Source: Ferrimonas futtsuensis DSM 18154
GTDB taxonomy: Bacteria; Pseudomonadota; Gammaproteobacteria; Enterobacterales; Shewanellaceae
Assembly (NCBI RefSeq): GCF_000422645.1
Contig: NZ_AUGL01000001.1
Coordinates: forward strand, 124,001 to 188,000
DNA length: 64,000 bases
Direction: 5' to 3'
Below the pieces are notes generated by a model. That model was not told where the DNA came from, did no database searches, and worked only from the letters and a program-made list of their open reading frames with translations. Shown here piece by piece: positions 1 through 64,000 of the stretch (its first letter is position 1; each line of letters opens with the position of its first letter). The position numbers and the translations under genes were made by a program.

Positions 1-192
1 GGCGACACCTGTGTAGGCTGCCCGAAGAAATTGCTGGAACTGGTGGACACTGAGCTGTGCGACTGGGAAACCCGACTGGAACACGGCGAAACGCCCAAGC
101 TGGGGGACATCTCCCGCCTGGCGAAGCTGTGCAAGAACGTGTACCGGGGGTTAAAGCGGAATAAACTGGTTAATTCAGACTACAAATCTTAA
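1..192 (+). CDS. C-terminal part of an unrecognised protein, cut by the window edge
   Basis: Frame 1 is open from the first base to a TAA at 190-192 and gives 63 residues. It contains two cysteines three apart near the start (CVGC), another cysteine pair further on, and a basic, Lys/Asn-rich tail. I do not recognise the family. Base composition of its first 150 bases is more balanced than the AT-rich DNA that follows, so it may mark the left border of the AT-rich microcin island. The start lies outside the window. Confidence 0.5.
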   Translation, partial: GDTCVGCPKKLLELVDTELCDWETRLEHGETPKLGDISRLAKLCKNVYRGLKRNKLVNSDYKS

Positions 193-341
193 GCTTAAAT
201 AAAAATCGACAGACTTATCCATACAGAATGTAACCCAGATACAAAATTACTATTCAAAAGGCAAGGTTCAACAAAAAACTCTAGTGTTAATTTAGTCAGT
301 TGTCCAGTTAAGACCGAACAATGATGTGAATACAGCATTTT
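193..341. other. AT-rich intergenic stretch
   Basis: About 150 bases of AT-rich DNA between the partial left-edge gene and the 3' end of the minus-strand microcin locus. I see no gene, no clear terminator and no convincing promoter here. Confidence 0.4.
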
Positions 342-536
342 TCAATACTTTACTTCCTTAGAGAATATTGACGTATACATTAATGCTAAACCAACCCACA
401 TAATGCATTCCAAGAAATCATAAGAAAAACCTTTTGCTTTATACTCACACCCTGCCGCAGAAATAAAAACAAAAATACAAATCAAAGAAAGCCAGAAAAG
501 TATCACTCTCAGAAAGCTAATGATTTTGCACATCAT
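342..536 (-). CDS. Small two-helix membrane protein, candidate microcin immunity or accessory protein
   Basis: Encodes 64 residues if started at the ATG at 534-536. That start has a GGGGAGG ribosome site about ten bases upstream; the longer open frame to 575 would put this site inside the coding region. Two hydrophobic segments are visible, about residues 5-28 and 43-60, separated by a short polar loop (CEYKAKGFS). It ends in a basic tail. It lies last in the minus-strand microcin cluster, the same strand as precursor and exporter genes. Small membrane proteins next to class II microcin genes are usually the self-immunity factor, so that is the likely role, but no family match is recognised. 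The Cys after the first helix is not in a canonical lipobox. Confidence 0.5.
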   Translation of the reverse strand: MMCKIISFLRVILFWLSLICIFVFISAAGCEYKAKGFSYDFLECIMWVGLALMYTSIFSKEVKY

Positions 537-551
537 AGCATTATGGCCTCC

Positions 552-783
552 CCTATTGCCGCCAACCATTCTCATAATGGACTTTCAATTCCATCACTTG
601 CTCAAATAATATCATGGTAGCAAATGAGGAAGAGTAGACAATTCCACACATAGCCTTTGAAGCAATATCTTTATCTTAAGGTGAATAAATACCAGATTTT
701 TCCTATGCAAGGTGAAGCATATCATTTATGACTTAGCCTCACCTTACAACTTGGGCAAATAAATCTCACAATAAATCCCCAAT
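552..783. other. Gap inside the microcin locus
   Basis: AT-rich DNA between the two small membrane-protein genes. The only other minus-strand frame of note is 553-651 (32 codons, beginning MCGIVYSS), which has no ribosome site and ends at the SD of the next gene; I do not call it. A low-complexity T/A run at 806-813 is visible. Confidence 0.4.
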
Positions 784-951
784 TCAACCTGTTCCATCCC
801 TAAGATTTTTTTTAGAAAAGTAAACCACAGGAATGGTTAAGAGTGCTGAAGTAATATATACATACAACCTAGAATCTATATTGAAGATAACATCATTAAA
901 AAATGACGTGGCAAAAAAAACAAATGAAAAGCTATAAATAATGTTTGTCAT
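784..951 (-). CDS. 55-residue membrane peptide, leading candidate for microcin immunity
   Basis: Opens with ATG at 949-951 and stops with TGA at 784-786, 40 bases after the microcin precursor stop and on the same strand. The product is very hydrophobic: a Phe-rich helix at about residues 4-20, a short acidic loop (NDVIFNIDSR), a second helix at about 29-46 and a charged tail ending KKNLRDGTG. Size, topology and position directly behind the precursor fit the immunity proteins of class IIa microcins such as ColV and MccV. The ribosome site is weak: an AGG lies 14 bases upstream and a hairpin at 960-979 sits between the two genes, so it may be read by coupling. No family recognised; the role is inferred from context. 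Confidence 0.5.
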   Translation of the reverse strand: MTNIIYSFSFVFFATSFFNDVIFNIDSRLYVYITSALLTIPVVYFSKKNLRDGTG

Positions 952-959
952 ATTTCATC

Positions 960-979
960 GGGAGGCCTAATGACCTCCC
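960..979 (-). other. Hairpin between microcin and candidate immunity gene
   Basis: Inverted repeat GGGAGG / CCTCCC with an 8-base loop, 13-32 bases after the precursor stop codon. There is no T-run on either strand, so it is not a standard terminator; it could be a processing or stability element, or could sequester the GGAGG. Confidence 0.45.
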
Positions 980-991
980 CTCCGATAAAGT

Positions 992-1213
992 TTAGTATTG
1001 TTCAATGAATTTACCAAACAAGTACCCAAAGCCACCAATAACTGCTCCAGCAGCACAAACCTGACCAAAGGCCACATTTGATGTACCACCTGTAGCTATA
1101 GAAGCCCCCATTACTGCGGTAACACACCCTGCCCCCATAGCACCAGCAAGCTCGCCAGGGCTAAAAGAGCCACCAGTAACTGAGCCCAACTGTTCCGATT
1201 GCAATTCCTTCAT
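992..1213 (-). CDS. Double-glycine-leader microcin precursor (class IIa-like bacteriocin)
   Basis: Encodes 73 residues. The first 15, MKELQSEQLGSVTGG, match the double-glycine leader pattern of class IIa microcins (ColV: MRTLTLNELDSVSGG): hydrophobic at -12 and -7, E at -8, V at -4, GG at -2/-1. Cleavage after GG would release a 58-residue peptide starting SFSPGELAG, rich in Gly and Ala, with only two cysteines (mature positions 15 and 38; one disulfide possible), several GxxxG-type spacings and an amphipathic C-terminus (GYLFGKFIEQY). Such a mature peptide is typical of membrane-inserting microcins. The start at 1211-1213 has an AGGAT site. The exporter gene ends 85 bases upstream on the same strand. 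I do not recognise the mature sequence; lack of a C-terminal serine-rich tail argues against a siderophore-conjugated class IIb microcin. Confidence 0.88.
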   Translation of the reverse strand: MKELQSEQLGSVTGGSFSPGELAGAMGAGCVTAVMGASIATGGTSNVAFGQVCAAGAVIGGFGYLFGKFIEQY

Positions 1214-1289
1214 ATCACATCCTATTTTACATCCATGTTTAAATAAGCTTGATACATAAACATAGTTTGCTTATAAACCAAGCGCCAGC

Positions 1290-1311
1290 TCAAGGGTGTT
1301 AGGACCCTTGA
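1290..1311 (-). other. Hairpin overlapping the exporter stop codon
   Basis: Perfect 8-bp inverted repeat (TCAAGGGT / ACCCTTGA) with a 6-base loop, covering the stop codon of the exporter gene (1299-1301). No U-run follows on the minus strand. It lies just upstream of the microcin gene and could stabilise or segment the transcript so that precursor mRNA exceeds exporter mRNA. Confidence 0.5.
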
Positions 1312-3476
1312 TTTAGGCCCTCAGTTGAGCCTAAATTCTTTATAAGACCAGTCTCCCAATTAGCGACATCGACTGCAGAAATGCAACCAGAGTCAATCAC
1401 CAATACCCTAGTGACGTTCTTAACTGTCTCCGGACGATGGGAAATCACTATTCTAGTCATAGTCAACCCATTGATCTCATGTAATATTCTTGCTTCATTC
1501 TCTAGGTCCAGGTGGCTAGTAGCTTCATCCAGAAACAAAATTTTTGGTCGCTTATACAAAGCCCGAGCGAGCAAAATTCGTTGAACTTGGCCACCTGAAA
1601 ATTGATTTCCCATATCTCCAACTAAACTGCTATAGCCCATTGGTAGCTTCTGTATCTCATTATGAATGGACGCAATCTGTGCACACTTTTGCATCCATAA
1701 CATATTTGGCTCAGGGTCGAAAAATGTTATGTTGTCTGCCACAGAGCCAGTAAGCAGTGTATCGTCCTGCATCACAGCTGCGACCTCCGCCCGATAACGC
1801 CTGTTGCCAAGCCCTCGAATCTCTACTCCATCCAAATAGATGCTTCCAGCATTTGGCTCTATAAGCCCAAGGAGCAACTTCATCAACGTTGTTTTTCCGC
1901 TTCCTGACGGCCCAACTATCGCAACATGCTCTCCCGGCATGACATCAAAAGCTAACTGTTCAAACAAAGGGGGCTGCGAAGGTTCATAACCATATTCCAG
2001 ACCACGAATTCTTAAGCCACCCTGAGCCTGATCCAGAGTATCCGTTCCTTCCCTATGCTTCTCCTCTTCAGCCAAAGCGATATCAGAGATTCTCTCAATG
2101 TGTAGCCTCAACATCCGAAAGATCATCAGCTGCTCAAGAAAGTTGGAGGCACGCTGAGTGAGTTGTTGTTTATAAGCCATGTAGGCCAGGACCATTCCAA
2201 CACTCAAGACTCCATCCATTACTGCAAGTGCCGCAACATAAACTACGACCACATTCTCTAGTCCAAAAAGCAGTTTATTGACAGAATCGAAGCTAATTTC
2301 TAATTTCCCCAGCCTGATATCTGCATTGATTACTTCTGCATACTGGTTCTGCCAGAGATTTTGCCTCTGAGACTCTCGTCCGAACAATTTAATTGTTTGT
2401 ATTCCTCTAATACTCTCCAAAAAGGTACTTTGCTCTGCTGCCGAAGCTCGTATAGACTCCTCTGTGGTCCTTTTCAAAGAGCGATATAGAGTCAGTTTTA
2501 AGATAGCATAAAGGCAAACAGCAGCTAAAACAATGAAGGTTAACCTAACATCATAAACAAACATCACAATCAAGACTGTAAGTACCATTATCCCATCAAC
2601 AAATGTTTCAACTAGTCCTGTAGTCAACCTCTCTCGTATCTGAGCTAAAGAACCAAACCTAGAAACCAAATCCCCTATATGCCTGGACTCGAAAAAACTC
2701 ATTGGAAGCCGAAAAAGGTGATGAAGTAGGTTTACACCTAGGTGAAAATTAAACTGAGCGGACAACCTCACGATTAGCCAGCTACGGACAACTGAAACAA
2801 CGACATTTATGATAACCAACAAAGAAAAACCTATCGCAAGCACTTTCAAAAGAGATGAATCTCTACTTAACAAAACTTCATCAACCACCCATTGCATATA
2901 GTAGGGCGACAACAATGAAAGCAACTGAATTAATAAAGTCATTGCAAGAAGAGAAACTAAACTTCTTTTAAAACCAACCATCTTGGTCCAAAGCTGATTC
3001 AGCGTCATTCTTTCTCGGTCATCTTTTCGTGTAAAATCAGACGTCGGCGTGAGCTCCAGTGCAATTCCCGTAAAATGATCTGCAAACTCATTTAACTTCA
3101 TTTGCTTACGACCCGTAGCAGGGTCAATTATAGTCACCACTGCTTTACTGGCTTTGCTCAACACAACAAAATGGTTCATGTCCCAGTGAATTACACATGG
3201 AGTTTTTAACTTACCAATCTCCTCCAATGGACATTTCAGGGCTCTGCTTGCCAACCCCAACGAATTAGCAACCTCTACCATCTCCTGAAGGTTCATTCCT
3301 TTCAGGTTGGCTCTAAATCTCTTCCTCATCGCTGGGAGGTCAACCTTTCTCCCAAAGTAACTTGCTACCATGGCAAGGCAGGCTAAGCCACACTCCGCGA
3401 CTTCAGCCTGAAGGATCACCGGTACTCGCCTTATGCCAGTAAAATCCAGAGAGTCTGTACTTACAGCATCAGACAT
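1299..3476 (-). CDS. Peptidase-containing ABC exporter for a double-glycine peptide (CvaB-like)
   Basis: 725 residues in the usual order for bacteriocin processing exporters. Residues 15-135 form a C39 cysteine protease: catalytic Cys29 in AECGLACLA, His102 in HWDMNHFVV and Asp118 in IIDPATG. A six-helix ABC transmembrane domain spans about 165-445. The ATPase follows, with Walker A GPSGSGKTT, signature FSGGQ and Walker B ILFLDEATSHLD. It would sit in the inner membrane, clip the leader of the neighbouring precursor after its GG and export the peptide through the fusion protein and a TolC-type outer-membrane channel; no TolC gene is in this window. The start ATG shares one base with the TGA of the upstream gene (TGATG), so the two are translationally coupled. 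All catalytic residues look intact. AT-rich like the rest of the locus. Confidence 0.95.
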   Translation of the reverse strand: MSDAVSTDSLDFTGIRRVPVILQAEVAECGLACLAMVASYFGRKVDLPAMRKRFRANLKGMNLQEMVEVANSLGLASRALKCPLEEIGKLKTPCVIHWDMNHFVVLSKASKAVVTIIDPATGRKQMKLNEFADHFTGIALELTPTSDFTRKDDRERMTLNQLWTKMVGFKRSLVSLLAMTLLIQLLSLLSPYYMQWVVDEVLLSRDSSLLKVLAIGFSLLVIINVVVSVVRSWLIVRLSAQFNFHLGVNLLHHLFRLPMSFFESRHIGDLVSRFGSLAQIRERLTTGLVETFVDGIMVLTVLIVMFVYDVRLTFIVLAAVCLYAILKLTLYRSLKRTTEESIRASAAEQSTFLESIRGIQTIKLFGRESQRQNLWQNQYAEVINADIRLGKLEISFDSVNKLLFGLENVVVVYVAALAVMDGVLSVGMVLAYMAYKQQLTQRASNFLEQLMIFRMLRLHIERISDIALAEEEKHREGTDTLDQAQGGLRIRGLEYGYEPSQPPLFEQLAFDVMPGEHVAIVGPSGSGKTTLMKLLLGLIEPNAGSIYLDGVEIRGLGNRRYRAEVAAVMQDDTLLTGSVADNITFFDPEPNMLWMQKCAQIASIHNEIQKLPMGYSSLVGDMGNQFSGGQVQRILLARALYKRPKILFLDEATSHLDLENEARILHEINGLTMTRIVISHRPETVKNVTRVLVIDSGCISAVDVANWETGLIKNLGSTEGLNQGS

Positions 3477-4720
3477 CAGCCGATCCTCCCTTTCAGGCTA
3501 TAGATGGGATCGAGTAGCCACTGCATCAGCGATCGACGCTCTAAGATAATATCAGCTTCAAGTAACATCCCACTTCTCAGGGGAATAGCGTACCCATAAG
3601 CATCGATACTTTGCTTAGGTAGATTTGCCCGAACGCGGTAAAAAGATTCTCCTAATTCGATCGGTAATCGGACATCGTGTGAAGTTAAAATCGCCTTGTC
3701 GACTTGACTAACAGTGGACTCAATAGAGCCAAATCGTTGATAAGGAAATGCATCAAGCCTAAGCCTCGTAATAGCACCGCTCTTAACAAATCCTGCAGAG
3801 CGGCTTGGGAGCAACAGCTCCGCGACCAAAACTGCTCCCTCCGGCAGAATACTAAGCAAGGCCACTCCTGACTTTAAGAACTCTCCATCGGAAATACGGA
3901 TTGCAGTAACTACTCCAGAAGTGGTGGCACGAATTACGTACCGAAATCTATTCTCCACCTCTTTCTGCTGACGAAGAAGTGATACACGACGCCTATCCAG
4001 CTCTACTTGTTCAAGTTGGCTTCGCTGCGGAAGGTCTTCTAATTTTAACTTAGTCTGATTTTGCTTCATTCTCACATTAGCAATGTCAGACTCAGCCTGT
4101 TCCACGGCATGACGAACAAGTAGCAGTTGCTCTTTCTGACTCTGGTATTCAACGTGTGAAATAAACTGCTTTTTATATAAAGATTCAGCTCTTGCGAACA
4201 ACTTGGTTTTCAGTGACAACCTTTGAAGCAATGTTTTTCGTTGAGTCTGAAGGGTATTTAAGTATAGCTCTAGCGACTTTGATTCTTCATGCAGTTTGTT
4301 TTCCTCTAACTCCATGACTATTTTTCTTTTATCCCTTTCTTTCTGAATCAATACCAGCCGCTGTGAAATCTCCTCAGTCAAGGAATGCTCCAGTTCTCCT
4401 CCCGACGCTAAAGAGCGCACTTTAGAAATAGTCACCAAGGGCTGACCCTTACGAATGACTTCACCCTCTTTAACATGCAGTCGCCTTACTGCACCTGCCC
4501 CATCAGCATAGACATTGACCATTCCTTTGTCCGGCTTAAGATAACCTTTCACTGTCTCTTTTCGCGCATAATCTGACAACGCAATAAAGGTCCCCACCAA
4601 CAAGACAATACAAAGCAAAGTCGAAGCCAACACATGCAGTGACAAAGGTTGGGAAAGCCACACCTCGCCTTGTAGCCGCTTTCCTTGGGCCTCGACAGCC
4701 TGACGACGAAAAAGAGACAT
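3476..4720 (-). CDS. HlyD-family membrane fusion protein of the microcin exporter (CvaA-like)
   Basis: 414 residues, nearly the length of ColV secretion protein CvaA. One N-terminal transmembrane helix lies at about residues 28-49. A first lipoyl half (YADGAGAVRRLHVKEGEVIRKG) follows, then a long charged coiled-coil hairpin of roughly residues 105-255, the second lipoyl half (RATTSGVVTAIRISDGEFLKSG) and a C-terminal beta domain ending in ILERRSLMQWLLDPIYSLK, which resembles the CvaA C-terminus. It should bridge the inner-membrane ABC exporter and an outer-membrane TolC channel. It is first gene of the minus-strand cluster with a good GGAGG site 8 bases before the ATG, and overlaps the exporter start by one base. 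Confidence 0.92.
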   Translation of the reverse strand: MSLFRRQAVEAQGKRLQGEVWLSQPLSLHVLASTLLCIVLLVGTFIALSDYARKETVKGYLKPDKGMVNVYADGAGAVRRLHVKEGEVIRKGQPLVTISKVRSLASGGELEHSLTEEISQRLVLIQKERDKRKIVMELEENKLHEESKSLELYLNTLQTQRKTLLQRLSLKTKLFARAESLYKKQFISHVEYQSQKEQLLLVRHAVEQAESDIANVRMKQNQTKLKLEDLPQRSQLEQVELDRRRVSLLRQQKEVENRFRYVIRATTSGVVTAIRISDGEFLKSGVALLSILPEGAVLVAELLLPSRSAGFVKSGAITRLRLDAFPYQRFGSIESTVSQVDKAILTSHDVRLPIELGESFYRVRANLPKQSIDAYGYAIPLRSGMLLEADIILERRSLMQWLLDPIYSLKGRIG

Positions 4721-5054
4721 CTGTTCAACCTCCGCTCACAATTACATCGAACTTGCGTCGAAATTAGCAGTGGTGTTTATGACGATTAGAGTAATCACAA
4801 ATTATCACCTGATGACCTCTCCTCTATTTTGTTATGACTAGTTGTGACGTACGGGTGATTTCCTATGCACATTACATATAGAACTAAATTTCTTGTGGGA
4901 GCTCAGCTACATACATTTTGGTAACAAAGCTGAATCAAATTGGATGCAAGACCCAAGTCCCCCTTCTCTTTGGACTTTATAGGTATATCCCTACCGCGAT
5001 TCGACGACTAAAATCGACTCATCCTTACCCTACTCTCGACCAAAAGGACCTTGG
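4721..5054. other. Promoter region upstream of the microcin locus
   Basis: 334 bases without a gene, at the AT-rich to GC-rich transition. It must hold the leftward promoter of the exporter-microcin cluster and the rightward promoter of the small gene at 5055. I could not identify a confident Fur box, LexA box or other operator. Short minus-strand frames here are all under 30 codons and unsupported. Confidence 0.4.
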
Positions 5055-5315
5055 ATGCGCCCGTTTGAGCGCCTGCTCGCTGTGATGTTGTGGCTGGAAG
5101 TCGCTGTGGCTCCGGCTCTGCTGTGTGCATTGCTGGGCAGTGTCTATTGCATCGTCGCCGATCACTTGGAACTGACTTTGGTGGGCTGGTGGGCCTTAGC
5201 AGGGCTGGTGCCTGGAGTGATTGCCGCCGAATACATCCGGCGCACACGGGGGTTAGTGATTCCCATTGCCAACTGCCTGCCTGGTTCAGACGGCAAGAAG
5301 CGCAGGCTCAGTTAG
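5055..5315 (+). CDS. Small two-helix membrane protein of unknown function
   Basis: 86 residues starting at an ATG with an AAAGGA site nine bases upstream. Two hydrophobic segments are visible, about residues 8-34 and 41-60, followed by a basic tail (RRTRG, KKRR). I do not recognise a family. GC content is higher than in the microcin locus to its left, so it is probably outside that island. It is convergent with the CAP-domain gene, whose stop lies 6 bases beyond its own. Confidence 0.55.
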   Translation: MRPFERLLAVMLWLEVAVAPALLCALLGSVYCIVADHLELTLVGWWALAGLVPGVIAAEYIRRTRGLVIPIANCLPGSDGKKRRLS

Positions 5316-5321
5316 ACATTG

Positions 5322-5873
5322 CTAATCAAATGGTGCAGCGAATACCTGCACCCAGTAAAAGCGATACTCAGTCCCCGGATTGGCCACGCAAGCGAAACCC
5401 GTTTCTCTGTAGTCCGGCGACATCAGGTTCCGGCAATGGTCTGGGCTGGATAACCACTCCTCCATCGCTTTTTCCACCGTCGGCTGCCCTGCCGCAATGT
5501 TCTCTCCCACCAGCTGCCACTCATATCCATAGGAACGAACCCGCTGGCCCACGTCGGCGCCGTCGCGTCCGGTATGGCTGAGGAAGTTATGAGTCGCCAT
5601 GCTGTAGGCATGCTCGAAGGCGGCATGTTCCAGAAAAGTGCTCTGACGAAGTGCTGTCACCGGCTCCATATAGATGCCACCGCAATTGGCCCTTTTGGCC
5701 CTGATGGCATTGATTTGCTCCAACAGAGAGCCAATATCCTCGGTACATGCAAGGTACTGCACCGAAGTAGTCTCTTGCGGGCCGGGCAAGGTATCGTTCG
5801 CGGCGGCTATCGCAGACATGACTAAAAGCAGCGCTGCGGCGCACTCGCACCGTGTCTGATCCCACTTGACCAT
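5322..5873 (-). CDS. Secreted CAP-domain (SCP/YkwD-type) protein
   Basis: 183 residues if begun at the ATG at 5871-5873, which has an AGGAG site ten bases upstream and opens a credible signal peptide (CECAAALLLVMSAIAAA). The frame extends to 6038 but that extension has no ribosome site and reads like noise. After the signal peptide, residues from about 45 to the end form a CAP domain: HNFLSHTGRDG, the GENIA signature, W..SPDHCRNLMSP and a terminal aromatic YWVQVFA. The His and Glu residues typical of the CAP cleft are present. Family members are secreted and often of unknown substrate. It stands alone. Confidence 0.85.
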   Translation of the reverse strand: MVKWDQTRCECAAALLLVMSAIAAANDTLPGPQETTSVQYLACTEDIGSLLEQINAIRAKRANCGGIYMEPVTALRQSTFLEHAAFEHAYSMATHNFLSHTGRDGADVGQRVRSYGYEWQLVGENIAAGQPTVEKAMEEWLSSPDHCRNLMSPDYRETGFACVANPGTEYRFYWVQVFAAPFD

Positions 5874-6352
5874 AATCGGCTCACTCCTGATGGTGCAGAT
5901 CCCACCTATAACCTTAGCCCTCCTTCTCCACACTGGCGTTAACCATTGAACCAACCGAGAGCACCTGCCTGTAACACGGTACTGGCAAGACATAGTTTCC
6001 CATGTAACTATAAACCCCCAACAACTCAATGCCGACATTATTTCCCTTAGAATATTGTCAAAAACAAATGTTAGGTATATCCATTCTCATTTTGAATATA
6101 AATGGCTCGTAGATAGTTAATATTATTCCCTCTGGACAACACCTATATTTAATTCGCCCTCCTCCGCAGAATCGGCAAGGGTTGAAATCTTTATCCTTAG
6201 ACGGTTGTTTTCGCAAACATTATTCAAAGACTGTTTTTGTTCACATTCGCAAATAAACCTACGTAAAAAACTTGAGAACCACCTGAGGTTACTGTGTAGT
6301 CGAGAGAATTACTTTGAGTCAATAGAAATCATTCCCGATAGAACGGACCTTT
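5874..6352. other. Intergenic region between divergent CAP and chemoreceptor genes
   Basis: About 480 bases, AT-rich in its centre. It must carry the outward promoters of both flanking genes. No repeat, terminator or RNA was recognised. A weak sigma-28-like -10 (CCCGATAG, 6334-6341) is too close to the chemoreceptor start to be useful. Confidence 0.4.
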
Positions 6353-7969
6353 ATGAACCTTCACATCTCCATTAAGGGCATGCTTCAACTGACGATCGCG
6401 CTCACCCTGCTGGCACTGGCCGTTCTGTTCTGGAGCACCCATAACCAACTCACCCAAACCAGGAGCGGCATCGCCAACGAGGAACGCCTGGTCAACGCCG
6501 TGTTTGCCCTTAAGGACAGCCGCTATTACGTGGTTCAGATTCAGCAGTTTCTGACCGACGTCGGAGCCACCCGCAGTGACGAGGCCATGGCGGAAGCCGA
6601 TGCCAGTCTGGAGGGCGCCATGCAGAGCCTGGACAAACTGGTCCAGTTTGCTCCGGAGCTAACCCAGGACGCCACCCTTCTTAAGCAGCAGCTTACCGCG
6701 CTTCACCACGCCGGGGTCGATATGGCCAACGCCTACCTGAATCTCGGCACCGAAGCGGGCAACAAGCTGATGAAGGGCAGTGGTGGCTTCGATGATGCAT
6801 CCGGCACTCTGGCCGACAATCTCGATCAGCTTTCTCAGTCACTGGATGCCGAGTTGCAGCAAGCGATGGAACACACGCTCACGTCCACTCGGGATGCCGA
6901 GCAGGCGTTACTTTGGGGCAGCATCCTCATAGGCCTGTTTATCATTGGTGTGATGGCCCTGCTGTATCGCCGCACATTGACGCCACTGGCCGAGCTGGAA
7001 ATGTCCATGCGAGGCATCGCCTCCGGTTCCAAAGACCTGACCGTCCGCCTGGACGACTCAGGAAGCGATGAAATCGCCAGCGTTGCCCGCAGCTTTAACC
7101 AGTTTGTCGGCAACATTCGTGAACTTCTCGGCGAATTCCATCAGAGTACTCTGCAGATGGCCTCGGCACGAGTCCAGTTGACCAAGTCCAGCAATCAGAC
7201 CCTGCAAGGGATGATGCAATTGCAATCGGAAACCGATCAGGTGGCCGCGGCCATGAATGAGATGCAGGCGACGGTAACCGAAGTGGCCAACAACGCCGAG
7301 TTAGCCGCACGGGCAGCAAAGGAATCGAATGAGCATGCCCTCGAGGGCGATGCGGTCGTCAACCAGACCACCGCCTCCATCAACAACCTGGCCAACGGTG
7401 TGGACCACGCGGCTCAGGTGCTGCAGAGGCTGGAAACCAATGTGGGTGACATTGGTACCATCCTCGACGTCATCATTGGCATCGCCGACCAGACCAACCT
7501 GCTCGCCTTGAACGCCGCCATCGAAGCGGCCCGTGCCGGGGAGCAGGGACGAGGCTTTGCCGTGGTGGCCGATGAGGTGAGGGCCCTGGCCAAACGTACC
7601 CAGGAATCCACCGACCAGATTCAGCAAATGATCAGCCAATTGCAAAGCGGCACCAGGGATGCCGCCGCCGCCATGCAGATGAGCCAGGAACAGGCATTGA
7701 ACAGCACCCGCCAGGCAGCCCAGGCCGGTGAAGCTCTGGCCCAGATCACCCAATCGGTAGCCACCATCTCCAGCATGGCTACCCAAATCGCCACCGCCGT
7801 CGAGCAGCAAACCTCAGTGGCCGAAGACATCAACCGCAATATCGTCAACATCAGTGACGAGGCTAAGTCGACGGCCTTGAATGCAGAGGGCTCCAGTGCC
7901 GCCAGCAACCAGGTAGGTGAACTGTCAGAGCAGTTGGACAACCAGGTCGGTCAATTCAAGATCGCCTGA
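6353..7969 (+). CDS. Methyl-accepting chemotaxis protein with periplasmic helical sensor
   Basis: 538 residues. A transmembrane helix at about residues 10-27 is followed by a periplasmic helical-bundle sensor to about 180, a second membrane helix ([20 protein letters not shown], about 184-203), a HAMP domain, and a C-terminal methyl-accepting signalling domain with the hallmark hairpin tip [38 protein letters not shown]. It clusters with CheA/CheW at the inner membrane and biases flagellar rotation. No NWETF-type CheR tether at the C-terminus (it ends VGQFKIA). The ligand cannot be read from the sequence. A hairpin at 7986-8010 follows the gene but lacks a U-run. Monocistronic. Confidence 0.93.
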
Positions 7970-8101
7970 TCACAACACTCTCGAAGAGATTCGGCGCTTG
8001 GCCGAGTCTCTCGGCCTTCGGTGCACGCTCCCCGGTGAGGTGCCGCAGTGTTGGGCGTGCCCCCTTTAAGGTACACTGCCCCCTCTTCAGGAGGGCGCCC
8101 T

Positions 8102-9055
8102 TTGACCACCAGCTTTAACGACACCATTACCCCCAGCGATGCAGGCCAGCGCCTGTATGGCTTTTTGCGCGCCCGCTTTCCCTATCTGAATCAGCAAACC
8201 TGGCAGGCCTTCGTCGATGAGGGCGCCGTTTGCGTCGACGGCGTTCAGGCCGAAGGGGACCCCGTGCTTGAGGCGGGGCAACAGCTGAGCTATCGCATTG
8301 GTGATTACTTCGAGTCCCCGGTGGACACCGGCTGGAAACTGCTGTGGCAGGGAGACGAGATCATCGCGGTACACAAACCCCATGGTCTGCCGGTCAGCCG
8401 CACCACCCGCAACATCATCAACACTCTGGTGGCGCTGGTGCGCCGCGAGAGTGACTGGCCCGATGCCCATCTGCTGCATCGACTGGACTTGGAAACCGGC
8501 GGCATCGTATTGCTGGGCAAAGACAAGGCCGCCGCCAGCCGCTGGCAACCCAGGTTAAAGGAGCTGATGGTTCGCAAGGTCTACCACGCGGTGGTGTGGG
8601 GCCAGCCTGATTGGGATCAGCAGGAACTGACGTGCCGCCTGGGCACCAGAGAGGACAGCCCCATTCGCTGCCAGATGCATGTGTGCGGTGAACAGGAAAA
8701 AGGCAAGCAGAGCCACACCAGATTCCGGGTGCTGGCCAGGGGCAGTGATTGCGCCCTGGTGGAGTGCGAACTGGTCACCGGTCGTAAACACCAGATCCGC
8801 GCCCACCTGGCGCACCTGGGTCACCCCATCGTCGGAGATAAGATCTATTCCAACGGTGGCAGCTACTACCTGAAACGGCTGGAGGATGCGGTCACCGACG
8901 CCGACGAACAGGCGCTGGGTGCCCCTCACCACCTGTTGCTGGCCAAAGAGATCACCATAAAAAGCGACACAGAAGGTAAGCAAGCACTTACTGACACGCA
9001 TCAGTCCCAGCCCTGGCGACAGTTCTGCCAAGCTAGGGGATTGCCTCTGCTGTAG
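8102..9055 (+). CDS. RluA-family RNA pseudouridine synthase
   Basis: 317 residues from a TTG start at 8102 that has an ideal AGGAGG site seven bases upstream; the frame continues to a GTG at 8048 but nothing supports that start. An S4-like N-terminal segment (residues 5-60) precedes the catalytic domain. The RluA catalytic motif is HRLDLETGG with the nucleophilic Asp in RLD; the more common sequence is HRLDxxTSG, so one position is Gly instead of Ser. RKHQIRAHLAHLGHPIVGD further on is the conserved second motif. It converts uridine to pseudouridine in rRNA or tRNA; the target site is not predictable. Followed by a strong terminator. Confidence 0.88.
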   Translation: MTTSFNDTITPSDAGQRLYGFLRARFPYLNQQTWQAFVDEGAVCVDGVQAEGDPVLEAGQQLSYRIGDYFESPVDTGWKLLWQGDEIIAVHKPHGLPVSRTTRNIINTLVALVRRESDWPDAHLLHRLDLETGGIVLLGKDKAAASRWQPRLKELMVRKVYHAVVWGQPDWDQQELTCRLGTREDSPIRCQMHVCGEQEKGKQSHTRFRVLARGSDCALVECELVTGRKHQIRAHLAHLGHPIVGDKIYSNGGSYYLKRLEDAVTDADEQALGAPHHLLLAKEITIKSDTEGKQALTDTHQSQPWRQFCQARGLPLL

Positions 9056-9067
9056 CCCCAGACACAA

Positions 9068-9098
9068 CAAACCCGGCCAATCAGCCGGGTTTGTTTTT
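9068..9098. terminator. Bidirectional intrinsic terminator
   Basis: Ten-base-pair stem CAAACCCGGC / GCCGGGTTTG, 6-base loop, then TTTTT on the plus strand. It ends the pseudouridine synthase gene and probably also the convergent cytochrome gene. Confidence 0.9.
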
Positions 9099-9115
9099 GG
9101 GTTGTAGGTTAGCCC

Positions 9116-10510
9116 TTACTCAGCCGCAAAGTGTTGGCTGAGTCTGGTCATCACCACCGAAGGCACCACCACCCTGTCGCTGAGCAGAAAGTCTGCCACG
9201 CTCTGATCGAAAGAGCGGTAGTGCAGCTTGGCCTCGACGCTGTAACCACCCTCGGGCAGCTCAAAGCCATATTCCACCGTCTTGTTGCCCTTGGCGGGAA
9301 TGGTGTTCTCCTGGACGAAGCGAGCCACCTTCCAAGGCTTGTGTTCCGGCTTACCCTTCTCATCCACCGAGGCATCCTGGAACACCACGGTGCCCTCTGG
9401 CAGCAAGTTCTCGTCCGTCAGGGTGCCGGAGCGCAGCAGCTCATGACCGGCGTCATCACGCACCACCACCTCGAGCCAGATCTGGCGGATGAAGGTCAGG
9501 CTGGTCGGCAGGGCGTGGCCGGCGCGGCGGTTGTGCACCGTCAGCTGCAGGGTGGCCTGGTCGTCCTGCTGCACCACCTTGGCGTCCAGAGAGGCCGCAC
9601 TCTGCAGGCGCTTTATCGCCTCGACCGCGTGCTCTTCACCGTTCTTGACGCCCAGCAGAGGTGCCAGCACCGCGTTGCCACCGACAAAACCGTGGTCGTG
9701 CACCAGGGCGCGCTCCTTACCGCCTCGGGCCGCCGGCCCACCCAGACCATGATCCGCCAGCTCGGAGACCGGCTTCATCTCATCGGCCACACGGATGGCG
9801 GCGTCCACCGGCACCATGTGACAGTCCTGGCACTGAATCCCCTTGGCGGCGTACTCGGATTCCTTCCATTCCTGGTAGGTGTGTTCCAGGGCGAAGTCGT
9901 GGGCCGGGTTAAACACGTTGTGGCAGTTGGCGCAGAACTCCGATTTGGTGTGCAGTTCGCTGTACTTGGCTTTGTGGCCCCGGGCCTTGGGGTCTGTCAG
10001 AGGGCCGCGCTTGATGCCGTCATTGGCCAGGGCCAGAGACGCGTTGCCATGCTCGCCCATGGAGGTGTGGCGCATGTTGGTGTCTTCGACGCTGTGGCAA
10101 ACGTCGCAGGAGACCCCGGTGGTGGCCATCTTCTCGGTGGTGAAAGCGCCGTATTTGCCGGTCTCAGGGTGAAACTCCACCTTCTGGGTGACGGTGCCCA
10201 CGGCGGTGTGGCAACCGCCACACAGGTTCTTGGTGGCGCCGTCGGTTTCCCGGTCGCCCAGGGCCCACTCGGCCTGGAACACCGGGTCGATGAAGGCGAT
10301 GGAGTGCATGGAGCCCTGCCAGCCTTCCCACTGACGGGGGTGGCACCCTTTACAACGCTTGGGGTCGCTCCAATCCTTCAGTTGTGGGGCGTTGTCGCCC
10401 ACCACGCTGAGGTAGGAGGGGGCGTAGGGCTGGGTCTCTGAGGCCTGGGCCAGCATCGGCAGAGCGGCGCACAGCAGCGCCGGTAAGAGTTTCAGTTCCA
10501 ACTTCATCAT
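9116..10510 (-). CDS. Periplasmic pentahaem c-type cytochrome (cytochrome c554-like)
   Basis: 464 residues from the ATG at 10508-10510, which has an AGGAAG site and opens a signal peptide (LLPALLCAALPMLAQA); the 44 codons upstream are not plausible coding sequence. Five CxxCH haem sites are visible: CKGCH, CGGCH, CDVCH, CANCH and CQDCH, all in the first 60 percent of the protein, with distal His candidates such as GSMHS and GEHGN. The C-terminal 170 residues lack haems and look like a beta-rich domain. It should carry electrons in the periplasm during anaerobic respiration. Its partner oxidoreductase is not adjacent. The family assignment to c554-type is tentative; the multihaem nature is certain. 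Confidence 0.88.
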   Translation of the reverse strand: MMKLELKLLPALLCAALPMLAQASETQPYAPSYLSVVGDNAPQLKDWSDPKRCKGCHPRQWEGWQGSMHSIAFIDPVFQAEWALGDRETDGATKNLCGGCHTAVGTVTQKVEFHPETGKYGAFTTEKMATTGVSCDVCHSVEDTNMRHTSMGEHGNASLALANDGIKRGPLTDPKARGHKAKYSELHTKSEFCANCHNVFNPAHDFALEHTYQEWKESEYAAKGIQCQDCHMVPVDAAIRVADEMKPVSELADHGLGGPAARGGKERALVHDHGFVGGNAVLAPLLGVKNGEEHAVEAIKRLQSAASLDAKVVQQDDQATLQLTVHNRRAGHALPTSLTFIRQIWLEVVVRDDAGHELLRSGTLTDENLLPEGTVVFQDASVDEKGKPEHKPWKVARFVQENTIPAKGNKTVEYGFELPEGGYSVEAKLHYRSFDQSVADFLLSDRVVVPSVVMTRLSQHFAAE

Positions 10511-11105
10511 TTTCTTCCTGATAATCCCGCTCTCGGGTACTGCATCACGGCGAAGGTTATTATTCTGTTGACCGGCCTTTGAATATGAGTCAAAAATACT
10601 CTTTAAATCCAATTGGATAGGTCGGTAATCATAGTACGCCAACTCTCACCCGCACTCTGCTGCCGGGCACACACTATGACGAAAACAGGTTACGGGATGG
10701 CCAGGACGAGAGCGGGGCCACATCGCGGCAGTGCAGGCCGTGAAGTGGATCGACATAAAGTATTGGCAACAGGTGAAAAAAGTTTCCCTAGTGGCCTCAA
10801 GAAAAACCTTTCTCGTCCAGAGGAAATGTGACTGCCCTCACCCAGGGTGTTGCCCGGGCCCTTTAGAGTAACTCCCGCCAGTCAGAACAGGGTCGGCTCA
10901 ACGAAACGGGCCGCCCTGCTGTTGGTGTTTTTGCTCCCCGGCAGTGTGCATGAGTGTCCAACTCGCGACTTCACACTCTGGCATCAGCGTTTTGCAGGGT
11001 TTATCCCCTTGTTCCCTGCCACTCACTTCATCGATGCACGTCGGGGAGCCTTTCTCTTTTTTAGGCCGCCTCCCCCGAGACGGCGCCCCGGACTCGCTAG
11101 GAATC
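10511..11105. other. Intergenic region between divergent cytochrome and porin genes
   Basis: Nearly 600 bases. The left part is AT-rich and should contain the cytochrome promoter; the right part (10820-11100) is GC-rich with several open frames that have no ribosome sites. I see no tRNA, riboswitch or clear operator. The length suggests an unrecognised leader or small RNA is possible. Confidence 0.4.
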
Positions 11106-12143
11106 ATGAAGAAATTGATATTGGCCGCATTGACGCTGGCCTCCCCTCTCTGCTGCGCCACCGACATTGAGCTGAATGGCTTCATCAAGGCCGATCTCAA
11201 GTCGGTTCACGGCGACATCCCCTACGCCGGCATCTGGACCGGCGCCGACACCCCGGCGGAGCAGGACAGCGCCAAGACCCAGTTCAGCGGTCAGGAGAGC
11301 CGTATTCGTCTGGCCCTGAAAGAGGCCAGGCTCAGTGCCGTTATCGAGGTGGACTTTGCCGGCTCGGCCCAGGGCAACACCGTGGTCTCCAACTCCTACA
11401 GTCCCCGCCTGCGTCACGCCTACCTGGCCTACCGCGACGTCCTGGCAGGCCAGACCTGGTCCACCCTGGTCAATAGCGCCAGCTTCCCGGAAACCACCAA
11501 CCTGGGTGGCCCGCTGGTGGGCGAGGCGATGGTGCGTCAGGCCCAGCTGCGTTACCAGGGCGAGCACTGGCAGCTGGCCCTGGAGAATCCCAAGACCTAC
11601 GGCACCCAGTCCGATGGCCAGAGCATCGATGACAACAACGACTGGATGCCGGACCTGATCCTGCGCCGGGACTGGCAAGGCGACTGGGGGGAGTTGTCGC
11701 TAAGTGGCCTGGCCCGCTATCTGGACCCGGATGGACTGGCGGAGCTGGGATTGGGTGGCTCTGTCTCAGCCAGCCTGTCTCTGGGTCAGGACAAGCTGCA
11801 GCTGCAACTTCACCATGGCAACCTGGGACGCTACGTCGGCACCTCCGCCGCCAAGGACATCGCCCACGGCGAGCTGGAAACCACCGCCGCCGCCATGCTG
11901 GGTTACCAGCACCATTGGAATGACACCCTGCGCTCCACCCTGTTTGTGGGCAAGATCGTCACCGATGTGGAGAAGGTGGACCGCACCCACCTGGGCATCA
12001 ACCTGTTCGCCTCTCCCGAGCCCTACCTGGACCTGGGGCTGGAACTGGGCCACATCGAGGTGCAGGATGAGGACACCGACTACAGTCAGCCACTGCGCGG
12101 CGGTTCCAGCTACTTGCAGGCCACCGCCCTCTACCGCTTCTAG
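11106..12143 (+). CDS. DcaP-like outer-membrane porin
   Basis: 345 residues from the ATG at 11106 with a TAGGAAT site; the longer frame to 10944 carries no signal peptide at its start. A short signal peptide (KKLILAALTLASPLCCA) is followed by the motif IELNGFIKADLKSVHGD, alternating beta strands throughout, SRIRLALKEARLSAVIEVDFAG, and a C-terminal aromatic residue (ATALYRF), all typical of 16-strand DcaP-family trimeric porins. Such porins pass small, often dicarboxylate or aromatic, anions. It is expressed alone, ended by a strong terminator at 12150-12175. Confidence 0.82.
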   Translation: MKKLILAALTLASPLCCATDIELNGFIKADLKSVHGDIPYAGIWTGADTPAEQDSAKTQFSGQESRIRLALKEARLSAVIEVDFAGSAQGNTVVSNSYSPRLRHAYLAYRDVLAGQTWSTLVNSASFPETTNLGGPLVGEAMVRQAQLRYQGEHWQLALENPKTYGTQSDGQSIDDNNDWMPDLILRRDWQGDWGELSLSGLARYLDPDGLAELGLGGSVSASLSLGQDKLQLQLHHGNLGRYVGTSAAKDIAHGELETTAAAMLGYQHHWNDTLRSTLFVGKIVTDVEKVDRTHLGINLFASPEPYLDLGLELGHIEVQDEDTDYSQPLRGGSSYLQATALYRF

Positions 12144-12149
12144 CCACAA

Positions 12150-12175
12150 AAAAGCCCCGGATGGCCGGGGCTTTT
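12150..12175. terminator. Bidirectional intrinsic terminator
   Basis: Stem AAAAGCCCCGG / CCGGGGCTTTT with an ATGG loop, between the convergent porin and chemoreceptor genes; A-run and T-run on each side make it work in both directions. Confidence 0.9.
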
Positions 12176-12191
12176 CTCTGTCTGATAGGGC

Positions 12192-13799
12192 TCAGTATTC
12201 GCGCTGGACGCTCTGCTTCCAGAACTGCTGGGACAGGCCGTGGGTCTTGGTGGAGAGGCGGCTCATCTGCTCGCAACGATCCTTGGCCATCTCGGTCTGC
12301 TCCAGACTCTGCTCCGCCAGTTCGCTGATCACCTGAATCGCCCCACTGATCTCGCTGGCCACCGTGGTCTGCTGACCCATGGCAGTGGCGTTGTGCTCGG
12401 ACATCTCGGTGATGCGATTGATGGAGGCGCGCAGCTGCTCGAAGGCGGCGTCCGCTTCCTCGGCCAGCTCCACGGATCGGCTGGCCTGGGTCTGGCCCGC
12501 CTGCATCGCCTCGGTAGCACGACGGGTGCTCTCCTGGAACTTATTGACGATGGTTTCAATCTGGGCGGTGGACTCGCTGGTGCGACTGGAGAGCTGACGC
12601 ACTTCGTCGGCCACCACGGCGAAGCCACGACCGGACTCACCGGCGCGGGCCGCCTCGATGGCGGCGTTCAGCGCCAGCAGGTTGGTCTGCTCGGCGATGC
12701 CACGGATGACGTCCAGCACGCCGCTGATGTCACGGCTGTCACGCTCGATGGAGGCCACCACTTCGGAGAAGTGACCCACCTCTTCGCTGAGCTTGTTGAT
12801 CGCCTCGATCACCGTCACCAGACGATCATGACCCTGCTCGGCGGCGGTGTGACTGCGGCCCATCTCTTCGGCAGCGGTCTGAGTGTTGCTGTTCACTTCG
12901 GCGAAGCTGGCGGTCATCTCCTCCATGGCGGTGGCCGCCTGGCTGGTCTGTTGACTCTGACTGTCGGCTCGTTCGCGGGTGTCGTTGATGGTGGAGGTCA
13001 GGTTCAGGCTCTGCTCGCTGATGGAGCCAGCGGAATCCGCCATGCGGCCGACCACGCCACCGGTCTCGGTCACCAGATAGTGCATCGCCAGATCCAGTTT
13101 GCCAATCTCATCCTGGCGACCTGTGTACACGCCCTGGGCAATGGGGTCGGCAATGATGTTGGTGGCGGTGTCCACCAGGGCGCGGAAGGGCGCCAGCAAG
13201 CCGTAGATGCCCGCCATGCCCAGCAGGCCACCGGCGACACCGGCGGCCACAGGCGAGTACACGGCTCCGGCGGCGGTGGCGGCGCTCACGGCGGCGGCCC
13301 ACAGCATCAGTCGGCCACCGAAGCCCAGAACGTCTTTGCGCAACTCTTTCGGTGTCTTGCCCTGATTGATCGCCGAGTAGATCCGCTCTGCCGAGGCCAC
13401 CTGCGCATCGGTGGGCTTGCGGCGCACCGACTGGTACTCATGAATCTTGCCGTTCTCATACACCGGCGCCACATAGGCATTGACCCAGTAGTGATCACCG
13501 CTCTTGGCGCGGTTCTTCACCACCCCCATCCAGGGCTGACCTGACCTTACTCTCTCCCACAACGATTTAAACGCCGCCGGCGGCATATCCGGATGGCGAA
13601 CAATGTTATGGGGTTGACGGTGCAGCTCCTCGAATGAGTACTCCCCGACCTCAATGAAGGTCTCATTGGCGTACTTGATGTTGCCATCCAGGTCCGTGGT
13701 GGACAGCAGGATGCAATCACGGCTGAGCGTCTTCTCTTTCTGGGTAACCGGTTGATTATTGCGCATGGTTATCGGGGCTTTTTTTATTAGACGCGCCAT
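12192..13799 (-). CDS. aer: Aer-type PAS chemoreceptor, copy 1
   Basis: 535 residues from an ATG at 13799 with an AAGGGG site; the ATG at 13766 (MRNNQPVTQ) aligns better with known Aer and with the neighbouring copy, so the start is uncertain by 11 codons. An N-terminal PAS domain holds the FAD-binding signature [11 protein letters not shown] and [17 protein letters not shown]. A hydrophobic hairpin (about residues 165-205) anchors it to the membrane, then a HAMP-like region and the signalling domain with [35 protein letters not shown]. Aer senses redox or oxygen through FAD and directs energy taxis. It has no periplasmic sensor. A near-identical paralogue lies directly upstream, which suggests tandem duplication. 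Confidence 0.9.
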
Positions 13800-13925
13800 T
13801 CTGGCAAACCCCTTCGAACCGGGATATGACTCATGTCACGTTATAAGCAGGTTAAATGAGCTAACCAACGAAATCAGTGGGAAAGGGGAGAAAAGGCGGC
13901 CATTTATGACAGCTTTGTGAACAGA

Positions 13926-13952
13926 ACCGCGGGTGCTAGCGCAACCCGCGGT
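13926..13952 (-). terminator. Hairpin after the second aer gene
   Basis: Nine-base-pair stem ACCGCGGGT / ACCCGCGGT with a 9-base loop, 27 bases beyond the stop of the upstream chemoreceptor gene. The U-tail on the minus strand (TTCTGTTC) is weak, so termination may be partial and allow read-through into copy 1. Confidence 0.5.
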
Positions 13953-13978
13953 GGTGATTATATTCGAAAATTCCGAAC

Positions 13979-15553
13979 TCAGTATTCGCGTTGAACGCTC
14001 TGTTTCCAGAACTGCTGGGACAGGCCGTGGGTCTTATCCGCCAACCGGTTCATCTGCTCACTGCGATCCTTGGCCAGCTCGGTCTGCTCCAGGCTCTCCT
14101 GGGCCAGTTCGCTGATCACCTGAATCGCCTGACTGATCTCGCTGGCCACCGTGGTCTGCTGGCCCATGGCGGTGGCATTGTGTTCGGACATCTCGGCAAT
14201 GCGGTTGATGGAGGCGCGCAGCTGTTCGAAGGCGGCGTCCGCTTCCTCGGCCAGTTCCACTGAGCGGCTGGCCTGGGTCTGCCCCGCCTGCATCGCCTCG
14301 GTGGCTCGGCGGGTGCTTTCTTGGAACTTGGAGACGATCTCCTCGATCTGGGTGGTGGACTCACTGGTGCGGCTGGAGAGCTGACGCACCTCATCGGCCA
14401 CCACGGCAAAGCCGCGACCGGACTCTCCGGCACGGGCCGCCTCGATGGCGGCGTTCAGCGCCAGCAGGTTGGTCTGATCGGCGATGCCCCGGATCACCTC
14501 CAGCACGCCGTTGATCTCGCGACTGTCCTGTTCGATGGAGGCCACCACTTCGGAGAAATGCCCCACCTCTTCACTGAGTTTGTTGATCGCTTCGATCACC
14601 GTCTCCAGACGGTCATGGCCCTGCTCGGCGGCCTGGTGGCTGCGCCCCATCTCCTCGGCGGCAATCTGAGTGTTGTTGTTCACCTCGGCAAAGCTGGCGG
14701 TCATCTCCTCCATGGCGGTGGCCGCCTGGCTGGTCTGCTGGCTCTGCTGATCCGCCCGGTCACGGGTCTCATTGATGGTGTAAGTCAGCTCGGTGCTCTG
14801 CTCACTGATGGAACCGGCGGAGTCGGCCATGCGCCCTACTACGCCGCCAGTCTCGGTCACCAGGAAGTGCATCGCCAGATCCACCTTACCAATCTCATCC
14901 TGACGGCCGGCGTACACCCCACGCGCCACCGGATCATCGATGATGCTGGTGGCGGTACCCACCAGTTTACGCAAGGGTGACAACAGGCTGTAAATTCCCA
15001 GGGCCGCCACGACGGCACCGGCCAGCCCCGCCGCAATGGGCGAATAGACGGCCCCAGCCGCAGTCAGGGAGGTGGCCGCCAGGGTCCACAACATCAGCTT
15101 GCCGCCAAAACCCACCATGCTGGGCTTGAGCTCCTTGGGAGTCTTACCGGCATTCACCGCCTTATAGATGCGATCGGCACGCGCCACCTGCTCTGAGGTG
15201 GGCTTACGACGCACCGACTGATACTCATGCAGCTTGCCCTCTTCATAGACCGGGGCGATATAGGCGTTAACCCAGTAGTAGTCGCCATTCTTGCAGCGGT
15301 TTTTTACCACCCCAATCCAGGGGTTACCGGACTTGATGGTATCCCACATGGACTCGAAGGCCACCGGCGGCATATCCGGGTGACGCACGATGTTGTGCTC
15401 CTCACCATGGAGCTCATCGAAGGTGTAGCCGCAGATGTCGCTGAAGTCCTGGTTGGCGTACTTGACGTCGCCATCCAGATTGGTGGTGGAAAGCAGGATG
15501 GAGTCCAGGCTGACTGGCTGCTCTCTCTGGGTAACCGGTTGATTGTTGCGCAT
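13979..15553 (-). CDS. aer: Aer-type PAS chemoreceptor, copy 2
   Basis: 524 residues from the ATG at 15551-15553 ([11 protein letters not shown]), the start that matches Aer homologues; an upstream TTG at 15625 is in frame but unsupported. PAS/FAD motif [12 protein letters not shown] and [13 protein letters not shown], membrane hairpin (about residues 155-200), HAMP-like linker and the standard MCP tip. The C-terminal 300 residues are nearly identical to those of the downstream paralogue, down to the shared ending [15 protein letters not shown], while PAS domains differ more. Together they look like energy-taxis receptors with differently tuned sensors. No good Shine-Dalgarno is visible before the start. 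Confidence 0.9.
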
Positions 15554-15806
15554 GAGATGACTGTTCTTTTGTAGGGTGTCGGCATTTTGACAGTTGCCCC
15601 GATTCAAGAACTTGACCGCTGTCAAACTTACACCTGCGTATCCATAGGCAACCCGCTAAATTTTCGAGCGAAATCACAACATCTTTCGCATGCACAAAGG
15701 CGAATATTAGCGACACTTATCCATCAGCCAGAACAAAACTTGAACACACCCTGATGTCGCCTGACAGGCCCAGGCGTCATGGATTTGTCACTCATCCCAG
15801 ATAGGA

Positions 15807-15832
15807 AAACGGCTGCCGTATGGCAGCCGTTT
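15807..15832 (-). terminator. Terminator of the metBLF operon
   Basis: Stem AAACGGCTGCC / GGCAGCCGTTT with a 4-base loop, just past the metF stop; the minus strand continues TTTTCC. Confidence 0.85.
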
Positions 15833-15837
15833 GACAC

Positions 15838-19116
<3,279 letters not shown>

Positions 19117-19120
<4 letters not shown>

Positions 19121-20271
19121 CTCAGAGCCTCCAGAGCCTGACGCAGGTCCGCCACCAGGTCTTCACTGTCTTCGATGCCCACGGAGAGGCGAATCAGGGT
19201 GTCTTCAATGCCGGCGGCGCGGCGGGCTTCCGGGGCCATGGCAGCATGGGTCATGGTGGCAGGGTGCGCCACCAGGCTCTCTACCCCGCCCAGGCTCTCC
19301 GCCAGGGAGAACAGCTCCAGCTGAGCCAGGAAGTCACGCACCTGCTGCTCGCCTCCGTTGAGTTCGAAGCTGAGCATGGCGCCGAAACCGCTCTGTTGAC
19401 GCTTGGCCAATTCATGACCTGGGTGGGACGCCAGACCGGGATAGTGCACCCTGGCCACCGCAGGGTGACTTTCCAGCAGGGCGACCACCGCTTCGGCATT
19501 CTCCTGGTGCTGACGCATACGCAGCGGCAGGGTTCGTAAGCCGCGCAGGGTCAGGAAGGAGTCAAAGGGGGCACCGGTAATGCCCAGGCAGTTGCCCCAC
19601 CAGGCCAGGGTGTCCGCCAACTCCTGCTCGCGGGCAATGACGGCACCACCGACCACGTCGGAGTGACCGTTGATGTACTTGGTGGTGGAGTGAACAACGA
19701 TGTCCGCCCCCAGATTCAGAGGCTTCTGCAGCACGGGGGAGAGGAAGGTGTTGTCCGCCACCACCAGGGCGCCGGCCGCCTTGGCTTCCCTGGCTACCTT
19801 CTCTACGTCCACCACCCGCAGCAGCGGGTTGCTTGGGGTCTCCAGCCACACCATCTTCGGGCTCTGCGCCAGGGCGTCGGCCAAGGCCTGCTCATCCCCC
19901 TGATCCACCACGGACAGCTCGAACGCCCCCTTGGCAGCCAGGCTGGTGAACAGTCGGAAGCTGCCGCCATAGCAATCATGGGGGACCACCAGGCGCTCGC
20001 CAGGCTTCAGCAGGCTCACCGCCAGGTTGACCGCCGCCATGCCGGTGGCGGTGATCACCGCGCCGGCGCCCTCCTCCAGCTGTGCCAGGGCGTTGCCCAG
20101 GCTGTCCCGAGTGGGGTTGCCGGAGCGAGTGTAGTCGTACTGGCGCGGCTCATTGAAGCCGGCAAAGGTGTAGTTGGTGGACAGGTAGACAGGTGGCACC
20201 ACGGCACCATGAGTCAGGTCGGTATCAATCCCTTCACGGGCAACTATGGTGGCGGGCTTATGAGTACTCAT
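19117..20271 (-). CDS. metB: Cystathionine gamma-synthase
   Basis: 384 residues, a PLP enzyme of the Cys/Met metabolism fold type I. Visible motifs are [14 protein letters not shown] near residue 45, [33 protein letters not shown] and the PLP lysine in [18 protein letters not shown]. It joins activated homoserine and cysteine into cystathionine. First gene of the metBLF operon, divergent from metJ with MetJ boxes in the shared promoter region. The tight C-terminal overlap with metL argues for one transcript. Confidence 0.95.
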
Positions 20272-20301
20272 TCCGTGGCTCCTGGTTATTCTGTGCGCTC
20301 A

Positions 20302-20385
20302 AGATGTCTGGACGTCCAAATTAGTCGATCCAAATTTGGGCGTCAAGACTTTTAGACGTCTAAACGTTTATAGGTCAAGATATCT
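20302..20385. promoter_or_regulatory. MetJ operator array between metB and metJ
   Basis: Two blocks of contiguous 8-mers resembling the MetJ box AGACGTCT. Block one at 20302-20317 is AGATGTCT GGACGTCC. Block two at 20338-20385 is six in phase: GGGCGTCA, AGACTTTT, AGACGTCT (perfect), AAACGTTT, ATAGGTCA, AGATATCT. MetJ with S-adenosylmethionine binds two or more adjacent boxes cooperatively. The array lies between the divergent metB and metJ start codons and should repress both. Confidence 0.9.
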
Positions 20386-20452
20386 ACAATTTGACTCAGA
20401 AATCAGAGCAGTTACAATTTGCACCCGTAAACCCAAGTCAAAGGCAAAGGCA

Positions 20453-20770
20453 ATGAGCACTGAGTGGAACGGCAACTACATCAGCCCCTACGCGGAACAT
20501 GGTAAAAAGAGCGAGCAGGTGAAGAAGATCACCGTCTCCATCCCGCTGGGCGTATTGAAGTTGCTGACCGATGAGCGTACCCGTCGTCAGGTCAATAACC
20601 TGCGTCACGCCACCAACAGCGAACTGCTCTGTGAAGCCTTCCTGCACGCCTTTACCGGTCAGCCTCTGCCTGAGGACAACGACCTGAGAAAGGACCATCC
20701 GGACACCGTTCCGGAGTCCGCCAAGCGCCAGATGAAAGCCCTGGGCATTGACTGGGAAGAGATGGAGTAA
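20453..20770 (+). CDS. metJ: Methionine repressor MetJ
   Basis: 105 residues, exactly the length of E. coli MetJ. The start at 20453 has an AAGG site and gives a protein beginning [20 protein letters not shown]. The beta-ribbon ([12 protein letters not shown]) and the helix [30 protein letters not shown] are almost unchanged from enterobacterial MetJ. It is a ribbon-helix-helix dimer that uses S-adenosylmethionine as corepressor and should bind the 20302-20385 array, including its own promoter. Divergent from metBLF. Confidence 0.97.
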
Positions 20771-20788
20771 CACTCCACAAAGTTGAAA

Positions 20789-20818
20789 AAAAAGGGATAC
20801 CCATGGGTATCCCTTTTT
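20789..20818. terminator. Bidirectional terminator between metJ and the beta-barrel gene
   Basis: Nearly perfect 14-bp inverted repeat AAAAAGGGATACCC / GGGTATCCCTTTTT; U-runs on both strands serve the two convergent genes. Confidence 0.93.
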
Positions 20819-20832
20819 CAGTTTGTGCCACC

Positions 20833-21372
20833 TTAGAAGTGGTAATGAACCCCCAGATAGACCTGGGACAGCTCGATATCCACATCGACGGAACTAAAAT
20901 CCTCATGTTCCAGCTCGCCGTCATTCATCTCATAGGCCAGACGCAGGCCCAGGTGTTCTCCGACGCTCCAGTCCATACCCACGCCCCAGGAGAAAACAAT
21001 GCCGTCGAAGTCAGTATCGCCAATTGGGGTATCCACAGTAACCAGGGTATTAGACAGACCAGCCTTGGCAAACAGGGAAAACTCTTCATTCAGGTTCAGA
21101 ATGAAGCGGGGAGCCACACTGAAGGCCGCGCCGTTAACCTCGACATCATCGCCCTGTTTGAACTCAGTGGTGCCGAACAGGGAACCCTCGATGCCAAACC
21201 ACTCGGTAAAGTTGTAGCCACCATAGCCGCCAAAACTGGTGGCGGTGCTGTCCTCGGAAGGATCCAGCTTGGCACTGCCCAAGCTCCCCCCGACGTAAGC
21301 CCCCTCTTTTGCCAGGGCACCACCGGAGATCGTCATTGCCAGAACGGCACTTGCCAGAACAGAATTTTTCAC
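20833..21372 (-). CDS. Small outer-membrane beta-barrel protein
   Basis: 179 residues with a clean signal peptide (MKNSVLASAVLAMTISGGALA) ending in an ALA cleavage site. The rest alternates aromatic and polar residues in eight or so strands: GAYVGGSLGSAKL, GGYGGYNFTEWFGIEGSLFG, FSLFAKAGLSNT, WGVGMDWSVGEHLGLRLAYE, and it closes with QVYLGVHYHF, a C-terminal Phe signal for outer-membrane insertion. It belongs to the general OmpA/OmpX-like beta-barrel superfamily without a peptidoglycan-binding domain. Function unknown. It has its own terminator and stands alone. Confidence 0.82.
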   Translation of the reverse strand: MKNSVLASAVLAMTISGGALAKEGAYVGGSLGSAKLDPSEDSTATSFGGYGGYNFTEWFGIEGSLFGTTEFKQGDDVEVNGAAFSVAPRFILNLNEEFSLFAKAGLSNTLVTVDTPIGDTDFDGIVFSWGVGMDWSVGEHLGLRLAYEMNDGELEHEDFSSVDVDIELSQVYLGVHYHF

Positions 21373-21482
21373 AGCACTTCCTTAATCAATATCGACTTAG
21401 TTGCGTTAGTGGCTGCAATGGTAAATTAATAAAGAACAGATAGATACGATGAAATCACTGCTCTTTTTGTCTCAGAAACAAA

Positions 21483-21506
21483 CAGGGCAGCCCTGGGGCT
21501 GCCCTG
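21483..21506 (-). terminator. Terminator of the malic enzyme gene
   Basis: Ten-base-pair stem CAGGGCAGCC / GGCTGCCCTG with a 4-base loop, followed on the minus strand by TTTGTTT. Confidence 0.88.
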
Positions 21507-21524
21507 ATAAAAAATGAAGAGCAA

Positions 21525-22772
21525 TCAGTCGATCATATAGTGGGCGGGAAGCTCTTCGAGCTCGGCCACGCCTGAGTCGATGGCCGCCTTGGCCACCGCC
21601 TTGGCCACCCGGGGCAACAGACGAGGATCCATCGGCTTGGGCAGCACATACTCGGAACCGAAACTCATCTCGGTGGCGCCATAGGCGTCCAGCACGGTCT
21701 GAGGTACAGGTTCCTTGGCCAGCTGACGAATCGCTTCCACCGCCGCCACCTTCATCTCATCGTTGATGGCGTGGGCCCGTACGTCCAGGGCGCCACGGAA
21801 AATGAAGGGGAAACAGAGCACGTTGTTCACCTGGTTGGGGTAGTCGCTGCGACCTGTGCCCATGATGACATCAGGGCGGGCGGCCTTAGCCAGCTCAGGC
21901 CTGATCTCCGGATCCGGGTTGGAGCAGGCAAACAGCACCGGCTTGTCCGCCATCAGCTTCACCTGCTCTTCACTGATGAGATCGGGACCCGACACCCCGA
22001 CAAACACATCGGCGTCCTGAATCACATCGGTCAGGGTGCGCTTGTCGGTGTTGTTGGCAAACAGCTTCTTATACTCGTTCAGGTCATCGCGGCGAGTGTG
22101 CAGCACGCCCTTACGATCCAGCATGTAGATCTTTTCACGCACGGCGCCACAGGTGATCAGCAGCTCCATGCAGGCCACGGCCGCCGCTCCGGCGCCCAGG
22201 CAGACGATGGTGGACTCACACAGCTCTTTACCCTGAATCTCCAGGGCGTTGAGCAGACCGGCAGCGGTCACAATGGCGGTACCATGCTGGTCATCGTGGA
22301 ACACCGGCACCTGACAGCGCTCAATCAGCTGCTTCTCGATCTCGAAGCACTCCGGAGCCTTGATGTCCTCCAGGTTGATGCCACCGAAGGTGTCCGCGAT
22401 GTTGGCCACGGTATCGATGAACTCCTCCTGGGTGCGGTGCTTAACCTCGATGTCGATGGAGTCGATGTTGGCGAAGCGCTTGAACAGCAGGGCCTTGCCC
22501 TCCATCACCGGCTTGGAGGCCAGGGGGCCCAGGTTGCCCAAGCCGAGGATCGCTGTGCCGTTGGAGATCACCGCCACCAGGTTGCCTTTGTTGGTGTATT
22601 TGTAGGCATCGGCTGGGTTGGACGCGATCTCCCGAACAGGCTCTGCCACACCCGGGCTGTAGGCCAGGGCCAGATCCGTCTGGGTTTCCGCAGGCTTGGT
22701 CAGCGAGATGCTGATCTTTCCAGGGACAGGTTGGGCGTGATACTCGAGGGCTTGTTCGCGAAGGTCTGCCAT
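21525..22772 (-). CDS. maeB: NAD(P)-dependent malic enzyme, short form
   Basis: 415 residues from the ATG at 22772 with GGAATTAAGAG upstream; an in-frame GTG six codons earlier is less likely. It has the malic domain (LAYSPGVAEPVREI, NGTAILGLGNLGPLASKPVMEGKA, metal-binding VFHDDQHGTAIV) and the nucleotide-binding domain (IVCLGAGAAAVACMELL, VLFACSNPDPEI). It decarboxylates malate to pyruvate with NAD(P)+ and a divalent metal. At about 420 residues it lacks the C-terminal phosphotransacetylase-like domain found in full-length E. coli MaeB, so it is the stand-alone form; the symbol is by similarity. Monocistronic. Confidence 0.9.
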   Translation of the reverse strand: MADLREQALEYHAQPVPGKISISLTKPAETQTDLALAYSPGVAEPVREIASNPADAYKYTNKGNLVAVISNGTAILGLGNLGPLASKPVMEGKALLFKRFANIDSIDIEVKHRTQEEFIDTVANIADTFGGINLEDIKAPECFEIEKQLIERCQVPVFHDDQHGTAIVTAAGLLNALEIQGKELCESTIVCLGAGAAAVACMELLITCGAVREKIYMLDRKGVLHTRRDDLNEYKKLFANNTDKRTLTDVIQDADVFVGVSGPDLISEEQVKLMADKPVLFACSNPDPEIRPELAKAARPDVIMGTGRSDYPNQVNNVLCFPFIFRGALDVRAHAINDEMKVAAVEAIRQLAKEPVPQTVLDAYGATEMSFGSEYVLPKPMDPRLLPRVAKAVAKAAIDSGVAELEELPAHYMID

Positions 22773-23253
22773 TCTCTTAATTCCAGTCACTACTTAATTT
22801 GGGAAGGGGGGTACAGTCGCCTGAAACCTTACTCCTATTGCCTGATTTTGCAACCAATCTTGTTATTAATACTTGATATAACAAGCAGTTCTGACCAGTT
22901 TCATTGCCAAAGGCTCAAAAGTAAAAGAATTGGTAAACATATTTCAGGAAAAGTGATTAATAGACCCAGGAATATTATTCAGTGAATTTAATTAGATAGA
23001 CTCTTTATGGCGACAATTTTGGGGGTCAATCAGGACCCTGCGGGAAATTGGACTGACCAATAAAAATTTACCTTTTCTCAAGCCCGGTGCGATTCGTTAG
23101 GGGCCAATTTTCCGGAGGGAGCCCATAAAGAGAGTGGGAGAGGGTGAGCCTGAGGCGATGCTGGAGGCAGCTGACCCTCAGCGTCCCGGCTCCGCCAGCT
23201 CCGATCTCACTCTGAAGACCGAGAGCAAGGATGAGGTCCGGGAGCCAGGCACA
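22773..23253. other. Long region between malic enzyme start and rpmE terminator
   Basis: About 480 bases. 22810-22990 is AT-rich and should include the malic enzyme promoter. From 23000 to 23135 there is a nested inverted-repeat element, listed separately. 23136-23253 has no recognisable feature. Confidence 0.45.
23000..23135. repeat. Nested inverted-repeat element, MITE or structured RNA
   Basis: Outer arms ACTCTTTATGG (23000-23010) and CCATAAAGAGAGT (23123-23135) are inverted copies differing by a two-base insertion. Inside are a hairpin GGGTC-AATCAG-GACCC (about 23024-23039) and a second long-range pair GGGAAATTGG (23042-23051) with CCAATTTTCC (23104-23113, one bulge). It lies between the rpmE terminator and the malic enzyme start. 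I cannot assign it: a short non-autonomous element, an sRNA, or a leader on the minus strand are all possible. Confidence 0.5.
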
Positions 23254-23281
23254 AAAAAGGGCACCCTGAGGCGCCCTTTTT
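23254..23281 (-). terminator. Terminator of rpmE
   Basis: A-run, GGGC...GCCC stem with one internal mismatch and T-run; on the minus strand the GC stem leads into TTTTTT. It could also stop rightward transcription. Confidence 0.85.
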
Positions 23282-23295
23282 CGATGCGATTCGGC

Positions 23296-23511
23296 TTACT
23301 TCTTGGAAGACAGAGCACCAAAACGCTTCTTGAACTTGTCTACGCGACCGCCGGTGTCCAGAACCTTCTGCTTACCGGTGTAGAAGGGGTGACACTCGGA
23401 ACATACGTCCAGGTGCAGGTCCTTGGCTACGGTGGAGCGGGTCTTGATCACGTTACCGCAAGAGCAGTTGGCAGTGATCTCGTTGTACTCAGGATGAATA
23501 CCTTGTTTCAT
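23296..23511 (-). CDS. rpmE: 50S ribosomal protein L31, zinc-binding type
   Basis: 71 residues from the ATG at 23509-23511 with a GAGG site eight bases upstream. Starts [12 protein letters not shown] and keeps the zinc ligands in NCSCGN and [12 protein letters not shown], so it is the zinc-containing C+ form. It sits on the central protuberance of the large ribosomal subunit. The C-terminal [12 protein letters not shown] is typical. Divergent from priA, as in many gammaproteobacteria. Confidence 0.97.
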
Positions 23512-23759
23512 GGGGAAAACCTCAGTTAAGGCCGTATCGCTATCCGATCCAAAGCCGGACACCATACGTCGTTAGTGATAAATTAAAGGCGCGTAATAGT
23601 ACACGATGCAATCAACCCCCGCAAGGAGAGAAATGCTCTGCATAGTAAGATTATGCCGCCTCTGATAGGGTATCCACCAGGTCAACGCAATTCGTTGCCC
23701 CCGGGGAAGCAACCACCTAGAAAAAATCCCCCTACATCAGTAATCCAGGATCCATATTC

Positions 23760-25949
23760 GTGTACATTCAGGTCGCCCTGCCCCTGCCCTTGCGGCAACT
23801 GTTCAGCTACCTTCCCGCCGAGGGACAGCCCCTGCCCGACATCGGCTGCCGGGTGGAGGTGCCCTTCGGTCGCCAGACCCAGGTTGGGGTGGTGGTCAGC
23901 CTGAGTGAGCACAGCGAAATGGACGACAGTAAGCTCAAACCCATACTCCGCTCCCTGGACAGGGAACGGGTGGTGAGCGAGCGGTTGTGGCAATTGGCGC
24001 AACTGGCCGCCCGCTACTACTTCAGTCCCCTGGGAATGGTCCTCAGCCAGATGCTGCCGGTGAAACTTCGCCAGGGTGAGAGCGCCGCCCCCGAACCGAT
24101 CAAGCTGTGGCGGCCCACCGACGCGGGCCAGGCAGTCAGCCTGGACTCCCTGAAGCGGGCGTTTCAGCAGCAGCGGCTGCTGGCCTACCTGCAAACCCAG
24201 GGCAAGCTGGAGGATGGCCAGGTCAGCAAGCTGGAGTTCAGCCGACAGGCGCTCAAGGCGCTGGAGGAGAAGGCGCTGATCCAATCCATAGAGCAAGCGC
24301 CTGAATTTGACCTTTCCTGGCCCCAGGCATTTGCCCTGGGCGAGGATCCACAAACCCTCAACCGGGAGCAGGCGATCGCCGTGGCCACGATCAGTGGCGA
24401 TGGCGGCGGCTTCCGCCCCTGGTTGCTTGAAGGGGTCACCGGCTCAGGCAAGACCGAGGTCTATTTCCACCTGATGGAGCCGGTGCTCAAGGCGGGCCGA
24501 CAGGTACTGGTGCTGGTCCCTGAGATCGGCCTGACGCCCCAGACCATCTCCCGGTTTCGGCGCCGCTTCCAAGTGCCCATCGGGGTGCTGCACTCCGCCC
24601 TGAACGACAGCGAGCGGCTGCAGGTGTGGCAGCAGGCCCGGGCCGGTGCCCTGGGGGTCATCATCGGTACCCGTTCCGCCCTGTTCACCGACCTGCCCAG
24701 CCTGGGGATGATCATCATCGACGAGGAGCATGACGCCAGCTTCAAACAGCAGGAAGGGTTTCGCTATCACGGTCGGGATCTGGCGGTGATGCGCGCCAGC
24801 CTGGAGGGAGTGCCCATCATCCTGGGATCCGCCACCCCCTCGCTGGAGAGCCTGCACAATGTGGCCACCGGCAAGTACCGCAGACTGCAGCTGACCGAGC
24901 GCGCCGGCGTCGCCCGCCATGTGCAGCAGAAGATCGTCGACCTGCGGCTGCAGAACCTGGACGCCGGCTGCTCACACGAGCTGCTGAAGGAGATGACCCG
25001 TCACCTGGAAGCGGGCAATCAGGTGATGCTGTTTCTCAACCGCCGCGGCTTCGCCCCGGCACTGCTGTGCCACGAATGCGGCCACCTGCACGGTTGCAGC
25101 CGCTGTGATGCCTTCTACACGGTGCACCAGGGCAGCGGCCTGGTGCAGTGTCATCACTGCGGCAGCCAGAAGCGGCTCCCCCGCCAGTGCAGCGAATGCG
25201 GCTCCACCCAGCTTTTTACCCAGGGTGTGGGCACCGAACAGCTGGAGCAGGCCCTGAGCCAGCGCTTCCCCGATTACCCGGTGGTGCGCATCGACCGGGA
25301 CACCACCTCGCGCAAGGGCAGTCTGGATGCCCTGCTGGAGAAGATCCGCCGTGGCGAAGCCAGGATCCTGATTGGCACCCAGATGCTGGCCAAGGGTCAC
25401 CACTTCCCCGACGTCACCCTGGTGGGGTTGCTGGATGTGGACGGCGCCCTGTTCTCCGCCGACTTCCGCGCCGCCGAACGCCTGGCTCAGCTCTACATCC
25501 AGGTGGCCGGCCGTGCCGGCCGGGCCAGCAAAGCCGGGGAGGTACTGCTGCAGACCCATCAGCCTGACCACCCGTTGCTGCACCAGCTCACCACCCAGGG
25601 TTATGGCCCATTCTCCGACGCCGCCCTGAAGGAGCGAATGGATGCCCTGCTGCCCCCTGCGGGCCAGATGGCGATCCTGCGGGCGGAAGCCAGCCACCCG
25701 CAACAGGCCCAGCAGTTTTTGAACGAGGCCAATCAATGCTTCGGTGACCTGCCCCTGCAGCGGGTCGGTCCCATGCCCGCCCCCATGGAGCGCAAGGCGG
25801 GAAAATTCCGCTTTCACACCCTGCTGCTGGCCAACGACAGGAAACGGCTGCAGCAGGCGCTGGATCTGGCCCTGCCAGCCATCGAGCAGCTGGCCTCGGG
25901 CAAGCGCTGCCGCTGGCATCTGGAGCGGGATCCCCAGGATCTTTTGTAG
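23760..25949 (+). CDS. priA: Primosomal protein N' (replication restart helicase PriA)
   Basis: 729 residues, the usual PriA length, from a GTG start with an AGGA site ten bases upstream. N-terminal 3'-DNA-binding domain (YIQVALPLPLRQLFSYLP), then a superfamily 2 helicase: Walker A GVTGSGKTEVY, Walker B IIDEEHDASFKQ, and GSATPSLES. A zinc-binding insertion carries four CxxC pairs (CHECGHLHGCSRC, CHHCG, CSECG). The second helicase domain includes LIGTQMLAKGHHFPDVTLVG. It recognises stalled forks and reloads DnaB. It appears complete. Divergent from rpmE. Confidence 0.97.
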   Translation: MYIQVALPLPLRQLFSYLPAEGQPLPDIGCRVEVPFGRQTQVGVVVSLSEHSEMDDSKLKPILRSLDRERVVSERLWQLAQLAARYYFSPLGMVLSQMLPVKLRQGESAAPEPIKLWRPTDAGQAVSLDSLKRAFQQQRLLAYLQTQGKLEDGQVSKLEFSRQALKALEEKALIQSIEQAPEFDLSWPQAFALGEDPQTLNREQAIAVATISGDGGGFRPWLLEGVTGSGKTEVYFHLMEPVLKAGRQVLVLVPEIGLTPQTISRFRRRFQVPIGVLHSALNDSERLQVWQQARAGALGVIIGTRSALFTDLPSLGMIIIDEEHDASFKQQEGFRYHGRDLAVMRASLEGVPIILGSATPSLESLHNVATGKYRRLQLTERAGVARHVQQKIVDLRLQNLDAGCSHELLKEMTRHLEAGNQVMLFLNRRGFAPALLCHECGHLHGCSRCDAFYTVHQGSGLVQCHHCGSQKRLPRQCSECGSTQLFTQGVGTEQLEQALSQRFPDYPVVRIDRDTTSRKGSLDALLEKIRRGEARILIGTQMLAKGHHFPDVTLVGLLDVDGALFSADFRAAERLAQLYIQVAGRAGRASKAGEVLLQTHQPDHPLLHQLTTQGYGPFSDAALKERMDALLPPAGQMAILRAEASHPQQAQQFLNEANQCFGDLPLQRVGPMPAPMERKAGKFRFHTLLLANDRKRLQQALDLALPAIEQLASGKRCRWHLERDPQDLL

Positions 25950-26109
25950 GCCTTCACCGCGCCCGACTGCCTTCCTGCCCGGTAACGCCCGTTTTATCTG
26001 GTTAAACCGGCAAACAAACCGTTGGTATTGCCATAGTTAGGCGTTAAAATGTGCGGTTTGATTCATCAGCCGTTATGCGGCCAGTCCCCATCAGTTTTTC
26101 GGTGTCGCA

Positions 26110-27861
26110 ATGAAAGAACATATCCAGCAATTACTTGAACAGACCGTAACCCTGCTTAAAGAGCGCGAGATCATTCCCGCCGACGCAGCGCCCCGAGTTC
26201 AGGTAGACCGAACCCGAGACAAGAGCCATGGCGATCTGGCCACCAACCTGGCGATGATGCTGGCCAAGCCAGCCAAGAAGAATCCCCGTGAGCTGGCCCA
26301 GGCGATCATCGATACCCTGCCCGCCTCCGAGCTGGTCTCCAAGGTAGAGATTGCCGGCCCTGGCTTCATCAACTTCTTCCTGGACAGTGGCTGGCTGGGC
26401 AAGCAGGTGGAGAAGATCGCCACCGACCAAAGTCGCGCCAATGTGGCCGCGCTGGCCCAGCCCCAGACCATAGTCACCGACTACTCCGCCCCCAACGTGG
26501 CCAAGGAGATGGCGGTACACCACATCCGCTCCACAGTGATCGGCGATGCGGTCACCCGCACCCTGGAGTTCCTGGGTCACAAGGTGATCCGTGCCAACCA
26601 CATCGGTGACTGGGGTACCCAGTTCGGCATGCTGATCGCCTACCTGGAGAAGATGGAGAACGAGAGTGCCTCCGATATGGACCTGTCCGATCTGGAAGCC
26701 TTCTACCGGGAAGCCAAGAAGCACTACGACGACGATGAGTCCTTCGCCGAACGCGCCCGCAACTACGTGGTGAAACTGCAGGGTGGCGACGAGTACTGCC
26801 GCACCATGTGGAGCAAGCTGGTGGACATCACCATGGCTCAGAACCAGGCGATCTACGACCGTCTGGGTGTGTCCCTGAGCAACGACGACATCATGGGCGA
26901 GAGCCTGTACAACCCGCTGCTGCCCGAGATCGTCAGCGATCTGACCGAGAAAGGCCTGGCGGTGGAAGATGACGGCGCCAAGGTGGTGTTCCTCGACGAG
27001 TTCAAGGGCAAAGACGGCAACGCCATGGGCGTGATCATTCAGAAGCGTGATGGTGGCTTCCTCTACACCACCACCGACATCGCCGCCGCCAAATACCGGG
27101 TGGACAACTTCGATGCCGACCGCATCCTCTACTTTATCGACTCCCGTCAGGCGCAGCACCTGCAGCAGGCCTGGCTGATCGCCCGCAAGGCCGGCTACCT
27201 GCCACAAACCACCAGCACCGAGCATTGCGCCTTCGGCATGATGTTGGGCAAGGACGGCAAGCCGTTCAAGACCCGCTCCGGCGGCACCGTCAAGCTGGCA
27301 GACCTGCTGGAAGAGGCCCATCAGCGCGCGGTGAAGCTGATTGGTGACAAAAACCCCGACCTGCTGGGTGACGAACTGGAGACCATCGCCAGCACCGTGG
27401 CCATGGCCTCGGTGAAATATTCGGATCTGAACAAGAACCGCACCACCGACTATGTGTTCGACTGGGACAACATGCTCACCTTCGAAGGCAACACCGCACC
27501 GTACATGCTGTACGCCTTCAGCCGCATCCAGTCCATCTTCCGTAAGGCCGGCGTCAGCGCCGATGCCCTGACCGGTGAGGTGGTGATCGACGCGGAGAAG
27601 GAGGAGGCTCTGGCCCAGAAGCTGGTGCAGTTCAACGACGCCGTCCTGAGTGTGTCCGCCAAGGGTGCCCCTCACCTGATGTGCACCTACCTGTATGAGC
27701 TGGCCGGCGCCTTTATGAGCTTCTACGAAGCCTGCCCCATCAACAAGGATGACGTGGCCGAAGCCACCAAGGCCAGCCGCCTGCGCCTGTGCGCGGCCAC
27801 CGCCAACACCCTCAAGGTGGGTCTGAGCCTGCTGGGGATCAACACCCTGGAGCGGATGTAA
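26110..27861 (+). CDS. argS: Arginyl-tRNA synthetase
   Basis: 583 residues, close to E. coli ArgS in length and sequence. N-terminal tRNA D-loop recognition domain (residues 1-105, with [15 protein letters not shown]), catalytic Rossmann fold ([41 protein letters not shown]), and a C-terminal anticodon-binding domain ending GINTLERM. The class I signature normally reads HVGH at residues 135-138 in this family; here it is A-V-H-H (26512-26523), so the first His is Ala and the Gly is His. Everything around it is conserved, so the enzyme is presumably active; I cannot say how common this variant is. Followed by ftsN after three bases. Confidence 0.95.
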
Positions 27862-27864
27862 TCC

Positions 27865-28416
27865 ATGGCCACCCGCGACTACGCCAAGCGGGGGCGTAAG
27901 CCCCGCAGCCGTGGCCGCAAGGCTGCTCCGAAGTCCAGCTTCCCCTGGATTCGGCTGTTGGTGGTACTGGCGCTGATCGCCGGTTTCGGCTACTTCCTAT
28001 GGAGTATCCAGGGTGCCTCGGACGAGGCGCCGGTGGTCGAACCCAAACCGGAAGTGATCACGCCCAAGCCCAAGCCCAGGACAGAGCCCGATCTGCCGGA
28101 GAAGCCCAAGGAGACCTGGGAGTACATCGAAACCCTGCCGGAAAAAGAGGTGGAGGTTGAGGTGCCCAAACAGGAGCTCAAAGGTCCCTACCAGATGCAG
28201 TGCGGCTCTTTCCGCACTCGGGATCAGGCGGATGCCATGAAGGCCCGCATCGCCTTCATGGGGCTGGAATCTGAGATTCGCCGCACAGAGGGCAGCAATG
28301 GCGTCTGGTACCGGGTCAGGCTGGGCCCCTACGAGCGCAAGCGCCTGGCAGAGAGCGATCGTCACGCCCTGCAGCGGGGTGGCATCAACACCTGCCAGAT
28401 CTGGCTGTGGAACTGA
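27865..28416 (+). CDS. ftsN: Cell division protein FtsN (SPOR domain)
   Basis: 183 residues. A short basic cytoplasmic segment (RDYAKRGRKPRSRGRKAAP), one transmembrane helix (about residues 29-48), a Pro/Glu/Lys-rich periplasmic stretch with KPKPRTEPD, and a C-terminal SPOR domain (GPYQMQCGSFRTRDQADAMKARIAFMGLESEI ... WYRVRLGPY) that binds denuded peptidoglycan at the septum. FtsN triggers septal synthesis through FtsA and FtsQLB. Shorter than E. coli FtsN (319) by its linker, like other Alteromonadales. Starts three bases after argS, so co-transcribed; the argS-ftsN-hslVU order is typical. Confidence 0.9.
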   Translation: MATRDYAKRGRKPRSRGRKAAPKSSFPWIRLLVVLALIAGFGYFLWSIQGASDEAPVVEPKPEVITPKPKPRTEPDLPEKPKETWEYIETLPEKEVEVEVPKQELKGPYQMQCGSFRTRDQADAMKARIAFMGLESEIRRTEGSNGVWYRVRLGPYERKRLAESDRHALQRGGINTCQIWLWN

Positions 28417-28422
28417 GTTGTC

Positions 28423-28446
28423 GGACCGCCTTAGGGCGGTCCTTCT
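28423..28446 (+). terminator. Terminator after ftsN
   Basis: Eight-base-pair stem GGACCGCC / GGCGGTCC with a TTAG loop followed by TTCT; a modest U-tail. Confidence 0.65.
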
Positions 28447-28462
28447 CTATGGGTAACAAACG

Positions 28463-29059
28463 ATGAGTCAACGCCAACAGTGTCCACGCTGTCTGCGCCC
28501 CCAGAGCGTCTGCCTGTGTCCCTCCCTGGGTCACTGCGCCAGTCGCCACCGGGTGACCATACTGCGCCACCCTTCAGAAGCGAAATCCGCCAAGGGCACC
28601 GCCCACCTGTGCTCCCTGGTGCTGGAACACTGCACCCTGTTCGATGGCGAAACCGAAACAGACTTTGCCGGACTCAGGCAGGCACTGGAGCGGGACAACC
28701 GGCCGGTGTGGCTGCTCTACCCAGGTACGGAGGCCACACCGCTGGAGTCCATGGGCAGCGACTGCCAGCCTGGCCACCTGCTGGTGCTGGATGGCACCTG
28801 GAAAAAGGTGCACCGGATGCTGCAGCTCAATCCCTGGCTGCAATCCTTGCCCAGGGTCAGCTTTGGCGACCTGCCCCAGGGCAATTATCAGATTCGTAAG
28901 GCGCGCCGTGCCGACAGCCTCTCGACCCTGGAAGCCATTGCCCATGCCCTGACCAGAATCGATCGCTGCGACACCAGGCCCCTGCTCACCGCCTTCGAAG
29001 CCCTCAAGCAGAGCCAACTGGCCCATATGCCGGAATCGATACGCCAGCGCTATGAATAA
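28463..29059 (+). CDS. tapT: DTW-domain tRNA-uridine aminocarboxypropyltransferase
   Basis: 198 residues. N-terminal zinc-type cysteine cluster (CPRCLRPQSVCLC), the DTW-family core (LDGTWKKVHRML at about residue 112-123), and YQIRKARRADSLSTLEAIA. The family (TuaA/TapT, YfiP) transfers the 3-amino-3-carboxypropyl group of S-adenosylmethionine to uridine 47 of tRNA. It lies between ftsN and hslV in its own small unit behind a terminator. Confidence 0.85.
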   Translation: MSQRQQCPRCLRPQSVCLCPSLGHCASRHRVTILRHPSEAKSAKGTAHLCSLVLEHCTLFDGETETDFAGLRQALERDNRPVWLLYPGTEATPLESMGSDCQPGHLLVLDGTWKKVHRMLQLNPWLQSLPRVSFGDLPQGNYQIRKARRADSLSTLEAIAHALTRIDRCDTRPLLTAFEALKQSQLAHMPESIRQRYE

Positions 29060-29247
29060 TGAGTCCGGGGCGTAATCACCCTGGGATCACGCCATTCACA
29101 ACTTCTCCCTTGATCAATCCCCCAACCCGGCCAAAGGTTAATACCGAGATCACCAGTTCAAACTGGAATCACGAAATCAATCGCTTCGGGGTTGAAGGCG
29201 GGGGGGGCCGTCCCCACATCTATCTCAACGCAAGAGAAGATTCCCCT

Positions 29248-29265
29248 GTCGGGCACGGGCCCGAC
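29248..29265 (+). other. Hairpin in the hslVU leader
   Basis: GTCGGGC-ACGG-GCCCGAC perfect seven-base-pair stem, 18 bases before the hslV start. A stem-loop in the same place is described for the E. coli hslVU leader, where it stabilises the mRNA. Confidence 0.55.
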
Positions 29266-29283
29266 GACAGATAAGGATTGAGT

Positions 29284-29814
29284 ATGACCACCATTGTTTC
29301 GGTTCGCCGCGGCGACAAAGTTGTCATTGCCGGTGACGGCCAGGTCTCCCTCGGCAATACAGTGATGAAGGGTAACGCTCGCAAGGTTCGCCTGCTGAGC
29401 GGCGGCAAGGTCCTGGCCGGGTTCGCCGGCGCCACCGCCGATGCCTTCACCCTGTTTGAGCTGCTGGAAGCCAAACTCAGCGCCCATCAGGGGCAACTGA
29501 CCCGGGCCGCGGTGGAACTGGCCAAGGCCTGGCGCACCGAACGATCCCTGCAGAAGCTGGAAGCGATGCTGATTGTGGCCGACGCCGAGACCACCCTGCT
29601 GATCTCCGGCAACGGCGATGTGGTGGAACCGGAATACGAGGCGATCGCCATCGGCTCCGGCGGCAACTACGCCCAGGCGGCGGCCCTGGCCCTGGTGCAG
29701 AACACAGAGCTGGGCGCCCGGGATATCTGCGCCAAGTCCCTGCAAATCGCCGGTGACATCTGCGTGTTCACCAATCAGCACCACACCATTGAAGAATTGA
29801 CTACCAAGGGTTAA
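29284..29814 (+). CDS. hslV: ATP-dependent protease subunit HslV
   Basis: 176 residues from the ATG at 29284, with AAGGA upstream; a TTG two codons earlier is rejected because the mature enzyme must begin at Thr2. Reads [22 protein letters not shown] with the catalytic N-terminal threonine, then [20 protein letters not shown] and [13 protein letters not shown] (GSGGxxA). Twelve HslV subunits form the proteolytic chamber capped by HslU. Stop is six bases before hslU. In enterobacteria the operon is heat-shock (sigma-32) controlled; I could not place a convincing sigma-32 promoter here. Confidence 0.97.
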
Positions 29815-29819
29815 CCACC

Positions 29820-31145
29820 ATGTCCGAGATGACCCCAAGAGAGATTGTTTCCGAACTGAACCGTCACATCATCGGGCAGGAGGGCGCCAAAAAGGCGGTA
29901 GCCATCGCCCTGCGCAATCGCTGGCGCCGTATGCAGCTGGACAAAGAGCTGCGCCAGGAGGTGACCCCCAAGAACATTCTGATGATCGGTCCTACCGGTG
30001 TCGGTAAAACCGAGATCGCCCGCCGCCTGGCCAAGCTGGCCAAGGCGCCGTTCATCAAGGTGGAAGCCACCAAATTCACCGAAGTGGGTTACGTGGGCAA
30101 GGAGGTGGAGACCATCATCCGCGACCTCACCGATTCTGCCATCAAGATGACCCGGGACATGGAGGTGGAACGCAACCGCTTCCGCGCCGAGGAGGCCGCC
30201 GAGGAGCGCATTCTCGACGCCCTGCTGCCCAAGCCCAAGGATGAGTGGTCCCAAGACAACAAGACCGACAGCGCCACCCGCCAGACCTTCCGTAAGAAGT
30301 TGCGCGAAGGGCAGCTGGACGACAAGGAGATCGACATCGATGTGGCTCAGTCTTCGGCCGGTGTGGAGATCATGACCCCGCCGGGCATGGAGGAGATGGC
30401 CAGCCAGCTGCAATCCATGTTCCAGAACCTGGGCAACCAGCCCAGCAAGCGCCGCAAGATGAAGGTGCGCGACGCCATGAAGCTGATGATCGACGAGGAA
30501 GCGGCCAAACTGGTCAACCCGGAAGAGCTGAAAGAGAAGGCGATCGAAGCGGTAGAGCAGAACGGCATCGTCTTTCTGGATGAGATCGACAAGATCTGCA
30601 AGCGGGGTGAAACCTCGGGCCCGGACGTCTCCCGGGAAGGGGTGCAACGCGACCTTCTGCCCCTGGTCGAGGGCTGTACCGTCAACACCAAGCACGGCAT
30701 GGTGAAGACCGACCACATTCTGTTTATCGCCTCCGGCGCCTTCCAGCTGGCCAAGCCGTCGGATCTGATCCCCGAGCTTCAGGGCCGCTTGCCCATCCGG
30801 GTTGAGCTGGGCGCTCTGTCCGCCGAAGACTTCGTGCGCGTCCTGACCGAACCCAATGCCAGCCTCACCGAGCAGTACCGGGCGCTGATGGCCACCGAAG
30901 GGGTGACCATCGCCTTTACCGACGATGGCATCAAGCGCATCGCCGAGGCGGCCTGGCAGGTGAACGAGCGCACCGAGAATATCGGCGCCCGACGCCTGCA
31001 CACCGTGATGGAGAAGCTGATGGAGGAGATCTCCTTCGATGCCTCAGACAAGGGTGGCGAGACCCTGACCATCGATGCCGCCTATGTAAACGCCCATCTG
31101 GATATGCTGGTAGAGAACGAAGATCTCTCCCGCTTCATCCTCTAA
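29820..31145 (+). CDS. hslU: ATPase subunit HslU of the HslVU protease
   Basis: 441 residues, a AAA+ unfoldase. [27 protein letters not shown] at the start, Walker [13 protein letters not shown], a typical intermediate domain (about 110-240), Walker [12 protein letters not shown], and a C-terminal DLSRFIL tail that docks in HslV pockets. It unfolds substrates and feeds them into HslV. Six bases separate it from hslV. Confidence 0.98.
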
Positions 31146-31162
31146 CCGACAAGGAGTGGATC

Positions 31163-31552
31163 ATGCGTCAGGCCCCAAAGGTGACCAAACTGAAACTCAA
31201 GCGCCAGTCCCGCATCCTGGAGGTGGGGTTTGAGAATGGCGAGACCGCCCAGCTCAGCTGTGAGCTGCTGCGGGTTTGCTCCCCCTCTGCGGAAGTGCAG
31301 GGACACGGCAACCCCGTGCTGGTGACCAACAAGAAGATGGTCAACATCGACAAGATAGAGCCGGTGGGCAACTACGCGGTGAAACTGGTGTTCGATGACG
31401 GCCATGATTCCGGGCTGTTCTCCTGGGACATCCTCTACGCCTTTGCCATGAATCAGAGCAGTATGTGGGAGGACTACCTCAAGCGGCTCAAGGCCGCCAA
31501 AGGCAGCCGGGAGCCCCTGCTGGATGTGCAGATCCACTACAGCGACAAGTGA
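31163..31552 (+). CDS. DUF971 protein (gamma-butyrobetaine hydroxylase-like N-terminal domain)
   Basis: 129 residues. Sequence VTKLKLKRQSRILEVGFENGETAQLSCELLRV, then VNIDKIEPVGNYAVKLVFDDGHDSGLFSWDILYAFA is the DUF971 fold, also found at the N-terminus of gamma-butyrobetaine dioxygenases. Stand-alone versions follow hslU in many gammaproteobacteria; some are linked to Fe-S or redox metabolism, but function here is unknown. 17 bases after hslU; likely same operon. Confidence 0.88.
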   Translation: MRQAPKVTKLKLKRQSRILEVGFENGETAQLSCELLRVCSPSAEVQGHGNPVLVTNKKMVNIDKIEPVGNYAVKLVFDDGHDSGLFSWDILYAFAMNQSSMWEDYLKRLKAAKGSREPLLDVQIHYSDK

Positions 31553-31582
31553 TACCAAGGTCACCATCGCGCCAGAATAAAC

Positions 31583-31606
31583 AAGGAGCCGTTCGGCTCC
31601 TTTTTT
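31583..31606 (+). terminator. Terminator of the hslVU operon
   Basis: AAGGAGCC-GTTC-GGCTCCTT stem and TTTTTT tail. Confidence 0.93.
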
Positions 31607-31630
31607 GGTGCGCGCTAACAACAACACCTA

Positions 31631-31873
31631 GGGCGTGTTTATCTTTGGTGTTTAGAATTTGGCCGAGGATGACGACGACTAATCAAGAAGTTCGGTTGTA
31701 GGCATAGTTGTTCTACGTCAAAATCGAACGCCGACGAGTAGTCGTCGTCAGTCCGGCCCCGAAGGGCGCTTTGCTAACCAGGGCACCACTTCGTTTGGAG
31801 TAAAAAGCTAACGCATTGATGCCCTTGAAGCTTGGATATAGCGCAAAAATATTCAGCAAGGGTCAACACGCCC
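31631..31873. mobile_element. MITE-like element with terminal inverted repeats and TA duplication
   Basis: Ends are GGGCGTGTTTATC (31631-31643) and the inverse of GGGCGTGTTGACC (31861-31873), matching at 11 of 13 bases, flanked by TA on both sides (31629-31630 and 31874-31875). Inside is a large imperfect palindrome: GGCCGAGGATGACGACGACTA (31661 on; 21 bases with a matching right arm TAGTCGTCGTCAGTCCGGCC at 31739-31758). No open frame for a transposase. The structure fits a miniature element mobilised by an IS5/IS630-type transposase with TA target preference. Its right end abuts the stop codon of the glycosyltransferase gene. Confidence 0.75.
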
Positions 31874-32934
31874 TAATAGGCGTAGGCCCACTTGTGGTTC
31901 CAGCTCTCCGGCAGCCTGGCTTCACTCCAGGCCTGCTGGCACAGTTCAGACACCTTGTGCCACTCCCCCTTGGCCAGCCACCGAGCCAGCATCTGGCCCA
32001 TCTGGGGGTAGTGGATCGCCTCCGGGGCGCTGGAGGCGATCCAGGCCCGAATCTCCTCTCGGTCTCCCCGCTCCATGGTGCGGGCGGCCCCCAGCAGCTC
32101 CAGGGCCAGGGCATTGGACTTCTGCTCGAACTGCCCTTTGAGCGGCTTGAGCAGCAGTTTTTTGCCCAGCACCAGGGCTTCGGACACCAACTCAAAGCCG
32201 GCGGAACACACCACCCCGGCGCAGCCGATCAGGTGCTGGTGAAATCCGGCACGCTCGAACCCGTGCCAATGAAGGTGGTCTGGCAGGTTAACCGGAGCGG
32301 GCTTGCCGTGATAGACGTGACACTGAATCTCGGGCACGGAGGCCAACAGGGCGGCGATCGCTTGCGGCTCCTCGAATGGCAGATAGATCAGCAGGTGCCC
32401 CACATCCCTGGCCTCGGACTCGGGAGGCTCGATGAAGGGGGGCAGCAGATCGCAGCCAAAGTGGTGCCAGTGACAGCCCAGGTGGATGGTGGCCGGGGCA
32501 AACTTCTCCATGATCATCCTGTCTATCCAGCGCTGACCGGCCACCGGCACCTTATGCTGAAAGGCGTTCTGGTGGCTGACGCTGATGCACTCCTTGCCCT
32601 GCTGGCGTGCCGCCCAGGCGCTGATGGGTTCAAAGTCATTCAGCACCAGATCGTAACGGCTCAGATCCAGCCCCCTGACGTCACGCCAGAACTGACGCAG
32701 GCTGTTCTGCCTGTAGGTGCCCCACATGCTCACCTCGCCCCCCTTGGTGGCAAAAGTCAGCCCGGCACGGCAGTCGAACTCGCCAAAGGGGGCCATATCG
32801 AAAAACTGTTCCCTGGGGCGGCCGGAGAACAGGTAATCCACCTCGATCCCCTCCGCCGCCAGGGCCGGCGCCATCACCCGCCCGCGGGTCAGGTGGCCAT
32901 TTCCCGTCCCCTGAATTCCGTACAAAATTCGCAT
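31873..32934 (-). CDS. MJ1255/VC2487-family glycosyltransferase
   Basis: 353 residues. Starts MRILYGIQGTGNGHLTRGRVM, the glycine-rich N-terminal loop of GT-B glycosyltransferases; middle FKxLNDFEP-like VLNDFEPISAW; C-terminal donor site HxxxIGCAGVVCSAGFELVSEALVLGKKLLLKP resembling MurG/GT28 donor loops. It should transfer a sugar from a nucleotide donor to an unknown acceptor, perhaps a lipid or exopolymer. The TAG stop is formed by TA of the MITE target duplication and a G that was already the following base, so the MITE insertion left the protein intact. Likely co-transcribed with the PAP2 gene 13 bases upstream. Confidence 0.85.
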   Translation of the reverse strand: MRILYGIQGTGNGHLTRGRVMAPALAAEGIEVDYLFSGRPREQFFDMAPFGEFDCRAGLTFATKGGEVSMWGTYRQNSLRQFWRDVRGLDLSRYDLVLNDFEPISAWAARQQGKECISVSHQNAFQHKVPVAGQRWIDRMIMEKFAPATIHLGCHWHHFGCDLLPPFIEPPESEARDVGHLLIYLPFEEPQAIAALLASVPEIQCHVYHGKPAPVNLPDHLHWHGFERAGFHQHLIGCAGVVCSAGFELVSEALVLGKKLLLKPLKGQFEQKSNALALELLGAARTMERGDREEIRAWIASSAPEAIHYPQMGQMLARWLAKGEWHKVSELCQQAWSEARLPESWNHKWAYAY

Positions 32935-32947
32935 TTAACGTCGATTC

Positions 32948-33466
32948 CTAGAGCAACATGTTGAGACTGACCAGGGCCGCCATGGTCCCCAGAGAAGCCC
33001 CGGCCACCACATCACCCGGGTAGTGGACCCCCAGGACAATGCGGGCCCAGGCAACGCCGGAGGACCACAGGAAGCACCCCAGGCCCAGTTCAGGGATGTA
33101 CCAGCACAGTATGGTGGCAAACAGAAAGGCTGCCGCACTGTGGCCTGAGGGCAGGCTGAATCTGTCGTGAGGGTCCACCAGGGCCCGGCACCCCATCACC
33201 ACCTGACAGGGGCGGGCTCGGCGCAGCCGGGTTTTCAGGATCCAGTAGAGAGGCAGTTCGATGGCGTAGGCCATCAGCAGCAGGCCGAACAGCAGCGGCC
33301 CTTGATGGGGATCGGCAACAGCCGCAACCAAGGCAAACAGCCCATAGCCGGCCCCGTCGCCACTGCGGGACAGCTGACGCGCCGCCCGCTGACACAGGGG
33401 GCGGTCAGCGGCGCGGTTGAGTATCAGGAAACAGCGCTTGTCCCAGTCATCCAGTCGTTGCCACAT
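32948..33466 (-). CDS. PAP2-family membrane phosphatase
   Basis: 172 residues with five or six hydrophobic stretches. The three acid-phosphatase motifs are present: KTRLRRARP, PSGHSAAAF and the RIVLGVHYPGDVVAG with its catalytic His. These enzymes hydrolyse lipid phosphates such as undecaprenyl pyrophosphate, phosphatidylglycerol phosphate or lipid A phosphate. Paired with a glycosyltransferase gene, envelope lipid or polysaccharide work is likely. Start ATG has a GAGG site eight bases upstream. Confidence 0.88.
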   Translation of the reverse strand: MWQRLDDWDKRCFLILNRAADRPLCQRAARQLSRSGDGAGYGLFALVAAVADPHQGPLLFGLLLMAYAIELPLYWILKTRLRRARPCQVVMGCRALVDPHDRFSLPSGHSAAAFLFATILCWYIPELGLGCFLWSSGVAWARIVLGVHYPGDVVAGASLGTMAALVSLNMLL

Positions 33467-33595
33467 CGGAGCCAGCCTCGTCGAGTCGATGAGTTAGACC
33501 TTAGGTGACGGCAATGACACGACCATGACAGAGGAGGGTCAATTCGGTGACAGCCGGAACGGCTGGTACGGCGTATTGAGAGGGGAAGGGGGCAC

Positions 33596-33620
33596 AAAAA
33601 AGGGCCGCCATTGGCGACCC
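33596..33620 (-). terminator. Terminator of the small YgjV-like gene
   Basis: GGGTCGCC-AAT-GGCGGCCC stem (one G-T pair) followed by TTTTTT on the minus strand. Confidence 0.9.
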
Positions 33621-33640
33621 ATTTTTCAGCAGGAGGTGGC

Positions 33641-33889
33641 TTACGCCCCCTCTGCCTGGGGTGATTTCTGCTCGCGGAACATCTTAACCAGGTAGTAGAC
33701 GTTTACACTGGCCACGAAGGCGTTCATGGTCCACACCGGAGATGCGTCGATGATAAGACCGTAGATAACGAACAGAGAGCAACCGATGAAGTTCAGCACA
33801 CGCAGGCGAACAATGTTTTTCATCATCAGAGAGATGGCAACCATAACGGAGGCCATGTGACCGACGACTTCAACCAGGTTCAGTTCCAT
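33641..33889 (-). CDS. Small three-helix membrane protein (YgjV-like)
   Basis: 82 residues from the ATG at 33887-33889, which has an AAGG site eight bases upstream; 13 more upstream codons are unsupported. Three hydrophobic segments: VVEVVGHMASVMVAISLMM, VLNFIGCSLFVIYGLII and WTMNAFVASVNVYYLVKMF. The pattern resembles YgjV-type or SemiSWEET-like small membrane proteins, but I cannot assign a substrate. Monocistronic with its own terminator. Confidence 0.7.
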   Translation of the reverse strand: MELNLVEVVGHMASVMVAISLMMKNIVRLRVLNFIGCSLFVIYGLIIDASPVWTMNAFVASVNVYYLVKMFREQKSPQAEGA

Positions 33890-34231
33890 AGTATTAACCT
33901 TAAGAAAGCGACTGACTGATCCCCTCAACCCTGACTGGTGCTGGGGGTTCCGTGCCCCGAACTGTCTGGTGAATCATTAATCAAACTGTAAGAAATGGTA
34001 GCAAACAAGTTGTTAACATCAATACATTTATGCATTTAACGTGATCTCGATCACGCCAAAAACCGCCTTGAGGTTGATTTATTTCGTCAATTTACAACAC
34101 TTCGTTTTCGGCGGACGGCAAAGATTACTAAAAGTCGATTAACAAACAATGAGTTCTGCCACAAAAGCCGCATTTCAACGGGAAAAATTGCGGTTATACT
34201 TGAGCTGCACCGGTTACGCGAGGAGGGCATC
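33890..34231. other. Divergent promoter region upstream of rraA
   Basis: 340 bases, AT-rich in the middle. Contains a CRP/FNR-family type palindrome at 34041-34054, listed separately. Nothing else recognised. Confidence 0.45.
34041..34054. promoter_or_regulatory. CRP-like operator
   Basis: GTGATCTCGATCAC is a perfect palindrome with the GTGA-N6-TCAC core of CRP sites. It lies between the divergent small membrane gene and rraA, about 190 bases before rraA. Confidence 0.55.
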
Positions 34232-34717
34232 ATGCACTACAACACTTCTGAACTATGCGATCTGTACGCCGAACAGGTGGACGTGGTGGAACCCATGTTC
34301 AGCAACTTCGGTGGCTGTAACTCCTTTGGAGGAGAGCTGCACACCATCAAGTGTTTCGAAGACAATGTGCTGATTGCCGAAACCCTTGAACAGGACGGCA
34401 CCGGCAAGGTCCTGCTGGTGGACGGCGGCGGCTCTCTGCGCCGTGCCCTGGTGGACGCCTCTCTGGCAGAACTGGCCGCCCGCAACAACTGGGAAGGCCT
34501 GATCATCTATGGGTGCGTCCGTGAAGTGGATGCCCTGGAAGATATCGACATCGGCATTCAGGCCCTGGCCCCCATCCCTGTCGGCGCCTATCAGACCGGC
34601 GAGGGTGCCGTGGATGTCCCGGTGAACTTTGGCGGAGTGACCTTCCTGCCGGAAGATCATGTCTACGCCGATTCCACCGGCATCATCCTGTCACCTGACC
34701 CACTGGACATCGATTGA
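34232..34717 (+). CDS. rraA: RNase E activity regulator RraA
   Basis: 161 residues, exactly E. coli RraA length. [21 protein letters not shown] at the start, [32 protein letters not shown] and [16 protein letters not shown] are family hallmarks. A trimer that binds RNase E scaffold/RNA-binding regions and inhibits mRNA turnover. Good GGAGG site. Arginase-family gene starts two bases after its stop. Confidence 0.96.
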
Positions 34718-34719
34718 TC

Positions 34720-35781
34720 ATGCCCCTGCAACTGGCTGACCGCGCCTATCTGGCGCGGTTTTTGTCTCACCGTGCTGGCGAAGCCCATCAGGGCGAACAT
34801 TGGTTGCTGGCCGGCGAGCTGCCCGGACCCACCCTGCCTCAGGTTCTGGCCGAGGCCAAACAGCAGGGTGCCAACTACGTGCTGCTTGGTGTGCCGGAGG
34901 ATCTGGGTCCCAGAGCCAACCTGGGACGTGGTGGGGCCACCGATGCCTGGCACGCCTTCCTCGGCCAGTTCGCCAATTTGCAATCCAATCCCTTTCTGGG
35001 GGGAGAGCAGATCCTGCTGCTTGGGGAGATCCGCACCGATGCCCTGCAGCAACAGGCCCATGGCCTCTCCAGCGACACCCCTCAGCAACTGGCCACCCTT
35101 CGCCAGCTTACCGAGCAATTGGATGCCCTGCTCAAACCGGTGATCGCCCAGGTGGTCGCAGCCGGGTTGGAACCTATCGTCATCGGTGGAGGCCACAACA
35201 ACGCCTACCCCATATTGGCGGGCGCCAGTGAGGCGATCGATGGTCCCCTCTCCGCGGTCAACCTGGACCCCCACAGTGACTTTCGAGCCACCGAGGGACG
35301 CCACAGTGGCAACGGCTTCGCCTATGCCCACGAACAGGGGGCCCTGGATTACTATCACGTACTGGGCCTGCATGAACTGAAGAACAACAGCGCCAGCCTG
35401 ACCGCCCTGCAGGAGAGCGACAAACGCTGGACCAGCTATCAGGCGATCTGGGTTCGACGGGAACTGAGCCTGGCCCAGGCCCTGGAGAGGATCAGCGACG
35501 ACCTGCATCTGGCAGGCCGCCCACTTGGGGTGGAGCTGGACCTGGACGCGGTGGCCGGCCTGGCCAGCTCGGCGGAAACCGTTGCCGGCATCCCGTTGAC
35601 CGATGCCCTGCACAGCGTTTTTCACCTGGCAAAGCATCATCCCTGTGCCTACCTGCACCTGGCGGAAGGGGCGCCTGCCTGTCACCCCGCCGGAGTGGAC
35701 GCCGGTCGCCGACAGATAGGCCAGGCCCTGAGCGAACTGGTGTTCAGCTATCTGAGTGGTCGCCTCTCGGCAATTCACTGA
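34720..35781 (+). CDS. Arginase/formimidoylglutamase-family metallohydrolase
   Basis: 353 residues from ATG 34720, two bases after the rraA stop, so probably co-translated; an in-frame TTG two codons earlier overlaps the rraA end. Ureohydrolase metal motifs are recognisable: GGGHNNAYP, NLDPHSDFR (D-x-H-x-D kept, though DPH replaces the usual DAH) and GVELDLDAVAG (D-x-D). The two-manganese site should therefore be intact. Substrate is uncertain: formimidoylglutamate, agmatine or arginine; no hut genes are nearby. Its 3' end overlaps the convergent LapD-like gene by 38 bases. Confidence 0.8.
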   Translation: MPLQLADRAYLARFLSHRAGEAHQGEHWLLAGELPGPTLPQVLAEAKQQGANYVLLGVPEDLGPRANLGRGGATDAWHAFLGQFANLQSNPFLGGEQILLLGEIRTDALQQQAHGLSSDTPQQLATLRQLTEQLDALLKPVIAQVVAAGLEPIVIGGGHNNAYPILAGASEAIDGPLSAVNLDPHSDFRATEGRHSGNGFAYAHEQGALDYYHVLGLHELKNNSASLTALQESDKRWTSYQAIWVRRELSLAQALERISDDLHLAGRPLGVELDLDAVAGLASSAETVAGIPLTDALHSVFHLAKHHPCAYLHLAEGAPACHPAGVDAGRRQIGQALSELVFSYLSGRLSAIH

Positions 35782-37669
35782 AGGGAACCGGGCCGCTAAA
35801 GGCAAAGCCCTGTAACCCATCCACCTGAAAGTCGTGGAGGCGCTCAGCCACTGAGTGCTCCTCCACCTGCTCCGCCACCACCAGTACGCTGCGGGCGTGG
35901 GCCGCGGTGACCATCAGGGGCAACAGAGACTCGTAACTGCCCTCCTGGTTCATATGCCGGCTGTAGGCCGGATCGAGTTTGATCCCCTCCACCGGCAGGC
36001 ACTCCAGCTCCGCCAATCCCGCCGGAGTCACGTGATCCAGCCAGACCGGAACCCCCTCCTGCTGCATCAATAGCACAAAGTGGCGGCAGCCATCGCGATA
36101 GGCCAGTGCCGCCTGCTCCGGGATCTCCACCGCCAGGGTGGCTCCCAGGCCTGCCGCCTCCCGGGCGGCTTCCTGCAGTCGGCTGATAAAATGCTGAGAC
36201 AGCAGGGACGCCGTGGTCAGGTTCAGCGCCAGGGTCTGGGAAACCGGCGCCTGTCTCAGCTGCGACAGCAGGGTTTCCAGCACCAACAGGTCCACCTCCA
36301 CCTGGCGCTCCAGCCTCTGGGCCAGCACCACCACCGCCCCGGGCGTGCGCCACTGCTTTCCATCGTGGAAGCGGGTCAGCACTTCGTAGTAGAGCGTTTG
36401 CGCCTCTCGATCGATCACCTGATGAGCCAGCAATCTGGGCGGATTTTCCAGCATGGCATCCAGCCGCTGGCTCTGGGCACGCTGATCACTGGGTACCACG
36501 GCAGAGGCCGGCCCTGGCTCACCGGCCAGCAACCGCTGCAACTGGCCGTGGAGCCGCTGCTCCACCTCGGCCACCTCACCACCAAACACGAAGGCTTCGG
36601 ACGCCACCATCGCTCTGGTGGCCCCCGCCTGCTGCAACCGCTGGCACAGCTGCTGCTCCAGTTCCGTTGCCTGAGGCAGCCAGTCCTGCAGTTCGATGCC
36701 CGGCAACAGGGCCCAAAAGTCAGCCTGGCCCATACGATAGAGGCGCCCCAGGGGGAAGCGGGCCAGCTGCTGGCGCAGCAGTTCGGTGATGCCCGCCATC
36801 AGCGGCTGCTGGGCAGCGACCCCGCGACTGCGCTCCAGGCCCTCCAGACCCGACAGGTGCACCTGCACCACCACCCCCTGCTCCACCTCCCGGTCTTTGA
36901 GCAGGTTATCCAACCGGTCCCGGCCGCGAGTGCCGTTACCCAGACCGGTCTCGGCATCGATGAAGCAGTTCTGTTGCAACTGACGCATCCGTTTGCACTG
37001 TTGTCGGTACTGGAGTTCGCTGTTCTCCACCATACGATTCATGGTTCGGGTCAGCGCCTTGAGCTCCAGCAGCCAGGGCAGCTTGTGCTGACGCAGGAAG
37101 CTGCGCCGCCGCAGCGCCTCCGCCTGAGCCTGCGCCGACTTCAGCGGCGCCAGGATCCAGCGCAGGCCCCAGGCGCCGGTGAGTATGGCCACCGCCGCCA
37201 CCACCAGAGCCACCAGCAGTGCATTGAGGGAGATGCGGTAGAGGTGCACCAGGGCCGGTTCGGGATTGACCTCCACCCGCAGGGTTGCCACCAACTGCCA
37301 ACCGGCATTGATCTCGGTCTCCCGGATCGGCACCTTGAGGTCTATCCACTCCCGAAACCAGCCAGGGGCGGTTTCCGGGGACCCGGCAATCTGGCGCGCC
37401 AGTCTGTTGTCTCGGCCAATCAGTTCCAGGGAGGCGTAGTCACCCCGGTCGAAGATGGCGTCCACCATCGACTCGGCCAGCACCCAATCCCCCTTGGCCA
37501 GCACAGGCGACAGTGACAGCCCGAACGAGGTGGCGGTGTCCTGACCATGACTGGCCAGTTGCTCCACCAGGTAGGCCTGGCTGCCGCGGACAAACAGCAG
37601 CAGGGTGGTGGCGGTCAGGGAGGCCACCAACAGGATCAGGCAGATGAGAAGGAGTCGGAATAGGGTCAT
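35744..37669 (-). CDS. lapD: LapD-like c-di-GMP receptor (degenerate GGDEF/EAL)
   Basis: 641 residues from ATG 37667-37669 with GGAG site; the longer frame to 37771 lies inside the upstream lapG. Transmembrane helix at about residues 4-26, periplasmic LapD/MoxY-type sensor to about 150, second helix about 153-175, HAMP, then a GGDEF-like domain whose active site reads GQADF and an EAL-like domain beginning EVLTRF, so both catalytic sites are degenerate. It fits LapD: binding c-di-GMP through the dead EAL domain, it sequesters the LapG protease in the periplasm. Its ATG overlaps the lapG TGA by four bases. Confidence 0.88.
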   Translation of the reverse strand: MTLFRLLLICLILLVASLTATTLLLFVRGSQAYLVEQLASHGQDTATSFGLSLSPVLAKGDWVLAESMVDAIFDRGDYASLELIGRDNRLARQIAGSPETAPGWFREWIDLKVPIRETEINAGWQLVATLRVEVNPEPALVHLYRISLNALLVALVVAAVAILTGAWGLRWILAPLKSAQAQAEALRRRSFLRQHKLPWLLELKALTRTMNRMVENSELQYRQQCKRMRQLQQNCFIDAETGLGNGTRGRDRLDNLLKDREVEQGVVVQVHLSGLEGLERSRGVAAQQPLMAGITELLRQQLARFPLGRLYRMGQADFWALLPGIELQDWLPQATELEQQLCQRLQQAGATRAMVASEAFVFGGEVAEVEQRLHGQLQRLLAGEPGPASAVVPSDQRAQSQRLDAMLENPPRLLAHQVIDREAQTLYYEVLTRFHDGKQWRTPGAVVVLAQRLERQVEVDLLVLETLLSQLRQAPVSQTLALNLTTASLLSQHFISRLQEAAREAAGLGATLAVEIPEQAALAYRDGCRHFVLLMQQEGVPVWLDHVTPAGLAELECLPVEGIKLDPAYSRHMNQEGSYESLLPLMVTAAHARSVLVVAEQVEEHSVAERLHDFQVDGLQGFAFSGPVPFSELPRGDHSDS

Positions 37670-38331
37670 GAGGAGTCTCCTGCCAGTCGCTGCAGCAGGT
37701 CCTGCCACAGCAGTATGCCGTTGTTGCCCTGTTTCAGGCGCACCCCCTGATCGAAGGCCCTGGCCCGCCATAATCCTTCGCCGTTGAAGGCATAGACAGG
37801 CAGCAGATCCGGACGCTGATCACCGGGCAGTATCTTGGGGTTGAGATTGTCCAGAACCAGAGGCATGGCGCTGTCGGTCTCAAGGTAGATCAGCACCATA
37901 TGCGCCTGGTTCAGATCCAGAGCCTTGGCGTACATCAGCCTCAGGTGTTCAGAGGAGAGGCCCAGCACCCTCAGGGTAAAGAATTTGGCCAGGGAGAAAT
38001 CTTCACAATCGCCCCCGCCACTGGCCACAAACTCGAAGGGCGTCGCCCAGTAATCATCCCGGTTCCAGTGAGTGGCATCCGGGACGAAGTGGTAACGGTT
38101 GAAGTGATCATTGACCGCAGCAAGATGCTCATGAGGCGGCAGCTTCATCGCCAGCCTGGCCTCGATGAAGGCCTTGAGCTCATGGACCTGGGTAAGTCCC
38201 TGTTCACCAAAGCGCCTTTCGATGGGAACCAGGCGCTCAGGCAGGAAGAAGTCGCGCCATTGAGGCACCTCCTGCCCCCACCCGGGCAGGCTCGGCAGCA
38301 GCAAAAGGAGAAGCCATACTGTAACTCTCAC
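37666..38331 (-). CDS. lapG: LapG-like periplasmic transglutaminase-type cysteine protease
   Basis: 221 residues from a GTG at 38329-38331, chosen because an AGGA site lies nine bases upstream and it opens a signal peptide (VTVWLLLLLLPSLPGWG); the frame runs to an ATG at 38421 without a ribosome site. BTLCP/LapG triad: Cys in ASGGGDCEDFSLAKFF, His in LNQAHMVLIYLE and Asp in LVLDNLNPK. In Pseudomonas and Shewanella, LapG cuts the N-terminus of large adhesins to release biofilm cells unless held by LapD. No LapA-like adhesin gene in this window. Coupled to lapD by a four-base overlap. Confidence 0.88.
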   Translation of the reverse strand: MRVTVWLLLLLLPSLPGWGQEVPQWRDFFLPERLVPIERRFGEQGLTQVHELKAFIEARLAMKLPPHEHLAAVNDHFNRYHFVPDATHWNRDDYWATPFEFVASGGGDCEDFSLAKFFTLRVLGLSSEHLRLMYAKALDLNQAHMVLIYLETDSAMPLVLDNLNPKILPGDQRPDLLPVYAFNGEGLWRARAFDQGVRLKQGNNGILLWQDLLQRLAGDSS

Positions 38332-38489
38332 ATCCCTGTGTCCTGTGGCCCGTCTGTCCCTATGAGTCCGGTCACTGTCGTGCGCCACAGTGATAAGGGT
38401 TACAGATTGATCCCGCACCATTTCTGTTCATTGCTTTAAAGTGTAGACTGTGTCCAATTTCCAGCTAGCAAACATAGGAATGCCCGCTC

Positions 38490-39242
38490 ATGGCAGACAA
38501 CGGGGACAAGACCCATTTCGGATACAAGACGGTGGAAGCCGACAAGAAGGCCGAGATGGTGGCCGACGTATTCCATTCCGTCGCATCCAAATATGACCTG
38601 ATGAATGACCTGATGTCCTTTGGCGTACACAGGTACTGGAAACGCTTCACCATCGAGTGCGCCGCTGCCCGCCCCGGTATGAAAGTGCTGGATCTGGCCG
38701 GTGGTACCGGCGACCTGACCCGCAAGTTCTCCCAGCTGGTGGGAGAGAAGGGCGAGGTGGTGCTGGCGGACATCAACGATTCCATGCTGAAAGTGGGCCG
38801 TGCCAAGCTGCAGGACCAGGGCGTGGTGAGCAACGTCAACTATGTTCAGGCCAACGCCGAAGCCCTGCCCTTCCCGGACAACCACTTCGACATCATCACC
38901 ATCGCTTTCGGTTTGCGTAATGTTACCGAGAAGGCCAAGGCACTGGCCTCCATGCAGCGCGTCCTCAAGCCAGGTGGCAAGCTGCTGGTTCTGGAGTTCT
39001 CCAAGCCCCTGAACCCGATGATGCAGAAAGCCTATGATTTCTACAGCTTCCAGGTGATCCCCCGCATGGGCTCCATGGTGGCCGGCGATGCCGAAAGCTA
39101 CCAGTACCTGTCCGAGTCCATCCGTATGCACCCGGACCAGGAGACCCTGAAGCAGATGATGCTGGACGCCGGTTTCGACCAGGCAGACTACGTCAACATG
39201 ACCAATGGTGTGGTAGCCCTGCACCGCGGCTATAAGTTCTGA
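38490..39242 (+). CDS. ubiE: Demethylubiquinone/demethylmenaquinone C-methyltransferase
   Basis: 250 residues with AGGAA site ten bases upstream. Class I SAM methyltransferase: [40 protein letters not shown] (SAM-binding), [28 protein letters not shown] are all UbiE signatures, with C-terminal [11 protein letters not shown]. It methylates the ring in both ubiquinone and menaquinone pathways. First gene of ubiE-ubiJ-ubiB-tatABC. Confidence 0.97.
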
Positions 39243-39254
39243 CCCTGAGGTAAT

Positions 39255-39857
39255 ATGCACCTTGCGACCCTGGTAGCAGGCAGCCTGGAAGCGGCGCTGG
39301 GGCACCTGCTGACGTACCATCCCGATCCCCGTCCCCTGGCCGATTGCCGTGGACAGGTTGTGGAACTGCAACTGGCGGAGCTGCCCTGGCCGCTCTTCCT
39401 GATCCTCAATCACCCCATCCAGGTTTACAGCCGTTACGGCGGTGACCCTCAGGCCACCCTGACCGTCAGTTTGTCGGTGCTGGCGGATATTCAGCAGGGC
39501 GCGCCCCTGTCGGAGCTGGTGCAGCAGAACAAGCTGGAGATCAGTGGCGACATGCAGCTGGTGGGTAAACTGGCGCAGGTGCTGACCGGCATCGAACCAG
39601 ACATCACCGAACCTCTGAGCAAGGTGCTGGGCGACGGCATGGCCTACCGGGTACAGAACCTGGGCCAGAGCCTGTTTGCCATGGGCAAGAAACAGATCAA
39701 CGCTACCCAGAGCCACCTGGGGGACTACCTGGTGGAGGAGCGACGGGTCTCTCCCGCCGCCGATGAGGTCAACCGTTTCTGCCGTCAGGTGGATGAGCTG
39801 GAACAGCGCACCCAGGCCCTGGCCCGCAGGCTGGCGGCGCTGGAGTCCCGCTCATGA
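39255..39857 (+). CDS. ubiJ: Ubiquinone biosynthesis accessory factor UbiJ
   Basis: 200 residues, SCP2 sterol-carrier-like lipid-binding domain in the first 110 ([56 protein letters not shown]) and a coiled-coil C-terminus. It binds UbiK and ubiquinone intermediates in the Ubi metabolon. Start has a GAGG site; stop overlaps ubiB start by four bases (ATGA). Confidence 0.92.
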
Positions 39858-41488
39858 GCTGGGGCGCCATCAAGCGGGCCTATCAGGTGGCCCGCACCTT
39901 CCGCCAGTACCGCCTGATAGAACTGCTGCCGGAGCAGCGTCGTCCCCTGCCCCTGAAGCTGATGGACGCGAGCCTGTTCTGGGTCGGGCGCAAGTCCCTG
40001 GATGCCCACCCCTCGGTACGGGTGCGGCTGGCCCTTCAGAGCCTGGGGCCGGTATTCATCAAGTTCGGCCAGATGCTGTCCACCCGACGCGACCTGCTGC
40101 CGGATCTGTTCGCCGATGCCCTGGCCCAACTTCAGGACCAGGTCCCCCCCTTCGACGGCGAGCTGGCCAAGGCGGAGATCGAGTCTGCCCTTGGGCATGA
40201 GATCTCTACCCTGTTCGATCACTTCGACATCACCCCTCTGGCCTCCGCCTCGGTGGCCCAGGTGCACACCGCCACCCTGCGCAGTACCGGAGATGAGGTG
40301 ATTCTCAAGGTGGTGCGCCCGGACATCGAAGCGGTGATCCTGGCAGACCTGACCCTGATGGAGACGGGTGCCCGGCTGGTTAACAACACCCGTAAAGGAA
40401 AGCCTCTGCGCGCCATAGAGGTGGTGGAAGACTACCGCAAGACCATACTGGCGGAGCTGGATCTGGTGCAGGAAGCCAGCAACGCCCGCCGTCTGCGGGA
40501 CAACTTTGCCGGCTCCCCCGCCCTCTACATTCCCCGGGTCTATCCGGAGCTGTGTCGACGCAAGCTGCTGGTGATGGAACGGATTCATGGCATCCCGGTG
40601 ACCGACATCGAGGCCCTCAAGGCTCAGGGCACCAATATGAAACTGCTGGCGGAGCGTGGGGTCGAGGTGTTCTTCACCCAGGTGTTCCGGGACAACTTCT
40701 TCCACGCCGACATGCACCCGGGCAACATCTTCGTCAGCCGCGAGCACCCGGATGACCCGATGTACATCGGCATCGACTGCGGCATCGTCGGCAGTCTCAC
40801 CGAAAACGACAAGCGTTACCTGGCGGATGTGTTCCTGGCCTTCTTCAATCAGGACTACTCACGCCTGTCCCAGGTCTACATCGACTCCGGCTGGATCAGC
40901 GCCGACACCAATCCGGTGGAGTTTGAAAAGGCGCTGCGTAAGGTGCTTGAGCCTCTCGAGAACAAACCGCTGTCACAGATCAGCTTCGGCCACCTGCTGG
41001 TGGAGCTGTTCCGCTGTGCCCGTGAATTTGAGATGGAGGTGCAGCCTCAGCTGGTGCTGCTGGAGAAGACGCTGCTCTACATCGAGGGGCTGGGACGTCA
41101 GCTCTACCCTCAGCTGGATCTGTGGCAAACCGCCAAGCCCTTCCTCGAACAATGGATGGCGGAACAGCTGGGGCCATCGGCCCAAATGAAGCGGGTAAAA
41201 GAGGCCCTGCCCTTCTGGCTGGAGAAGCTTCCGGAGATGCCGGATCTCATCCACGACAATTTACAGTTGAGCAAGGCGCTATTGCGACATCCGCAAGGTT
41301 TGATGGAGCGCTACATAAATCAGCGTCGAACAATTCACAATAGTCACTACTTCCTCATTATTGGCTCGGTTTTGTTGATCTCGGGCACACTATTGATAGG
41401 GAAATTCAGTACAATCTGGCCTTCTATAACCCTTGCCCTGACCGGGCTGGCCTGTTGGGCCAAAGGGTGGCGACTTAACAACCAGTGA
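39854..41488 (+). CDS. ubiB: Ubiquinone biosynthesis regulatory protein UbiB (ADCK-like ATPase)
   Basis: 544 residues. Atypical protein-kinase-like core: [23 protein letters not shown] (KxGQ motif), [15 protein letters not shown] (Ala-rich loop), [13 protein letters not shown] and [10 protein letters not shown]. Two C-terminal membrane helices end in [20 protein letters not shown]. Works with the Ubi complex to extract coenzyme Q intermediates from membrane. Coupled to ubiJ. Confidence 0.96.
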
Positions 41489-41553
41489 AAATGTCGCCGA
41501 TACTTGTTACATTGAACATCGTTTATTGACCTGTAAAAAACCCCGGAGACAAC

Positions 41554-41781
41554 ATGGGCGGCATCAGCATTTGGCAACTTCTTATCATCGCACTCATCGT
41601 GGTACTGCTGTTCGGTACCAAGAAGCTGCGCGGCATGGGCTCTGATCTGGGCGGCGCTGTAAAGGGCTTCAAGAAAGCCATGGGCGACGAAGACAAGGGC
41701 GCGGCAGAAAAGAAAGCGATCGAAGAGAGCAAAGCAGAGGACAACACCACTGCCGAGCAGAAAAACAAAGAACAGGCCTAA
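41554..41781 (+). CDS. tatA: Sec-independent translocase subunit TatA
   Basis: 75 residues: [21 protein letters not shown] transmembrane helix, hinge [24 protein letters not shown] amphipathic helix, acidic/Gln-rich tail. It forms the variable pore of the twin-arginine translocase. GGAG site. First of tatABC. A Tat substrate, the NrfC-like protein at 59242, is in this window. Confidence 0.95.
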
Positions 41782-41787
41782 ACCACT

Positions 41788-42180
41788 ATGATCGACGGTA
41801 TCGGCCTGTTTGAACTGGTCCTGATTGCCGTTCTGGGCTTGGTGGTTCTGGGGCCCGAACGTCTGCCAGTGGCGGTGCGCAGCATCAGCCGCTGGGTCAG
41901 CACCATCAAGCGCATGGCCAACTCGGTGAAGGATGAGCTCGAGCAAGAGCTGAAGATCGAGCAGCTGCAGTCGGATCTGAAGAAGGCGGAGTCCAAAGGG
42001 CTCGAGTCTCTGGATCCCGGCCTGAAACAGTCTATCGAGGAGCTTCGTTCCGCCGCGCAATCGGTGAACCGCCCCTACCAGACAGACGAAGGCAAGCCCG
42101 ACGCATCCACCCCCACTGTCTCGCCACAACCCGAGATCAGCGAAAAGAAAGCCGCTGAACCGGGTAAAACCGCAGAGTAA
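41788..42180 (+). CDS. tatB: Sec-independent translocase subunit TatB
   Basis: 130 residues. [33 protein letters not shown] is typical of TatB, with the Glu in FEL conserved; amphipathic helix and Pro/Lys-rich tail. Forms the substrate receptor with TatC. Six bases after tatA. Confidence 0.95.
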
Positions 42181-42182
42181 GT

Positions 42183-42935
42183 ATGTCCGAGCAGCAACCC
42201 CTAATCAGTCATCTGCTCGAGCTGAGAAACCGCCTGTTGCACGCAATAGGCGGCATCCTGCTCGTGTTCGCCAGCCTCGCCTACTGGGCCAACGACATCT
42301 ACAACTTCTTGTCGCTGCCCCTGTTGGAGGTGATGCCGGAGAACGCCTCCATGATCGCAACGGACGTGGCGTCCCCCTTCTTCGCCCCGTTCAAGCTGAC
42401 CATGTTTGTGGCGCTGTTCATCGCCATGCCCTACGTGTTGTATCAGGTGTGGGCCTTTGTCGCCCCGGGTCTGTACAAGCATGAGAAGAAGCTGGTCTTC
42501 CCTCTGCTGTTCAGCAGCTCCATCCTGTTCTACGGCGGCATCGCATTTGCCTACTTCATCGTGTTCCCCGTGGTGTTCGGCTTCTTCACCAGCGTTGCTC
42601 CGGAAGGAGTGCAGGTGGCCACGGACATCAACAGCTACCTGAGCTTCGTCCTCAAGCTGTTCTTTGCCTTCGGCCTCGCCTTCGAAATTCCGGTGGCGGT
42701 GATCCTGATGGTGTGGACCGGCATGACCACCCCGGACGACCTCAAGAAAAATCGCCCCTATATTGTTGTCGGCGCCTTCGTTGTTGGTATGCTGTTAACG
42801 CCGCCGGACATCATCTCTCAAACCATGCTGGCCCTGCCCATGCTGTTGCTGTTTGAGGGTGGCGTGTTCTTCTCCCGTCTCTACCAACCCAAGGACGATG
42901 AAGAAGACGTTCAAGAGGAGCCTACCGAAGAGTAG
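42183..42935 (+). CDS. tatC: Sec-independent translocase subunit TatC
   Basis: 250 residues with six transmembrane helices. Starts with [17 protein letters not shown], whose cytoplasmic Glu/Arg bind the twin-arginine motif; [34 protein letters not shown] and [22 protein letters not shown] are the hallmarks. Immediately after tatB. Confidence 0.97.
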
Positions 42936-42975
42936 CCCAGTCACGGCGGTCCTTACGTTTAATCAAGGACCAGTT

Positions 42976-43488
42976 ATGCTAAAGACCGCCGTATTCTCCC
43001 TGTTGCTAGCCCCAGCAACTGTCTCCGCCGCCGATGCGGCCTGCCACGCCATCCAAGACCAGATCCAACGCCTGGCCTGCTATGACAAGGCCGCCGAGGC
43101 CGTGGTCAACTGCGCCAGCCAGACAGACAAACTGGACCGCCTGGTGTGTTTCGACCAACTGGGTAAGCCCGTCCGGGCCGGCACCCCCACCAAGCCAGCC
43201 GCCCCCCAGGCCGCGTCGCCTGACGCGACCGACGAGCGCTTTGGTCTGAGCGATAAGCGCCCCGAAGAGCCGGAGGCGATCGAAGCCGCCGTCAGCAAGC
43301 TGCAGCAGGATCCGTACGGCAAGTTCATCGTTACCCTGGACAACGGCCAGGTGTGGAAGCAGATCGACTCCAAGCGCTTCCGCCTGAAGAAAGACAAACC
43401 GATCACCATCAAGAAGGCTTCGCTTGGTTCCTTTATGCTCAGCCAGGAGGGCAGCAGCAAGAGCGCCCGGGTGAAACGCCTGCAATGA
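42976..43488 (+). CDS. Exported protein with Cys-pair repeats, unknown function
   Basis: 170 residues from ATG 42976 (AAGGA upstream), which opens a signal peptide (LKTAVFSLLLAPATVSA); the upstream 41 codons overlap tatC. Two similar Cys motifs, CHAIQDQIQRLACYD and CASQTDKLDRLVCFDQLG, each resembling the repeats seen in T6SS-associated VasI-like and other small periplasmic proteins. The C-terminal half (FIVTLDNGQVWKQIDS, KRFRLKKDKPITIKKASLGSFML) is typical of a small beta domain found in hypotheticals next to tatD. Function unknown; overlaps tatD start by four bases. Confidence 0.75.
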   Translation: MLKTAVFSLLLAPATVSAADAACHAIQDQIQRLACYDKAAEAVVNCASQTDKLDRLVCFDQLGKPVRAGTPTKPAAPQAASPDATDERFGLSDKRPEEPEAIEAAVSKLQQDPYGKFIVTLDNGQVWKQIDSKRFRLKKDKPITIKKASLGSFMLSQEGSSKSARVKRLQ

Positions 43489-44261
43489 TCGACATCGCCG
43501 TCAATCTGACCTCCAGCCAGTTCAGGGACGACCTTGAACTGGTGTTGGCCCGGGCCCGGGACGCCGGGGTGGACACCCTGATCGGCCTGGCCAGTGACCT
43601 GGAGGAGGCGCAACGGCTCCAGTCGCTGGCCGACCACTACCCAGGCATCGCCATCACCGCCGGCATCCATCCCCACTACGCCAGCCGCTTCGACGCCACC
43701 AGCCTGCCGCAGATCGAGGCGCTGTGCCGCCACCCCAAGGTGGTTGCCGTCGGGGAGTGTGGGCTGGACTTCAACCGGGACTTCTCCCCCAGGGCAGACC
43801 AACGTCGCGCCTTCGAGGCCCAACTGAGGCTAGCCTGCGACCTGGGCAAACCGGCACTGATGCACTGCCGGGATGCCGGAGACGAGTTTACCGCCATGGT
43901 CGGTGAAGTACGGGGGGACCTCAGCGGCGGTGTCTTGCACTGCTTCACCGGCAACGAACAGGAACTGCAGCAGGCCCTGGAACTGGATCTCTACATCGGC
44001 ATCACCGGCTGGGTCTGTGACGAGCGCCGGGGCGCTGAGCTGGCCAGACTGGTGCCACAGATCCCGGATGATCGGCTGCTGCTGGAGACCGACTCCCCCT
44101 ACCTGATCCCCAGGGATATCCGTCCCAAACCCAAGACCCGGCGCAATGAACCGAGATGGCTGCCGCACATTGCCAATAAAGTGGCCGAGCTGCGCAACCA
44201 AAGTGTGGATACGCTGTCCCAACACTGTCTACAGAATGCCAAGCGCCTGTTTCAAGTGTGA
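43485..44261 (+). CDS. tatD: TatD-family metal-dependent deoxyribonuclease
   Basis: 258 residues from ATG 43485 (overlapping the previous TGA), giving MIDIAVNLTSSQFRDDLELVLA. TIM-barrel metal ligands in ITAGIHPHYAS, VGECGLDFNRD, ALMHCRDA and LLLETDSPYLIP. A 3'-5' exonuclease on ssDNA/RNA; not needed for Tat transport despite the name. Last gene of the cluster. Confidence 0.93.
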   Translation: MIDIAVNLTSSQFRDDLELVLARARDAGVDTLIGLASDLEEAQRLQSLADHYPGIAITAGIHPHYASRFDATSLPQIEALCRHPKVVAVGECGLDFNRDFSPRADQRRAFEAQLRLACDLGKPALMHCRDAGDEFTAMVGEVRGDLSGGVLHCFTGNEQELQQALELDLYIGITGWVCDERRGAELARLVPQIPDDRLLLETDSPYLIPRDIRPKPKTRRNEPRWLPHIANKVAELRNQSVDTLSQHCLQNAKRLFQV

Positions 44262-44338
44262 TTAAGCTCCTGCCTTAAGGAGTAGAGTTTGCTAATATTG
44301 ACGCCGTCATATCGGCTTTGACCCCCGTCACACTGTGA

Positions 44339-45385
<1,047 letters not shown>

Positions 45386-45406
45386 GGCTGACGGCCTGAC
45401 CGCATC

Positions 45407-45431
45407 AAGGGGAGCTTCGGCTCCCCTTTTT
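45407..45431 (+). terminator. Terminator of hemB
   Basis: AAGGGGAGC-TTCG-GCTCCCCTT stem with UUCG tetraloop and T-run. Confidence 0.95.
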
Positions 45432-45549
45432 CATTGGCTCGCTTCCGGTCGGTTTTCACCGATCCCGGTCACGTTTCCACAATTCTGGAAGAACATAGCC
45501 GGCAATTCTGAGTCAGACTGAACAGCAGGATAGAGAGAATGAGAGCACC

Positions 45550-46089
45550 ATGAAAAAGACAACTTTGCTGGCTATGATGCTGGCCCCCGCTTTGATGAGT
45601 ACCTCCGCTGTGGCAAACTCCGGCTGTGGTTTCGAAGAGGGCCAGAAAGGTCCCTTCGCCACCTGCACCCAAGAGGAGAAACAGGAGGTGATTTTGACCG
45701 GTGAACTGGCCATGGCCGATATTATGGAAGCGATCCCCGGCTACGGAGAGAACTTCGACAGCTACGCACCCGACGCCAGCTGGGTGGATGCCCTGAAAAC
45801 GGTGGACACCCCCACCGAAATTGTGGTGATCATCGGCACCTGGTGCCCCGATTGCCACCGCGAAACCCCACGCTTCGCCAAGCTGATGGAGCTGGTGAAC
45901 AACGACAAACTGTCGGTTCGCTACATCGGTGTCGACCGCCAGAAGTCGGACCCACAGAACCTGGCCGCCGCCTACGAGTTCAAACGCATCCCCACCTTTA
46001 TGGTGACCCAGGATGGCAAGGAGATCGGCCGCATCGTCGAGACCCCTGAGCACTCCCTGGAGCAGGATCTGGCCAAGATCCTCAAATAG
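45550..46089 (+). CDS. Periplasmic thioredoxin-like protein with CPDC site
   Basis: 179 residues with a signal peptide (MKKTTLLAMMLAPALMSTSAVA). Two Cys (SGC, ATC) precede a thioredoxin fold: TWCPDCHRETPRFAKL is the redox site, YIGVDRQKSDPQ and the cis-Pro RIPTFMVTQDGKEIGRIVE follow. Likely a thiol-disulfide protein in the periplasm, related to thioredoxin-family proteins annotated in Shewanella. Could help cytochrome c maturation; no ccm gene is adjacent. Monocistronic. Confidence 0.85.
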   Translation: MKKTTLLAMMLAPALMSTSAVANSGCGFEEGQKGPFATCTQEEKQEVILTGELAMADIMEAIPGYGENFDSYAPDASWVDALKTVDTPTEIVVIIGTWCPDCHRETPRFAKLMELVNNDKLSVRYIGVDRQKSDPQNLAAAYEFKRIPTFMVTQDGKEIGRIVETPEHSLEQDLAKILK

Positions 46090-46097
46090 CCCCCCTC

Positions 46098-46126
46098 AGG
46101 CCGAATCAGCTCAACTGGTTCGGCCT
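46098..46126 (+). terminator. Probable terminator of the thioredoxin-like gene
   Basis: AGGCCGAA / TTCGGCCT stem with inner CAG/CTG pairs; the tail is CTTAG, weak in U. Confidence 0.5.
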
Positions 46127-46152
46127 CTTAGCCCCACTTCAATGCATTGATT

Positions 46153-46171
46153 TGTAAAGATAATATTTACA
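46153..46171. promoter_or_regulatory. Palindromic operator-like site upstream of the riboswitch
   Basis: TGTAAA-GATAATA-TTTACA is a perfect palindrome with a 7-base spacer, about 110 bases before the riboswitch. The half-sites equal those of TyrR boxes but with N7 instead of N6. It may control transcription of the riboswitch-lipoprotein unit. Confidence 0.35.
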
Positions 46172-46283
46172 GGCGCTCGTCACTTAATCTCAGCATCAAG
46201 TACACCCGCTGACACCCTCACTCCACCATGCTCTAATGGACCCGACCCAAGATAAAACCGAGCCTTGGGTTCGATTTTCGTTA

Positions 46284-46364
46284 CGCTGACAATGGCAAAC
46301 CAACCGCGAGGTTGGGACGCAAAGCTTCCGGTCTCGCCCAAGCGAGATAGCGGGGTTTCCAGCG
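46284..46364 (+). ncRNA. c-di-GMP-I (GEMM-I) riboswitch aptamer
   Basis: Contains the conserved core GGCAAACC, a GCGA tetraloop hairpin (AACC-GCGA-GGTT), the hallmark GGGACGCAAAGC at 46313-46324, CCGG, a second hairpin TCTCGC-CCAA-GCGAGA and the closing TAGCGGGGTTTCC. Order and spacing match the Vibrio Vc2 c-di-GMP riboswitch. It precedes the large lipoprotein gene (start 46447); downstream sequence has a GC-rich stretch and U-run (46365-46385) and then GGGGCTCC, which could form an expression platform, but I cannot tell whether ligand turns the gene on or off. Confidence 0.93.
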
Positions 46365-46446
46365 GAGGGCCCCCTGTTTGTTTTTGGGGCTCCATACAGC
46401 CAAAGACAGCGTTTGGATAGGATCAACCATTGGAGATGGTAGATTT

Positions 46447-49092
46447 ATGCAGTTCAAGCGCCACCTTATCGCCCTGTCGCTGACAGCGGCCCTGACCCAA
46501 CTCACCGCCTGCGGCGGCGGCTCCTCTGACTCCGCCCCGGCCCCTCAACCCGAACCCCAGCCAGGCCAGAGCCTCTCCGGTGCCACCGCCGATGGCTATC
46601 TGGTCAACGCCCAGGTGTGTCTGGACCTCAACCGCAACGGCGAATGCGATGCCGACGAGCCCAGCACCCTGACCCAGGCCGGAGGCCAGTACAGTTTCGA
46701 GAATCTGGATGCGGACCTGGATCTCAGCCAGGTGCAGATGCTGGTGAAGGTGATCGCCGGCCAGACCGAGGATGAAGACAACCCAGGCGAGGTCCTTACC
46801 CAGGGCTACACCATGACGGCACCGGCCGGTGTGGTGGAGTTTGTCAGCCCGCTGACCACCCTGCTCGCCTCCGAGATGGACAGAGCCGGTGTGGACCAGG
46901 AGACCGCAGCAGCAGCCCTGGAACAGACCCTGGGCATACTGGGTTCAGATCTGAGCCTGGTGGAAGATTACATCGCCGGCAAGCAGCAACAGGCCAATGG
47001 CGACGGCTACAAACGACTGCACCGGGTCGCCCAGGTGGTCGCCCGGGTCACTGCCAAGGCGAAGCACGCCGTCGAACAGAATGGCGGCACCGGCGGTGAT
47101 GCCGAAGACAACGAGGTGGCGGATGCCATCGCCGAGACCCTCACCGAAAACCTGGAGCGCCTGGTGAACCGGGTCGATGAAGCCGAGGCCAATGGCCAGG
47201 AACCCGACGCCGACACCATCGCCGACGAAGTTGCCGGCGAACTGCCCCTGGATCCTGACGAGGTTCAGGACAGGGTGGAGCGCAAGCGTGAGCGCGGCGA
47301 CCTCGAAGAGGCCAGTCTGCTGACCCTGCTCGAATCTGACGGTGGCATGTTCGAACTGGATGGTCACTCCGAGGTGTTCTTCGACGCCAGCACCAACCAG
47401 TGCATCAAGGAGCGGGAGCTGGGCTACCAGCAGATCCAGAAAGTGGAGTCACTGATCACCTTCAATCGCTTCCGTTACGATGGCCCCGATGCCGGCTTTG
47501 TCGAGGTGACCGAAGAGGAAGAGCGCGACATGCTGGTGTGGAAAGGGGACGCCTGGGCAGAGATGAGCGACCAGGTGGAGGTGGTCTCCCAGGAGGAGGA
47601 TGGCTCCGTCATCGTCAGTTCCGATATGGATGGTCGCCAGCAGGTCTGGTCTCAGCAGTTGGATCTTGCCGACCTGAAGCTGAAGCGCTACGCCCAGGGC
47701 GAGCATGAGTGGAAGACACAATTCAGTGGTGATCAGCTGTTCCCTGAGGGCGCCAGTGGTTACCAGATGACCTTCAAACAACTCGACAGTCGTGCCATGC
47801 TGCCCTACCGGGCGCAGTGTGACGCCACAGTTCAGTGGTGCAACCAGGTGGTTCTGCCAACCGGTCCGGTCCAGACCCTGGCCGAACTGATGAACGATGC
47901 CAATAGCGCAGAGCCGAAGATGGTCTACATCGGCGGTGACCATGACACCAGCCTGGCGGTTGCCCTCTATGGCGCCATTGAGGAAAGCCAGGGTAAGGTG
48001 CAGCTGTATGTGGTTGAGCATCGCGAATGTGATGACAGCGGCTGCGGAGCGCCAGAACTGAAGGAAAACGCCGACGCCAGCTGGAGCAAAACCCCCATGG
48101 GTCTGGTACTGAACCTGCCTGAGTGGGGCCACTCCTTCACCCATCGCCGCCGCGCGCAACCCCTGCTGACCGAGTACGAGGGCGCCGTGCGCCACGGCTT
48201 TGTTCTCGGAGAGGGCCTGACCCGCAGCGATCAATGGGGCTTCAACCAGGTGGCCATGGACGCCTTCCTGGCCAACCTCGGCACTCCGGAACTGCGCGAA
48301 GTGGAAGATGCCGAAGAGTGTGGCTTCCAGCCTGACGACGGTCAGGAGCCGGATGACGGCATTGAGCCCGGTGAAGATCCTACCACCCCTGAACTGGTGG
48401 CCGATGAGACCGCCATGGCAGCCCTTGCCGGCAATCGCTATCTGGCCAAGGACACCGACTTCGAGGCTCTGATTCACTTTATGCCACAGGGGCGTGTCCA
48501 GGTATGGCTGGAGGAGATGGACTCCACCGGTGAGAACACCGACATTCTGACCGGCAGTTGGCTCATCGACGCTCAACACCAGCTGCTGATGCAGTTTGGC
48601 GAAAATGACTGGGTACTGATTCAGCTGCCTGCGGAGGGCCTGGGCGGCGACGTGATGAAGGTGAGCGAAAAGGACGAGGGCCAGGTCCGCGAATACAGCA
48701 TGAGCCTGGTGCGTCCGTTCTCTCTGGAGGGACTGGAAGCGCCTCTGGACCTGAGGCTGTCGGCCACAGGCGAGGACAGCTGTGTACTGGATCTGCACCT
48801 CAATGGTGTGGCTACCGACCAGCAGGGTTTTGGCTGGGTCGATCTGACCCAATGCCCGGACGAGGATCCCAGCGCCCCCACCGCCTTCGAGATGGTGTGG
48901 TACCTGACCGACTCCGGTCTGGAGCTGAGTCCCATTGGTCCCAATGGCGAAGCCTCACCGCAACGCCACCATCTCTACTGGTTTGGCAGTGAAGGGACCG
49001 AGCGGGTTCTGACCCGAAGCTTTGCCGTTGCCGAAGATGGCACCGCCGAGTTGGAGTCTCTGGACAGCTTCCTGTTTACCCCGATTCGCTAA
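46447..49092 (+). CDS. Large acidic surface lipoprotein under c-di-GMP riboswitch control
   Basis: 881 residues from ATG 46447 (GGAGATGG upstream). Signal peptide with lipobox LTAC at residues 18-21, then CGGGSSDSAPAPQPEPQPG linker. The first domain has NAQVCLDLNRNGECDADEPSTLTQAGGQYSF, a calcium-type Asp-rich loop in a carboxypeptidase-regulatory-like fold. An acidic helical region rich in Asp/Glu follows, then a long domain I do not recognise with scattered Cys (CDATVQWCNQ, CDDSGCG). Probably outer-membrane anchored. Placement behind a c-di-GMP riboswitch suggests a role in biofilm or surface lifestyle. Very acidic, as in secreted marine proteins. Confidence 0.85.
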   Translation: MQFKRHLIALSLTAALTQLTACGGGSSDSAPAPQPEPQPGQSLSGATADGYLVNAQVCLDLNRNGECDADEPSTLTQAGGQYSFENLDADLDLSQVQMLVKVIAGQTEDEDNPGEVLTQGYTMTAPAGVVEFVSPLTTLLASEMDRAGVDQETAAAALEQTLGILGSDLSLVEDYIAGKQQQANGDGYKRLHRVAQVVARVTAKAKHAVEQNGGTGGDAEDNEVADAIAETLTENLERLVNRVDEAEANGQEPDADTIADEVAGELPLDPDEVQDRVERKRERGDLEEASLLTLLESDGGMFELDGHSEVFFDASTNQCIKERELGYQQIQKVESLITFNRFRYDGPDAGFVEVTEEEERDMLVWKGDAWAEMSDQVEVVSQEEDGSVIVSSDMDGRQQVWSQQLDLADLKLKRYAQGEHEWKTQFSGDQLFPEGASGYQMTFKQLDSRAMLPYRAQCDATVQWCNQVVLPTGPVQTLAELMNDANSAEPKMVYIGGDHDTSLAVALYGAIEESQGKVQLYVVEHRECDDSGCGAPELKENADASWSKTPMGLVLNLPEWGHSFTHRRRAQPLLTEYEGAVRHGFVLGEGLTRSDQWGFNQVAMDAFLANLGTPELREVEDAEECGFQPDDGQEPDDGIEPGEDPTTPELVADETAMAALAGNRYLAKDTDFEALIHFMPQGRVQVWLEEMDSTGENTDILTGSWLIDAQHQLLMQFGENDWVLIQLPAEGLGGDVMKVSEKDEGQVREYSMSLVRPFSLEGLEAPLDLRLSATGEDSCVLDLHLNGVATDQQGFGWVDLTQCPDEDPSAPTAFEMVWYLTDSGLELSPIGPNGEASPQRHHLYWFGSEGTERVLTRSFAVAEDGTAELESLDSFLFTPIR

Positions 49093-49104
49093 CTCCCTCA
49101 CCAA

Positions 49105-49124
49105 GGGGCGGCCTGAGCCGCCCC
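49105..49124 (+). terminator. Hairpin after the lipoprotein gene
   Basis: GGGGCGGC-CTGA-GCCGCCCC, 12 bases past the stop; only TGTCTC follows, so termination may need Rho. Confidence 0.55.
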
Positions 49125-49391
49125 TGTCTCACTCTCTGGCGCAGGCACAACCTCCTTTGGCAGCAGCCCACGGCCAATTGAACCGCCGTTGATGTCAAAC
49201 TGTGTCCAGCTGTAAGCGACCTTAAGCAGCCTGTCAGGCTCCCGGCAGCTAACTCGCTGAAACCCATCGCCCCCGCCCTGAACTCCCCATATGAGCAGTC
49301 TAAGGCGGTTACAACTGTTCATCATCTGCTAACAGCTTTTCCCCGTCACTCTGCCAAGGTGTGGTTAAACCCACCCACAGAAGGACACTGG
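49125..49391. other. Intergenic region before the DUF3718 gene
   Basis: About 270 bases with no gene seen. It should include a promoter; no operator recognised. Confidence 0.4.
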
Positions 49392-49754
49392 ATGATGAAA
49401 GCACTGTTGATGACCGGCCTGCTGGCCCTGGGCGCCCTGGGCACCGCCGTGGCCCAGGAGACTCAATTTATCGCCGCCGATGACAGGGCTGAAACCCGGC
49501 TCTGTTTGACCGCCGTCACCGAGAGCTGGCGCTCGATGGACCGCACTCTGAACCATTCAGGTTACCGCCTGATGCAGGTCTCCCGGGAGCTGAAGTGCAA
49601 CGATATCCCGGTTGCCGTGTTTGCCGCCCAGTACAATGAGGACCCCAGAATGGCCAAGCACCTGGCCAAGTTCAGCCGGGACACCATCAAGCAGGAGGTG
49701 GAGATCACCGACCTGACCGCCATGGCCGGACAGGTCCGGATAGAGGGGCACTAG
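49392..49754 (+). CDS. DUF3718 exported protein
   Basis: 120 residues from ATG 49392, AAGGA upstream. Signal peptide (MKALLMTGLLALGALGTAVA) then QFIAADDRAETRLCLTAV ... SGYRLMQVSRELKCNDIPVAVFAAQYN, with the paired Cys and layout of DUF3718 proteins common in Shewanella and relatives. Function unknown. Monocistronic. Confidence 0.8.
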   Translation: MMKALLMTGLLALGALGTAVAQETQFIAADDRAETRLCLTAVTESWRSMDRTLNHSGYRLMQVSRELKCNDIPVAVFAAQYNEDPRMAKHLAKFSRDTIKQEVEITDLTAMAGQVRIEGH

Positions 49755-49763
49755 CGCCAAAAA

Positions 49764-49783
49764 AGGGAGCCGGCTGGCTCCCT
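49764..49783. terminator. Terminator between the DUF3718 and flavoprotein genes
   Basis: AGGGAGCC-GGCT-GGCTCCCT stem. The minus strand continues TTTTTT, so it is a strong stop for the leftward flavoprotein gene and weaker for the rightward gene. Confidence 0.85.
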
Positions 49784-49797
49784 GTTCAGGTCAGGCT

Positions 49798-51132
49798 TTA
49801 TCTGGCCACATTGCCCGCCACATTGAGGGCATCCCAGGTTCGGGCAAAGGGGGGCGCATAAACCAGATCCAGCATCCCCAGATCTTGTGTGGTCAGGCCG
49901 CCAACGATGGCGGCGGCCAGCGCATCCACCCGCAATACCGCTCCTGGCCCGCCGGCCACCTGGCCCCCCAGCAGGCGCTTATCTTCGGTGCCGTACACCA
50001 ACTTCACCCTCAGGTCACGCTGATCGGGTACGTAGTTGGTGGTGTTCTTATCGTTGATCACCACGGTGCTGTAGGCCAGCCCCTGAACCTGGGCCTCCTG
50101 CTCACTCAGGCCGGTACGACCCGCCTCCACCCCCAGTACCTTGACTCCGGCACTGCCCAGGGTTCCGGGGAACCGCTTCTCCCCGCCACAGAGGTTCTCA
50201 CCAATCATCCTCCCCAGCTTGTTGGCACTGGTGGCCAACGGCAGATAAGCGGGGCGGCCACTGACTCGGTGAGGCACGGTGGCGCAGTCCCCTGCCGCAT
50301 AGACGCCGGGCAGGCTGGTGCGTCCCTGGGGATCGATAACGATGGCGCCGTTGGCCAGGCGATCGATGCCGGTGTCGGCCAGAAACTCGGTGGTGGGCTT
50401 CACCCCGGTCGCCAGGATCACCAGGTCCGCCGGATACTGCCCCAGATTCGATACCACCTGGCGAACCTGTCCCTCCCCTTCAAGAGAGGTCACCGACTCG
50501 TTCAGGTGCAGCTGCACGCCTTGGCGGACCAGCTCCGCCTCCATCAGCTCGCTGATCTCGGCGTCAAAGGATTCGCTGAGTACCCGCTGGGCGCGTTCTA
50601 TCAGCCGCACCCGCTTGCCCTGATGCACCAGTGCCTCGGCCACCTCCAGGCCGATGTAGCCGGCGCCGATCACCACCACATCGCGGATGTCCGGTGACTG
50701 CAGCAACGGTTTGATGGTCAGCCCATCCTCCAGGGTCTTAAGGAAAAACACCCTATCCAGCCCCAGACCATCTATGGGCGGCGCCACAGGCGAGGCGCCG
50801 GTGGCGATCATCAGCTTATCGAAGGGTTGAGGAAAGCTGCGGCCCTTGTCCAGGTCGGTGACCAATAGGGTGCGTTTGGCCATATCCACTCGTTCGACCC
50901 GGTGACCGACGCGCAGATCGATGCCGGAATCGCGGAACTGCTCGACGCTGCGCTCCGCCATAAAACCACTGTCATCGAAGCTGTCACCGATGTAGTAAGG
51001 CAGGCCGCAGGCGCCGAAGGAGACCACCTGAGACTGTTCGAAAACGATGATTTCCGCCTCGCGGTCGGTGCGCCTGGCCTTGGCGGCGGCGCTCATTCCG
51101 GCGGCTTCGGCGCCGACGATGACTATCTTCAT
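49798..51132 (-). CDS. CoA-disulfide-reductase-like FAD/NAD(P)H oxidoreductase
   Basis: 444 residues from ATG 51132 with GGAAG nine bases upstream (an ATG three codons earlier sits too close to that site). FAD-binding KIVIVGAEAAGMSAA, redox Cys in SFGACGLPYYIG (about residue 42), NAD-binding VVVIGAGYIGLEVAEAL, GVYAAGDCA, and a C-terminal dimerisation domain. Single-Cys class includes CoA-disulfide reductase, NADH oxidase and Npsr polysulfide reductases of Shewanella; no rhodanese domain is fused here. Substrate CoA-SS-CoA, per/polysulfide or oxygen cannot be decided. Confidence 0.88.
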   Translation of the reverse strand: MKIVIVGAEAAGMSAAAKARRTDREAEIIVFEQSQVVSFGACGLPYYIGDSFDDSGFMAERSVEQFRDSGIDLRVGHRVERVDMAKRTLLVTDLDKGRSFPQPFDKLMIATGASPVAPPIDGLGLDRVFFLKTLEDGLTIKPLLQSPDIRDVVVIGAGYIGLEVAEALVHQGKRVRLIERAQRVLSESFDAEISELMEAELVRQGVQLHLNESVTSLEGEGQVRQVVSNLGQYPADLVILATGVKPTTEFLADTGIDRLANGAIVIDPQGRTSLPGVYAAGDCATVPHRVSGRPAYLPLATSANKLGRMIGENLCGGEKRFPGTLGSAGVKVLGVEAGRTGLSEQEAQVQGLAYSTVVINDKNTTNYVPDQRDLRVKLVYGTEDKRLLGGQVAGGPGAVLRVDALAAAIVGGLTTQDLGMLDLVYAPPFARTWDALNVAGNVAR

Positions 51133-51152
51133 ACTCTGCATCTTCCAAATAA

Positions 51153-51174
51153 AAGGCCGCCTCGGGGCGGCCTT
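51153..51174 (-). terminator. Terminator of the cystine transporter gene
   Basis: AAGGCCGCC-TCGG-GGCGGCCTT stem, TTTTATTT tail on the minus strand. Confidence 0.9.
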
Positions 51175-51192
51175 GGATTAGTGTTTGGCGGC

Positions 51193-52587
51193 TCAGGCCG
51201 ATTCCAGATCCACGTCCAGTTCCTGCTCAGAGTTATACACCGACATGTCGGTCTGACCCAAGACCCGGCTGGTAACAAAACCGGCGGTCATGGCACCGTT
51301 CACGTTCAGCGCGGTCCGACCCATGTCGATCAGCGGCTCGATGGAGATCAGCAGACCCGCCAGGGCCACAGGCAGATCCAGTGCGGTCAGGACGATCAGC
51401 GCCGCGAAGGTCGCCCCCCCTCCCACACCGGCCACACCGAAAGACCCCACCACTATGGTGGCGATCAGGGTGGCGATAAAGGTCGGCGTCATGGGGTCGA
51501 TACCCACGGTGGGGGCGATCATCGCCACCAGCATGGCAGGATAGATGCCGGCGCAGCCGTTCTGGCCGATGGTGGCCCCGAAAGAGGCCGCCAGATTGGC
51601 GATGCCATCCGGGATCCCCAGCCTCTGGGTCTGAGTCTGGATGTTCAGCGGTATGGTACCGGCACTGGTACGGCTGGTGAAAGCGAAGGAGAGTACCGGC
51701 AGCACCTTACGCACGAAGGTGAGCGGGTTGCCGCCGAAGAAGGTGATCAGTCCCAGGTGCACCAGGAACATCAGTCCCAGTGCCAGGTAGGAGGCCGCCA
51801 CAAAGTTGATCAGGTTGAAGATGTCGGCGAACTGGCTGGTGGCCAGTACCTTGGTCATCAGCGCCATTACCCCATAGGGGGTCAGCCTCAGAACCAGGGT
51901 AACAATTCGCATCACCACCGCATAGGCCACTTCCACCAAACGGTCAAAGCGCTCTGCCACTTGTGGCTGCTTGCGGTGGAGGCCCAAACCGGCCACCCCG
52001 ACGAAGGCGGAGAAGATCACCACCGAGATGATGGAGGTATCCCTGGCCCCGGTCATATCCAGGAAGGGGTTGGCGGGAATCAGGTTGACCAGGGTATTGG
52101 CGATGGAGATACCGGTGGCCGCGCCCTCACGGGACATCAGGTAGGCAGCACGATCCGCCTCCCGGGCTCCCTGAGTCAGCCCTTCCGCTGTCAGACCAAA
52201 CAGGTTGGCAACGAAGAAACCGATAAGGCCGGCGATGGCCACGGTGACCAGCAACACCCCGATGGTCAGGCCGCTGATTCGCCCCAGGGCCTCGGCATCC
52301 TTGAGCTTGAGGATGGCACTGATGATGGACACCATCACCAGCGGCATGACGATCATCTTCAATAGCTGGACATAGCCCTTACCGACGATGTTGAAGTAGT
52401 CGATGGAGGTTGCCAGCTCCGGAGAGTCCACACCGTAGACCAGCTGCAACAGCAGGCCGAAGGCGACACCCAGGCCCAAACCGGCAAATACCCTGTGGGT
52501 AAACTTAATGTGCTTCTGCTGCATGCGGTACAGCATCCACAACAGGGTCAACATCACCAACAGGTTGGCGACCACCAGTAGACTCAT
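51193..52587 (-). CDS. tcyP: L-cystine symporter TcyP-like (DAACS family)
   Basis: 464 residues with eight or more transmembrane segments and two re-entrant loops. LKMIVMPLVMVSIISAILKL, FAFTSRTSAGTIPLNIQTQ (serine-rich hairpin), ASFGATIGQNGCAGIYPAML and VGVGGGATFAALIVL-type motifs identify the dicarboxylate/amino acid:cation symporter family; the YFNIVGKGYVQLLKMI and NxCAGIYP match is to YdjN/TcyP cystine carriers. It likely imports cystine with Na+ or H+. Next to a thiol-disulfide flavoprotein gene on the same strand. Confidence 0.87.
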   Translation of the reverse strand: MSLLVVANLLVMLTLLWMLYRMQQKHIKFTHRVFAGLGLGVAFGLLLQLVYGVDSPELATSIDYFNIVGKGYVQLLKMIVMPLVMVSIISAILKLKDAEALGRISGLTIGVLLVTVAIAGLIGFFVANLFGLTAEGLTQGAREADRAAYLMSREGAATGISIANTLVNLIPANPFLDMTGARDTSIISVVIFSAFVGVAGLGLHRKQPQVAERFDRLVEVAYAVVMRIVTLVLRLTPYGVMALMTKVLATSQFADIFNLINFVAASYLALGLMFLVHLGLITFFGGNPLTFVRKVLPVLSFAFTSRTSAGTIPLNIQTQTQRLGIPDGIANLAASFGATIGQNGCAGIYPAMLVAMIAPTVGIDPMTPTFIATLIATIVVGSFGVAGVGGGATFAALIVLTALDLPVALAGLLISIEPLIDMGRTALNVNGAMTAGFVTSRVLGQTDMSVYNSEQELDVDLESA

Positions 52588-52756
52588 ACTCTTTTACCTC
52601 GCCCCGGCGGGGCTCTCTCTGCTAAATGTGAAAAAAATTGGTGCAATGTTGTTATTCAGACCCGGAAATCGAGGGATTTATTCCGAGCGTTAGTACAGGA
52701 TACCCGAGGCCAAAAGCCCGGCTTTATCACCAAAAAGCATTGCATATAAGTAAAAG

Positions 52757-53680
52757 TTAATAAGAACCCAGGGCACCCTGCAACCGGTGCAACACCCCCT
52801 CCCGCAGGGCACCGCCCGCCAGGCTCAGGGCATCAATCTCCAGAAGCTCGAACAGGGCCAGCAAGATGGCCACGCCGGCAGCGAAGGGGATGCGCCGCTC
52901 CTTATCCAGTTGCGCCAACAACGCTTCGCTGTCCTGGCACAGATCCTGACGCACCTGGCGCAGATACCTCAGCGTCAGAGCGTCGATGGTGCGCCCCTGC
53001 ACGTCGGCCAGCTCAAACAGGGCCCGAACCGTACCTGAGACGCCGAGGCAGTGTTGCCAACGCTGTGCCTTCAGCCGGGGCAGTTCTTCTGCCAGACGGG
53101 TCTGCACGGCCGCCCTTGCCGCTTCGAAGGCGGCCTCGTTGATCTCGCCGGAGAAATACCCCTGGGTGTAGAGGACGCAGCCCAGGTCGAAGGAGTGCTT
53201 ATAGTGGATCTGCGCCTCGTCCCCCACCACCAGTTCGGTGCTGGCGCCGCCGATGTCGATCACCAGGGCTTCCCCGTTGATCGGGGTGGAAGCACGCATA
53301 CCGGCGTAGATAAGCTCCGCCTCCTGTTCACCGGAGATCACCTGGATGGCGTAGCCCAGCAGGGGTCTGGCCCGCTCGCAAAAGCTTGCGCCATTGGCGG
53401 CGCCGCGCAGGGCGGCGGTGGCCAGGACCGCCACCTGTGCAGGCTGAGCCTGGGCCAGAATCTCACCGAACCAGGCGAGGCAGTCCAGGCCCCGTGCCTG
53501 GGCTTCGGGTGAGAGGCCCTGCTCGTCCATCCCTTCGGCCAGACGAACCTTGCGTTTATGCTTGGCGATGATGCGGGGAAGAGAACCTGGCACGGGTTCG
53601 GCCAGGAGCAGGTTGAAACTGTTTGACCCTAGAGTAACGGCGGCCAAAAGGCCGCCGTTGCTGGTACTAACGCTTGTCAT
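52757..53680 (-). CDS. gppA: Short Ppx/GppA-family phosphatase
   Basis: 307 residues from the ATG at 53678-53680, overlapping the rhlB end by 14 bases; an in-frame GTG nine codons earlier is possible. GppA-like [59 protein letters not shown] and [11 protein letters not shown]. The C-terminal HD domain of E. coli GppA/Ppx (about 180 residues) is absent. In the first motif the usual Asp (xDLGSNS) is Thr. Hydrolyses pppGpp or polyphosphate in homologues. Sits behind rhlB, as in Shewanella. Confidence 0.88.
53636..53659 (-). other. Strong hairpin inside the 5' end of gppA
   Basis: Ten-base-pair stem AACGGCGGCC / GGCCGCCGTT with a 4-base loop, 8-31 bases past the rhlB stop and within gppA codons about 8-15. 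May attenuate gppA relative to rhlB. Confidence 0.6.
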
Positions 53681-54950
53681 GTCGACGCTGACCGGAGGAG
53701 CGGTCACGTCCGCCGGGACGCTTGCCGCCGGTGTTGGTGCGACGATGGCGCTGAATCCGCTGAGGCCGCTTGAGATCGCTCAGCAGCGCCTCTGGGTCAT
53801 AACTGGTCACCGGAATGGAGTGACCGATGTAGGCCTCGATGTCCGGCAGGTTCAGGGCATACTCTTCACAGGCAAAGCTGATGGAGGAGCCTTCGGCCCC
53901 GGCACGACCGGTACGGCCGATGCGGTGCACATAGTCTTCGCAGTCATCGGGCAGATCGTAGTTGAATACGTGAGTCACGTCCGAGATATGCAGGCCACGG
54001 GCCGCCACATCGGTGGCCACCAGGAAATCCAGCTGGCCGCCTTTGAACTGCTCCAGGATGCGCAGGCGCTTCTTCTGGGGCACATCACCGGTCAGCAGGC
54101 CAACGCGGTGGCCATCGGCCTCCATCCAGCCATGAATGTCTTCACAGCGGTGCTTGGTGTTGGCAAAGACGATCGCCTTGTCGGGCCACTCCTCCTCGAT
54201 GAGGGTCAGCAGCAGCGGCATCTTCTCTCGATTGGAGGGGTAGAACAACTCCTCCTTGATGCGCTTGGCGGTCTTCTGCTCCGGCTCCACCTCGACGTGC
54301 ACAGGATCGTTCATGTGTTCATAGGCCAGCTCTTTCACCTTGAAGGAGAGGGTGGCGGAGAACAGCATGTTACGACGCTCTGCCGCAGGCGGCATACGGC
54401 GGAAGATGTAGCGGATGTCGCGGATGAAGCCGAGATCGAACATCCGGTCCGCCTCATCCAGCACCATCACCTGAATGGCATTGAGGTTGTAGACCCCCTG
54501 CTTGAGGTAATCGATCAGCCGGCCGGTGGTACCGATAAGAATATCGGTGCCCGCCTGCAGCTGATTGCGCTGGGCATCGTAACCTTCGCCGCCATAGACC
54601 AGGCCCATCTTCAGGCCGGTGCTCTTGGCCAGGGGCTCCGCATCCTTGTGGATCTGGATGGCCAGTTCCCGGGTAGGAGCCATCACGATGGCACGGGGAC
54701 TCTTACCGTCGTGCTGTTCAGGCACAGGGCGAGTCATCAGTTCATGAAAGGTCGCCGCCAAAAAGGCCAGAGTCTTTCCGGTTCCGGTTTGAGCTTGACC
54801 GGCAATGTCCTTGCCGCCCAGCACGATAGGAAGGGAGAGCGCCTGAATCGGCGTACAGTGGGTAAACCCGGTTTCCACCAGAGCATCGGCCACTTCTTTG
54901 GCGAGTGGCAGGTCGGTGAAACGGGTGTCAGTCAAGTGTGTTTTGCTCAT
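53667..54950 (-). CDS. rhlB: DEAD-box RNA helicase RhlB
   Basis: 427 residues from ATG 54948-54950 ([16 protein letters not shown]), equal to the E. coli start. Q motif [14 protein letters not shown], Walker [13 protein letters not shown] in [13 protein letters not shown], and [11 protein letters not shown]-terminal basic tail ([18 protein letters not shown]) binds RNA. Partner of RNase E in the degradosome; rraA elsewhere in this window modulates the same machinery. Divergent from trxA. Confidence 0.97.
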
Positions 54951-55271
54951 GGTTGGAAAGCATACCGGATGCGCTTGCATTAGAAAACGTGATCCAGTCA
55001 AATATTACCGATTCTGTTGCCCTGTCCGAAACTCGATCCTCCGAGGTCCGGTCTGAAGAGGAAATGCCCAGAAACGGAGCCTGTCTGTGTAAACGCCACC
55101 GACACGCACAATTTCTGTGGCAGGGAAGAAATCCCAGCAGAAACCGACACAAACAGTGCCCCGGTGAAGATTTACGCACTTTTTTAGCCGCCGGAGGCTT
55201 GAAAGCCAAGGCAAGGAGCCCAAGATCGCAACCATGGCTCCGAACCGAGCTATCACTAAACGGAGTAAACA
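54951..55271. other. Divergent promoter region of rhlB and trxA
   Basis: 320 bases with no gene. The AT-rich left portion (54990-55060) should contain one or both promoters; no operator recognised. Confidence 0.45.
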
Positions 55272-55598
55272 ATGAGCGATAAGATTGTACAGCTGACCGA
55301 TGACAGCTTTGACGCTGACGTACTGCAGTCCAGCAAGCCTGTACTGGTAGACTTTTGGGCTGAGTGGTGTGGTCCCTGCAAGATGATCGCCCCGGTCCTG
55401 GATGAACTGGCGGAAGAGTATGGCGAGCAGATCGTCATCGGTAAGGTGAACGTGGACCAGAACAACGCCACCCCGGCGAAATTCGGCATCCGCGGCATCC
55501 CTACCCTGCTGCTGTTCAAGAACGGCGAGCTGGCCGGCACCAAGGTTGGCGCGGCCTCCAAGACCCAGCTGAAAGAATTCATCGACTCTCATCTGTAA
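55272..55598 (+). CDS. trxA: Thioredoxin 1
   Basis: 108 residues with the redox site [19 protein letters not shown] and cis-Pro [17 protein letters not shown] site six bases upstream. Cytoplasmic general disulfide reductase. Usual rhlB-trxA-rho neighbourhood. Confidence 0.98.
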
Positions 55599-55606
55599 TG
55601 GGATCC

Positions 55607-55628
55607 AACCCAGGCTTCGGCCTGGGTT
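55607..55628 (+). terminator. Hairpin after trxA
   Basis: AACCCAGGC-TTCG-GCCTGGGTT stem, but only TGCCCC follows, so the stop may be weak. Confidence 0.65.
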
Positions 55629-55821
55629 TGCCCCTCCCTTCTCACAAAGCCGTAAAATCCCTTTGGGATACTGGACGCCTTTTTCCTTTAGTGCTAGTTT
55701 ATTAGCCAACACTTGCCTGCCTGATTCGGCTCCTGCCCTCGGGCACTCCCTTAAAATTTCAAATAATTTGTAATGAAAGCGTGGGCATCAGCCACACGCA
55801 AACAACCACAAAGACCCTTCC

Positions 55822-57087
55822 ATGAATTTATCTGAACTTAAGCAGAAACCCATTTCCGAGCTCGTCGCCTTGGCTGAGTCCATGGGCCTGGAAAACATGG
55901 CTCGCGCCAGGAAGCAAGATATCCTGTTCGCCGTACTCAAAGCCCACGCCAAGAGCGGCGAGGACATCTTCGGCGGTGGCGTTCTGGAGATCCTCCAGGA
56001 CGGTTTTGGTTTCTTGCGCAGCGCCGACGCCTCCTTCCTGGCCGGTCCGGACGACATCTATGTCTCCCCCAGCCAGATTCGCCGCTTCAACCTGCGTACC
56101 GGTGACACCATTGCCGGTAAGATTCGGCCCCCGAAAGAGGGCGAGCGTTACTTCGCTCTGCTTAAGGTCAACCAGGTCAACTATGACCGCCCGGAAAACT
56201 CCCGCAACAAGATTCTCTTCGAAAACCTGACCCCACTGCATGCCAACGATCGTCTGCGCATGGAGCGAGGCAATGGCTCCACCGAAGACATCACCGCCCG
56301 GGTTCTGGATCTGGCCAGCCCCATAGGCAAAGGTCAGCGTGGTCTGATTGTGGCACCGCCCAAGGCCGGTAAGACTCTGCTGCTGCAGAACATCGCCCAG
56401 TCCATCGCCTACAACCACCCGGACTGTGAACTGATCGTACTGCTGATCGATGAGCGTCCCGAAGAGGTGACCGAGATGCAGCGTCTGGTCAAGGGTGAGG
56501 TTGTTGCCTCCACCTTCGACGAGCCCGCTTCCCGCCACGTCCAGGTGGCCGAGATGGTGATCGAGAAAGCCAAGCGCCTGGTCGAGCACAAGAAGGATGT
56601 GGTGATCCTGCTGGACTCCATCACCCGTCTGGCCCGCGCCTACAACACCGTCATCCCCTCCTCCGGTAAGGTACTCACCGGTGGTGTGGACGCCAACGCC
56701 CTGCACCGTCCCAAGCGGTTCTTCGGTGCGGCCCGTAACGTGGAAGAGGGCGGCAGCCTGACCATCATCGCCACGGCCCTGATCGACACCGGTTCCAAGA
56801 TGGACGAAGTGATCTACGAAGAGTTCAAGGGCACAGGTAACATGGAACTGCACCTGTCTCGCAAGATCGCCGAGAAGCGCGTCTTCCCTGCCATCGACTT
56901 CAACCGCTCCGGCACCCGCCGTGAGGAGCTGCTGACCAGTCAGGAAGAGCTGCAGAAGATGTGGATCCTGCGTAAGATCCTCCACCCCATGCAGGAGGTG
57001 GAAGCGATGGAGTTCCTCATCGACCGTCTGGCCATGACCAAGACCAACGACGAATTCTTCACCGCCATGAAGCGCTCCAAGGGTTAA
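55822..57087 (+). CDS. rho: Transcription termination factor Rho
   Basis: 421 residues. N-terminal RNA-binding helices ([21 protein letters not shown]) and cold-shock-like fold ([19 protein letters not shown]), Walker [12 protein letters not shown], Walker [18 protein letters not shown]-loop [15 protein letters not shown] and R-loop GTGNMELHL. Homohexameric RNA helicase. The 220-base leader between trxA and rho may hold autoregulatory rut sequence, as in E. coli; I see no clear SD. Confidence 0.98.
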
Positions 57088-57101
57088 ACAGACCCGCAAT
57101 G

Positions 57102-57128
57102 AAAAAGGCCGCTGATGCGGCCTTTTTT
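57102..57128. terminator. Bidirectional terminator after rho
   Basis: AAAAAGGCCGC-TGAT-GCGGCCTTTTT; serves both rho and the convergent LysR-family gene. Confidence 0.95.
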
Positions 57129-57144
57129 GCGTGTTGATCCCGGG

Positions 57145-58116
57145 TCAGTCCCTCATCTCGGCGGCATCCCGGACAAATTGGCGTACCGCCTCCACCAGCC
57201 AGGCAGGTGCCTGATGACCCGGCCTCTGCAACATATGGAACCCTGGCATGTGTTCACCAAAGTTGTGCTTGACCACCACCCTGCGCACCTCTTCCGGCAA
57301 CCGCTGAACCCGGATGCCATGTACTGAGCGCAAAAAGCCCACGGCCTGGCTGCCACAGACCACCGACAGGTTTGGTGAGTCTGCCACCATCTCCACCAGC
57401 TCAGCCAGACTGTTTACCCGCGCCTCCAACACCAGGTCCTGCCCCAGGGCCCTGGCGGTGCGCTGCAACATGTCCTCCTTGGAATTCACCTCGGTCATCT
57501 CAGTCACCACCTGGGGGTAGCTCATCAGGGCATCCAGGGTCAGCGGCGCTTCGTGCCAGATATCATGGCCGGCGCACCCCACCAGATAACTGGCCTGGTT
57601 CTCCGCCACCAGTTCACTGCCCATCTTGGGATAGCCTTGGGCAGAACAGAACACTCCGATGTCCACCTGGTTGCGCTCCATGTCTTCGAGGACACCGGCT
57701 CCCCAGGTGCGGGTCACCACATCGATGCTGGCCTGATGTTCATGGCAGCTGTAGTTCAGGTGTTGGGTTAATCCCGCACGCAGAGGCGCCGGTACGCTGA
57801 GCACCACTTTGAGCTTCTCCTGCTCCACAGGGTGCAGCTGCCTCGACAGTGCCTTGGCATGCTTCAGCAACTGTTCCATCTCGGGAAAGATGCGGGTAGC
57901 CACCGGGGTGGCTTCGAAACCGTACTGGCGACGAATGAACAGCGGGTCACCGATGCTCTGACGCAGGGAGGCCAGGGCGCGGCTGACTTTGGAAGGCGGT
58001 ACCTGCAGGTGCTTGGCCACCGCCTGGGAGTTCAAGGTGCCGTAGAGTCGAACAAACACCAGAATATTAAACAGGGTTAACTCACACAGTTTATCCATTC
58101 CATTTTCTTCAGACAT
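57145..58116 (-). CDS. LysR-family transcriptional regulator
   Basis: 323 residues. N-terminal winged helix-turn-helix: FNILVFVRLYGTLNSQAVAKHLQVPPSKVSRALASLRQSIGDPLFIRR. C-terminal two-lobed effector domain. Start ATG with AAGGGG site. Divergent from the Nrf-like operon with 435 bases between, so it may control it, but no LysR T-N11-A box was singled out. Target and effector unknown. Confidence 0.9.
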   Translation of the reverse strand: MSEENGMDKLCELTLFNILVFVRLYGTLNSQAVAKHLQVPPSKVSRALASLRQSIGDPLFIRRQYGFEATPVATRIFPEMEQLLKHAKALSRQLHPVEQEKLKVVLSVPAPLRAGLTQHLNYSCHEHQASIDVVTRTWGAGVLEDMERNQVDIGVFCSAQGYPKMGSELVAENQASYLVGCAGHDIWHEAPLTLDALMSYPQVVTEMTEVNSKEDMLQRTARALGQDLVLEARVNSLAELVEMVADSPNLSVVCGSQAVGFLRSVHGIRVQRLPEEVRRVVVKHNFGEHMPGFHMLQRPGHQAPAWLVEAVRQFVRDAAEMRD

Positions 58117-58551
58117 GGTTAGCCCCTTGCAAAAAAAGCTTAAATTTAAAATAGCATTAATTACCTACATCGCGCCACATAATTAAAGTTTTAAATTTGG
58201 AGTTTTATAATCCTGTTATCCGATTTGTGAAACCGGGTCTTTCACTAAATGCATTTGACTGGCCGAGAACTGCTTTAAAAAGCCGTTTCCAGCTAGAATT
58301 ACGATTATCATAATGGGCTATTGCACTTATTCACATATAGAAAGCCAGGAAACCGAAAGACAACTATGTAATTATCCGATTTTCGCAGAACTCTTTTCCC
58401 AATAATGGAAATATTTTCTAGATCAAATAATGGGTCAGTTTTATTTGTTTGCGCGATTTATTTTGATCGCAATCAAATAATTTCTATTATTTAAGTGGAG
58501 ATAATAATAACCAAGAAAGGGAAACGCCCTTTTTAAATCCAGGAGGATATT
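58117..58551. other. AT-rich regulatory region upstream of the Nrf-like operon
   Basis: 435 bases, strongly AT-rich against a GC-rich background, with a perfect FNR box at 58463-58476 and a GATAAT -10-like hexamer at 58500-58505 at a distance that fits a class II FNR promoter. Confidence 0.6.
58463..58476. promoter_or_regulatory. FNR (EtrA) operator
   Basis: TTGATCGCAATCAA is a perfect match to TTGAT-N4-ATCAA. Its centre is about 33 bases from a GATAAT hexamer, the class II activation geometry (-41.5). It should switch on the downstream electron-transfer operon without oxygen. Confidence 0.85.
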
Positions 58552-58731
58552 ATGAGCTTCGGTACTTTCTTAACTGTCGTTATACCTTATCTGTTCCTGT
58601 TCTTCGTTCTGTTCGTTGCCCTGCCCTACATCGCCTCTGCGATTGTTGTCGGCATGTATGAATATCTGACACAAGGACGGAAGCGGGAGGTGAAAAGCCC
58701 TGCCCCCCGCCACATCAACCACCAACACTGA
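58552..58731 (+). CDS. 59-residue membrane protein opening the Nrf-like operon
   Basis: ATG 58552 to TGA 58731, with a near-ideal AGGAGG site seven bases before the start. MSFGTFLTVV followed by a long hydrophobic stretch (about residues 7-36, IPYLFLFFVLFVALPYIASAIVVG), then a basic and His-rich tail (RKREVK, RHINHQH). One or two transmembrane helices. Not a recognised family. 46 bases before the NrfB-like gene on the same strand, and the first gene after the FNR box, so it is probably a small subunit or assembly factor of the same complex. Confidence 0.75.
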   Translation: MSFGTFLTVVIPYLFLFFVLFVALPYIASAIVVGMYEYLTQGRKREVKSPAPRHINHQH

Positions 58732-58777
58732 ACACCCTGGGCGCCCGCAAGGGCTCCCGCTCTCCCCGGAGGAAATT

Positions 58778-59245
58778 ATGAGAGATCGATGCCTGATTTC
58801 GATCCTGGTCAGCTGCGCCCTGATGCTTGGGGCGCAGCCCCTGGCCCAGGCAGCAGAGGACCCATCCGCTCAATGCCTGCGCTGTCATAAGCGCAATGGC
58901 ACCATGGAGGGAGTCCATGCCTCCATCGGCAGCAAGGGGCTGGCCTGCACCAGCTGCCATGGCGACAAGGGACAGCATCCCAAGAACAAAACCCCAGTGA
59001 TCACCTTTGGCCCGGACAGCGTTACTGATGTCCTGGTGCAGAATCAGCGATGCGCCCGCTGCCATAAACCGGGCAAGCTGAGGGCTGGTGACTGGACCCA
59101 TGATGTCCATCAGAAGGTACTGAGTTGTGCTGCCTGCCACCAGTTGCATCCAGGCCAGGATCCCATCCGCGGCATCGGCGAAACCCAGCGCACCCAGCTG
59201 TGTGTGGACTGTCACGGCGCCCGCAAGGCTAAGGAGTCACTATGA
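58778..59245 (+). CDS. nrfB: NrfB-like pentahaem cytochrome c
   Basis: 155 residues with signal peptide (CLISILVSCALMLGAQPLAQA) and five CxxCH motifs (CLRCH, CTSCH, CARCH, CAACH, CVDCH), the number found in NrfB. GGAGG site. NrfB carries electrons from the NrfCD quinol dehydrogenase to a periplasmic reductase; no nrfA is in this window, so the acceptor may be encoded elsewhere or be another cytochrome. Stop overlaps the next start by four bases. Confidence 0.87.
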   Translation: MRDRCLISILVSCALMLGAQPLAQAAEDPSAQCLRCHKRNGTMEGVHASIGSKGLACTSCHGDKGQHPKNKTPVITFGPDSVTDVLVQNQRCARCHKPGKLRAGDWTHDVHQKVLSCAACHQLHPGQDPIRGIGETQRTQLCVDCHGARKAKESL

Positions 59246-59907
59246 GCCTGACCAGACGAGACTTTCTGGGCTGTTCCGCCCTGTGCGCTGCCGCGGCGGC
59301 GGTGGGCATCAGCAACGCTGGTGAATCCGCAGTCCAGGGCAAGAACCTGGCGCTGATCCACGATGAGACCAAGTGCATCGGTTGTCGCGCCTGTGAGCAG
59401 GCCTGCCGCGAGGTAAACCAGGTGCCCGACGGCGTCAGCCGCCTTAAGCTGAACATCGACGGTCCCTATCACAAGGAAGATCAACCCTACTACGTCTTCA
59501 CTCGGGAGAGCTGCCAGCACTGTCAGGACGCCCCCTGCATCAGCGTCTGCCCGACTGGCGCCGCCTTCCGCGACGAAGCCACAGGCATTGTGGATGTGGA
59601 TCCGTTCAAGTGCGTAGGGTGCCAGTACTGCCTGGCCGCCTGCCCCTACCGGATTCGCTTTATCAACCCGGTGACCAAAGCCGCCGACAAGTGCGACTTC
59701 TGCCGCAAGACCAATCTCGCTCAGGGTAAGTTGCCCGCCTGCGTAGAAGCCTGCCCTACCGGCGCATTGACCTTTGGTGACCTCAACGATCGCAACAGCG
59801 AGCTGGTCTCGGTACTGCGCAATGCTCGCACCGTCCGCGACAAGCTGGATCTGGGCACCAACCCCAAACTGTTCCGCATCCCCAGTCAGAAGCCGGGAGT
59901 CCTATGA
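59242..59907 (+). CDS. nrfC: NrfC-like Tat-exported ferredoxin subunit
   Basis: 221 residues. Twin-arginine signal SLTRRDFLG; four 4Fe-4S cysteine groups: CIGCRACEQAC, CQHCQDAPCISVC, CVGCQYCLAAC, and CDFC..LPACVEAC. Links quinol oxidation by the membrane subunit to the pentahaem cytochrome. Coupled by overlaps to both neighbours. The Tat system needed to export it is encoded at 41554-42935. Confidence 0.92.
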   Translation: MSLTRRDFLGCSALCAAAAAVGISNAGESAVQGKNLALIHDETKCIGCRACEQACREVNQVPDGVSRLKLNIDGPYHKEDQPYYVFTRESCQHCQDAPCISVCPTGAAFRDEATGIVDVDPFKCVGCQYCLAACPYRIRFINPVTKAADKCDFCRKTNLAQGKLPACVEACPTGALTFGDLNDRNSELVSVLRNARTVRDKLDLGTNPKLFRIPSQKPGVL

Positions 59908-60866
59908 TGAGCAACCTAGACAGCGTACTGCACTTCGACACCTTGGTGTGGCACTGGCCCATCGCCATCTACCTGTTCCTGGCCGGCGTCTCTGCCGGCG
60001 CCACCCTGGTGGGCATTCTCACCAAGCGTAAACTGGAAAACAAAGGCTTGCCGGCACACCACAGCGGCATTGTTCAGGGCGCCGCTGCCGTCGGCCCCCT
60101 GGCGATCATGGTCGGCCTGATGCTGCTGGTGCTGGACCTGACCAAGCCCCTGGAGTTCTGGAAGATCATGGTGTTCTACAACCCCACCTCGGTGATGAGC
60201 CTTGGGGTGATCGCCGCCTCTCTCTACATCGGCGTGCTGCTGGTGTGGCTGCTGATCGCCTTTGCCGGCCCCCTGCAGAAGCTGGATGTGGCGCTCCCCA
60301 GGTTCGTTAAGTTGGTCAACTGGCTCTGCCGCCAGGCTCGCCCCATAGAGAACACCCTGGCGCTGCTGGCAATCATTCTGGGCGCCTACACCGGATTCCT
60401 GCTGTCCGCCCTCAAGGGCTATCCCATGCTCAACAATCCGATACTGCCCATCCTGTTTCTGGTGTCCGGGGTCTCCTCCGGGATAGGGGCGTCCATCCTG
60501 ATGAGCCTGGCACTGTTCAAGCACAAGCCGACCGACGAGGACATCCACTATGTGCATCACCTGGAAACCCCCGTGGTGATCACCGAAGCCTTCCTGCTGT
60601 TCGCCTTCTTCATAGGACTGGCGTTCGCCGGAGGACAGAGCCTGGTGGCGGCCAAGGTAGCACTGGGAGGAGGGTTCTGGTCCGCCATCTTCTGGGGCCT
60701 GGTGGTGGTGGGCGGCATGCTGGTACCCGCCGCCCTCAATCGCTGGTTGCCAGAACGGATCAAGCAGAGCAACGCCATAGTGGTCACCAGCTGCCTGCTG
60801 ACCCTGGTCGGGGTGTTTGCCCTGCGCCATTTCGTACTCTATGCCGGCCAGATGACCGTGGCCTGA
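59904..60866 (+). CDS. nrfD: NrfD/PsrC-like membrane quinol-oxidising subunit
   Basis: 320 residues, eight or more transmembrane helices, beginning HFDTLVWHWPIAIYLFLAGVSAGATL, the family's N-terminal motif. Oxidises menaquinol/ubiquinol and passes electrons to the ferredoxin subunit. Starts within the previous stop (ATGA). Confidence 0.92.
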   Translation: MMSNLDSVLHFDTLVWHWPIAIYLFLAGVSAGATLVGILTKRKLENKGLPAHHSGIVQGAAAVGPLAIMVGLMLLVLDLTKPLEFWKIMVFYNPTSVMSLGVIAASLYIGVLLVWLLIAFAGPLQKLDVALPRFVKLVNWLCRQARPIENTLALLAIILGAYTGFLLSALKGYPMLNNPILPILFLVSGVSSGIGASILMSLALFKHKPTDEDIHYVHHLETPVVITEAFLLFAFFIGLAFAGGQSLVAAKVALGGGFWSAIFWGLVVVGGMLVPAALNRWLPERIKQSNAIVVTSCLLTLVGVFALRHFVLYAGQMTVA

Positions 60867-60886
60867 CGCAACAACCAATAAGGGAA

Positions 60887-61183
60887 ATGATGATGAAAGC
60901 GAAACTCGTGCTGTTGGCCGCGTGCCTGGCCTTACCCCTGGCGGCTCAACCTCTAGCAGACATGCACAGTGACATGTCCGGCTGCGAAAGCTGCCACGCC
61001 GACGGTGTTCCCAGCAGCGATCTGGCCCATGAAAACGCGGCCTGCATCCAGTGCCATGGCGGCCTGGCGGATCTCGAAGGGGAGACTCACCAGGCCCACC
61101 AGGGAAACCTGGAGTGCGCCGACTGCCACCAGGTCCATGAAGAGGCCGCCGCCAGCGAAAGCTGCGAGAACTGCCACCAGTAG
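60887..61183 (+). CDS. cctA: Small tetrahaem cytochrome c (CctA/STC-like)
   Basis: 98 residues. Three adjacent ATG codons follow AAGGGA; the third (60893) has the best spacing. Signal peptide (LVLLAACLALPLAAQPLA), then LADMHSDMSGCESCHADGVPSS and GNLECADCHQVHE with four CxxCH sites (CESCH, CIQCH, CADCH, CENCH) laid out as in Shewanella small tetrahaem cytochrome CctA. A periplasmic electron shuttle, here last in the Nrf-like operon, which would give the NrfBCD module a mobile carrier. Confidence 0.88.
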   Translation: MMMKAKLVLLAACLALPLAAQPLADMHSDMSGCESCHADGVPSSDLAHENAACIQCHGGLADLEGETHQAHQGNLECADCHQVHEEAAASESCENCHQ

Positions 61184-61261
61184 CAACACCGGGGCTGGGG
61201 CCCCGATGGATCCCCAACTGAGCCAGGATGGCTCTGTCTTTCGAGACTCTCATCTTTTTTT

Positions 61262-61286
61262 GGCCACCCTTGGGTGGCCCTTTTTT
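61262..61286 (+). terminator. Terminator of the Nrf-like operon
   Basis: GGCCACCC-TT-GGGTGGCC stem followed by C and TTTTTT. Confidence 0.9.
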
Positions 61287-61716
61287 ATTCTCTTGGTTGA
61301 ACCAATGGCGACAATAACGAAACAAGCCGCGGGCGAATATTAAAGTCCCGCAAAATAATCAAAATAAATCAACCAACTCCAAAATGGACGAAATTCTGAA
61401 TATCACATTAAAGCCTTGCAATAATGTAAATTCCACCATGCTAAAAAAGCACAAATCATCATCAATCCAGGGTTAGTGTTGACTTGCAGGCCGCCCGACA
61501 CCTTTTTTGTTGTATCCGGGCATCGACTCAAAACGAACAGCCCATGACAGTGCCCGCTCACCCGCGGCGAGAATACTCTCTGACGACGGGGTACGATATG
61601 AAAGATGCATATGAAAGGGTAAAAATGAACAACCGACAACTGCAGCCCGCCCCGCCGCAATTAGACCAAACACTCTAGGCCTTTTTTCTGGCAGTCGGAT
61701 GCGCAGAAAATATAAA

Positions 61717-61736
61717 GGGAGCAGATTACTGCTCCC
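61717..61736 (-). terminator. Terminator of the NfeD/SPFH pair
   Basis: GGGAGCAG-ATTA-CTGCTCCC stem followed on the minus strand by TTTATATTTT. Confidence 0.88.
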
Positions 61737-61769
61737 TCCGGGCTTTCATGACTTGCAGTGGTGAGTCAC

Positions 61770-62228
61770 TCAATCCAAGGCAGAAACCACCAGCTTGGTG
61801 CCTTCCACCCGAACCACCTGCACCCTGACTCCGGGCTCCAGGGTGTCGCCACTCTCAGAGCAAGCCAACCAGCTGCTGTCCCCCAGTTTCACCCGCCCCT
61901 CTTGAGCGCTCACCTGGGTCATCACCACACACTGGCTGCCCACCAGAGATTTGGCCCTCTGGTTGAGACCACTTCGATCACGCCCCAGCTTATCCCGGCG
62001 ACGCTGGTACAGGTACCAGGCCAGGGTAAAGAGTACCGACAGAGTCGCAAACAGCACCCATTGGTTCTCCGCCTTGATGTCACTGAGGCGAGCCACCACA
62101 CTGGTGGCCATGGCCGCCCCGCCTATCCATAGCAGATAGCCCCCGGAACCGAGCAACTCCAGAGTCAGCAACACCAGCCCCAGGATCAGCCAGTAGGTGG
62201 CGTTCATGGAGAGAAAGAGATCTATCAC
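61770..62228 (-). CDS. NfeD-family membrane protein
   Basis: 152 residues, GTG start overlapping the upstream stop by four bases. Several hydrophobic segments at the N-terminus ([48 protein letters not shown]) then an OB-fold soluble C-terminal domain ([29 protein letters not shown]). Partner of the SPFH gene as in E. coli qmcA-ybbK; stabilises membrane proteins. Confidence 0.9.
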
Positions 62229-63157
62229 GACTGCTTCCTCACAGTCTCAATCAGCTGGGTAATGCCGGCAACGGAGCCCGCCAGGTTGCTGCCCTCCATG
62301 GGCAGCAGCACCAGCTTACTGGAGTCGGCAGTACCGATGTTGGAGAGGGCCTCAGTGTACTTCTGGGCGATGAAGTAGTTGATGGCATTCAGGTCACCCT
62401 GGGCGATGGCATTGGACACCGTGGTGGTGGCGTTGGCTTCCGCTTCGGCCTGACGTTCGCGGGCTTCCGCCTCGAGGAAGGCCGCCTGACGCTCGCCCTC
62501 CGCGCGCAGTACCGCCGCCTGCTTCTCACCGTCCGCCTTGAGGATGGCCGACTGCTTCACCCCTTCCGCCTCCAGGATCTCGGCCCGCTTGGAGCGGTCC
62601 GCCTTCAGTTGGGCGTTCATCGCCTCGATCAGCTCTCGCGGCGGGGCGATGTCCTTGATCTCGATACGGGTCACCTTGACACCCCAGGGCTGAGTGGCCG
62701 CATCCACCACCGCCAGCAGACGATCGTTGATCTCGTCCCGGCGGGAGAGCATCTCATCCAACTCCATGGAGCCCAGCACGGTACGCAGGTTGGTCATCGC
62801 CAGGTTCTGGATGGCGTTCTCCAGGTCGTTCACCTCGTAGGAGGCGCGGGCCGCATCCACCACCTGGATGAAGGTCACCCCATCCACAGTCACGTTGGCG
62901 TTATCTTTGCTGATCACCACCTGACTGGGGATATCCAGCACCCGCTCCATCATGTTGACCTTATTATTAATCTGGTCGACAAAGGGGACGATCAGATGCA
63001 GGCCGGGCTTCAGGGAGGTGGTGTAGCGGCCGAAGCGCTCGACGTTCCACTCATGGCCCTGGGGCACGATCTTAACCGCGGTGAACACCGCCACCAGGGC
63101 GAAGACCACGAAGATGATGCTGGGACCCAGCAGCTCGATTAGAAGACCTATGTCCAT
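62225..63157 (-). CDS. qmcA: SPFH/Band 7 stomatin-like protein (QmcA-like)
   Basis: 310 residues. N-terminal membrane helix (about residues 8-28), SPFH domain ([56 protein letters not shown]), and an Ala/Glu/Arg-rich coiled coil ([31 protein letters not shown]). Forms membrane microdomain assemblies. AAGGAAGAG site. Coupled to the NfeD gene. Confidence 0.93.
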
Positions 63158-63281
63158 CTCTCTTCCTTATCTCAATGGGTTGAAGGCGGCGACAGCCGGT
63201 GCCTGGGACAGTATACTGTCCGGCAATGATGTCATGACCACTTTCGGGAATGATTGCAGTCAGTAATGTAGAGACTATCGC

Positions 63282-64000
63282 ATGAAATTCAGGGATATAC
63301 GAGAGTTCATCAACCACCTCGAACAAGAGGGGGAGCTCAAACGGGTGACCGAACAGGTGGATCCTCACCTGGAGATGACCGAGATCAGCGACCGGGTGCT
63401 GCGCAACGGCGGTCCCGCGCTGCTGTTTGAAAACGTCAAAGGCAAGCAGATGCCGGTACTGGCCAACCTGTTTGGCACGCCGAAACGGGTGGCCATGGCC
63501 CTGGGGCGGGAAGACAGCAGCGCCCTGCGGGAGGTCGGCGAGCTGCTGGCCTTCCTCAAGGAACCCGAGGTCCCCTCTGGCTTCAAGGACGCCATCTCCA
63601 AGGTGCCGATGTTCAAGCAAGCGCTGAACATGCCCCCGAAACGAGTCTCCAAGGCGCCGTGTCAGCAGGTGGTGATCAGCGGCGACGATGTGGATCTGAC
63701 CCAGCTGCCTATCCAGCATTGCTGGCCCGGCGACGTGGCACCTCTGGTCACCTGGGGCCTCACCATCACCAAGGGTCCCAACCAGAAACGCCAGAACCTG
63801 GGGATCTATCGCCAGCAGTTGCTGGGCAAGAACAAGCTGATCATGCGCTGGTTGGCCCACCGCGGCGGTGCACTGGACTACAAGGATTTCCAGGAAAAGC
63901 ACCCGGGCGAGCGCTACCCGGTGTCCGTGGCCCTGGGCTCCGATCCTGTGACCATCCTCGGGGCGGTAACCCCAGTGCCCGACGCCATGAGCGAGTATGC
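63282..64000 (+). CDS. ubiD: 3-octaprenyl-4-hydroxybenzoate carboxy-lyase UbiD, 5' part
   Basis: 239 residues to the window edge. [22 protein letters not shown] matches E. coli Ubi[21 protein letters not shown] and [39 protein letters not shown] are core motifs. It decarboxylates the ubiquinone ring precursor using prenylated FMN from UbiX. Third ubiquinone step encoded in this window, apart from ubiE-ubiJ-ubiB. 3' end lies outside. Confidence 0.95.

Follow-up and report, generated by a model that had tools for sequence, protein, structure and literature searches.

A probable class II microcin-like bacteriocin operon on the chromosome of Ferrimonas futtsuensis and the differing peptide cargo at its site

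The locus raises the question of whether a short run of minus-strand genes in the 64,000-nucleotide stretch of Ferrimonas futtsuensis DNA analyzed here (the window) encodes a complete, export-dependent bacteriocin system. The reading that we favor, at a probability of roughly 0.78, is that of a chromosomal class II microcin-like bacteriocin operon of Ferrimonas, in which the peptide would be cleaved, exported, and active on membranes, a small ORF would protect the producer, and the site would serve as an exchange slot. The features on which the argument draws are as follows, with G011 denoting a second Ferrimonas genome.

3476-4720, minus strand: HlyD/CvaA-type membrane fusion protein (adaptor), 414 aa
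1299-3476, minus strand: CvaB-type ABC exporter with C39 peptidase domain, 725 aa
992-1213, minus strand: precursor, 73 aa, with a 15-aa GG leader and a 58-aa Gly/Ala-rich mature part with two Cys
954-989, minus strand: RNA hairpin separating the precursor gene from the 55-aa ORF
784-951, minus strand: 55-aa hydrophobic ORF, first immunity candidate
583-762, minus strand: possible degenerate zinc-ribbon membrane ORF resembling that of the G011 module
342-575, minus strand: 77-aa hydrophobic ORF, second immunity candidate
173-1515: apparently exchanged segment, comprising the 3′ end of the exporter gene together with the cargo module

Gene content of the locus

ORF calling in the window placed all five ORFs of the cassette on the minus strand within 342-4720. 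The original prediction of a CvaA-like adaptor, a CvaB-like exporter, a GG precursor, and two small hydrophobic ORFs on one strand was thereby borne out, with each ORF at its predicted position. The adaptor matched HlyD_3 (3.1e-13) and HlyD_D23 (4.5e-13) of Pfam as well as TIGR01843 (2.1e-43, below the cut-off of that family). Its stop codon overlaps the start codon of the exporter by one base (TGATG). The exporter was found to carry Peptidase_C39 (4.5e-35), ABC_membrane (8.8e-40), and ABC_tran (6e-31) domains, and the peptidase domain is intact as predicted, with the catalytic residues C29, H102, and D118 in place. A 90% identical copy of the exporter is present in G011, and comparison with that genome revealed purifying selection on both machinery genes (dN/dS 0.11 for the exporter and for the adaptor). 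TolC-type proteins are encoded elsewhere in the same genome, where two matches exceeded the TIGR01844 cut-off (C16, 369.8 bits; C15, 303.5 bits, the latter with one internal TGA). A promoter scan of 150-5100 returned four promoter-like sites, fewer than in shuffled sequences (mean 8.9) and none of them upstream of the HlyD gene; the terminator scan likewise returned fewer sites than in shuffles, and no tRNA gene was detected in a 20-kb stretch that begins 12 kb ahead of the window and ends at its base 8000.

The precursor ranked first among the 601 ORFs of at least 30 aa in the window (10.7 bits; next, 2.8 bits) when scored with a profile of 105 distinct leaders from other loci, which had themselves been chosen by a looser GG-leader motif; own-locus leaders and leaders shorter than 15 residues were left out of this profile. 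Its leader passes the looser motif and fails the strict one (Gln at −11), and Gln likewise takes the place of a Glu in the published form, M(R/K)ELx3E(I/L)x2(I/V)xG(G/A) (PMC4462113). The description of a near-textbook 15-residue leader thus holds for its rank and general form and must be relaxed slightly for this residue. The possibility that the precursor is a fragment of a larger gene was also checked; its stop-to-stop frame is 92 codons, so it is not a fragment. The mature peptide had been called unrecognized, in agreement with which the precursor matched no NCBIfam family and no Pfam family above cut-off (Bacteriocin_IIc, 11.2 bits versus a cut-off of 27.1). The curated microcin and bacteriocin families, a match to which is not strictly defining for class IIa, were among those without a match, and this absence weighs little because the core peptides of the class are described as highly variable (PMC9746304).

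According to PMC9746304, a class II microcin system has five components. The locus encodes a precursor of less than 10 kDa with a double-glycine leader, a C39 ABC transporter with its catalytic triad, and a membrane fusion protein; the genome supplies the TolC-type outer membrane protein; and two small hydrophobic ORFs, for which searches of the 13 other Ferrimonas genomes returned no homologue, are candidates for the immunity protein. Adaptor, exporter, peptide, and small ORF are co-directional and in the order of mcbABCI-type loci. The claim of an apparently complete class II microcin-like (GG-bacteriocin) operon is supported. Class IIa would also require a product unmodified except for disulfides (PMC9746304), of which the two Cys of the mature part allow one. 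In the proposed mechanism, the 73-residue precursor would be made, the C39 domain of the exporter would bind the 15-residue leader and cut after GG, and the 58-residue peptide would leave by way of the exporter, the HlyD-type adaptor, and the TolC protein encoded elsewhere.

Relatives of the exporter and the precursor

Loci of this kind are already known in relatives. Of 84 distinct exporters (own included), 59 have at least one strict GG-leader ORF no more than 4.5 kb away on their own strand, and such ORFs number 98 on the same strand versus none on the opposite strand; the 25 loci with no strict GG ORF include the own locus. An ORF of at least 45 aa followed within 200 nt after 70 of 75 peptide clusters, 52 of these 70 being 130 aa or shorter and 44 of the 52 having a predicted helix (all raw counts without a control). 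The idea that such a locus in an Alteromonadales background would be new is not supported: exporter relatives with adjoining GG peptides are common there, and the corresponding genes of Shewanella oneidensis MR-1 are already annotated "bacteriocin-like peptide". The locus adds to a known kind of bacteriocin operon. A literature search on Ferrimonas and bacteriocins, judged by titles, returned nothing on the subject.

The precursor itself is a candidate bacteriocin with no clear single-sequence homologue in the collections searched. A single-sequence search of 97 genomes recovered the own copy at 8.6e-42 and the next best match at 0.0088, and a plasmid search gave no match. Some match at E ≤ 1 was present in 41 of the 97 genomes (own included), and these look mostly like chance matches of Gly-rich sequence; one weak match (G012, a further Ferrimonas genome, E 0.43) is the GG peptide adjoining the exporter of that genome. 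Among 14 Ferrimonas genomes, the precursor was clearly found only in its own. Before pairwise, shuffle, and relative-locus comparisons, GG ORF candidates with a motif score below 5 and duplicates were removed (153 rows to 124 distinct). Pairwise phmmer and BLAST matches to other GG peptides were distrusted on account of composition; in the shuffle test, no more than 1 of 500 shuffles did as well for 3 of the 123 peptides. Scored with a profile built from four relatives, the own mature peptide reached 27.3 bits and beat 5,000 of 5,000 shuffles, although the mature-peptide family is loose, since similar scores were obtained for two other GG peptides (30.1 and 27.2 bits). An alignment that included the leader, searched against 394 genomes, matched 12 (own included). 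All 12 other matched loci, read on the matching strand, had a leader-bearing ORF, 11 ending in GG and one (L170) in GS; because part of the score comes from the leader, these scores are no proof that the mature parts are related. A 28-residue stretch of the second mature peptide of G011 matched the own peptide better than 499 of 500 and 500 of 500 shuffles (two runs). The two cargos are therefore not entirely unrelated, and for this stretch divergence from a shared ancestor is possible.

Variation of the peptide module at one site

Relative to G011, DNA identity was 86 to 95% in the adaptor gene and the greater part of the exporter gene, dropping to 50 to 66% in the last ~210 bases of the latter. 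In 50-base bins, identity was 80 to 96% over 1560-1909, 82% at 1510-1559, and 50 to 66% over 1210-1509, with one further bin (1960-2009) at 74%; on the other side, it was 93% up to 148, 78% at 149-178, and at most 60% beyond. A boundary just before the precursor start codon was rejected, as the finer bins place the change inside the exporter gene, near 1515; on the other side, identity changes near 172. No blastn match to G011 was obtained across the peptide module. The 90% identical exporter of G011 adjoins two different GG peptides, and different peptides occupy this site in four Ferrimonas genomes (G000, the own genome; G011; G012; and G008), while a fifth (G005) keeps both flanks without the exporter. 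The peptide part thus looks to have been swapped, with the export machinery largely retained. An exporter that serves a different adjacent substrate, together with a small ORF not conserved alongside it, had been named as evidence against the original prediction. Half of this was borne out, as the differing peptides of G011 show that the precursor is not conserved with the exporter; in systems of this kind this fits cargo exchange and does not count against the small ORF.

A peptide-plus-immunity block would be swapped by recombination events located in the 3′ part of the exporter gene and past the far end of the module, both this cause and its direction being inferred. We advance only tentatively, at somewhat less than even odds, that the site is a dedicated exchange slot, where homologous recombination in the conserved exporter part and the downstream flank swaps toxin-plus-immunity blocks and old immunity genes are left decaying or as residual protection. 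One site with four cargos, one exporter-less site, and mapped changes of identity provide a natural comparison for the question of how Gram-negative bacteria change peptide toxins yet keep the exporter.

The same variation bears on whether the peptide instead acts on its own population, in autolysis or biofilm formation, as the GG peptides of Synechococcus and the Naps of Neisseria may do. GG proteins are reportedly active in biofilm development in Synechococcus (PMC4997328). Naps are described as bacteriocin-like GG peptides that promote autolysis and have no detectable antimicrobial activity (PMC11798529). However, different peptides at one site in four genomes and the small ORF that follows the majority of peptide clusters fit a toxin plus immunity better, and the nap island is described as having a C39 peptidase and a FapF-related channel, unlike the Ferrimonas locus (PMC11798529). 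A self-acting peptide is considered unlikely.

The hairpin between precursor and 55-aa ORF (−17.9 kcal/mol; z −2.70 versus dinucleotide shuffles) is found at the same place in G011 and G012 and frequently in relatives. The 55-aa ORF is the next ORF after the peptide, in the position of mcbI, and hydrophobic ORFs of 55 to 80 aa come after four relatives of the peptide. The 19-residue hydropathy rule gave no helix in it, and its similarity to small ORFs after related peptides was not significant (best, 6 of 300 shuffles). The 77-aa ORF has one predicted helix and may start 13 to 14 codons later, after GGGGAGG (read by eye). Among the 14 Ferrimonas genomes, each of these two ORFs was detected in the own genome alone. 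Against the favored reading count this restriction of the precursor and both small ORFs to one genome, the scarcity of promoter-like sites, the lack of a called helix in the 55-aa ORF, the 25 exporter loci with no strict GG ORF, and the partial similarity to the second peptide of G011. Being rich in small residues, the peptide would most likely insert into the inner membrane of closely related bacteria and depolarize it, and protection of the producer would fall to the 55-aa ORF (or the 77-aa ORF).

Between these ORFs, a CPSC motif (757-746) and a match of 642-583 to the C terminus of the 103-aa ORF of G011 (50% identity over 20 aa, E 0.003; best local score reached by 4 of 1,000 shuffles) are suggestive of a decayed zinc-ribbon ORF. 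This possible remnant and the AT-richness of the two small ORFs (29% and 36% G+C) would also suit a decaying module, in which the exporter serves a substrate encoded elsewhere and the precursor and its neighbors are remnants of an exchange. Against this stand the intact precursor frame, the first rank of its leader, and the hairpin in its usual place, and we regard decay of the module as improbable, slightly more so than self-action. A siderophore-carrying class IIb microcin would use the same exporter class and is highly improbable, as such microcins have a Ser-rich C terminus whereas this peptide ends in FGKFIEQY, and the cassette (195-5000) contains no maturation gene, there being no ORF of more than 70 aa beyond the five. 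Both the hairpin that follows the peptide gene and the small zinc-ribbon membrane ORFs lend themselves to testing in operons of this kind.

Comparison with known systems

The locus resembles class IIa microcins V, L, N, PDI, and S, as described in PMC9746304, in precursor size, GG leader, triad-bearing exporter, adaptor, TolC encoded elsewhere, a nearby small hydrophobic ORF, and one Cys pair; it differs in having no curated-family match at cut-off, the likeness being one of description and not of direct sequence comparison. Outside the Enterobacterales, Mcc17978 of Acinetobacter is likewise a GG/GA-leader microcin with exporter and HlyD protein, reported to inhibit and to give self-protection, but its leader ends in GA and the suggested immunity factor is a cupin-like protein (PMC10333792). 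On plasmid pAWOD920 of Aliivibrio wodanis (LN554848), exporter AWOD_p920_37 is 52% identical to that of Ferrimonas; the published bacteriocin locus, for which inhibition on plates is reported, is AWOD_p920_61 to 66, so the matched exporter is another one (PMC4462113). That locus is described as having mceI/mceJ-like genes and an Abi-type protein, and isolates predicted to be without it also inhibited others (PMC4462113).

The MR-1 megaplasmid locus SO_RS22360-RS22345 (NC_004349) has a 61.9% identical exporter and the same gene order. It encodes two Gly-rich peptides with two Cys each, and differs in its two peptides, plasmid location, other mature sequences, and a first leader ending in NGS. 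Its exporter is probably SO_A0049, given by Romine 2011 (PMC3223724) as the C39 peptidase that serves bacteriocins and microcins in Shewanella. The order of adaptor, C39 exporter, GG peptide, and small downstream ORF is shared with mcbABCI of Moraxella catarrhalis, where work with mutants and cloned genes demonstrated both killing and immunity; those genes are transcriptionally linked and lie on a plasmid or chromosome, and McbC is described as having little similarity to other proteins (PMC2761928). The two differ in that mcbI overlaps mcbC (PMC2761928), whereas in Ferrimonas 40 nt with the hairpin separate the peptide gene from the next ORF. Finally, the toxin-plus-immunity block swapping proposed for the Ferrimonas site would be of the same kind as that of polymorphic toxin loci.

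Components and setting of the cassette

The original prediction placed a complete microcin locus at 342-4720 of the window, and all five of its ORFs were found at their predicted coordinates, co-directional on the minus strand:

3476-4720, minus strand, adaptor (414 aa), HlyD-type by domain match
1299-3476, minus strand, C39-peptidase ABC exporter (725 aa; Peptidase_C39, 4.5e-35; ABC_membrane, 8.8e-40; ABC_tran, 6e-31)
992-1213, minus strand, precursor with a double-glycine (GG) leader (73 aa)
784-951, minus strand, small ORF (55 aa)
342-575, minus strand, small ORF (77 aa)

The C39 triad was likewise intact, with Cys29, His102, and Asp118 at the positions predicted. Among the NCBIfam matches listed (best 25 of 194), the closest models were the NHLM, HlyB, and LssB exporters, and all 25 scored under their cut-offs. 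The precursor, with the N-terminus MKELQSEQLGSVTGG, ranked first of the 601 ORFs in the window (10.7 bits vs 2.8 for the runner-up) by a leader profile built on 105 distinct leaders from other loci. The window corresponds to G000:C1:124001-188000. The G+C content of the cassette (195-5000) was 42%, compared with 60% in the remaining window. On one side lies a 944-aa ORF, which we take to be UvrA, followed by a short reading frame ending at about 192, beyond which the cassette begins; the other side is bordered by a CAP-domain gene. Another contig of the same genome (G000:C15:10645-12675, inside stretch L004) encodes a second exporter, distant from ours, which also has a C39-like domain; roughly 4 kb away is a TolC-type gene, with one in-frame TGA inside its match.

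Occurrence of related loci and kin of the precursor

Exporter relatives at E 1e-60 or better were found in 43 of the 97 genomes around our own (own counted). Scanning genome contigs turned up 93 relatives, and the best 80 were retained; judged by title, most of these belonged to Shewanella, Colwellia, Thalassotalea, Pseudoalteromonas, Psychrosphaera, Ferrimonas, or Vibrionales, and a few were more remote. Together with 20 genome stretches and our own locus, 101 loci with 84 distinct exporters were examined. At a distance of up to 4.5 kb, 59 of the 84 exporters had at least one ORF with a strict GG leader on their own strand (98 ORFs) and none had one on the opposite strand (0/84); 25 exporters had more than one GG-leader ORF. 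A further 25 of the 84 were without a strict GG-leader ORF, among them our own, the leader of which was found by the looser motif only. Half of the strict ORFs (49/98) were upstream of the exporter (L076, L075, and L069 among other loci) and 49 were downstream, and the L076 exporter was flanked by at least eight GG-peptide candidates. In S. oneidensis MR-1, two GG-leader genes are already annotated as bacteriocin-like peptide, and Romine 2011 (PMC3223724) lists SO_A0049 as the C39 peptidase for bacteriocins and microcins. The GG leader form for Gram-negative bacteria appears in the A. wodanis paper (PMC4462113), and according to the cinful survey (PMC9746304), 2.8% of Vibrionaceae have hits for class II microcins. 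Thus, the premise that such a locus would be new in an Alteromonadales-like background falls, as the loci are common in relatives, the MR-1 genes are annotated, and the leader form and survey are published.

Single-sequence searches of the 97 genomes and of plasmids revealed no clear homologue of the precursor. Four GG peptides had a pattern in common with it, in which the G, Y, and L of a C-terminal GG..YL were invariant; one came from Pseudoalteromonas, two from an Alteromonadaceae bin, and one from an alphaproteobacterial bin. Our peptide scored 27.3 bits against a profile of the four mature parts, a value equalled by 0 of 5000 shuffles (best 24.7). Since two further GG peptides scored about as high, this sequence kinship is a loose one.

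Different cargo at one genomic site

In the Ferrimonas genome G011, an exporter protein 90% identical to our own is accompanied by two different GG peptides and a zinc-ribbon membrane ORF. The DNA of the two genomes was 94-96% identical on the UvrA side and 86-95% over the adaptor and the greater part of the exporter (300-base bins). In 50-base bins, identity was 80-96% over 1560-1909, 82% at 1510-1559, and 50-66% over 1210-1509, with a single lower bin further on (74% at 1960-2009); on the other side it was 93% as far as 148, dropped to 78% at 149-178, and did not exceed 60% past that point. Based on these changes, a segment of about 173-1515, including the last 70 or so exporter codons, looks exchanged. 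The dN/dS relative to G011 was 0.11 for both exporter and adaptor, while the dS was higher for the exporter (0.51) than for the adaptor (0.29), which fits a transferred, foreign 3′ end of the exporter gene.

Two other Ferrimonas genomes (G012 and G008) had the same flanks and different peptides. A query of the flank found matches in each of the 14 Ferrimonas genomes, but the alignment ran almost to the end of the query in just five. Of these five, four have a cassette, with different peptides, and one has none. In G005 (also Ferrimonas), where no exporter match was found at E 1e-60, the UvrA flank and CAP gene are 771 bases apart (L157, 10804 to 11575) vs about 5.2 kb in our genome. When mature peptides (one own, two from G011, one from G012, and two from G008) were compared in 15 pairs with 500 shuffles each, the score was reached by at least 17 shuffles in 14 pairs. 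The exception was our peptide with the second G011 peptide (0/500). A stretch of 28 residues around GAVIGG is shared by these two and, on these grounds, may be related.

Among the matches listed in searches of the microcin, GG-leader (best 20 of 27 for GG leaders with exporters), and bacteriocin literature for Shewanella, Ferrimonas, Alteromonadales, and marine bacteria, no title dealt with this locus or with cargo exchange of this type. For Ferrimonas with bacteriocin, no match was on the subject by its title, nothing was found for marine GG leaders, and 'cassette exchange' was absent among the matches listed (best 10 of 73). One paper (PMC11278639), matched by bacteriocin-like peptide with Alteromonadales, reportedly concerns bacteriocins of the marine fish gut. 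A term search of PMC11494933 gave no marine taxa.

Immunity candidates, hairpin, and proposed mechanism

Each of the four related peptides is followed by a hydrophobic ORF of 55-80 aa, starting from 26 bases before to 59 bases after the stop. Because of this shared position, the 55-aa ORF is our first candidate for immunity, by analogy; its sequence similarity to those four ORFs was not significant. Small zinc-ribbon (CxxC...CxxC) membrane ORFs of about 100 aa come after GG-peptide pairs in G011, G008, and locus L165, and were located as follows:

L137:4906-5214, minus strand, zinc-ribbon ORF
L139:9349-9633 and 9647-9952, two zinc-ribbon ORFs
L165:1911-2225, zinc-ribbon ORF
L131, L061, L129, L060, L141, L101, and L102, weaker matches

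No Pfam family was above cut-off for the L137 and L139 ORFs. These zinc-ribbon ORFs may form a family of immunity proteins that accompanies two-peptide bacteriocins. A possible relic lies between our 55-aa and 77-aa ORFs, where CPSC at 757 resembles part of the zinc ribbon of the G011 ORF and 642-583 resembles its end (50% over 20 aa, E 0.003), in the same order with shorter spacing. The best score was equalled by 4 of 1000 shuffles, and the odds that these pieces are a trace of an earlier module seem to us about even.

The precursor and 55-aa ORF are separated by a hairpin (954-989; -17.9 kcal/mol, z -2.70 by dinucleotide shuffles), also present at the same place in G011 (z -2.98) and G012 (z -2.42). 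In a survey based on mononucleotide shuffles, the 60 bases 3′ of the stop had z < -2 in 68 of 124 distinct GG-peptide ORFs, compared with 17/124 for a control 300 bases further on. Stable hairpins immediately downstream of the peptide gene are a frequent feature of exporter loci. In our locus, the hairpin may terminate most transcripts past the peptide gene or protect them.

From composition, the peptide might insert into membranes. The C39 domain would cut the precursor after GG, and the exporter and adaptor would release the peptide together with a TolC from another part of the genome, where two TolC-type matches scored above cut-off. The peptide would act on close relatives, with a small membrane protein giving immunity. 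This proposed mechanism is drawn from analogues, namely class II microcins (PMC9746304) and mcbABCI (PMC2761928).
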